Source of the DNA: Clostridiales bacterium
GTDB taxonomy: Bacteria; Bacillota; Sulfobacillia; CADDZV01
Assembly (NCBI GenBank): GCA_902812875.1
Contig: CADDZV010000013.1
Span: forward strand, 1-32,430
Reading direction: 5' to 3'
DNA length: 32,430 nt
A model generated the notes under the pieces. It made no database searches, was not told the DNA's origin, and worked only from the letters and a program-made list of their open reading frames with translations. Position numbers and translations under genes: made by a program. Each line of letters begins with the position of its first letter. Within the stretch, counting starts at the first letter, position 1. Below are positions 1 through 32,430 of the stretch, piece after piece.

Positions 1-737
1 GTCAGGCCCACCGGCTTGCGGTTGAGGTTCTGGTTTGAGAACGGGCCGTCATACGTAAGAGAAGGGTACTGCTGGACAGTCTTTTCGAGGGCATTCACGC
101 CGTCGACCACCGGCGACGACGGCGTGGTTGCCTGCGAACCCGGCAGCGGCAGGGAAGCCCACCGGAACGGGCGTGCCAAGGCCGTGCTTTGCAGTTTATG
201 CAGCTCGGCACTGATCGACGCGGCCTGCCCTTGCAGCCGCGTGAGCTGCTGCATCTGGGCACTGGTGGGCGCCTGGCCGCGGGCGGTCTGGCGGGCCAGC
301 GAATAAGCGTAGTCTCCGGCCTGTGTGAAGAACGTGGCCAGGTTGGTCAGGGCAGGCTGACCAAGCGGCAGCTGGCTGGTCGCGTCGGCTGCTGAGCTGG
401 CCAGGCGGTGGGCCTCTGCCAGGAGCAGGGTCATGTCCCCAAGGTCTCCCGAGGCGATGGATTTGCTCAGGGCGACATCCAGGTTTTCTGCACTGCCTAC
501 CAGGCTGGCGAACGAGTACTGCCGCTGGGCTTCCAAAAGACTGGCGATGCCCTTTTGCCGGAGATACTGGTTGTAGCCGAAAAGACCGAGGGCCAGTACT
601 GCCGAAAGGGCCACGGCCACTAGCAGCCGGAAACCAAGGCTCCGGCCGCTTGGTTCCGGCCCTTGCGGGTGGTCCACCCAGCCGGTTTCGCCTTGGAAGT
701 AACCTTCGCGTCCGGGTTGAGCATCATTATCTTGCAA
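1..737 (-). CDS. ypeB: Germination protein YpeB, N-terminal part (cut by window edge)
   Basis: Translating the minus strand from 737 gives an open frame that runs off the left edge (about 245 codons; the family is about 450 residues). After a short polar stretch there is one membrane segment (LLVAVALSAVLALGLFGYNQ), then a Gln/Ala/Leu-rich helical region and the YpeB-like motif YDGPFSNQ near the window edge. YpeB is the partner that SleB needs for stable assembly in the spore and for cortex lysis; the downstream position to sleB is the classic arrangement. The start is inferred to be TTG at 737: an AGGAGG lies 8 nt upstream, and the nearby ATGs are out of frame. This start overlaps the end of sleB by 11 nt, which suggests translational coupling. 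Identity is confident; the start is less so. The C-terminal PepSY-type repeats lie outside the window. Confidence 0.9.
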   Translation of the reverse strand, partial: MQDNDAQPGREGYFQGETGWVDHPQGPEPSGRSLGFRLLVAVALSAVLALGLFGYNQYLRQKGIASLLEAQRQYSFASLVGSAENLDVALSKSIASGDLGDMTLLLAEAHRLASSAADATSQLPLGQPALTNLATFFTQAGDYAYSLARQTARGQAPTSAQMQQLTRLQGQAASISAELHKLQSTALARPFRWASLPLPGSQATTPSSPVVDGVNALEKTVQQYPSLTYDGPFSNQNLNRKPVGL

Positions 738-1419
738 AGACGTGCCCTCCTATCTGGGTGATGATCGGTCGGTTCCAGATCCACGGGTTTACATTGGCGG
801 CGGGGTTCCAGAAATACACGGCGCCATAGGTGGGATCCCAGCCATTCAGAGCGTCGTAGACTGCCCGGTAGCAGTCCCTGCAGATGGGGCCCCAGATGAT
901 GCCGTTGGAAACCGACTCAAAGGCACCAGGCTGGAAGATCACCCCGGGAATGGTCTTCGGAAAACGCGGGTCGCGCAGGCGGTTGAGGATTACCGCGGCA
1001 ACGGCCACCTTGCCGACATACGGCTCCGAGCCGGCTTCCCCGGTTACCACCCTGGCCATGAGGGTGATGTCATCCGACTGGGTCACCGAAGAGGCCGGGG
1101 CAGCCGCCGGAGCCGGGGGAGGCGTCCAGAACCCGAGTGCACTCCAGGTGGCCGGGCCCACTACTCCGTCGGGGGTTAGTCCGTTGCGGCTTTGGAAAAA
1201 TATTACAGCCCGGTAGGTGTCTGCCCCAAAGACCCCGTCGATGGGACCGGGGTAGTAGCCCCACTGGTTCAGCCGCCATTGGAGGACGCGGACGTCGTAG
1301 CCCGTAGCGCCCCAGTACAAAGTGGGTCTCGTCTGGGCGACGCCTGGCACCGCTACCAAAGCCGCGGTGAGAATGATAGTGGTCACCAGGACCAGAAGGT
1401 GACGGCGATATGGATTCAT
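727..1419 (-). CDS. sleB: Spore cortex-lytic enzyme SleB
   Basis: SleB is a germination-specific lytic transglycosylase that cleaves muramic-delta-lactam-containing cortex peptidoglycan. The product has an N-terminal signal or membrane segment, a peptidoglycan-binding domain 1 repeat (from GATGYDVRVLQWRLNQWGYY to GVVGPATWSAL), a Pro/Ala linker and a C-terminal hydrolase_2/SleB domain (LMARVVTGEAGSEPYVGKVA, AAVILNR, SNGIIWGP). The glutamate in VTGEA is the family's expected catalytic residue. The frame is open upstream to 1464, but ATG at 1419 (MNPYRRHLL) is preferred: it follows a GAGGGGG sequence, precedes the signal segment directly, and fits a weak SigG-like element upstream. It is followed, with overlap, by ypeB. 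About 230 residues is normal once the extra N-terminal 15 codons are dropped. Confidence 0.93.
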   Translation of the reverse strand: MNPYRRHLLVLVTTIILTAALVAVPGVAQTRPTLYWGATGYDVRVLQWRLNQWGYYPGPIDGVFGADTYRAVIFFQSRNGLTPDGVVGPATWSALGFWTPPPAPAAAPASSVTQSDDITLMARVVTGEAGSEPYVGKVAVAAVILNRLRDPRFPKTIPGVIFQPGAFESVSNGIIWGPICRDCYRAVYDALNGWDPTYGAVYFWNPAANVNPWIWNRPIITQIGGHVFAR

Positions 1420-1458
1420 CGACGTTTGGTGCCCCCTCGGGTATATTTGTGGTTTGGC

Positions 1459-1488
1459 AGGCATGGCCCGGTGCGTTTCTTAGTATTC
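1459..1488 (-). promoter_or_regulatory. Weak SigG-like promoter candidate for sleB-ypeB
   Basis: On the minus strand GAATA (1488-1484) fits the forespore SigG -35 consensus GHATR. It is followed after 18 bp by CATGCCT (1465-1459), a partial match to CATNHTA. sleB is SigG-dependent in Bacillus subtilis. The -10 match is poor, so this is only a candidate. If used, transcription would start after the upstream alternative sleB start and so support the ATG at 1419. Confidence 0.25.
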
Positions 1489-1574
1489 ACTTGTGCGGAT
1501 AGGTTATGAGCCCGGAAGGATTCCCAGGCGAGCACCGCCAATTTTTCGGGCTCTGGATGCTTGGGGGGAGTAAG

Positions 1575-3182
1575 GTGCAAAAAGACCGACGGGTGGAGTT
1601 TTTGCGGGGGGCTTTCATACTGGCGATCGCCAGCTTCCTGAGCCGCCTCATCGGCGTTGCTTTCCGGATCGTCATTCCGCGGATTATCGGGACCTACGGT
1701 GTGGGGCTTTTTTCCCAGGCCTACGCCATCTACAACGTCTTCTTAAGTCTTTCCACGGTCGGGGTGCCGCTCGCGGTCTCCAAGATGATCGCCGACCGGG
1801 TGGCCAGGTCAGACATGCGGGGGGCTTCCCGGGTGATGCGGGCGGCCATGACCATCCTGGGAGCGAGCGGGCTAGTCTTCGCGGTCCTCTTGATCCTGGG
1901 GGCTGGCCCCCTTGCCCACCGCGTCTACCTCGATCCGAAGGCATATTGGCCCATTGTGGCCATTGCCCCGGCGATCTTTCTCGTGAGCATCGAGGCCGGT
2001 TTTCGCGGTTTTTACCAGGGCCTGCAACAGATGGCGCCGTCCGGTTACTCGCAACTTATCGAACAGCTCGTGCGCGTGGCCGCCATGTTCATGCTGGTGG
2101 CCCCTCTCGTCAAATACGGGGTGGAGTACGCGGCTGCCTGGGTGGCGTTTACGAGCGCGATCGGGGCGGTGGCTGGCATACTGTATCTTTTCTCGGTCTA
2201 CCTGCACGGCCGGCCTTTTCTCGTCGCCAAAAAGCCGGCCTCCGCGTTTCCCGTGGAGAGTCTCGGCAGCATCATGTGGCGGATTGTGGCTTTTACAATT
2301 CCGGTGTCAATATCTGCCATGATTTCGCCGCTCATGGGCCTTGTGGACGCCGCGTTGGTGCCGGGGCGGCTGCATGCGGCTGGGCTCGGGGTGAAACAGG
2401 CCACCGAGCTATACGGCATACTTTCCGGCATGGCCTTCCCGGTGGCAAACCTCCCCACCGTTCTGAGTGGCGCCCTGGCCGTGAGTCTCGTGCCAACCAT
2501 TTCCGAGGCGTGGGCGCTGGAGGACCGGCGGCTTGTGCAAAGCCGCGCCCTGGCGGGGATGCGGGTGGCCGGTATCATCAGCCTGCCGGCGGCTGTGGGG
2601 CTCATCGTGCTCGGACCGGAAATCTCGCACCTGCTATACGGAACCACGGCCGCGGGGGTGCCGTTGGCCGTCCTGGCGGCGGGGCTATTTTTCGTAGCGT
2701 TCCAGCAGATATCAAGCGGTGTGCTGCAGGGCAGCGGGCGCTCCGACCTGCCGGTGCGGAACATGTTCTTGGGGGCCCTGGTAAAGACCATCTTTACCTG
2801 GTTTTTGACGGGCATCAGCTGCCTTGGCATTGTGGGCGCGGCGCTGGCGAGTGACATCGGCTATTTTGTGAGTGCCGTGCTCAATGTCCGCACCATGGCG
2901 GCATTCACCGGTGCAGGGGTTGATTTCTTGGCCCTTTTGGGCAGTCCGGCTTTGGCGTCTTTGATCATGGCCGCCAGTGTTGAGGGTAGCTTGCGCCTTG
3001 GCCTGTACGTTACCCACCACACGAGCATCGCTACGCTCGGCGCCATCTTGGTGGGGCTTTTGGTGTACATCGTGTCCATGGCGGCCATGGGCGGACTTAC
3101 CCGCAACGACCTCGACATGGTGCCGGTGCTTGGCTCTACTTTGGCCCGCTGGCTTGCGCGGCTCGGGCTTCTAAAGAAATAA
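1575..3182 (+). CDS. SpoVB/YtgP-type polysaccharide-family flippase (MOP superfamily)
   Basis: This is an integral membrane protein of about 535 residues with roughly 14 hydrophobic segments. It opens with a typical polysaccharide-transporter start (FLRGAFILAIASFLSRLIGV, then GTYGVGLFSQAYAIYN and VGVPLAVSKMIADRV). Members are MATE-like flippases of the MurJ/SpoVB/YtgP group that move lipid-linked cell-wall or cortex precursors across the membrane. The motif spacing looks closer to YtgP than to SpoVB, and the exact substrate cannot be read from sequence. The frame is open from 1506, but GTG at 1575 (VQKDRRVEF) is preferred because a GGGGGGAG sequence ends 4 nt before it and the extra residues do not resemble the family. 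The gene is divergent from sleB and converges on the patatin gene with only 23 bp between stops. Confidence 0.85.
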   Translation: MQKDRRVEFLRGAFILAIASFLSRLIGVAFRIVIPRIIGTYGVGLFSQAYAIYNVFLSLSTVGVPLAVSKMIADRVARSDMRGASRVMRAAMTILGASGLVFAVLLILGAGPLAHRVYLDPKAYWPIVAIAPAIFLVSIEAGFRGFYQGLQQMAPSGYSQLIEQLVRVAAMFMLVAPLVKYGVEYAAAWVAFTSAIGAVAGILYLFSVYLHGRPFLVAKKPASAFPVESLGSIMWRIVAFTIPVSISAMISPLMGLVDAALVPGRLHAAGLGVKQATELYGILSGMAFPVANLPTVLSGALAVSLVPTISEAWALEDRRLVQSRALAGMRVAGIISLPAAVGLIVLGPEISHLLYGTTAAGVPLAVLAAGLFFVAFQQISSGVLQGSGRSDLPVRNMFLGALVKTIFTWFLTGISCLGIVGAALASDIGYFVSAVLNVRTMAAFTGAGVDFLALLGSPALASLIMAASVEGSLRLGLYVTHHTSIATLGAILVGLLVYIVSMAAMGGLTRNDLDMVPVLGSTLARWLARLGLLKK

Positions 3183-3205
3183 AGGGTGTTGAAGGACGTG
3201 CGGTT

Positions 3206-3979
3206 TTATCGATCTTCCAGAAGCCGCAAAAGCGAGGGGAGGATTTCACGCGTCCTGGCTTCCCCGGCGCTGATCAGCCGGTCGATGTAACGGAAATCAA
3301 AGGTGCCGACGTGGCTGAAACCTGGCCGCAGCACCACGTCGGCCTGGGACAGCGACTTCTGGTTGATGGCGTCGCTCATCACATCGTAGGCCCGGAACAA
3401 CATGTCCCTGGCCGACCGCAGCTGGCCGGGATCGGCGGGCCCGTGGGCCCCGAGGTCGACGGCCAAAACGACGTCTGCCCCCATGCTCTTGACCACGTCG
3501 GCCGGGACGCTGTCGAGCACGCCGCCGTCCACCAGCACCATGTTGCCCTGGCGGACGGGAGTGAACACACCCGGAATGGAAATGGTGGCGCGGAGCGCCG
3601 GCACCACCGGCCCCGACTTGAGCACCACAAGCCTCCCTTCCACGAGATCTACGGCCGTGAGCGCCAGCGGCACCGGCAGATCTTCGAAATGGCGGTCGTG
3701 GAAAATGGTATGGAAAAGTCCGAGAAAGCGGCGGCCGCTGATCAAGCCGCCCGGGGACACCGTAAGGTCAAGCAGGCGCGCCCACGGCAGACTGCGGGCC
3801 AGTTTTTCCACCCACACCCAGTCGAGTCCGGCCGCGTACATGGCTCCGACCAGCCCCCCGGCGCTGGTGCCGGCCACCAGCGTTGGCCCCAGACCGGCCT
3901 CGAGGAGCACCTTGAGCACGCCGACATGAGCAAAACCGCGGGCGCCACCGCCTCCAAGAGCAATACCAAATCGTTTCAT
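3206..3979 (-). CDS. Patatin-like phospholipase (RssA/YlbK type)
   Basis: A 257-residue soluble protein with all core patatin signatures: the oxyanion-hole glycine loop GGGGARGFAHVGVL near residues 9-22, the nucleophile elbow GTSAG (Ser39) and the catalytic-dyad Asp in VDGGVLDSVP (Asp151). Such proteins hydrolyse acyl esters of phospholipids with a Ser/Asp dyad; the short RssA-like bacterial members are mostly of unknown physiological substrate. The length is normal and no signal peptide is seen, so it is probably cytoplasmic or peripheral to the membrane. The ATG at 3979 has no close Shine-Dalgarno: an AAGGAGGGA lies about 21 nt upstream, which is too far to be convincing, and no in-frame start lies between. 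The start region abuts that of the divergent DUF2088 gene. Confidence 0.88.
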   Translation of the reverse strand: MKRFGIALGGGGARGFAHVGVLKVLLEAGLGPTLVAGTSAGGLVGAMYAAGLDWVWVEKLARSLPWARLLDLTVSPGGLISGRRFLGLFHTIFHDRHFEDLPVPLALTAVDLVEGRLVVLKSGPVVPALRATISIPGVFTPVRQGNMVLVDGGVLDSVPADVVKSMGADVVLAVDLGAHGPADPGQLRSARDMLFRAYDVMSDAINQKSLSQADVVLRPGFSHVGTFDFRYIDRLISAGEARTREILPSLLRLLEDR

Positions 3980-3981
3980 GG

Positions 3982-5319
3982 ATGGGGGGTTACGCTTTGT
4001 CCCTCCTTACGGGAGATGCCGCTTTTAACGATACGGGCGATTTTGAGGACGTTCTCGCCGGAGTGAAATTTCCGGACCTTGCGGTCGCACGGCTTCACCT
4101 GCCACATGCCCCCGCACTCGACCTGCACAGGGCCGTGCCGGCCGCGGTGCGGTATCTGGTAGAAAATGCCCGGTTGCCCGCCGGTACCCGGGTGGCTGTG
4201 ACCGCCGGCAGCCGGGGAATTACCAACATCAGTATTATACTGCGGCTCGCAGTGGGCACTTTGCGGGAGGCGGGGCTGGAGCCTTTTGTCGTGGCAGCGA
4301 TGGGAAGCCATGGCGGCGGCACCCCGGAGGGTCAAACTGCCGTCTTGGGGGGGCTTGGCATCACTCCCGCGGCCGTGGGGGCACCGGTGCACGTGACGTC
4401 CGAGGCCGTGCCGCTGGGGGTGACGCCGGCGGGCCTGCCCGTTTTTTGCGACCGCGCGGCGGCCGAGGCCGGCGCCGTGCTGGTAATAAACCGAGTCAAG
4501 CCGCACACCGCCTTTCGCGGGACGATCGGAAGCGGGCTTTGCAAGATGCTGGCAGTGGGCCTCGGGAAAAAAGAAGGCGCCGCGGTGGTGCACTCTTTTG
4601 GCCCGGCGGGCATGGAAAATGCTATCGCCGAGATCGCCCGCTTCATGCTCGCCGGCCTGCCGGTGATCGGGGTGCTCGCCATCGTGGAAGATGGCTACGG
4701 CCGGACCGCGCGGATCGAGGCCCTGCCGCCCGGGGACTGGCCTGCGGCGGAAGCGGCGCTGTACCAGGAGGCAGTGGCCCTGTTGCCGCACCTGCCTTTT
4801 CACGACGTTGATGTGCTCATTGTGGATACGATTGGCAAAAACATAAGCGGCACCGGCATGGACACCAACGTCACGGGACGGTGGTCCGGGCAAGAGCCCA
4901 GGCCTGGCGACCTGCAGGCCCGCCGGGTGGTGGCCCTGCGTCTTCATCCGGCCTCGCACGGCAACGCCAACGGGGTGGGGCTCGCGGACATCGTCACGAA
5001 AGCGTTGGCGGAGGCGATGGATTTCCGGGCGACGTACTTGAATGCCCTTACCACCACCCTGATCGAGCGGGTGAAGCTGCCGATGGTCATGCCAACCGAG
5101 AAGCTAGCCATCGCCGCCGCTCTCAAAACCTGCGGGAGTCATGGTGACGATCTGCGGGTAGTCCGCATCAAAAACACCCGCGAGATCGAACTGGTGGCGG
5201 TATCGAAACCCGTTCTGGCAGTACTTTTGGCCGAAAAGGCGGGCGAAGAACTCCTTCCGGCCACCCCGCCGGTATTTACAGACCAGGGCGAGCTCGTGGA
5301 TCCGATCGAAGGATGGTAG
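3982..5319 (+). CDS. LarA-like (DUF2088) lactate racemase-domain protein
   Basis: A 445-residue soluble protein resembling the N-terminal DUF2088 and C-terminal domains of nickel-pincer lactate racemase LarA. Visible landmarks are VAVTAGSRGI (about residues 71-80), AMGSHGGGTPEGQ (106-118), the INRVKPHTAFRG block and the GNANGVGLADIVTKAL block. LarA racemises lactate with a nickel pincer nucleotide cofactor made by LarB, LarC and LarE. None of those genes is in this window, so lactate racemisation is not established and a different 2-hydroxyacid-type substrate is possible. The start is uncertain: ATG 3982 lacks a Shine-Dalgarno, TTG 3997 has GGGGGG 7-8 nt upstream, and GTG 4063 sits just before the conserved region. 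The gene is divergent from the patatin gene and convergent with the CAP-domain gene. Confidence 0.75.
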   Translation: MGGYALSLLTGDAAFNDTGDFEDVLAGVKFPDLAVARLHLPHAPALDLHRAVPAAVRYLVENARLPAGTRVAVTAGSRGITNISIILRLAVGTLREAGLEPFVVAAMGSHGGGTPEGQTAVLGGLGITPAAVGAPVHVTSEAVPLGVTPAGLPVFCDRAAAEAGAVLVINRVKPHTAFRGTIGSGLCKMLAVGLGKKEGAAVVHSFGPAGMENAIAEIARFMLAGLPVIGVLAIVEDGYGRTARIEALPPGDWPAAEAALYQEAVALLPHLPFHDVDVLIVDTIGKNISGTGMDTNVTGRWSGQEPRPGDLQARRVVALRLHPASHGNANGVGLADIVTKALAEAMDFRATYLNALTTTLIERVKLPMVMPTEKLAIAAALKTCGSHGDDLRVVRIKNTREIELVAVSKPVLAVLLAEKAGEELLPATPPVFTDQGELVDPIEGW

Positions 5320-5357
5320 GCCAGTAGCTTTGGCCGCGGACTGCGGTGTCGGCCGCG

Positions 5358-6929
5358 TTATTGGGTGGTGACCACCACGGTCCGGCGGGATTGGTCCCAG
5401 TCCACCCGTGCCCCCAAAGACTCCGCCACAAACCGCACCGGCACATACGTGTGGTCAACCACCAGTACGGGCGGCACATCAAGATAGGCCGGTTTGCCGT
5501 CCACGGTGGCGGCCAGGCTGTCCACCACCACGCTCACCTGTCGGTCACCGCGCTGGAAGTATACCCGGCGGCTGGGGCCGATCCACTGCACGTCTGCCTG
5601 CAGACCTTCGGCCACCGCCCGCAGGGGCACGAGCATACGTCCCGCGATCTGGTAGAGAGGAGCATTGACCACCTGGCCGTTTACGACGAGAGTCACCGGT
5701 GCCGGCAAAGGCGGCTTTGCCCCGGAAAGCGTGATGGCGTCTTCCCACGTAAACGCCTGCCAGTCCGGTGTCACCACGAGCAGGTCATACTGCGGGCCGA
5801 TGGCCTCTGGCGATACCTGGTAGGTGACGGAACCCGCGCTGGCACTCACTGGGGTGGCGGGGGCTCCCCCCAGGTACAGGCGATCAAAGGTTCCGAGTCC
5901 GCTGCCGAAGACCGTGACGCTCCGGATTCCGCCGCCGGACGTTATCCAGCGTATGGACTGGACCCGTGGCACCGGGTATGAGCTTGTGCGGAACGACCAT
6001 TCCGCCGACCACGGTATCGGCGTGGCGTTTTCCTGCAGGAGGGCCTGCATCCTCACTGTATACACGTGGTCGCGCGAAAGTGGGTGCGTGGGGATGACGG
6101 CGATGGCACTCCACAGATAAGAATCGGTGTCCGGTGTAAGCACGGCCACATCCACTGCCGACCCGTCCTGGTCGTATAGGGCCGTCTTCACCTGGCTTAT
6201 GCTGGCGACTGGCAGATGGCCGAATTGCACCGTGATGGGATAACCAACCGGTGCCTTGAGACCGGGGAAGTTTCTCAGCGGGTTTGGTATCTCGTTGCTG
6301 TCAAAGTCCACTGGGACGTTGTTTTCCCCGGGGTAGGGATAGACGACTGGAGTGCTGATGCTGCTATGGTCATTGCCGCCAAGATCCATCGTGTTTACCC
6401 ATGTGCTGCCGCTCTGGGCATACCCGTACCCAACCTTCGTGAGCCTGGGATCCAGAAGGGCGAGCCGGTGATAAACCGAATCCCGCCAGCCCGCCACCGC
6501 CTGTTCCGCGGTGGGAACAAAATGCATGACTTCGGCGACCTCATCGCCTGAGAAACCAAAATGCAAAGCCCGGTCCAGCGGCGTGGCGCCGGTAAAGCCT
6601 TTCGTACCAGGCACTTCCGTGTGGGCGCCCAACCCGGCCACGGTGCTGTCATCGGCGTGGGCCACATAGTAGAGGGAGTGGGCTTTTGCCGCACTGGTCA
6701 GGGACGGGTCCATGGCGGCTGCCGGCAGTCCGGCCGCTGTCCGCAGCCGGTTGAGCGCCAGCAAGGCCGCCGCCTGCTCGGGGTCGTACGAAACTTGGGT
6801 CTCTGCTGTGCTGGCGGTTTGTGCGGTCGCTGTGGTCGGCGCGGTCTTGGCAGCCGCCGCCGTCGCGAAGAACAAAAGAATGCTGGCGGCCACAACCATG
6901 TTACGGACGACTTTCGCTTTTGGCTTCAT
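5358..6929 (-). CDS. Exported CAP-domain protein with TIG-like and copper-amine-oxidase-N (stalk) domains
   Basis: Read from ATG 6929 the product has 523 residues. In order: a signal peptide (MKPKAKVVRN, hydrophobic core, ATAAAA); a Thr/Ala linker; a CAP/SCP domain at about 50-186 with landmarks AAKAHSLYYV, GAHTEV, GDEVAEVMH and SVYHRLALLDP, giving the expected His/Glu site; an Ig-like region; a TIG/IPT-like domain around 315-410; and a C-terminal Cu_amine_oxidN1 'stalk' domain (IAGRMLVPLRAVAEGL ... YVPVRFVAESLGARVDWD). Despite the name, the last domain is not an enzyme; in Firmicutes it is common on secreted wall-associated proteins. The function is unknown. The frame extends to 6971, overlapping the ytaF tail spacer, but ATG 6929 gives a clean signal peptide. 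It lies 45 bp after ytaF on the same strand, so probably one transcript. Confidence 0.85.
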   Translation of the reverse strand: MKPKAKVVRNMVVAASILLFFATAAAAKTAPTTATAQTASTAETQVSYDPEQAAALLALNRLRTAAGLPAAAMDPSLTSAAKAHSLYYVAHADDSTVAGLGAHTEVPGTKGFTGATPLDRALHFGFSGDEVAEVMHFVPTAEQAVAGWRDSVYHRLALLDPRLTKVGYGYAQSGSTWVNTMDLGGNDHSSISTPVVYPYPGENNVPVDFDSNEIPNPLRNFPGLKAPVGYPITVQFGHLPVASISQVKTALYDQDGSAVDVAVLTPDTDSYLWSAIAVIPTHPLSRDHVYTVRMQALLQENATPIPWSAEWSFRTSSYPVPRVQSIRWITSGGGIRSVTVFGSGLGTFDRLYLGGAPATPVSASAGSVTYQVSPEAIGPQYDLLVVTPDWQAFTWEDAITLSGAKPPLPAPVTLVVNGQVVNAPLYQIAGRMLVPLRAVAEGLQADVQWIGPSRRVYFQRGDRQVSVVVDSLAATVDGKPAYLDVPPVLVVDHTYVPVRFVAESLGARVDWDQSRRTVVVTTQ

Positions 6930-6974
6930 GACGATAACATAGCACATCCTGCCCAGCAAAAAGACGCCCAAATT

Positions 6975-7577
6975 TCACCGCAGCCGGACAAGCCCGACGA
7001 TAATCAAGAGCGTTCCCGGCAGCCAGCGGATGACTGCCCCGGGCAGCCTGGCCGGGCCCTGTCCGGCTGCCATCCCGGCCTTGAAAAACAGGGCCCCGAA
7101 TGTGCCCGTGAGGGTGGGGAGGAGCCAGAGCGGCAGCCCGGCGAGTCCCGCCCCGAGCCCCGCCGCGGTCGCGTCCATCGCCAGGGAGACTCCCAAAAGG
7201 ACTGCCTCCCAGAGGCTTATGGTTCCCGAGCCGTCCAGATCCGCATTTTCGGGATGCCGGATCACGGTCACGGTGTTTTCCCATCCATTCGGGAGCGGCT
7301 TTTGGTCGCTGCTGCCTCGCGGTTTTTCCTGCAGCCGCCATGTGCCCAGGATGATCATGATGGCGGCTCCCGTCCACTTGGACCAGGCCGGGTGCAGGAA
7401 GGTGCCGAGATAAAGGCCGCCAACCATGGTTCCCAACAGCATGAGCCAGGACGTCACGCCGGTGATGACAAGTGCAATGGCCGGTACCCGGATGCCACGG
7501 GCACCATAAGCAAACCCTACTACCAGGCTGTCGACACTCAGAGCAGTGGCCAAACCAATCACGGTGAGTACATGCAT
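6975..7577 (-). CDS. ytaF: Sporulation membrane protein YtaF (MntP-like family)
   Basis: A 200-residue membrane protein with about six hydrophobic segments in the two-part arrangement of the MntP/YtaF family (LATALSVDSLVVGFAYGARG at the N-terminus; LLGVSLAMDATAAGLGAGLA in the second half). Between the halves is a soluble loop with an EF-hand-like acidic motif, DLDGSGTISLWEA, as is usual in YtaF. MntP members export manganese; YtaF is linked to sporulation, but its substrate is not established. The frame is open to 7766, but ATG 7577 (MHVLTVIGL) is preferred: a GGGGGG sequence lies 8 nt before it and it begins at the first membrane helix. The gene is divergent from the SASP gene across a 146-bp gap. 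Confidence 0.88.
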   Translation of the reverse strand: MHVLTVIGLATALSVDSLVVGFAYGARGIRVPAIALVITGVTSWLMLLGTMVGGLYLGTFLHPAWSKWTGAAIMIILGTWRLQEKPRGSSDQKPLPNGWENTVTVIRHPENADLDGSGTISLWEAVLLGVSLAMDATAAGLGAGLAGLPLWLLPTLTGTFGALFFKAGMAAGQGPARLPGAVIRWLPGTLLIIVGLVRLR

Positions 7578-7690
7578 CCGGTCTGCCCCCCATGAAGCCA
7601 CACTATGGGAGCAGCCCGCGATTGGTGTTGGCAAATTCACCTTGGCAATTGAAACCAGTGTGAGTTTGCAAAAGTGAGAAACACTAGTTA

Positions 7691-7708
7691 TGTCGCTTCG
7701 CCGCGACA
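7691..7708 (+). promoter_or_regulatory. Small hairpin abutting the SASP ribosome-binding site
   Basis: TGTCGC (7691-7696) and GCGACA (7703-7708) form a perfect 6-bp stem with a 6-nt loop. The stem ends where the strong AAGGAGGGA Shine-Dalgarno (7708-7716) begins. It could influence translation or mRNA stability of the SASP message. This is a structural observation only. Confidence 0.35.
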
Positions 7709-7723
7709 AGGAGGGATGGCCCC

Positions 7724-7891
7724 ATGGCCAAGTTGATGTCAGACGAGACCAAGCTCCAGCTGGCAAGGGAGCTTGGTGTAGAGCACATCGTTCGCCGTGA
7801 GGGCTGGGGCGGCGTATCGTCCCGGAACTGCGGCAACCTGGTCAGGTTGGCGATCCAGAAGGCCGAACAGGCGATGGCCCAAAAGCGGTAG
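7724..7891 (+). CDS. Alpha/beta-type small acid-soluble spore protein (SspF-like, divergent)
   Basis: A 55-codon gene with a perfect AAGGAGGGA Shine-Dalgarno 7 nt before ATG 7724; the ATG at 7716 stops after six codons. The protein has the SASP layout: LARELGVEHIV, then EGWGGVSSRNCGNLVRLAI, then QKAEQAM. The first block resembles the GPR protease cleavage region and the second is the conserved DNA-binding block. It is closest in feel to the shorter clostridial SspF-like variants rather than to major SspA/SspB. SASPs coat and protect spore DNA in the forespore and are degraded at germination. No clear SigG promoter was found upstream. It is followed directly by an intrinsic terminator and is transcribed toward spo0A. 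Confidence 0.9.
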   Translation: MAKLMSDETKLQLARELGVEHIVRREGWGGVSSRNCGNLVRLAIQKAEQAMAQKR

Positions 7892-7900
7892 CGACAGACC

Positions 7901-7940
7901 CAGGGCGGCTTTGCCAAAGCCGCCCTGGCGTTTTTGTTTT
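7901..7940 (+). terminator. Intrinsic terminator after the SASP gene
   Basis: CAGGGCGGCTTT and AAAGCCGCCCTG form a perfect 12-bp stem with a 3-nt loop, followed by GCG and a T-rich run TTTTTGTTTT. It sits 9 bp after the SASP stop and ends 14 bp before the spo0A stop codon on the other strand. Confidence 0.92.
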
Positions 7941-7954
7941 GTGGTCCAGTTTTG

Positions 7955-8824
7955 TCACGCGGGTGCGGTTTTTTGTGTCAGCACCAGTTTGTCGACGACG
8001 GTGGCCATAAACTCGGCGTTGCTCGGCCGGTCAGCAGCAGCATCGCGGCCGAATATCCAGTTTACCCGCTCCGGGTTGCCGCGCTCCCACGCCAGGGCGA
8101 TGGCATGGCGGATGGCCCGTTCCACCCGGTTGGGGGTTGTCCCGTAACGTTCTGCTACGGCAGGGTAGATATCCCTGCTGATGGTAGTAATCTTGCCGCG
8201 TTTGGCCACCATCACCATGATCGCATGCCGCAGATAGGCATAACCGCGAATATGTGCCGGAATGCCAATTTCCTGCATGATCAGCGTGACCTGTCTTTCC
8301 AGGTCTTCTTCCTGCGAGTGGTTGGGCGGTACCGCCGCCGCGGTGCGAGGTTTTTCGCGGGCAATTTGCCTGATCCGCTCCGTAAGCGTATCGAGGTCGA
8401 ACGGTTTCACGATGAAATAATCTGCTCCGAGCTCGGCGGCCCGGCGGGCGGAATCCTCCCGCCCGAAGGCGGTAAACATGATCACGTGTGGCGGGGGATT
8501 GAGACCCGATTCACGTATAGCTTCCAGCACCGCGATGCCATCGAGAAGTGGCAGCACCAGGTCCAGAATGACTACTTCCGGCTGGTGCTCGCGTATCAGT
8601 CGCACGGTCTCGGCGCCGTTGTAGGCAGCCCCTACGCATTCCATGTCGTCCTGGGCGTTTATGGCTCTGTCGAGCAAGGCACAAAGGTCACGGTTGTCGT
8701 CGGCAACCAGCACCCGCAATCGATTGGTCGCTCCTGTTGCCGATCGTGGCAGTCCCATCGCATATACCTTTCGGTTTTCGGATTCGGCAAAATCCTGTCT
8801 GGGAAGGGTTTCTGGTCGCGCCAT
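7955..8824 (-). CDS. spo0A: Sporulation transcription factor Spo0A
   Basis: A 289-residue response regulator. The receiver domain begins near residue 36 (RLRVLVADDN) with acidic pair Asp42/Asp43, phosphoacceptor Asp88 in VVILDLVLPLLDG, Thr118 and Lys140. A linker follows, then the Spo0A C-terminal DNA-binding domain from about residue 172 (LIMQEIGIPAHIRGYAYLRH, ISRDIYPAVAERYGTTPNRV, ERAIRHAIALAWERGN). Phosphorylated Spo0A binds 0A boxes and commits the cell to sporulation. The frame is open to 8887, but ATG 8824 is chosen because GAGGAGG lies 9 nt upstream and because the SigH-like promoter at 8880-8907 would start transcription upstream of 8824. About 35 extra residues precede the receiver domain, longer than in Bacillus. 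spoIVB is not adjacent in this window, unlike in many relatives. Confidence 0.97.
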   Translation of the reverse strand: MARPETLPRQDFAESENRKVYAMGLPRSATGATNRLRVLVADDNRDLCALLDRAINAQDDMECVGAAYNGAETVRLIREHQPEVVILDLVLPLLDGIAVLEAIRESGLNPPPHVIMFTAFGREDSARRAAELGADYFIVKPFDLDTLTERIRQIAREKPRTAAAVPPNHSQEEDLERQVTLIMQEIGIPAHIRGYAYLRHAIMVMVAKRGKITTISRDIYPAVAERYGTTPNRVERAIRHAIALAWERGNPERVNWIFGRDAAADRPSNAEFMATVVDKLVLTQKTAPA

Positions 8825-8879
8825 GGTAGGATACCTCCTCAGCCACGTTCGATTAACTATTTCCAGTCGAACAGGCAAA

Positions 8880-8907
8880 AGCTTCAAGCTACTTTATAAA
8901 AATTCCT
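8880..8907 (-). promoter_or_regulatory. SigH-like promoter of spo0A
   Basis: On the minus strand GCAGGAATT (8909-8901) fits the SigH -35 consensus RNAGGAWWW. It is followed by 12 bp and then TTGAAGCT (8887-8880), matching the GAA core of RNNGAATWW imperfectly. The predicted start would leave a leader of about 45-50 nt before the spo0A ATG. In B. subtilis the sporulation promoter of spo0A is SigH-dependent, which supports the assignment. Confidence 0.5.
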
Positions 8908-8916
8908 GCCTAGCAG

Positions 8917-8930
8917 TCCGAACGTTCGGA
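8917..8930. promoter_or_regulatory. 14-bp perfect palindrome upstream of the spo0A promoter
   Basis: TCCGAACGTTCGGA is its own reverse complement. It lies 10 bp upstream of the proposed -35 element of spo0A and before the 0A-box-like sites. It could be a dimeric repressor or activator site. It is not the Gram-positive LexA box, which has a 4-bp spacer between CGAAC and GTTCG. Confidence 0.4.
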
Positions 8931-8937
8931 AAAATCG

Positions 8938-8987
8938 ATCGACACGGGGGCCGGCGCTTCGACAGGTTATGGGTATCGCTTTCGACA
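8938..8987 (-). promoter_or_regulatory. Three tandem 0A-box-like sites upstream of spo0A
   Basis: Reading the minus strand toward spo0A, TGTCGAA occurs at 8987-8981 and 8964-8958, and the one-mismatch TGTCGAT at 8944-8938. The 0A-box core is TGTCGAA. Left edges are 23 and 20 bp apart, close to two helical turns, and all three have the same orientation as the gene. This is consistent with positive autoregulation of spo0A by Spo0A~P, as is known in Bacillus. It is inferred from sequence only. Confidence 0.6.
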
Positions 8988-9063
8988 GGTGGCGAGCGGC
9001 AGGGTAGCTGGCGAGACAGGCGAATGTAAATGCTCATAACTGCGAGCTGGGTGGGAAGGGAAA

Positions 9064-9789
9064 GTGGCGATTTTGGGCGTGGCGCTGGCAAGAGAGTTGG
9101 GAAATGTGGTAAATGCATTGGCCATCGTGGTGGGGGCGGGTCTCGGGCTTTTTCTCATGCGCGGCATTCCTCAGTCCTACCAAAACCTCGTGATGCAGGC
9201 CATTGGCCTTGCGACGCTTTTGATCGGGATGCAGTCTGCGCTCAAGTCGCAGAATTTGCTCGTCGTGATCATTGCCATGATCCTGGGAGCGGTTACAGGT
9301 ACGTTTCTGCAGCTGGAGGAGAGGCTGGAAGCGGTCGGCCACCGCCTGGAAGGGCTGGCTGGCGCCGCGGCTGGCAGGTTTACGGAGGCTTTCATGACGC
9401 CGACGCTCGTGTACATCGTGGGGGCGATGGCGGTGATGGGGCCGCTGCAGAGCGGGCTCACCGGCGACCACAGCATCGTGTATGCGAAATCTGTCCTGGA
9501 CGGCACCACGGCGATCATTTTTGCGGCGACGCTGGGGCCGGGTGTGGTTTTGTCGGCGTTGCCTGTTCTGGCGTACCAAGGGACGATTACGCTATTCGCC
9601 ACGTGGATCGCTCCTCTGCTTACTCCCGCCATGCTGAACGAGCTTGTCGCCACCGGGGGGCTCCTCATCCTCGGCATTGGCATCAACCTGCTCGAGCTCA
9701 AGCGCGTAAAGGTGGGTAATCTTCTGCCTGCCCTGCTTGTGGCTCCGCTCTTGGTGTGGCTGAAGGCGGTGCTTTCCGCCCACGGGTAG
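9064..9789 (+). CDS. DUF554 family membrane protein (YdfK-like)
   Basis: A 241-residue protein with about seven hydrophobic segments and clear DUF554 landmarks: GNVVNALAIVVGAGLGLFL near the start, AIGLATLLIGMQSAL, the central FMTPTLVYIVGAMAVMGPLQ with GDHSIVYAKSVLDGTTAIIF, and LVATGGLLILGIGINLLEL near the end. The family is widespread in Firmicutes and has no established function; a transporter is likely. GTG 9064 follows GGAAGGGAAA closely. A shorter start at TTG about 9097 (LGNVVNA) would match the usual N-terminus of the family but has a weaker Shine-Dalgarno. The gene is divergent from spo0A across the 239-bp regulatory region; no terminator was seen after it. Confidence 0.85.
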   Translation: MAILGVALARELGNVVNALAIVVGAGLGLFLMRGIPQSYQNLVMQAIGLATLLIGMQSALKSQNLLVVIIAMILGAVTGTFLQLEERLEAVGHRLEGLAGAAAGRFTEAFMTPTLVYIVGAMAVMGPLQSGLTGDHSIVYAKSVLDGTTAIIFAATLGPGVVLSALPVLAYQGTITLFATWIAPLLTPAMLNELVATGGLLILGIGINLLELKRVKVGNLLPALLVAPLLVWLKAVLSAHG

Positions 9790-10088
9790 CCTCACGCTGC
9801 ACCCCCGCACCTCCGCCTCGCCGCCGTTGCCGTGAATTTGGGAAAACTTGGTCAGAATCAGGGCAAATGGTGGCCAGACCGGGCAAAATGAGCCGGAATG
9901 TGGTCACGTTGTGACCCAACGCCCGAAGAGCTGGGCACAAATTGCTGCGCGTTCGGTTGGCGCAAACGCGCAGGAGATCCCACGCGCACGTCGAACCAGC
10001 TTTAACAGTACGACGTTTAAACAACTGTACACATGTCGACAACGTGACGACCCAAAGTGCGTACACATAAGTCAAGGGAGGTCTGCAC
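9790..10088. other. Intergenic region upstream of the metal-resistance operon
   Basis: No convincing gene is seen in this 299-bp stretch; ORFs here are low-quality and cross into neighbours. It holds an inverted repeat GGTCAC-GTT-GTGACC (9902-9916) and an 8-bp direct repeat GTACACAT at 10027-10034 and 10061-10068. The second copy lies 21 bp before the CadC-like start and could be part of the operator of this autoregulated metal sensor. No good -35/-10 pair was found. The metal-sensor Shine-Dalgarno is AGGGAGG at 10075-10081. Confidence 0.4.
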
Positions 10089-10658
10089 ATGGTGCGAAAA
10101 CCTCGTCAGCCGGCAAATCGGGCGGGACGTGACGCGGCCGCCGAGCACGACGCTGCCGCCACGGCCACCACCGGACGCGACACTGCAGGCACCACCGGCC
10201 GCGACACTGCAGGCACCACCGGCCGCGACACGGTAGCCACCACCGGGCGCCACACTGCCGGCGCACAGGCCGCCAACCGGGCGACGACAACCGTACCGAG
10301 ATCACGCGCAACGGACCGCGACGACATCTGCGGCGTCTACCGCACCGACCCGGCCAAAATCGCCCCGTTGCGTGAGAAAATCGCCCCAGCCGCCGGGGTG
10401 GCAGAGATCTTCGCCGCCCTCGCCGATCCCACGCGGGTAAAAATCGCCTACGCCCTGTGCCAGGAAGACCTGTGCGTGTGCAACCTTTCTGCCCTCCTGG
10501 GCGTGAGCCCGCAGACCTGTTCCTACCACCTGCGGCTACTGCGGAGCCTGCGGATCGTCCGCTACCGCCGGCAGGGACGCAACGTGATCTACAGCGTGGA
10601 CGACGAACATGTGCGGCAGCTCATCACCATGGCGGTGAAGCACCTGTCGCACCGGTAG
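10089..10658 (+). CDS. ArsR/SmtB-family metal sensor, CadC-like, with repetitive N-terminal extension
   Basis: A 189-residue regulator. Residues 80-189 match CadC: DICGVYRTDPAKI, then a winged helix (IFAALADPTRVKIAYAL, LCVCNLSALLGVSPQTCSYHLRLL, VRYRRQGRNVIYSV). The Cd/Pb/Zn thiolate site is visible as Cys81, Cys129 and Cys131 (LCVC), with extra Cys124 and Cys144. The SmtB-type alpha5 site is also complete in spacing: Asp172, His174, His185, His188. In the absence of metal such proteins repress their own operon. Residues 1-79 are unusual: a low-complexity Thr/Ala/Arg/Asp segment with four 8-residue repeats (TTGRDTAG type). The start ATG 10089 has AGGGAGG upstream; internal starts were not evident before the CadC part. 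The P-type ATPase gene starts 10 bp after the stop, so they form one operon. Confidence 0.9.
   Translation: MVRKPRQPANRAGRDAAAEHDAAATATTGRDTAGTTGRDTAGTTGRDTVATTGRHTAGAQAANRATTTVPRSRATDRDDICGVYRTDPAKIAPLREKIAPAAGVAEIFAALADPTRVKIAYALCQEDLCVCNLSALLGVSPQTCSYHLRLLRSLRIVRYRRQGRNVIYSVDDEHVRQLITMAVKHLSHR
10164..10259 (+). repeat. Four 24-bp tandem repeats in the metal-sensor gene
   Basis: Units at 10164-10187, 10188-10211, 10212-10235 and 10236-10259 are variants of GGCACCACCGGCCGCGACAC plus TGCA. They keep the reading frame and encode Thr-Thr-Gly-Arg-Asp-Thr-Ala-Gly-like octads. The inner units are nearly identical and the outer ones diverged, as expected from slippage or unequal exchange. Copy number may vary between strains. 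Confidence 0.9.
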
Positions 10659-10668
10659 AAAGCGGAGC

Positions 10669-12861
10669 GTGATGAAACCCATGAGCATCGATCATGCACA
10701 GCCAAGGCCGGACGAAATCGAGATCCGCCTCGGGGGGCTTGACTGTGCCGACTGTACCGTCACCATCGAGAAGGCAGTGCAAGCCATCCCCGGCGTAAAG
10801 TCGGCGGCGGCCGATTTTGGTACCGCGAGGCTACACGTACTCTTCGACAGCGGGACCGTCTCGCTCGCCGAAATCACAGAAAAGGTGCGAAGCCTCGGCT
10901 ACGAAGCCAAGCTGCCCGGTCAAGGAGCCAGCGAGGCCAGAGGCCGCACGCCCCCGTTTTGGCGTGACGAGGCCGTGTTGACAACAGCGGTGGCGGGCAT
11001 CCTTCTGGTCGCCGCTTTGGCAACAGGGAGGTTGCCCGGCACGACAGCCCTGGCCGGCTCGCATGTACTTTACGCACTGGCGATTGTGATCGCCGGATAC
11101 AAGGTTGCGTGGCGCGGCCTGCAGGCCATAGCAACCCGTTCGTTTGACGTGGATTTCCTCGTGACCATTGCTGCCGCCATGGCCCCGCTCATCAACCAGT
11201 GGTGGGAAGGCGCCCTCGTGATGTTTCTTTTCGCGGCCGGCAATGCCATGGAGGAAATCACGACTGAACGGACGCGCCGCTCGGTAGAGTCGCTTTCGGA
11301 CCTCGCACCCCCGACCGTGACCGTGCAGAGGAGTGGGGAGGAAGTGCGGATACCGGCCGGCGAGGCGGTAGTAGGCGACATCATGGTCGTGCGGCCAGGG
11401 GAACGGCTGGCCCTCGATGGCACGGTGGTTTCCGGTTATTCCGAGGTCAACGAGGCCACCATCACCGGGGAATCCATGCCGGTCGAGAAAAAGCCCGGCG
11501 CCCAGGTTTACGCCGGCACCTTGAACGGCAGCGGTTTTCTCGCCGTGCGTGTGGAAAGGCCGCCGGGCGATACCATGCTAGCCCGTATTGCGGAGCTGGT
11601 GGCCGCCGCCGCCCGCAGCCGGGCGAGCGTGGAACGCTTCATCGACCGGTTTGCGGCCATCTATACTCCAGCCATTATCGTCCTCGCCCTGGGCGCCGCC
11701 GTGATCCTGCCCGCGGTATGGCATTGGCCGCTGCGAAAAGCCATATACGATGCGCTGGCCTTGTTGCTGATCGCCTGCCCCTGCGCCCTCGTCATTTCCA
11801 CGCCAGTTTCCATTGTGGCGGGGGTGGGCAACGCGGCCCGGCGAGGGGTGCTGGTGAAGGGCGGTGCCGCCCTGGAGAGGGCGGCGAAAGTCAAAGTGGT
11901 AGCGTTTGACAAAACGGGCACCCTCACGACCGGCAAGCCCACGGTGACGGGCGTGTTGCCGGCCGACGGCCGCAGCCATCAATCAGTCTTGGCTTTGGCG
12001 GCCGTGGTAGAAGCCAAGTCGGAGCATATGCTCGCGCGGGCGATTGTCGAGGCTTGCCGCCGCGAGGACATCCCTTTCGAAGCCGGCGGCGAGTTCCAGT
12101 CCTATCCAGGAGAGGGCGCGACGGCGGTGGTAAGCGGACGCCGCTTGTCGGTTGGGTCGGAGCGTCTTTTCGCCCGCCTGGGCGTGACCGATACCGGCCA
12201 CTGGCGGGCTCAGTTGGAAGCGGCACGTGCCCGGGGTCAAACGGCGGTGCTGGTGGCTGACGGCCCCGACGTCGTCGGAATGATCACCCTGTCCGACGGT
12301 ATCCGGCCAGAAGCCCGGGCGGCGGTGCTGGGCCTTAGGTACCTGGGCATCACGCACACCGCGGTGCTCACGGGCGACCACCCTGCCACCGCCATGGCGG
12401 CCGCGGAAGCCGCCGGTGTTGGCGAGGTGCATGCGGAGCTGTTGCCCGCCCAAAAGCTCGACATCGTGCGTGAGCTCGAGGCAAAGCACGGGTCGCTGGC
12501 CATGGTGGGGGATGGCGTCAACGATGCTCCGGCGTTGGCTGCCGCTTCGCTTGGCATTGCCGTGGGGGCGAAGGCCAGCGACACTGCCTTGCAGACGGCC
12601 GACGTGGCTATCCTCTCGGACGATCTTTGCCGCGTGCCGTTTTTGCTCGGGCTCGGCCGGGCTACCGCCCGCACCATCCGTACCAACATCGCGATTGCGT
12701 TGGTGCTGAAAAGCCTCGCTTTGGTCCTGCTCGCGGCTGGCCGGCTGGCCCTCTGGATGGCTGTGCTGTCTGACACCGGGGCGTCGGTACTGGTCATCCT
12801 CAACGCTATGAGGCTTGGACTTTACGGGGCGGGGGACGCCTGCCGCCGCGAGGCAGCGTGA
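10669..12861 (+). CDS. Heavy-metal P-type ATPase (CadA/ZntA-type Zn2+/Cd2+/Pb2+ efflux)
   Basis: A 730-residue P1B-type pump. An N-terminal HMA domain carries the metal-binding CADC (Cys26, Cys29) in GGLDCADCTVTIEKAV. Then come the membrane helices, the actuator TGES motif (ITGESMPVEKKP), the transport-site CPC (Cys370, Cys372) in ACPCALVISTP, the phosphorylation site DKTGT (Asp414), the nucleotide-binding domain and the hinge GDGVNDAP (about 614-621). In the last helices Lys in LKSLAL and Asp in SDTGAS match the Zn/Cd/Pb subgroup rather than the Cu subgroup. The pump expels divalent metals using ATP. The start may be GTG 10669 or the adjacent ATG 10672; a GGAG lies just upstream. It is co-transcribed with the CadC-like sensor, which fits metal-induced expression. 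Confidence 0.95.
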   Translation: MMKPMSIDHAQPRPDEIEIRLGGLDCADCTVTIEKAVQAIPGVKSAAADFGTARLHVLFDSGTVSLAEITEKVRSLGYEAKLPGQGASEARGRTPPFWRDEAVLTTAVAGILLVAALATGRLPGTTALAGSHVLYALAIVIAGYKVAWRGLQAIATRSFDVDFLVTIAAAMAPLINQWWEGALVMFLFAAGNAMEEITTERTRRSVESLSDLAPPTVTVQRSGEEVRIPAGEAVVGDIMVVRPGERLALDGTVVSGYSEVNEATITGESMPVEKKPGAQVYAGTLNGSGFLAVRVERPPGDTMLARIAELVAAAARSRASVERFIDRFAAIYTPAIIVLALGAAVILPAVWHWPLRKAIYDALALLLIACPCALVISTPVSIVAGVGNAARRGVLVKGGAALERAAKVKVVAFDKTGTLTTGKPTVTGVLPADGRSHQSVLALAAVVEAKSEHMLARAIVEACRREDIPFEAGGEFQSYPGEGATAVVSGRRLSVGSERLFARLGVTDTGHWRAQLEAARARGQTAVLVADGPDVVGMITLSDGIRPEARAAVLGLRYLGITHTAVLTGDHPATAMAAAEAAGVGEVHAELLPAQKLDIVRELEAKHGSLAMVGDGVNDAPALAAASLGIAVGAKASDTALQTADVAILSDDLCRVPFLLGLGRATARTIRTNIAIALVLKSLALVLLAAGRLALWMAVLSDTGASVLVILNAMRLGLYGAGDACRREAA

Positions 12862-12961
12862 TTTTCCCTGCCGCCCCAGGCTGGTGTACAATGGCTTCAG
12901 TCATCCCGGGCCACGGCAGCGGGCCGGCGGCCGTTATCCTGCGGCAGGCGGTGAGGCGTGC

Positions 12962-13732
12962 ATGCTGAACATCAATCCCGTACTGTTTAACATTGGTCCC
13001 CTCGCTATCCGCTGGTATGGGGTGCTGATGGGCGTTTCCATTCTGGTGGGGGCCATCATCCTGATGCAGCTGGCCAGGCAGCGCGATGTGAATGAGGATA
13101 CCGTCCTCAATCTTCTGCCGCTCACCGTCATTGCCGGCCTCATCGGCGCCCGCATCGTTTATGTCGCCACCAACTGGAGTTTTTACGTTTTCGACCCGGC
13201 CGAAATCATACGCATCGACCACGGCGGGCTGTCATTCCACGGTGCCGTGTTTGGCGGCCTTTTGGCCGCTCTCATCTACCTGCATTACAAACGCATACCG
13301 TGGGAGCCGGTGGCCGACCTTTTTGTACCTGGCCTGAGCATCGGGATCATCCTGGTGCGTATCGGGAACCTGATCAACGGGGAGGCCCAGGGACGCATTA
13401 CTGCTTCTGGTTTCCAGCATCCCACCCAGCTATACGGATCAAGCATCGGGCTTGTGCTCTTAATCATCACCGTGGTGCTGTGGCGCCGACACGTGCGGCC
13501 GGGGGTGGTGTTCTGGAACTTCGCCCTGTGGTATTCGGTGCTTCGCAGCGTGTTTGAGGAGACGTTCCGCGACAATCCTCTGTACCTGTGGGGATATATA
13601 AACACGAAATACGGGATTGGCTTGGTTACACTTACCCAAATCGTCAGTGTACCCATCATCGCGATCGCCATCTGGCGGTTGTGGCAGTTGAACCATGAAC
13701 CGGCTGTTGCCGGCCGAAAAAAGCCCATGTAG
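12962..13732 (+). CDS. lgt: Prolipoprotein diacylglyceryl transferase Lgt
   Basis: Lgt attaches diacylglycerol from phosphatidylglycerol to the lipobox cysteine of prolipoproteins in the cytoplasmic membrane. The 256-residue product has about seven membrane segments, the N-terminal RWYGVLMGVSILVG, the GGLSFHGAVFGG block (88-99, with the conserved His93), the Lgt signature VRIGNLINGEAQGR (132-145, usually GRxGNFxNxE) and HPTQLYGSS (153-161), where most family members have Glu after Tyr. The final part includes LRSVFEETFRDNP. ATG 12962 has GGTGAGG a few bases upstream; the frame extends to 12815 inside the ATPase gene, but that extension is not family-like. At least two lipoproteins encoded here (the BmpA-like and GerC-like proteins) would be substrates. 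Small departures from the signature could mean a paralogue. Confidence 0.92.
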   Translation: MLNINPVLFNIGPLAIRWYGVLMGVSILVGAIILMQLARQRDVNEDTVLNLLPLTVIAGLIGARIVYVATNWSFYVFDPAEIIRIDHGGLSFHGAVFGGLLAALIYLHYKRIPWEPVADLFVPGLSIGIILVRIGNLINGEAQGRITASGFQHPTQLYGSSIGLVLLIITVVLWRRHVRPGVVFWNFALWYSVLRSVFEETFRDNPLYLWGYINTKYGIGLVTLTQIVSVPIIAIAIWRLWQLNHEPAVAGRKKPM

Positions 13733-13854
13733 ATACTAGACCCTATACAGACTAGTACTTGTGCCCTATTAACCGTGTATGACCTTCGCCATACCATGGT
13801 CTACGGCCAGGGATTGATTGTATGATTTTACTAGGTGAATAGGGGGCAAGTACG

Positions 13855-14364
13855 GTGAACATTTTCAAAAACAAAAGCTTCAGCATCGTGTGGGCGATCA
13901 TCCGCGTTTGGCTTGGCTATCAGTGGTTCATGGCAGGGTACGACAAATTCCACGAGGCCAACTGGATGAACGGCACTGCCCTCAAGGGATTCCTCTCCAA
14001 GGCCGCTGGTCTCATCCCCAACACCCCGGCTGCGGCCCACTACGGGTGGTACCAATCGTTCACGGCATCGATGGTCAATAGCGGGGCCTACACTTGGTTT
14101 GCACCGTTTGTGGCGGTTGGGGAGCTTCTGGTCGGCATCGCTCTCATCCTGGGTATCTTCACGTCCTTCGCCGCCGTGATGGGAGCCTTCATGAACCTCA
14201 ACTACATGCTGGCCGGCAGCACAAGCACAAACCCGGTGATGTACACCTTCGAGATCCTGCTTCTCCTGGCTGGGCTCAACGCTGGTCTGATCGGTCTCGA
14301 CTACTTCGTGATTCCCTACTTGCGGAAGCTTTTCGGACGGCAGCCGAAGTCGGAGGCCGCCTGA
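13855..14364 (+). CDS. DoxX-like membrane protein
   Basis: A 169-residue protein with four hydrophobic segments and the DoxX/DoxD pattern: VWAIIRVWLGYQWFMAGYDKF at the N-terminus, a soluble loop (residues about 36-80), FAPFVAVGELLVGIALILG, and LNYMLAGSTSTNPVMYTFEI. Archaeal DoxD is a subunit of thiosulfate:quinone oxidoreductase; most bacterial DoxX-like proteins are uncharacterised, with proposed roles in redox or sulfur stress. GTG 13855 follows AGGGGG with about 8 nt spacing. The gene stands alone in a 122-bp AT-richer upstream gap and is followed by a strong stem-loop, so it is probably monocistronic. Assigning thiosulfate oxidation would be over-reach. Confidence 0.82.
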   Translation: MNIFKNKSFSIVWAIIRVWLGYQWFMAGYDKFHEANWMNGTALKGFLSKAAGLIPNTPAAAHYGWYQSFTASMVNSGAYTWFAPFVAVGELLVGIALILGIFTSFAAVMGAFMNLNYMLAGSTSTNPVMYTFEILLLLAGLNAGLIGLDYFVIPYLRKLFGRQPKSEAA

Positions 14365-14396
14365 AACGCCCCGCGGAATGTCATACTTCCCTGACC

Positions 14397-14429
14397 AACA
14401 AAGGAGGCCCGCCAAGGGCCTCCTTTGTT
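14397..14429. terminator. Stem-loop between convergent DoxX-like and importer genes
   Basis: AACAAAGGAGGCCC and GGGCCTCCTTTGTT form a perfect 14-bp stem with a 5-nt loop. The 3' arm ends in TTTGTT and is followed by ATTGT on the plus strand. It lies between the stop codons of two convergent transcription units (14364 and 14464) and is symmetric enough to act on both. Confidence 0.8.
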
Positions 14430-14463
14430 ATTGTCCTGTATTGGTCTTCGCAACCATGGAGTT

Positions 14464-15414
14464 TTATTCGCCGCTCCGCTCGTATGGGACACCGTCGGCC
14501 GCCGGCGCCCGGGCGTGTCCGACGGCCCCCGCAAGCACCACGATGGTGAGGATGTACGGCAGGCTGTTCACAAACTGGTAAGGGACGTGGGGGATGGTGA
14601 CCCGGATCGACAGCGAGTCCGCCAAGCCGAAAAGCAGGGACGCGAACATTGCCCCCACGGGCGTCCAGTTGCCAAAGATCATTGCCGCCAGGGCCACAAA
14701 ACCGCGGCCGGCGGTCATGCCCTCCACGTACATGCTGGTCTGCTCCACCGCCAGGTAGCCGCCGGCCAGCCCCGCAAGAAGGCCGCTGATGAGTACGCCG
14801 GAATACCGCATCAGCACAACGTTGATGCCAAGGGTATCCGCCGCCAGCGGGTTTTCGCCCACGGAACGGAGGCGGAGGCCGAAGACGGTCCGGTTTAGCA
14901 CCCACCAAGACACCGGCACCAGCACGAACGCGAACACGATGAGGGGTGAAAGGTTAGCCATAAGCGGCTGCAGGGCCGGAATCTGGTCGAGCACGGGCAC
15001 GTCAATGCGCGGTAGGCTCGGCACGCTCGGCGATGTGGTAGCAGAATGGAACAGGGCCTGGCTTGCCACCCGCACAAGCCCATAGGCCAGGGTGTTGATG
15101 GCCACGCCGGAGACAATCTGGTCGACGCGGAAGGTCACACTGACAATGGCGTGCACGAGGGCCATGATGGCTCCGGCTACGGCTCCGATGGCCAGGCCCG
15201 CGAGCGGTCCGTAAGTATAGGCACCCCATGCCGACCAGAAGGCTCCGAATATCATCATGCCCTCGAGTCCGATGTTGACGACGCCGCCGCGCTCAGTAAA
15301 GACGGCCCCCAGGGCTGTCAGCAAAAGCGGCGTCGTCAGGCGGATGGCTGATGCCACCGCATCGGCAATCGCCGGTGATGAAACTCCCGCCGCCAGGATA
15401 AGGTCTGGATGCAT
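14464..15414 (-). CDS. Nucleoside-type ABC importer permease 2 (NupQ/YufQ-like)
   Basis: A 316-residue BPD_transp_2 (branched-chain amino acid/ribose type) permease with 8-10 hydrophobic segments. Typical motifs are ALGAVFTERGGVVNIGLEGMM, RVDQIVSGVAINTLA, FGLRLRSVGENPLAADTLGI (the ATPase-coupling region) and GRGFVALAAMIFGNW. It is the smaller of two different permeases encoded side by side and would form the heterodimeric channel with the NupP-like protein. Its start is 2 bp after the preceding stop, indicating tight coupling. In B. subtilis the NupNOPQ system imports guanosine; substrate specificity cannot be read from permease sequence. Confidence 0.9.
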   Translation of the reverse strand: MHPDLILAAGVSSPAIADAVASAIRLTTPLLLTALGAVFTERGGVVNIGLEGMMIFGAFWSAWGAYTYGPLAGLAIGAVAGAIMALVHAIVSVTFRVDQIVSGVAINTLAYGLVRVASQALFHSATTSPSVPSLPRIDVPVLDQIPALQPLMANLSPLIVFAFVLVPVSWWVLNRTVFGLRLRSVGENPLAADTLGINVVLMRYSGVLISGLLAGLAGGYLAVEQTSMYVEGMTAGRGFVALAAMIFGNWTPVGAMFASLLFGLADSLSIRVTIPHVPYQFVNSLPYILTIVVLAGAVGHARAPAADGVPYERSGE

Positions 15415-15416
15415 TG

Positions 15417-16574
15417 CTATTGCCCCCTTCCCGGTGCTTGCGTGTCGATGGGCGGCTCGGCGGCGGTGGCCAAGGCCGCCATGTGCCGCTCATAAGCGCG
15501 CACCCGCCTGCCGATGATCGCAGTTACCGTGACAACAGTAAGGATGACGACGCCCTCAAGAATGGTGGTAACCTCGCGCGGCACCCCTGCCAGCGCCTGG
15601 ATGCCCAAGCCTCCCCGTTCCAGGAAGCCGAACAACAGTGACGACAGGATGATGCCGAAGGGGTTGTTGTTGGCCAAAAGAGCCACCGCGATGCCGCTGA
15701 AGCCGTAACCCTTGGGGAAGTCGATGTCGAGGTAGCCGAAGTACGTGAGCACGTCCGAAAGCCCCACAAGCCCGGCAATGGCACCGCTCAGGAGGAAAGC
15801 CTGGTATTGGATGTTCTTGGTGTTGATGCCCGCGGCCTCGGCCGCCTGCGGATTCTGGCCTACGGCCCGGAGCTCATATCCGAACGGCGTCCGCCACAAT
15901 AGGTAGTACACGGCCACGGCGGCCAGGATGGCCAGCACCAAAAACCAGTTGATCGCTACATAGTTGGGCATGTCGATGCCGATGGCATGCAGAAAACCGA
16001 GCATGGTGGGCATACGGGCGGTCGGCTGGATGGGGGGCATCCGCACACGGGGCGCCCCGAGCGTGCCCTGGTTTTGGTCCATGAAGACGTCGTGGATGAA
16101 ATACAGCATCACCGCCGAGGCGATGGAGTTCATCATGATGGTGGTGATGACCTCATGGGCACCGCGTTTTACCTTCAGGTAGATCGGCAGCCAGGCCCAG
16201 ATGACACCACCGGCGATGCCAAAAAGAATTACCAGCGGCAGGTGGATATACGCCGGTAGGCCCTTGATATATACGCCGGCCCACGAGGCGAAAAACGCAC
16301 CGAGGTAGTACTGGCCTTCTACGCCGATGTTGAACAAGCCGGCCTTGAAACCGATCGCCACCGCGAGACCGGAAAAGATCAGCGGTGTAGCCCGGTAGAA
16401 GATGCTGCCGATCGAGTCGAGCTGGCCGAGGTTGTACGAGATCATCACTGCGTACACTTGCAGCGGGTTTTTCCCAATGGCCAGCATGACGAACGCGCCG
16501 AGAATGGCCGAGATCAAAAGGGCACTGACGGGCCCGAGCAGGCTAAGGCCCAGCGAGACCCACCGGCGTTTCAT
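15417..16574 (-). CDS. Nucleoside-type ABC importer permease 1 (NupP/YufP-like)
   Basis: A 385-residue BPD_transp_2 permease with about ten hydrophobic segments. Typical motifs are YRATPLIFSGLAVAIGFKAG, LFNIGVEGQYYLGAFFASW, VKRGAHEVITTIMMNSIA and the coupling-helix region FGYELRAVGQNPQAAEAAGI. A periplasm-like external loop (about residues 170-215) separates the halves, as expected for the larger permease of this family. It overlaps the upstream ATPase gene by 4 bp and is followed after 2 bp by the second permease, so translation is likely coupled along the operon. Confidence 0.92.
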   Translation of the reverse strand: MKRRWVSLGLSLLGPVSALLISAILGAFVMLAIGKNPLQVYAVMISYNLGQLDSIGSIFYRATPLIFSGLAVAIGFKAGLFNIGVEGQYYLGAFFASWAGVYIKGLPAYIHLPLVILFGIAGGVIWAWLPIYLKVKRGAHEVITTIMMNSIASAVMLYFIHDVFMDQNQGTLGAPRVRMPPIQPTARMPTMLGFLHAIGIDMPNYVAINWFLVLAILAAVAVYYLLWRTPFGYELRAVGQNPQAAEAAGINTKNIQYQAFLLSGAIAGLVGLSDVLTYFGYLDIDFPKGYGFSGIAVALLANNNPFGIILSSLLFGFLERGGLGIQALAGVPREVTTILEGVVILTVVTVTAIIGRRVRAYERHMAALATAAEPPIDTQAPGRGQ

Positions 16575-18127
16575 GCCTTTTCACCTCCGACCGGTGCCGG
16601 GGTGTCCCGGCGGATGCCTAGCATGTACTCGCCGATGGTGGTGGCCGGCAGGGTGCCAGGCACAAATTCAGTGACGATTTGGCCGCGGTACATGACGATG
16701 ACGCGGTCGCTCAGGGCCAGTACCTCTTCGAGGTCGGCCGAGACAAGGAGGATCGCGAGTCCCTCGGCCCGGGCAGCCAAAAGCCTTTGCCACACAAATT
16801 CCGTGGCCCCCACGTCGAGACCGCGGGTGGGCTGGGACGCCACGATCGCGGTGGGTGAGGAGCTCATTTCCTTGGCGAGAATGAGTTTTTGTTGGTTTCC
16901 GCCGGAAAGCGTCTCCACACGCCCGTTGATGTCGGGCGTGCGCACGTCGTACGTCCTGATGAGACTGCGTACCCGATCCTTGATGCGCCCCAGGTCATAG
17001 AATACTCCCCGGCGGTATTCCGTCGCCCGGTGGTAGCCGAGCATGGCGTTCTCCCACACGCTCATGGGCAGTACCAGACCTTGCCGCTGGCGGTCCTCAG
17101 GTATGAAGGCTACGCCGGAATTGCGAATTGTGCTGGGGGGCCGGCCGGTAATGTCGCGTCCGAGCAATATGACCTTGCCCCGAGCGACGGGGCGCAGGCC
17201 CATAATCCCTTCCACGAGCTCGGTTTGCCCGTTGCCTTCCACGCCGGCCACACCCAAAATCTCGCACTGCCGCACCACAAAACTGACGCCGCTTACGGCT
17301 TCGCGGCGATGGGCACCGAGCACGGTGAGGTCGCGCACCTCCAGCACCCCGATCGGCGGACCGCCGAGTTTAACCGGCGGTTTTTCCAGGTGAAATAGTA
17401 CCGGACGGCCTACCATCATTTCCGCCAGCTGTTCCTTGGTGGCCTGGGAGGCCGGGACGGTGCCGATGACACGGCCGGCCCGGAGGACGGTGATCCGGTC
17501 GGCAATCTCGAGGACCTCGTCGAGTTTGTGGCTGATGAAAATAATTGTTTTGCCTGCCTGGCGCAGCGACTGCAGGTTGGCAAAAAGCTCTTCAACTTCA
17601 TGCGGCACAAGTACAGCCGTAGGCTCGTCCAGAATGATGATGCTGGCACCACGGTACAGTACCTTCAAAAGCTCTACACGCTGCTGGGCGCCGACGGACA
17701 GGTTTTCGACCAACTCGGTCGGGTCGAGCTCAAACTGATACTGGGCAGCCAGCTCGCGGATGCGTGCCTCGGCTTCGCGGGGACTGAATATGCCTCCCCG
17801 TGCATGCTCTTCGCCCAAGACGATGTTTTCTGCCACTGTAAACCGCGGTATGAGCATAAAATGCTGGTGCACCATGCCAATGCCGAGCCGGGCCGCGTCA
17901 CGGGGACCACGCATCTGGATGCGGCGCCCGTCCAAAATGATCTGGCCTTCGTCCGGCTGGTAAAGCCCCGCGATGATACGCATCAATGTGGATTTGCCGG
18001 CCCCGTTTTCTCCTACGATGGCGTGTATTTCACCGCGTTGGATGGCGAGGTTGATATCGCGGTTGGCAACCACGCCCGGGAACCGTTTGGTGATGCCGGT
18101 GAGGGTAAGAAGTGGGGTTTCTGCCAT
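16571..18127 (-). CDS. Nucleoside-type ABC importer ATPase with two nucleotide-binding domains (NupO/YufO-like)
   Basis: A 518-residue duplicated ABC ATPase. Domain 1 has Walker A GENGAGKS (39-46), the Q-loop region VHQHFMLIPRFTVAENI, the family-typical signature LSVGAQQ (143-149) and Walker B IIILDEP (163-169). Domain 2 has a degenerate Walker A (GVEGNGQTEL), signature LSGGNQQK and a Walker B region with IVASQPTRGLDVG, where the usual catalytic Glu is replaced by Gln. This asymmetry is normal for the family: only one composite site is fully active. It powers import through the two permeases. It follows the lipoprotein gene across an 86-bp gap that contains a stable hairpin. Confidence 0.94.
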   Translation of the reverse strand: MAETPLLTLTGITKRFPGVVANRDINLAIQRGEIHAIVGENGAGKSTLMRIIAGLYQPDEGQIILDGRRIQMRGPRDAARLGIGMVHQHFMLIPRFTVAENIVLGEEHARGGIFSPREAEARIRELAAQYQFELDPTELVENLSVGAQQRVELLKVLYRGASIIILDEPTAVLVPHEVEELFANLQSLRQAGKTIIFISHKLDEVLEIADRITVLRAGRVIGTVPASQATKEQLAEMMVGRPVLFHLEKPPVKLGGPPIGVLEVRDLTVLGAHRREAVSGVSFVVRQCEILGVAGVEGNGQTELVEGIMGLRPVARGKVILLGRDITGRPPSTIRNSGVAFIPEDRQRQGLVLPMSVWENAMLGYHRATEYRRGVFYDLGRIKDRVRSLIRTYDVRTPDINGRVETLSGGNQQKLILAKEMSSSPTAIVASQPTRGLDVGATEFVWQRLLAARAEGLAILLVSADLEEVLALSDRVIVMYRGQIVTEFVPGTLPATTIGEYMLGIRRDTPAPVGGEKA

Positions 18128-18155
18128 AATGATGTCCCCTCTTTAAACATGCAAG

Positions 18156-18185
18156 CGGGGGGTGACCCGTGGGGGCCACCCCCCG
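18156..18185 (-). promoter_or_regulatory. Intercistronic hairpin between the lipoprotein and ATPase genes
   Basis: On the minus strand CGGGGGGTG and CACCCCCCG form a 9-bp GC-only-type stem around a 12-nt loop. It lies after the bmpA-like stop and before the ATPase start. No T-run follows it, so it is not a full terminator. Such hairpins often stabilise the upstream message or cause partial termination, allowing more binding protein than ATPase to be made. Confidence 0.6.
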
Positions 18186-18213
18186 TTACATATTTGTTTA
18201 GGTCACCCCGGGA

Positions 18214-19308
18214 TTAATGACCGCTCGAGCCCACTGCCTTCTTGAAGGTGTCGTTGAATTCCTTCATGGAGGTAGGCACGACGATCTCGCCGCTGATGAT
18301 CTTTTGCTTGAGCTCGTCGAGCTTCGGCTGGATGTCGGACATCATGTCCTTGTTGTACTGGTTTATGCTGTAGTCCACGCCGCCTTCCTTGAGGCCGAAG
18401 TACTGCGGCCCCGCGGTGAACTGGCCCTGGGTGAAGGCCTTGATCGTGTCGTAAACCGCCACGTCGACCTTCTTGCGCATGGACGTGAGGATGTACGGGC
18501 GCTCATCCTCGGGTGCCGTCAGCGACTGGTCAGCGTCCACGCCGATGGCGAGCTTCTTTTGTTCGGCCGCGGCCTTGAACACGCCTTCACCGGTCTTGCC
18601 GGAGGCATGGTAGACGATGTCGGCACCGGCCTGGTATTCGGCGGTGGCCAGTTCATACCCCTTGGTGGGGTTGGCGAACGCATCAGACGTGGTGCCTGCG
18701 TACTTGGAGATCACCTTGATCTTGGGGTTGATGTAGTACACCCCAGCGGTGTAGCCGGCCTCAAACTTTTCGATCAGCGGGATCTGCATACCGCCGACAA
18801 AACCGACCGTGTTGGTCTTGGTCTTGAGAGCGGCAGCCGCCCCGACCAGGAACGAACCCTCGTTTTCCTTGAACTGCAGGCAGGCTACGTTCGGCAGGTT
18901 GCCCTCGGGGCAGGAGTCGATGATGGCAAACTTGGTATTCGGGAAGTCCTTGGCGACATTCGCGATCGCGTCCGTGAAGAGGAAGCCTACGCCGAAGATG
19001 AGCTGGTAGCCTTGCTCAGCCAGCGTGCGGAGCAGCGCCTCGCGGTCTTCGCCCGTTCCGGTAGGTTCAAGTTCGGAGGTCTGCAACTTGGTACCAAATT
19101 CCTGCCTGGCCTGGTCGAGCCCGGCAGCGGCCATGTCATTGAACGACAGGTCACCGCGGCCGCCGACGTCGTAGACGATGCCTACCTTCCACTGCGGTTG
19201 CTCCGTCTGCTGCGGGGGCGCAGGCTTTTGGCCGCACGCTGTCGCCAGCAGGCTGACGATCAGCATGAGCACGATTGCCCACGCGTAGCCTTTCCTTAGA
19301 CCCTTCAC
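18214..19308 (-). CDS. BmpA/Med-family substrate-binding lipoprotein (nucleoside importer)
   Basis: A 364-residue lipoprotein: signal peptide with lipobox LATAC (lipidated Cys25), a short Pro/Gln linker and a type I periplasmic-binding fold. Family landmarks are VGIVYDVGGRGDLSFNDMAA, GYQLIFGVGFLFTDAIANVA, FLVGAAAALKTKTNTVGFVGG and GADIVYHASGKTGEGVF. PnrA/BmpA proteins bind purine nucleosides; the DVGGRGDLSFND block is part of the ligand site region. It is the first gene of the importer operon. GTG 19308 has AGGAGGG about 10 nt upstream. A leader stem-loop is visible upstream but did not match a known purine riboswitch. Confidence 0.92.
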   Translation of the reverse strand: MKGLRKGYAWAIVLMLIVSLLATACGQKPAPPQQTEQPQWKVGIVYDVGGRGDLSFNDMAAAGLDQARQEFGTKLQTSELEPTGTGEDREALLRTLAEQGYQLIFGVGFLFTDAIANVAKDFPNTKFAIIDSCPEGNLPNVACLQFKENEGSFLVGAAAALKTKTNTVGFVGGMQIPLIEKFEAGYTAGVYYINPKIKVISKYAGTTSDAFANPTKGYELATAEYQAGADIVYHASGKTGEGVFKAAAEQKKLAIGVDADQSLTAPEDERPYILTSMRKKVDVAVYDTIKAFTQGQFTAGPQYFGLKEGGVDYSINQYNKDMMSDIQPKLDELKQKIISGEIVVPTSMKEFNDTFKKAVGSSGH

Positions 19309-19480
19309 CTGCTTTTACCCTCCTATTGCTTAGGTTTTTTGTGGCGCCTATTCCTCGGCGGGCATGCCACAAGCGAGTTGATATTCAACGCGGGCGCCGG
19401 TTTTCCTCTCTGTAAAGTTGTGGTTATTTTGAGAGCCATCATCTGGAGTCTGGGCTGCCAGCCATGGTACATTAAGGCGT
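19309..19480. other. Divergent intergenic region with leader hairpin
   Basis: This 172-bp stretch separates the importer operon (-) from the MFS gene (+). On the minus strand the importer leader can form an outer stem TTGTGG/CCACAA with an inner CGCC/GGCG stem (about 19339-19372), followed by an A-run and the Shine-Dalgarno. The conserved purine-riboswitch loops were not found. No confident promoter could be assigned on either strand. Confidence 0.35.
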
Positions 19481-20773
19481 ATGTCCGACGAATCGCTTTT
19501 TTCCGCCTACCGCCGCCGAGTGGCCGGTTTTTCCAAGAACGCCCGGCTTTTTACCATCGCGTCCACCGCCGCCGCGGTGGCAGGTAGCCTTTATAGTCTT
19601 TTGTTCAACCTTTACCTTTTGGCTGTCGGGTACAGCACGGGATTTCTTGGGCTTTTGGTTTCGCTCTCGTCCGTAGCTTCGGTCGTTTTTGCGGTGCCGG
19701 CTGGACGGCTGGCGACTGTCATGGGACACAGGCGGCTAATGCTGGTGGCAGCTGCGGCCACGGCGGTGGTGATGCTGGCCCAGGTGCAGTGGCCGTCACC
19801 CGCGGTGCTCGTCGTGGGGACGATACTGGCAGCCATGGAAAACACCGCCCTCAGCGTGGTGGGCGGTCCCTTCATGACCGAAAACAGCACGTCAGAAGAG
19901 CGTGCGCACCTGTTCACGATCCAGGGGGCCCTGGGGATGGCCTCGGGGGTGGCGGGCAACATCCTCGGCGGCGCCCTCCCGGTGGTGATCGCGGCGCTAA
20001 CCGGTTGGCGGCCGCAGGACCCGCAGGCGCTCAGATACGCCATGCTGGGCGGCATTTTGGTGTTGTTCGTGCCGGTACTTTGGCCATTGTGGGAAATCAG
20101 CGAGACCAATAACAGAGAACAAGAGACGAGGCTGTACGTCACACCGAGCCCCGCTGGTGAGGATGGGAAAAAGGGCGTCGGACAGGTCATTGGACATGCT
20201 CTCGGTTTGGTGCAGCCCGTCCTGGTATTCAAGCTCGCCCTCCCGTCACTGGTAACGTCTTTAGGTGCGGGCCTGATCGTGCCATTTTTCAACGTTTTCT
20301 ACCAGCACCTGGGCGGTGAGCCCGGCACCATCGGCTTGATTTTCGCGGCCCAGTCGGTACTTACGGCCGCTGCCTACCTGGTGGCACCGGTCCTGGCTGC
20401 CCGCTGGGGAAAGGTGCACATGGTCAGTTACGTGCAGGTGGCGTCCGTACCGTTTCTTCTGGCGATGGCTTTGGCAACCGGTCTTTGGTGGGCGGCCGGC
20501 TGGGGATTGATACGCAACGCCCTCATGAACATGGCCAATCCGATCTCGTCAACCTTCAGCATGGAAATCCTGGACCCGCAAGAGCGTGCGGCGGCCAACG
20601 GGGTATTCACGATCGCCTGGAGCCTCGGATGGGCGGTGGCTTCCCCGATCGCCGGACTACTCATGGAAACCGTGTCCTACCGGGCCGCATATTGGCCGGC
20701 TGCGGTGCTCTATTTGGCCGGCGCTGCCATCAACCTGTGGTTCTTCGGGCATTACGACCGGTTGCACGCATGA
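19481..20773 (+). CDS. Major facilitator superfamily transporter
   Basis: A 430-residue protein with about twelve hydrophobic segments. The loop between helices 2 and 3 reads PAGRLATVMGHRRLMLVAAA, a form of the MFS motif GxLaDrxGrrr. A soluble central loop (about residues 205-235, NNREQETRLYVTPSPAGEDG) divides the two six-helix halves. Motifs such as FMTENSTSEERAHLFTIQGA and MEILDPQERAAANGVFTIAW mark it as an uncharacterised drug/metabolite efflux type; the substrate is unknown. ATG 19481 has AAGG a few bases upstream. It is followed after 56 bp by the Hsp20 gene on the same strand. Confidence 0.88.
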   Translation: MSDESLFSAYRRRVAGFSKNARLFTIASTAAAVAGSLYSLLFNLYLLAVGYSTGFLGLLVSLSSVASVVFAVPAGRLATVMGHRRLMLVAAAATAVVMLAQVQWPSPAVLVVGTILAAMENTALSVVGGPFMTENSTSEERAHLFTIQGALGMASGVAGNILGGALPVVIAALTGWRPQDPQALRYAMLGGILVLFVPVLWPLWEISETNNREQETRLYVTPSPAGEDGKKGVGQVIGHALGLVQPVLVFKLALPSLVTSLGAGLIVPFFNVFYQHLGGEPGTIGLIFAAQSVLTAAAYLVAPVLAARWGKVHMVSYVQVASVPFLLAMALATGLWWAAGWGLIRNALMNMANPISSTFSMEILDPQERAAANGVFTIAWSLGWAVASPIAGLLMETVSYRAAYWPAAVLYLAGAAINLWFFGHYDRLHA

Positions 20774-20829
20774 CCATGCCGGCGGCAGGGAATCCTACGG
20801 CTGTCATAACTTTGCGGGAGGGATGCCTG

Positions 20830-21426
20830 TTGAGCATCATGCGCTGGGATCCATTCGATTTGGGGCGGTTCCGCGACGACATCAACCGCATGGTGGAATC
20901 CACTTTTCAGCGGACGCCGTTTGCCGGGCGCGGGGCCTGGGAGCCGGACATCGACCTTTATCAGACGGACAAAGACGTAGTTGTGGAGGTGGAGCTGCCC
21001 GGGGTGGAACCGGACAACATGGAGGTTTCCATCGCCCACCGGGCGGTGACCATTTTCGCCGAAACCAAGCCACGGGACGACTTCAACCGCATCGACAACG
21101 AAGGATACTATTTCCGCGAGCGCCGCTGGGGCAAGTTTGTACGCACGATTGCCTTTCCGGTGGAAGTGATGCCCGAGAAGGCCAAGGCCACCTACCGCCA
21201 TGGAGTGCTCAAAATCGTGGCTCCCAAGGTAGAGACGGCCACCCGGCGTACCTTGCCCATCACGGTGGAGGATGAAGGGGCGCACACCGGCACCAAGGCG
21301 GCGGCAGAAGAGACAACTGCACGGCGGGATACACCCGGCCCGGCCACTAGCATGTCGCCCGGGGAAGGCCGGCACCTTCACATCGAGGGCACCCCGGAGG
21401 GGCGGGAATTCCCGCGTGGTGTGTAG
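20830..21426 (+). CDS. Small heat-shock protein, Hsp20/alpha-crystallin family
   Basis: A 198-residue holdase chaperone. The N-terminal arm (MSIMRWDPFDLGRFRDDINR) leads to an alpha-crystallin domain at about 36-135 (PDIDLYQTDKDVVVEVELPG, GYYFRERRWGKFVRTIAFP, KATYRHGVLKIVAPK). It is followed by the oligomerisation I-x-I-like LPITV (142-146) and an unusually long tail of about 50 residues rich in Gly, Glu, Thr and Pro; most bacterial Hsp20 proteins end shortly after the I-x-I motif. TTG 20830 is chosen because GGGAGGG lies 7-8 nt upstream; ATG 20839 is an alternative. No CIRCE or other heat-shock operator was recognised. A strong terminator follows. Confidence 0.93.
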   Translation: MSIMRWDPFDLGRFRDDINRMVESTFQRTPFAGRGAWEPDIDLYQTDKDVVVEVELPGVEPDNMEVSIAHRAVTIFAETKPRDDFNRIDNEGYYFRERRWGKFVRTIAFPVEVMPEKAKATYRHGVLKIVAPKVETATRRTLPITVEDEGAHTGTKAAAEETTARRDTPGPATSMSPGEGRHLHIEGTPEGREFPRGV

Positions 21427-21454
21427 TTTTCCGCGCCCATGGGCAGGACCCGGC

Positions 21455-21480
21455 GGCGGGGCAGAAAGCCCCGCCTTTTT
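21455..21480 (+). terminator. Intrinsic terminator after the Hsp20 gene
   Basis: GGCGGGGC and GCCCCGCC form a perfect 8-bp stem with a 5-nt AGAAA loop, followed by TTTTT. It overlaps by one base the stop of the convergent gerC-like gene. Confidence 0.9.
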
Positions 21481-22709
21481 CATGGTCCGGTGGCCCCGCG
21501 CCAGCGGCCCTGTTCGAGTACTTTGGTCTGCACATGTATTGTGATGACCGCGTCTTTGTACGCCTGGTCCCAGTCCAGATTGATAAAGTCACGGTAATTC
21601 TGAGCTTGCATGCGGAGCCCGAGGCCAAACACGTCCGACTGAACCGCTTGTGTCAAGGCCACCGTATCGCCAATGACTTTGGCAAAATGTTGGTTCATCT
21701 GGGTGGTAAAGCGGGCAATGTTGGTAGGGTTCATGAAGTTCAGGCTGGTGGTGGATTCCGGTACCTTGACCGACATGGCCATGCCTATATCTATATGCAC
21801 CCGGCCATCCTGCACCCGGTATTGGTAGGACCGGCGGACGCGGGCGATCTCCACGGTAACCTTGCCTTGGTCCACCTGGACATCGCACCTTTGTCCGCCA
21901 TGGCCGCCGATCAGGAGGGTGGCGGACATGCCCTGCTGTTGGTCGAGTTTTCCTACCATTTTATCGCCGTGGAACAGGGCCAGGCCGTCGTACCGGTAAG
22001 TCACGGTGCTCTTGGACATGTCTGCGGATTGTTCTCCGCCTCGGCCGGATCCGGACGAGCCGCCCTTGCCAGGGGGGCTGCCGCCCATTGTCTGGACCGC
22101 AGGTGCAGCCTCCAGCATGACCACTACCGGTTCCACGCCGGGGTCAAAATAGTCAGCGACGTTCTTGAAAAGGAAGGAAATCGGAGCCTCGCCGCGTTGG
22201 GCGAGGGAATTGACGGTATCCCACATGGCCATGGCAGCCAGCGGTTCCTCCGCAGGGGCGACGTCGAAAAGATCCCTGGCCGGCCCGGCGGTGACCACCA
22301 TGATCAGCCGCGCGGAGATGTAGTGCTCACGCAAAAGAGCGTCCCAGATCGGCAGAAGACCGCGGCGGGCGATGTCTTCCGATACCGCCACCAGCATGAG
22401 CTGGCCAAGGTACACGTTGAACTCCAGCTGGTTTTCTGCCTCCTTGAGCGCGGCCAGGAATGAATCCCCTTCGCCAGTGACGTGGAGGCCGGTAAGGGCA
22501 CCGCCTCCACCGGCGGCTCTTCCGGCACCAGTGGCCACCGCACTTGGAATTGAGAGCGTGACACTGTAGTTCCCGCCCGGGGCCGGATCCACGCCCAAGC
22601 CGAGAACGAAATCTGTTTTCTCTGTTTCCACTTCGTCCCAGCAGCCGGAAACCAGGGTGGCCAGGGCAACGGCGAGCAACAGCGCGGCGAGGCGGTATAG
22701 GAATTTCAT
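21480..22709 (-). CDS. Ger(x)C family spore germination lipoprotein (GerC subunit)
   Basis: A lipoprotein of about 409 residues with signal peptide and lipobox LVSGC (Cys23), followed by WDEVETEKTDFVLGLGVDPA, the usual GerC start (C-W-D-x-x-E). The C-terminal domain shows FMNPTNIARFTTQMNQHFAK and VQSDVFGLGLRMQAQN, typical of the family. GerC is the lipidated subunit of nutrient germinant receptors in the spore inner membrane, placed on the outer face. A Gly/Ser-rich insertion (about residues 197-225) is a likely flexible loop. ATG 22709 is preferred over 22736 because it starts the signal peptide and follows AAGGTGGG; it overlaps the gerB-type stop by 4 bp. Confidence 0.92.
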   Translation of the reverse strand: MKFLYRLAALLLAVALATLVSGCWDEVETEKTDFVLGLGVDPAPGGNYSVTLSIPSAVATGAGRAAGGGGALTGLHVTGEGDSFLAALKEAENQLEFNVYLGQLMLVAVSEDIARRGLLPIWDALLREHYISARLIMVVTAGPARDLFDVAPAEEPLAAMAMWDTVNSLAQRGEAPISFLFKNVADYFDPGVEPVVVMLEAAPAVQTMGGSPPGKGGSSGSGRGGEQSADMSKSTVTYRYDGLALFHGDKMVGKLDQQQGMSATLLIGGHGGQRCDVQVDQGKVTVEIARVRRSYQYRVQDGRVHIDIGMAMSVKVPESTTSLNFMNPTNIARFTTQMNQHFAKVIGDTVALTQAVQSDVFGLGLRMQAQNYRDFINLDWDQAYKDAVITIHVQTKVLEQGRWRGATGP

Positions 22710-23803
22710 TTTCCCACCTTCTCCCGCGCCCGCCACTCAGCTACCAGTACCAGCACAAGGGCAATGCCAAGTTCGGTTACCAGGCTGAGCCTCGTCACGG
22801 CCGTGGCGAGGCTGCGGGCCTGCGACTGCGTAGACGGCATGAGGGCGATGAGTGCCACCACGGCGGCTAGCGGCAGGCTCACGAGCCGCCGCTCAGGGAT
22901 GCCAGTCAGTTCCGTCATGCCGGCCACGGCGGCAGTGAACAGGGCACAATAACGCGTGTACAGGGCCACGATCCACGTCATCAGGAAAATGGTTTCCGTC
23001 CGCTCGATGAGTCGGCCGGGCAGGTGGGCAGCTTTGACGGCATCAAGAATGGGAAAGGTGTAATGGGGGGTGGAAGCGCCCAGTACCCCGACCGTAACCA
23101 GGGCGGAGACGGTGACGGCCATGCCCATGACTCCTGCGCCTACCGCGATACTACGGGCGGCTTTCTGCGGCTGGGCCACATGGGCGATGAAAAAATACAG
23201 GGCTTCCAGACCGGGCACCTGCACGGTGCCCATGGCCATACCCTCCAGAATCGGGACCAGATGGCCGGTCAGTACAGGCCGCACGTGCAGGGGGTTGAAG
23301 TTTTCCAGGGCCGTCAGGGCTGCCCCCATTCCCAGCGCCAGCAAGAGCGGAGCCAGCATTACGTTCATGCGGGCCATGGCCAGTATGGGCTGCTGGGCCG
23401 CATACCAACTGGTGACTACCAGAATGAGAACGATGAGCCACGCGGGCGTCAGGGCCAAAAGGGCAGACCTGACTACCTCTGTGGTCATGCGCACGGTGAT
23501 GGCACTGGCCACAAGACAGTAAGCCGCCAGGACAAAGCTCAGGAGCCACCCCAGGGGCCGCCCGAGCAGGACCTGGGCGAAGCGCACGACCGTCTGGCCG
23601 GGAAAGTTACGGGCCAGCACCCCAATCAATGTTCCGGCCACGGCGGTGACAAGACCCACGGCAGCCATAAATAGCCAGGCATCGCGCCCGGCAATGCGGT
23701 AGGCATCCGGCATGTGCACCAGCAGGCCGCCGCCAGCCAGTATGCTGATCACGAACCAGGCCAGTTCGCCCGGGCCCAGGCCCCGTTCACGCTGCTGGTT
23801 CAT
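22706..23803 (-). CDS. GerB-type spore germination permease (APC superfamily)
   Basis: A 365-residue membrane protein with ten hydrophobic segments, starting with LGPGELAWFVISILAGGGLL, as GerAB-family proteins do, and containing ARNFPGQTVVRFAQVLLGRP and PGLEALYFFIAHVAQPQKAA. GerB subunits bind the germinant (amino acid or other nutrient) within an APC-type fold and pass the signal to GerA. The germinant cannot be predicted. ATG 23803 overlaps the gerA stop by 4 bp and the stop overlaps gerC by 4 bp, so the three subunits are translationally linked. Confidence 0.93.
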   Translation of the reverse strand: MNQQRERGLGPGELAWFVISILAGGGLLVHMPDAYRIAGRDAWLFMAAVGLVTAVAGTLIGVLARNFPGQTVVRFAQVLLGRPLGWLLSFVLAAYCLVASAITVRMTTEVVRSALLALTPAWLIVLILVVTSWYAAQQPILAMARMNVMLAPLLLALGMGAALTALENFNPLHVRPVLTGHLVPILEGMAMGTVQVPGLEALYFFIAHVAQPQKAARSIAVGAGVMGMAVTVSALVTVGVLGASTPHYTFPILDAVKAAHLPGRLIERTETIFLMTWIVALYTRYCALFTAAVAGMTELTGIPERRLVSLPLAAVVALIALMPSTQSQARSLATAVTRLSLVTELGIALVLVLVAEWRAREKVGK

Positions 23804-25494
23804 ACGGGGGGACGGTCACCGCGGGAACGCCTGCGTTCGCCGTACGCAGACTCGTGGCTCTGTTTGATGAGTTCCTGGGGGCCACGGATCCTGATGCGCT
23901 CCTTCCGCTCCCACACCGGGCGCACAATGATGGGGGTGCGGGACCGCCAGGAAACCGGCGGTACGAGTCCAGCCAAATACGGCATGCCAAGCGAGGTGAG
24001 GCCGGCCATGTGCGTAACCATGACCAGGCCGGCGAGCACAAACCCCAGAAGGCCGAACACCCCTGACGCTAGCAGGATCCCCCACTGCACGAGGCGCAGA
24101 ACCTGTTGGAACTCCACGTTCACGACGGCGTAGTTTGACAAGGTGGCGGCGGCTACAACGATCACTGCCATGGGCGCGACTATGCCCGCCTGCACGGCGG
24201 CCTGACCCATGATCAAAGCTCCCACGATGCCGATGGTGGCGCCGATTTGGCCGGGTATGCGGATCGCTCCTTCCCGGATGATCTCCATGGCAAACATCAT
24301 CAGTCCTACCTCCACCAGAGGCGGGAAGGGCACCGAAGCCCGGGCGGCTTCCAGCGTGATGAGAAGATCGGTGGGAATGGCCTGGGGGTGATAGGACGTG
24401 AGTGCGATGAACAGCCCCGGACCCGCTACGGCCAAAAGCCAGGCAATGGAGCGGATCGAACGCATGTATGTCGAAAAGCCGGGTCGGTGGTAGTAGTCTT
24501 CGGGCGAAGTGAGAAGGTCGTGTATCGTGGCCGGCACCAAAAGCACAAACGGCGAGCCGTTCACGATGATGGCGATGCGGCCCTGGGCGAGGCCCATGAC
24601 CACGTTGTCGGGCCGCTCGGTCACCTGCATCTGCGGGAACGGTGACATGGGCCGGTCTTCGATGAACTGTTCTATGTAACCGTCCGCCGGGACGATGTCG
24701 GTGTCGATCATGGCGAGGCGGCGCTGTACCTCGCCCACGACGTCCGGGTCGGCAATGCCCTGGAAGTACATTACGGCCACCGGGGTCTGCGAGCGGCGGC
24801 CGATACGCGTCAGGCGCACTTTCAGATCTGGTACCGGCATCCGCTGCCGGATGAGAGCGATGTTGATCAGGGCCTGCTCCACGAACCCGTCACGCGGGCC
24901 TCTGGTTACTGTTTCGGCCATGGGTTCCGTGACGTCCCGTCCCGGCCATTTTTTCACGTCGAAGACCAGCGCCCTGGGCACCCCGTCCACCAGCACGGCA
25001 GCTTCGCCTGTCATCACGTCTGAGACCAGGCCGCTCAATTCGTCCTCGGCTTCAAACTGCGGCACCGTAGCCCCCGACTGTTCCAGGCCGGCCCGGATGG
25101 CGTCTTCGTATCCGGTTTCCGCCCGGCCGATGCGGACGAGATGCGTGAGGGTGTTCATCACCGCATCCGCCACCAGGTCTTTCTCCGGCAGGGTTTGGAC
25201 AAGAATGAGGGCCGCCCGCGGCCCGTCGCCGCCGATGCGGAAATGCCGGACGACAACGTCGTCGCAGTGGTCCGTGGCCTGCTGAACCAGTGCCAGGTTG
25301 CGGTCGAGGTCAGGCCCAAGGCGCGTGTGCGGATCCGGCCCCCCTTGCTCCAGGGCGGCCAGGGAAGCCAGCAGGCCCTCGATGTCAGCCCGTACCCGGC
25401 GGGCATGCAGGTAGAGGTCCCTGGCCTGGCCCGCCGGCCCGCCGGGGTGTTCGTGGCGTGTGCTGCGTTCACTGCCTGACATCACGCGTGCCAA
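23800..25494 (-). CDS. GerA-type spore germination receptor subunit
   Basis: A 564-residue protein of the GerA family. The N-terminal soluble domain (about 1-330) includes DAVMNTLTHLVRIG, TGEAAVLVDGVPRALVFDVK and the conserved block with DGFVEQALINIALIRQRMP. The next block, GLAQGRIAIIVNGSPFVLLV, precedes four to five membrane segments (PPLVEVGLMMFAMEIIREGA, GQIGATIGIVGALIMGQAAV). GerA subunits form an oligomeric ion channel opened by germinants. TTG 25494 has GGGGGA about 7 nt upstream; GTG 25485 and ATG 25482 are alternatives. It is first in the A-B-C operon and has a SigG-like promoter candidate directly upstream. Confidence 0.94.
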   Translation of the reverse strand: MARVMSGSERSTRHEHPGGPAGQARDLYLHARRVRADIEGLLASLAALEQGGPDPHTRLGPDLDRNLALVQQATDHCDDVVVRHFRIGGDGPRAALILVQTLPEKDLVADAVMNTLTHLVRIGRAETGYEDAIRAGLEQSGATVPQFEAEDELSGLVSDVMTGEAAVLVDGVPRALVFDVKKWPGRDVTEPMAETVTRGPRDGFVEQALINIALIRQRMPVPDLKVRLTRIGRRSQTPVAVMYFQGIADPDVVGEVQRRLAMIDTDIVPADGYIEQFIEDRPMSPFPQMQVTERPDNVVMGLAQGRIAIIVNGSPFVLLVPATIHDLLTSPEDYYHRPGFSTYMRSIRSIAWLLAVAGPGLFIALTSYHPQAIPTDLLITLEAARASVPFPPLVEVGLMMFAMEIIREGAIRIPGQIGATIGIVGALIMGQAAVQAGIVAPMAVIVVAAATLSNYAVVNVEFQQVLRLVQWGILLASGVFGLLGFVLAGLVMVTHMAGLTSLGMPYLAGLVPPVSWRSRTPIIVRPVWERKERIRIRGPQELIKQSHESAYGERRRSRGDRPPV

Positions 25495-25514
25495 ACGATC
25501 ATCCCCCGTGGAGG

Positions 25515-25544
25515 TATTGTGTCGATCGCGGCCGATCCGAATTC
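25515..25544 (-). promoter_or_regulatory. SigG-like promoter candidate for the ger operon
   Basis: On the minus strand GAATT (25544-25540) matches 4 of 5 positions of the SigG -35 GHATR. After 18 bp, CACAATA (25521-25515) matches 6 of 7 positions of CATNHTA. Transcription would begin about 13 nt before the TTG start of gerA and include its Shine-Dalgarno. ger operons are SigG-dependent in Bacillus. Confidence 0.4.
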
Positions 25545-25626
25545 ATGCTCTCCACGCGCGGCAGACGCCCATTCAAGGAATTTGGCTTGCGGCCGTGTAT
25601 ACATTGGGGTGAGGGGGGTGGAGATT

Positions 25627-26142
25627 GTGTGTGCCATGCCGGCACCGCAACCGATCCGACGCCAGTACAAGGACGAGGTCATCCAGCTTTTGGCCAGCCG
25701 CGGGGTAAGCGTGAACGACATTGCCGAGCTCGTGATGCTGATCCAAAAATCTTACCTGCCAAACCTGACCATGGACGCCTGCCGCCGCAGCGTACGCAAG
25801 GTGCTGGCCAAGCGCGAGACGCAAAACGCCATTTTCACGGGCGTGGCCCTGGATATGCTGGCGGAAAAAGGCCTTCTGCCGCCGCCCCTGGTCGATATGC
25901 TGCGGCAGGACGACAGCCTTTACGGTATCGACGAAGTGATGGCCCTGGCCATCGTCAATGTGTACGGGTCTATCGGCCTTACGAATTTTGGCTACCTGGA
26001 CAAAAGTAAACTCGGCGTGGTGGGGCGCCTGAACGACCCGCGCGCAGGCCAGGTCAACACCTTCCTCGATGACCTGGTCTCCGCGGTTGCCGCGGCGGCG
26101 GCCGCCCGCCTGGCACACCACGAGCGCGACGTGGCCGACTGA
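25627..26142 (+). CDS. YutG/PgpA-like protein (phosphatidylglycerophosphatase A family)
   Basis: A soluble-looking protein of about 171 residues, close in pattern to B. subtilis YutG. Conserved blocks are ELLASRGVSV-like (here IQLLASRGVSVNDIAELV), CRRSVRKVLAKRETQNAIFT, GVALDMLAEKGLLPPPL, LYGIDEVMALAIVNVYGSIG and LTNFGYLDKSKLG. PgpA proteins dephosphorylate phosphatidylglycerol phosphate in phospholipid synthesis; the YutG subgroup lacks the obvious membrane helices of E. coli PgpA, so the enzymatic role is less certain. GTG 25627 is preferred (AGGGGGG 8 nt upstream); GTG 25618 and ATG 25636 are alternatives and the frame is open from 25519. It is divergent from the ger operon. Confidence 0.82.
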   Translation: MCAMPAPQPIRRQYKDEVIQLLASRGVSVNDIAELVMLIQKSYLPNLTMDACRRSVRKVLAKRETQNAIFTGVALDMLAEKGLLPPPLVDMLRQDDSLYGIDEVMALAIVNVYGSIGLTNFGYLDKSKLGVVGRLNDPRAGQVNTFLDDLVSAVAAAAAARLAHHERDVAD

Positions 26143-26230
26143 TTTCCAGTAGAGCGAATTGGCAAAAATACCTGATCCCTGCAACCCGCCTTGGCCGAAA
26201 CGCGTAAACATGCTTGGTCGTGTCGGTTTG

Positions 26231-26295
26231 TGTCGAAAGGTTTTTGAGCATACCCAGTGCTAATGGGCAGGAAATTACCATTTGGCGTCCAATAT
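26231..26295 (+). promoter_or_regulatory. 0A-box plus SigH-like promoter candidate upstream of the zinc-ribbon gene
   Basis: TGTCGAAA at 26231-26238 contains the 0A-box core TGTCGAA in the direction of transcription. After 29 bp, GCAGGAAAT (26267-26275) fits the SigH -35 RNAGGAWWW fully. After 11 bp, GTCCAATAT (26287-26295) fits RNNGAATWW except for one base. The layout closely resembles that proposed for spo0A at 8880-8987. A single box and a short motif can occur by chance. Confidence 0.4.
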
Positions 26296-26312
26296 GCCGT
26301 ATTACCTTCTGG

Positions 26313-26387
26313 AAATTCCCACACCGCTCTGGGGCCGGTTCGATTTGGCGCCACTCTTACTGATCCGGTTTTGCCCTGTGGGAATTT
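26313..26387 (+). repeat. Long-range 11-bp inverted repeat in the leader of the zinc-ribbon gene
   Basis: AAATTCCCACA (26313-26323) and TGTGGGAATTT (26377-26387) are exact reverse complements separated by 53 bp. The interior can pair further (GGGC near 26332 with GCCC near 26373), so the transcript could fold into one extended element of about 75 nt that ends 30 nt before the ATG. No known riboswitch consensus was recognised. As DNA it could instead be a looped operator pair. Confidence 0.55.
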
Positions 26388-26416
26388 GCGTGCCTATTCA
26401 GGGAGGTGGAAGGACG

Positions 26417-26608
26417 ATGGCCAGGCTGCAGGTAATGCCGGAACCAAAGCTACCCCAGCCGGAACACGCTTCCGGGGAAGAATTCAGATGCGTATGCAAC
26501 AAGCTTTTATGGATCCAGCGCGGTGACGATATAGAGATTAAGTGCCCCAAATGCAAACGCCTGATCACCATTCACACAAAAGGTGTAACCGGTATTGATG
26601 TTGAATAA
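26417..26608 (+). CDS. Com-like zinc-ribbon protein
   Basis: A 63-residue protein with four cysteines as C-x-C and C-x-x-C (EFRCVCNKLLWIQRG, then IEIKCPKCKRLITIH). This is the pattern of the phage Mu Com-type zinc finger family (IEIKCPxCK), members of which also occur in bacteria. Mu Com is an RNA-binding translational activator; here any nucleic-acid role is only an inference. ATG 26417 follows GGGAGGTGGAAGGA; the same frame is open from 26282, but those codons lie across the leader inverted repeat and are not family-like. It lies 127 bp before the pilin gene on the same strand. Confidence 0.75.
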   Translation: MARLQVMPEPKLPQPEHASGEEFRCVCNKLLWIQRGDDIEIKCPKCKRLITIHTKGVTGIDVE

Positions 26609-26618
26609 AAAAGTGTGA

Positions 26619-26647
26619 TTGGCGCTTTTGGGCGTGGTTGCTAAACT
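26619..26647 (+). promoter_or_regulatory. SigA-like promoter candidate before the pilus genes
   Basis: TTGGCG (26619-26624) and TAAACT (26642-26647) are 17 bp apart and each match 4 of 6 consensus bases. They precede the pilin start by about 90 nt. Two small hairpins lie in the resulting leader (CTGGG/CCCAG at 26646-26661 and GCCCG/CGGGC at 26701-26713). The assignment is weak. Confidence 0.25.
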
Positions 26648-26735
26648 GGGGCACAGCCCAGGAGGGTATTTTCGGGGCTCGTCGTATGGTTATACAACCC
26701 GCCCGCTACGGGCGTCAGAAAGGAGGGGGAGGTAA

Positions 26736-26918
26736 ATGTTGTTGAAAGCTTATTTGTGGTGGGAGAACCTGAAGGCACGGCTGCGGCGCGAAGACGGCCA
26801 GGCGCTAACGGAGTACGCGATTATAATCGCACTCATAGCGGTAGTCGTGATCGGCACGATAGCCGTTCTGGGCAACAAGATATTGGCCGTCTTTCAGAAC
26901 ATTGTAAACGGCTTGTGA
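26736..26918 (+). CDS. flp: Flp/Fap-type major pilin
   Basis: A 60-residue type IVb prepilin. After a basic leader, the processing site is G21|Q22 in EDGQALTEYAII, with Glu at mature +5 and Tyr at +6 as in Flp pilins, followed by one hydrophobic helix (IIIALIAVVVIGTIAVLG). The mature pilin would have 39 residues. It is the structural subunit of Tad pili, used for surface adhesion. A very strong AAAGGAGGGGGAGG precedes ATG 26736. The prepilin peptidase (TadV/CpaA) is not in this window. Its stop overlaps the TadE start (GTGA). Confidence 0.93.
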   Translation: MLLKAYLWWENLKARLRREDGQALTEYAIIIALIAVVVIGTIAVLGNKILAVFQNIVNGL

Positions 26919-27307
26919 AGCGTTCCTGGGCCTCAGGCCAGTCCCTTGTGGAACTGGCCCTTATTTTGCCTTTGTTGCTTTTGATCCTCCTGGGCACCGT
27001 GGAGTTTGGCCTCATGTATTATGACTATATCGCCATCGAAAACGGTGCCCGGGAGGGTGCGCGCTATGGCGTCGTTTTGGACAATCCGTGCAGCCAGGAT
27101 GATCAAAATGTAATTGCCTTCCGCGTACGAGAGGTTATTCCGGGGTACCTCAACAATCCTGCCATCACCGTGTCGTGCAACCAAGACGAGAATTTGCTTA
27201 CCGTGGTGGTCACCTATGATTTTCACCCCTTTGACCCCATCCTGGCAGGAGTACTCGGCCGAGTGATCCGGCTCAAGGCCCAGGTTACGCTCACGCTGGA
27301 GGAATAA
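26915..27307 (+). CDS. tadE: TadE-like pseudopilin
   Basis: A 130-residue minor pilin-like protein. The N-terminus SGQSLVELALILPLLLLILL has a prepilin-type site G8|Q9 with Glu13 at +5, then FGLMYYDYIAIENGAREGAR, the standard TadE block. Two Cys (in NPCSQD and VSCNQD) could form a disulfide in the extracellular part. GTG 26915 overlaps the pilin stop by 4 nt (GTGA) and has no strong Shine-Dalgarno, so translation is probably coupled to the abundant pilin message. The frame is open from 26756 only as an overlap with flp. Confidence 0.9.
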   Translation: MKRSWASGQSLVELALILPLLLLILLGTVEFGLMYYDYIAIENGAREGARYGVVLDNPCSQDDQNVIAFRVREVIPGYLNNPAITVSCNQDENLLTVVVTYDFHPFDPILAGVLGRVIRLKAQVTLTLEE

Positions 27308-27310
27308 GCC

Positions 27311-28372
27311 GTGGGTAGGACGGTAGTGTGGAAGCAGGTGAAACACCAAGCTGGCCAAGTGACGGTGCTGATCGCCTTGGCTATGGTGGTTATGCTCGGC
27401 CTGGCTGCCGTGGTGGTGGACGGGGAACTTTTGTTCGTTACCCGCCAGCGGCTGCAGGATGTGGCTGACATGGCCGCCCTGGCGGCTGCGAAAGCCATGG
27501 TGGAGAATGGCCGAGACGACGTCATCAGCGTTGTCGAAAGAACAGTGGCAGCCAACTTCCCCGGGGCGGCGGTCGTCACCAGCACGGCTGGTGGCCAGTG
27601 CCAATCTGGTGGCGACCATGAGGAGTGGGAAAACGAAAACGAAGACACGCATGACGGAAACCATCCGTACACGGTGCAGGTGTTCGTGTGTGAGAGCGAC
27701 ACGCAGGTGTCGGTGACGCTGACGCGTGCGGATGTTGGCTTTGTGTTTGCAGGGCTCTTTGGCCAGCAGAAGGCGACTGTGAGCGCGACCGCCACTGCCA
27801 AGGCTGACGTTCCTGGTAGCGTGTCTGGGAAAAATGTGCACATCGTCCCATGGGGAATTCGCTGGAACGACCAGTGGCAGTTTGGTCAGCCGGTCACATT
27901 GAAAGGCTGCGACGGCGGTGAAAACGGTTGCGACGGCCCAGGGAATTTCGGGGCCTTGCAACTCAATGATCCAGGCGGCCGGGACTATCGGGATATGATC
28001 TCCCGGGGGTACTCCGGTACTTTGAACGTCGGTGAGTTTGTGCCCACAGACCCAGGGCAAGATGTGGGGAATACGAAGAAAGGTCTGGATGATCTATTGG
28101 ACGAGCCTGCCAGCCAGGAATGCGTCCGCGCGAATGTACAGGACGCCGTGTTCGTAGTGGCACCGGTGGTGAAGTCGGCAGCAGGACCTGGCAAGACCGA
28201 AGTGAAAATCCAGGGCTTTGCGGGGTTTTGTTTGGACAAGGGTATGCAAGTCGATGGCAAGAATGTGGTCGGTACGTTTGTAGCGGGCTTTATACCAGGG
28301 GAATCCACGAACGATAACGGAAGTGACTATTACGGTCTGTGGGTTGTACATTTGGTGCCGAACCCACAGTGA
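27311..28372 (+). CDS. TadG-like pilus assembly protein
   Basis: A 353-residue protein with the TadE/G-like N-terminal segment: GQVTVLIALAMVVMLGLAAV (residues 15-34), followed by VDGELLFVTRQRLQDVADMA and ALAAAKAM. The position that holds Glu in TadE is hydrophobic, as usual for TadG. The extracellular part carries an acidic, His-containing insert (GDHEEWENENEDTHDGNH, about 101-118) and a domain common in Firmicute TadG-like proteins (GNFGALQLNDPGG, NVGEFVPTDPGQDVGNTKKG). Several cysteines (97, 127, 200, 207, 271, 307) may form disulfides. No von Willebrand domain was recognised. GTG 27311 follows GGAGGAATAA and lies 3 bp after the tadE stop. Confidence 0.85.
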   Translation: MGRTVVWKQVKHQAGQVTVLIALAMVVMLGLAAVVVDGELLFVTRQRLQDVADMAALAAAKAMVENGRDDVISVVERTVAANFPGAAVVTSTAGGQCQSGGDHEEWENENEDTHDGNHPYTVQVFVCESDTQVSVTLTRADVGFVFAGLFGQQKATVSATATAKADVPGSVSGKNVHIVPWGIRWNDQWQFGQPVTLKGCDGGENGCDGPGNFGALQLNDPGGRDYRDMISRGYSGTLNVGEFVPTDPGQDVGNTKKGLDDLLDEPASQECVRANVQDAVFVVAPVVKSAAGPGKTEVKIQGFAGFCLDKGMQVDGKNVVGTFVAGFIPGESTNDNGSDYYGLWVVHLVPNPQ

Positions 28373-28390
28373 ACGCGACGGGGTGCGAAG

Positions 28391-29791
28391 ATGAGCCGGA
28401 GCCGGATATTACGCTACTACGTCATCCCAGTGGCAATCGGACTGTTGATCACCGCCCTGGCGTACCGTGCCCTGGCGCCGCGGCAGGTTAGCACCATGCA
28501 GCAGCTGGTGACGGTGCTGGCCGCGGCCCAGGACATCCCGGCCAAGGCCTTGATTACCAATTCCATGCTTGCGACCAGGCAGGTACCCGCGAACATGGTG
28601 GACCCGGACATGGTCACGCAGCCGCAGGAAGTGCTGGGGAAATATGCGGCCATGCCCATGGTACGGGGCGAGTTTATCCTGAAGAGCAAGATCGTATCGG
28701 TGGCCACTCCGCCTACGCTGTCGTACGACATCCCCAAGGGTCTGCGGGCGATGACCATCCGGGTGGACGAGATCACCGGTGTGGCCGGGTTCCCGGCGCC
28801 CGGAGACCGCATCGACATCATCGGCACCTTTGAGCCCCAGAACTCCACGGACGAACGGCGTACCCGCCTGATTGTGCAAGACATTCCTATCCTTGCTGTC
28901 GGCCAGAACGCGGTGCCGGTGACCGCCAACCAGGGTGGCGGCTCGGGTCCCAAAACGACGCCACTTGGGCAGTACACCTCGCTGACCATTGCCGTGACGC
29001 CGGAGCAAGCGGCGGCAATCGCCCTGGCGGAAGACTCTGGCAAGCTGCAGGTGCTTTTGCGGCCGGCCACCGACCTGGGCTTCTACCCGCCGGCGGATGT
29101 AACCCAGTCCCAGCTGTTCAAATCGACCTGGACGCCGGAGCTTTACCGTACTGAGGCCCAGCTGGAGATGTCTGTCGTGCTGATGGAAGTGGATACTGCG
29201 TCTTTGAGCGATCTTCTGCAGCATCTGCCGGCGGGATCCGAGTCCGTGACAGGAGCGGGCGGCGGGGAGGGTTTCTACTTCCACGAGACGCCGGACACCA
29301 CGTGGAACTCTCTCAATGCTCTGGTTCAGGCCGGCAAGGCCAAGGTGATCGACGAAAGCGACATTACCACCATAAACCGGCAGACGGCATCGTACTCGCG
29401 TTCGGCCCAGGCGAACTACGGGCAGCAGGTGGGCGGCCTGCAGATGAATTCGTGGGTGGAGGATGGGATTTTCCTGGACATCACGCCGGTGATCTACACC
29501 ACGCCGTTTATTGATATGCAGATGAATCTCGAACTGCAGTCGGTGGACTGGGTGCAGAGCGCCTCGCAGGCTGCAGTGCCGGTTCTGAATGACCGCCGCG
29601 CGCAGGCGGTAGTGCGTATAAATGAGGGGGAGGTCATCCTGGTGACGGGCATTGTGCGGCCGCAAGACCTGCAAAAACCGGCCAACGTGCTTGAGCGTGA
29701 CATATTGCCGTCTGGCGACATCAGCCCGGCTGTGCAGTCTGGCTCCCGGCAGCTCCTACTGGTCATCCTTTCTCGCCGGGATGTTCGGTAG
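28391..29791 (+). CDS. cpaB: CpaB/RcpC pilus assembly protein fused to a secretin-like C-terminal domain
   Basis: A 466-residue protein. Residues 10-28 are a membrane anchor. Residues 38-104 are a SAF domain (VTVLAAAQDIPAKALITNSM ... VRGEFILKSKI) and 110-235 the RcpC/CpaB domain (RAMTIRVDEITGVAGFPAPG, DRIDIIGTF). So far this is a full-length CpaB. From about 257 on it reads as a secretin: MSVVLMEVDTASLSDLLQ, then WNSLNALVQAGKAKVIDESD with ITTINRQTASY, then VEDGIFLDITPVIY, and VLNDRRAQAVVRINEGEVIL plus VTGIV ... LLLVILSRRDV. These correspond in order to the conserved blocks of PF00263. The fusion is not a frameshift artefact, since one open frame spans it. CpaB normally works with a separate secretin (CpaC/RcpA) in the outer membrane, which Firmicutes lack. 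ATG 28391 lies 18 bp after the tadG-like stop. Confidence 0.85.
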   Translation: MSRSRILRYYVIPVAIGLLITALAYRALAPRQVSTMQQLVTVLAAAQDIPAKALITNSMLATRQVPANMVDPDMVTQPQEVLGKYAAMPMVRGEFILKSKIVSVATPPTLSYDIPKGLRAMTIRVDEITGVAGFPAPGDRIDIIGTFEPQNSTDERRTRLIVQDIPILAVGQNAVPVTANQGGGSGPKTTPLGQYTSLTIAVTPEQAAAIALAEDSGKLQVLLRPATDLGFYPPADVTQSQLFKSTWTPELYRTEAQLEMSVVLMEVDTASLSDLLQHLPAGSESVTGAGGGEGFYFHETPDTTWNSLNALVQAGKAKVIDESDITTINRQTASYSRSAQANYGQQVGGLQMNSWVEDGIFLDITPVIYTTPFIDMQMNLELQSVDWVQSASQAAVPVLNDRRAQAVVRINEGEVILVTGIVRPQDLQKPANVLERDILPSGDISPAVQSGSRQLLLVILSRRDVR

Positions 29792-29806
29792 GGAGGCAAA
29801 GGACCG

Positions 29807-30655
29807 TTGGCAGACGGGCTTTTAGATGGCCGCCGCGGGCGGGTGGTCACGGTGTTCGGTGCCAAGGGCGGCGTCGGGAAGACCACCCTGGCGGTCAATC
29901 TCTCGGTGGCCTTGGCCAAGCTGCAGCCTGAGCCGGTGGCTCTGCTCGACCTCGACCTGGAACTCGGCGTGGCGGCTTTGTTCCTCGGGCTGGAACATAA
30001 AACCAGCATCATCGACGTGGTACGGTCGCCAGATCCCCCCGCGATCACCATGGAGTGGGCCATGGGCGAGGCATACGGCGTGCGGGTGCTGCCGGCCCCG
30101 CCCAACCCCGATGTGGCCCCGGAAGTGGAAGGCGACGGCAAGATTGACCCCAATCGGAATTACGTAGAGGAGATCATTGAGGAAGCCCGGCGGCAGGCCC
30201 GTTGGGTGGTCCTGGATACTGGGTCCAATTTCCGCGAAGCGGCCATGACGGCTCTGGATTTTGGACGGCCGGTGTTTCTGCTCACCACGGGGGAGGTGCC
30301 AACCCTGCGGAACACCGGCCGCGTGTTGGATGTGCTGACCACCCAGCTGAGGTACGACGAAAACAACCTGCGCGTGATCCTGAGTCACTGCCTGCAGGCC
30401 GACCGCCAGAAAGCACAGGTAGTGGCAGGTGCCCTCGATTTTCCTGTGTGGCGGGAGATCCCCTATGACGGCCCGGCGGCCGTGGAGGCCGCCAATACCG
30501 GCGTGCCCGTCGTGGTGGGGCGGCCACGCTCGCCCATCACAAAAGCTGTATGGGATATCGCCCAGGCCCTGATCGCCGAAGTGGAGGAAGAGAACAAAGA
30601 AAGCATGGCAAGCGGGTCCAAAGCCGTCCAAGCGCCGAAGGAGCGTGGAGGATAG
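29807..30655 (+). CDS. cpaE: CpaE/TadZ-type MinD-like ATPase of the Tad system
   Basis: A 282-residue P-loop protein with deviant Walker A KGGVGKTT (20-27), LLDLDLELGVAALFLG and VVLDTGSNF. It is of the ParA/MinD type used by Tad systems to place the pilus machine at the cell pole or membrane. It lacks the N-terminal receiver-like domain of Caulobacter CpaE, as is common in Gram-positive versions. The C-terminus has an amphipathic stretch (AVWDIAQALIAEVEEEN) and a charged tail. TTG 29807 has AAAGGA 3 nt upstream and a further GGGAGG; the stop abuts the start of cpaF. Confidence 0.92.
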   Translation: MADGLLDGRRGRVVTVFGAKGGVGKTTLAVNLSVALAKLQPEPVALLDLDLELGVAALFLGLEHKTSIIDVVRSPDPPAITMEWAMGEAYGVRVLPAPPNPDVAPEVEGDGKIDPNRNYVEEIIEEARRQARWVVLDTGSNFREAAMTALDFGRPVFLLTTGEVPTLRNTGRVLDVLTTQLRYDENNLRVILSHCLQADRQKAQVVAGALDFPVWREIPYDGPAAVEAANTGVPVVVGRPRSPITKAVWDIAQALIAEVEEENKESMASGSKAVQAPKERGG

Positions 30656-32149
30656 ATGCCGTCTTTGTACCAACGGCTGCACTCGACTGATGCTGCCTTG
30701 GGGAAAAAGAAACCTGCGGAGGCCACGCCGTTTGGTGTAGAGGCGGGGGAAGGACCAGCGGGCCCTGAACCTGACGTGGAAGGCCCGGGCGGGGAAAAAG
30801 CCCACCCGCCGGCCGGAGGCAGCGCCGCGCCGCCGGTTCCCGCCGAAGTGGTGGAGGAGACCAGGCTGGCGGTAAAGTGGCGGACGGTTCCGGATGCGCT
30901 CAAGGCTCGCGTGCAGCAGGAGCTCATTGAGGACCCCGATCTGGCGCCGGTGTTGCGGCGCCCGAGCCTGGGCAAAGACGAGCGCCGGGCGGTTGAGCTG
31001 AAAATTGCCTCCCTGGTCAATGAAGATCCCAGCCTGACCGCGGCTGAAAAAGAGCAATACACCACGCTTCTGGTAAACGAAATCCTCGGGTACGGTCCCA
31101 TCCAGGGGCTTTTGGACGATCCGACCGTCAGCGAGGTGATGGTAAACTCCCCCGACCACGTTTATGTGGAGCGGCGGGGCCTCATCGAGCGGGCACCGGT
31201 GCATTTCACCTCCGAACAGGAGATCATGCAGGTAATCGAAAAAATCGTCACGCCCCTAGGCCGGCGCATCGACGAGGCCAGCCCCATGGTGGACGCCCGT
31301 CTGCCGGACGGCTCGCGTGTGAATGCGGTGATTCCGCCTTTGGCCATCAAAGGCCCGACGATCACCATCCGCAAGTTTTCTGTGAAGCCGCTGGAGATGC
31401 CCGACCTCATCCGCATGGGCACGCTTTCTCCGGCGATGGCCACCCTTTTGGAAGCTTGTGTGGAAGGACGCTTGAACATCGTGGTGGCCGGGGGCACGGG
31501 TTCCGGCAAGACCACCACGTTGAATGTGCTCTCCCGGTTTATTCCGTCCAACGAGCGGATCATCACGATCGAAGACGCCGCCGAGCTGCAGCTGCAGCAG
31601 GAGCACGTGGTCTCCCTGGAAACCCGGCCGCCCAACATCGAGGGGAAAGGCGAGATCACGACGCGGCAGCTGGTGCGAAACGCTCTCCGCATGAGGCCCG
31701 ACCGGATTATCGTGGGCGAGGTCCGAGGCGGGGAGGCTCTGGACATGTTGCAGGCCATGAACACTGGTCACGAAGGAAGCCTCACTACTTTGCACTCCAA
31801 CTCGCCGCGGGATACGCTCTCGCGCCTTGAGACGATGGTGCTGATGGCGGGCATGGAGTTGCCGGTGCGGGCCATCCGGGAGCAGATCTCGTCGGCCCTC
31901 GACTTGATCGTTTACCAGCAGCGGCTACGGGACGGCTCCCGCCGCATCACGCACATCACGGAAGTACTGGGCATGGAGGGTGACACGATCCAGCTGCAGG
32001 ATCTCTTTGTGTTTGAGCAGGGTCCGCCCCTGCCCGACGGCCGGGTGACCGGCGAGTTCAAGGCCACTGGGATCAAGCCCACGTTTTTGGCCCGGTTCGA
32101 GACCAACGGCATCGTTCTGCCGCGGGACCTTTTTGCCGAGATTCATTAG
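30656..32149 (+). CDS. cpaF: CpaF/TadA secretion ATPase of the Tad system
   Basis: A 497-residue type II/IV secretion ATPase. A variable Pro/Gly-rich N-terminus (to about 65) precedes the N-terminal domain (EILGYGPIQGLLDDPTVSEV, VEDE-type region at 140-180) and the RecA core. The core has Walker A GGTGSGKTT (279-287), the Asp box ITIEDAAELQL (303-313), Walker B-type DRIIVGEVRGGEALDMLQ (349-366) and the His box GHEGSLTTLHSNSP (371-384). It is a cytoplasmic hexamer that drives pilin assembly and probably retraction. The ATG has GGAGG 5-6 nt upstream and follows cpaE without a gap. Confidence 0.96.
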   Translation: MPSLYQRLHSTDAALGKKKPAEATPFGVEAGEGPAGPEPDVEGPGGEKAHPPAGGSAAPPVPAEVVEETRLAVKWRTVPDALKARVQQELIEDPDLAPVLRRPSLGKDERRAVELKIASLVNEDPSLTAAEKEQYTTLLVNEILGYGPIQGLLDDPTVSEVMVNSPDHVYVERRGLIERAPVHFTSEQEIMQVIEKIVTPLGRRIDEASPMVDARLPDGSRVNAVIPPLAIKGPTITIRKFSVKPLEMPDLIRMGTLSPAMATLLEACVEGRLNIVVAGGTGSGKTTTLNVLSRFIPSNERIITIEDAAELQLQQEHVVSLETRPPNIEGKGEITTRQLVRNALRMRPDRIIVGEVRGGEALDMLQAMNTGHEGSLTTLHSNSPRDTLSRLETMVLMAGMELPVRAIREQISSALDLIVYQQRLRDGSRRITHITEVLGMEGDTIQLQDLFVFEQGPPLPDGRVTGEFKATGIKPTFLARFETNGIVLPRDLFAEIH

Positions 32150-32160
32150 GGGGGCTCTAT

Positions 32161-32430
32161 GTGGCAGAAGTCTTGTTGTTCGTAGGGCTGGCCATCAGCT
32201 TTACGTCAGCCGCGGCAATGGTGGCCAGGCTTTGGGAAGAACGCCCCCACATGCCGCGGCTGGAGCCCGTGGTGGCCCGGCGGTGGCGTCGGCGTGGGCA
32301 CGTGGCGGTGCCACGCGGCGACATCCAAACGCGGCGGGAAAAGTGGGAGCTGGAGCTGCGGCGGGCGGGCTGGAACCTGCAGGCACGCGAGTTCTTCCTG
32401 GTGTGGGGTGCCAGCCCTCTATTGGGGGTG
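32161..32430 (+). CDS. tadB: TadB-like pilus inner-membrane platform protein, N-terminal fragment (cut by window edge)
   Basis: The open frame from GTG 32161 reaches the window edge (90 codons). AGGGGGG lies 6 nt upstream; the overlapping ATG at 32160 stops after eight codons. The product begins with a membrane helix (EVLLFVGLAISFTSAAAMVA), followed by an Arg-rich linker and WELELRRAGWNLQAREFFLV, which matches the L-x-x-AG-x-x-x-x-x-x-EF pattern before the second helix of TadB/TadC proteins. Position directly after cpaF is the normal place of tadB. The T2SSF core domain is outside the window. Confidence 0.8.
   Translation, partial: MAEVLLFVGLAISFTSAAAMVARLWEERPHMPRLEPVVARRWRRRGHVAVPRGDIQTRREKWELELRRAGWNLQAREFFLVWGASPLLGV

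Follow-up and report, generated by a model that had tools for sequence, protein, structure and literature searches.

The window analysed here is a stretch of 32,430 nucleotides (contig CADDZV010000013.1 of assembly GCA_902812875.1), which carries towards its end a Tad operon with the order flp-tadE-tadG-cpaB::secretin-cpaE-cpaF-tadB-tadC (Table 1). The gene in the cpaB position is one uninterrupted frame that encodes a transmembrane helix, a SAF domain and an RcpC domain, followed by a near-complete secretin C-domain. The window ends within tadB; on contig C38 the end of cpaF and the start of tadB appear again, with a few differences, before that contig continues with tadB and tadC. Because of this continuation the Tad system looks complete, and it has all the components of a Tad (type IVc) cluster (Flp, TadE/G, CpaB, CpaE, CpaF, TadB and TadC). 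The last part of the window, from about 32090 to 32430, shares roughly 340 bases with the end of G000:C38, a few differences aside, which suggests that strain variation broke the assembly inside tadB. No receiver domain was found in the 282-residue CpaE; most of its neighbours in related loci have about 390-500 residues, and several CpaE proteins there start with a receiver-like domain.

Table 1. Features of the Tad operon and of the CpaB-secretin fusion; residue numbers refer to the fusion protein.
Feature	Position in window	Strand	Evidence
Flp pilin, 60 aa	26736-26918	+	PF04964, 32.4 bits at 26811-26912; ORF
TadE (minor pilin-like), GTG start overlapping flp stop	26915-27307	+	PF07811, 63 bits
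TadG-like protein	27311-28372	+	PF13400, 36 bits
CpaB::secretin fusion, 466 aa	28391-29791	+	ORF; Pfam, NCBIfam and phmmer matches
N-terminal transmembrane anchor (residues 3-28)	28397-28474	+	AlphaFold-model helix; sequence
SAF domain (residues 41-101)	28511-28693	+	PF08666, 38 bits
RcpC domain (residues 110-224)	28718-29062	+	PF16976, 93 bits; 9gzr RcpC is top Foldseek match of full model
Low-confidence linker (residues 226-255)	29066-29155	+	pLDDT <50 at 226-250
Secretin C-domain (residues 256-464)	29156-29782	+	PF00263; profile to RcpA 8odn; AlphaFold model; Foldseek
Segment between last two strands (residues 420-452)	29648-29746	+	PxLGxxPxLGxLF loop motif absent; alignment position and PMC8134430
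CpaE/TadZ-type MinD ATPase, 282 aa	29807-30655	+	PF10609/PF01656
CpaF/TadA motor ATPase	30656-32149	+	PF00437, 233 bits
tadB start, cut by contig end	32161-32430	+	Continues on contig C38; PF00482 matches there

A second Tad cluster of the same genome, on contig C2, has a stand-alone 227-residue CpaB lacking a secretin domain (L144:6319-7002, minus strand), its own CpaE, CpaF and TadB/TadC, and a sub-threshold Flp-like match. The window also carries Spo0A (7955-8887, minus strand) and, near the Tad genes on the opposite strand, GerA, spore permease and GerAC genes (21480-25494, minus strand). An origin of the contig from a diderm contaminant is ruled out by the presence of Spo0A and the gerA-type operon and by its closest relatives, which are same-class genomes without Omp85.

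The SAF, RcpC and Secretin matches of the fusion all lie above the curated Pfam cut-offs, the last covering residues 310-429 (53.3 bits, E = 3e-14; cut-off 27.5). NCBIfam assigns residues 10-240 to CpaB (TIGR03177, 162 bits; cut-off 71) and gives weaker, sub-threshold matches of the C-terminal half to four secretin models (PilQ, GspD, MshL and SctC). Against the PDB, phmmer pairs the first half with RcpC (9gzr) and the second with PilQ and RcpA; a profile built from nine fused C-domains has Pseudomonas aeruginosa RcpA (8odn) as its top PDB match, with nearly the whole profile aligned (1.4e-11). A DNA-level profile search across the 1.85-Mb genome returned the fusion gene as its sole PF00263 match (6.2e-15). 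The original prediction, made from the sequence of the window, held that one frame contains a complete CpaB/RcpC protein and a secretin C-domain; the open 466-residue frame and the Pfam, NCBIfam and PDB-profile matches bear this out, and the C-terminal half does match a secretin profile. The protein therefore combines the N-terminal anchor, SAF and RcpC domains of the CpaB/RcpC family with the above-cut-off PF00263 match of the secretin superfamily. It lacks the PS00875 tail or conserved amphipathic helical loop of secretins, and it lacks what defines CpaC/RcpA (separate gene, signal peptide and N-domain), sitting fused behind CpaB; a Pfam scan of the fusion found neither PF13629 nor BON. A scan of viral contigs gave no match, and a BFVD search gave one strong match only.

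The AlphaFold2 model of the full protein (12 homologues) has two folded parts joined by a low-confidence linker at residues 226-250. By comparison with the CpaC proteins L103 and L105, the linker region (226-255) stands where RcpC has its C-terminal hairpin and CpaC its N-domain. Modelled alone as a monomer (nine sequences), the C-domain reached a pLDDT of 88.7 and a pTM of 0.85, and its 35 best PDB matches by Foldseek are all secretins (type II, III and IV systems, RcpA included). The TM-scores, at 0.32-0.47 by query length and with large rmsd, are modest, perhaps because the comparison sets a free monomer against subunits drawn from rings. The column scan and the model indicate that the fused domains retain, in order, their four long barrel strands and the strand that closes the barrel. 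The C-terminal half is thus predicted to have the secretin core fold, as originally supposed, and not an unrelated one. The limits of the secretin block need one correction: the block is secretin from its first strand at residue 256 to its last at 464, and within it the loop at 420-452, alone, is not secretin-like as judged by alignment. The departure from the secretin signature at T419-G420 that had been pointed out is real.

That loop corresponds, by alignment position, to the segment through which secretins contact the outer membrane with an amphipathic helix (PMC8134430; PMC10653833), and we equated the motif PxLGxxPxLGxLF with this segment on the same basis. The motif occurs in 0 of 13 fused domains and in 41 of 43 other secretins, among them all six planctomycete fusions. 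By column, the largest drop in hydrophobicity falls in the loop segment (the C-terminal end, with few fused residues, was set aside) and the gate-hairpin segment is second in hydrophobicity change; the core strands remain.

In a protein search of 100 relatives, all of the same class, 12 genomes (the present one among them) had full-length fusions; the other class members have a stand-alone CpaB. The same 12, from 11 genera, were returned by a class-wide search of 154 genomes with the C-domain profile. Some fused homologues score below the PF00263 cut-off yet match the fused C-domain profile (A2). In the phylum, 91 of 398 genomes match this profile; G480, a genome from outside the class, combines the same fusion with the same gene order. 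All 13 of these diverse genomes retain an uninterrupted full-length domain, including the last strand. As 11 further class genomes and one non-class genome share the architecture, chance or a frameshift artefact is ruled out. The original prediction had looked to other Bacillota Tad operons for the fusion and for any separate secretin; the fusion recurs in those 11 genomes and G480, and in the Bacillota loci examined a separate secretin accompanies cpaB in the diderms and not in the class. We note that a partial ordinary secretin lies on a 5-kb contig of another genome (G010:C18:4838-5095, L082), where it is probably contamination.

In diderm Bacillota, cpaB is followed by a separate secretin gene in 14 of the 14 loci examined, within about 450 bases; in every fetched stretch in which cpaE was located, it comes next after the secretin gene. 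Class loci lack a separate secretin, and in each one where cpaE was located it lies directly behind cpaB, with or without the fusion. As cpaE stands directly behind the fusion, against cpaB-cpaC-cpaE in the diderms, the fusion replaces the cpaB-cpaC pair and drops the N-terminal part of CpaC. The two diderm CpaC proteins that were scanned have PF13629 and BON before the secretin domain (BON strong in L105, weak in L103). In the CpaB tree, the fusions and the stand-alone proteins of the class form one clade (SH-aLRT 90) in which fused and unfused are intermixed, and monophyly of the fused proteins is not rejected (p-AU 0.433); the simplest reading is a single fusion event with several later losses. 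In the secretin tree, all 13 fused domains group together as one clade (SH-aLRT 100), which sits on a long branch. Direct descent beside the CpaC of diderm Bacillota was not recovered (constraint p-AU 0.0185, with the long branch), and because the tree does not place the fused domains there, we infer CpaC as the source from gene order and from RcpA as the top profile match. The two-membrane ancestry raised in the original prediction is well supported, since diderm Bacillota have cpaB and cpaC side by side where the class has one fused gene. For the two closest fused proteins (L021 and L023, 68% identity), the secretin part has a dN/dS of 0.31 against 0.14-0.17 for the CpaB parts, values that are rough because synonymous sites are near saturation; in this one pair, constraint on the secretin domain is weaker than on the CpaB parts but present.

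Fusions L053-L059, from Planctomycetota and uncultured MAGs, likewise hold CpaB and secretin in one frame. Unlike the present protein, they have 713-781 residues, extra sequence between the parts, a full PF00263 match at 147 bits and the loop. They group with separate planctomycete CpaC in the secretin tree, and this independent fusion shows that the two parts have been joined more than once.

Omp85 (BamA family) was found in none of 101 class genomes, including the present one at 96% completeness, with controls as expected. LpxC was not found in the present genome and occurs in 1 of 101 class genomes (G089:C288:15936-16745); this genome lacks the fusion, and its LpxC is probably contamination. 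Across the phylum, Omp85 is present in 101 of 398 genomes and in 87 of the 91 that are secretin-positive (Fisher p = 4e-67, relatedness ignored). Omp85 is missing from four secretin-positive genomes: G000, G013 and G480 all carry fusions, and the fourth, G484, belongs to a genus that otherwise has Omp85. Published work describes deep Bacillota, Symbiobacterium thermophilum among them, in which Gram-negative staining goes with the absence of lpx, lptA and bamA (PMC11448272). Judged by gene absence in MAGs, the carriers are probably monoderm, and the missing Omp85 and LpxC genes argue against the outer-membrane location that characterises the Tad secretin CpaC/RcpA. Of the outer-membrane markers named for checking in the original prediction (BamA or LPS genes), Omp85 and LpxC are missing from the present genome, and the prediction's doubt about an outer-membrane pore gains weight from this and from the loss of the membrane-contacting loop in 13 of 13 fused domains.

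P. aeruginosa RcpC is a dodecamer that docks the N-domain of RcpA and is proposed as a pilus guide, with a proposed 12:13 RcpC:RcpA mismatch (PMC12307814); the model of the Caulobacter machine has CpaI as a bridge between CpaB and CpaC (PMC13170226). The fusion resembles RcpC/CpaB (9gzr, PMC12307814) in having the transmembrane helix, SAF and RcpC in order, but where RcpC ends in a hairpin that docks the RcpA N-domain, the fusion chain continues into the secretin domain. Its likeness to the Tad secretin RcpA/CpaC (8odn, PMC10499894) lies in the C-domain, aligned end to end by the fused-domain profile; a secretin of this type is the gene adjoining cpaB in diderm Bacillota. Unlike RcpA/CpaC, the fusion lacks a signal peptide of its own, the N-domain and the amphipathic helical loop, and it would be anchored N-terminally via CpaB and is not expected in an outer membrane. 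The stand-alone CpaB of monoderm Tad systems shares the operon and the CpaB clade but has no secretin domain and about 227-300 residues.

We suggest that the protein is, on balance, probably a Tad alignment-complex subunit with a CpaC-derived secretin domain, captured around the loss of the outer membrane and remodelled as a soluble coaxial pilus collar. The secretin C-domain would have been inherited from the separate CpaC (RcpA) of a two-membrane ancestor, and around outer-membrane loss cpaB would have merged into one gene with the 3' part of cpaC next to it. We propose that the covalent link made two parts of CpaC dispensable, the signal peptide and the N-domain that docks CpaB in P. aeruginosa, and that both were lost for this reason. 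The N-terminal helix would anchor the fusion in the cell membrane with all domains outside, and about 12-15 subunits of this single type may assemble into a coaxial stack in which a secretin ring tops a CpaB ring at matched stoichiometry. TadB, TadC and CpaF would push the Flp pilus through this collar across the peptidoglycan, and the secretin ring would not be expected to insert into a membrane. Without a membrane to cross, a collar through peptidoglycan or an S-layer is the likeliest use, one that would fit the published RcpC-RcpA coaxial assembly (PMC12307814). Most class members and the Tad system on contig C2 lack a secretin domain, which is therefore not needed for every pilus; since neither the unfused relatives nor the second system needs it, we would see the collar as an aid or specialisation and not as a general need.

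The secretin domain could instead be a remnant from the diderm ancestor that is tolerated, slowly decays and has no ring function. It evolves faster than the CpaB part, the fused domains form a long-branch clade, and many relatives and the second Tad system do without it. Nevertheless, we consider decay unlikely: the domain is uninterrupted and full length with its last strand kept in 13 diverse genomes, the pair tested gives a dN/dS of 0.31, the prediction of the domain reaches pLDDT 89, and change is concentrated in the membrane loop and gate-hairpin segment, not evenly spread. Alteration of the gate hairpin in hydrophobicity, together with the missing N-domains that aid secretin assembly, would also suit a beta-rich domain repurposed as a module that binds the wall or an S-layer and holds the CpaB ring in place, with no barrel formed. 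We regard such a module as improbable, because the order of the four long barrel strands and of the closing strand is preserved and because a relative of the protein that precedes the domain assembles as a 12-mer ring (PMC12307814).

Secretins normally reside in outer membranes, and Gram-negative staining together with multilayered envelopes occurs in some deep Bacillota (PMC11448272); the fused secretin might then span an unrecognised outer membrane or outer lipid layer as a real pore. This seems very unlikely given that Omp85 is absent from all 101 class genomes tested, that the one LpxC-bearing genome has no fusion, and that the membrane-contacting loop is gone from every fusion while the planctomycete fusions keep it.

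Surveys describe secretins as absent from monoderm type IV filaments and as lost when Tad moved into monoderms (PMC6668835; PMC6916266); a CpaB-secretin fusion in genomes without Omp85 runs against this generalisation. The route of Firmicute pili across the peptidoglycan and the existence of a channel protein have been called unclear (PMC5007114), and the loop-stripped fused domain of these genomes is a concrete candidate for such a wall channel as well as a putative trace of outer-membrane loss. Our collar model suggests that secretin rings can outlast the outer membrane as cell-wall collars. More tentatively, and with slightly less than even confidence, we put forward the symmetry-matched, covalently built CpaB-secretin stack as a gated wall conduit in single-membrane bacteria and a fossil of outer-membrane loss. 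The fused 1:1 chain also raises the question of whether the proposed 13:12 RcpA:RcpC mismatch is necessary. The C-domains of L009, L021 and L023, which fall under PF00263 detection, are the most diverged of the fused secretin domains and may be of use in asking how far a secretin domain can decay.
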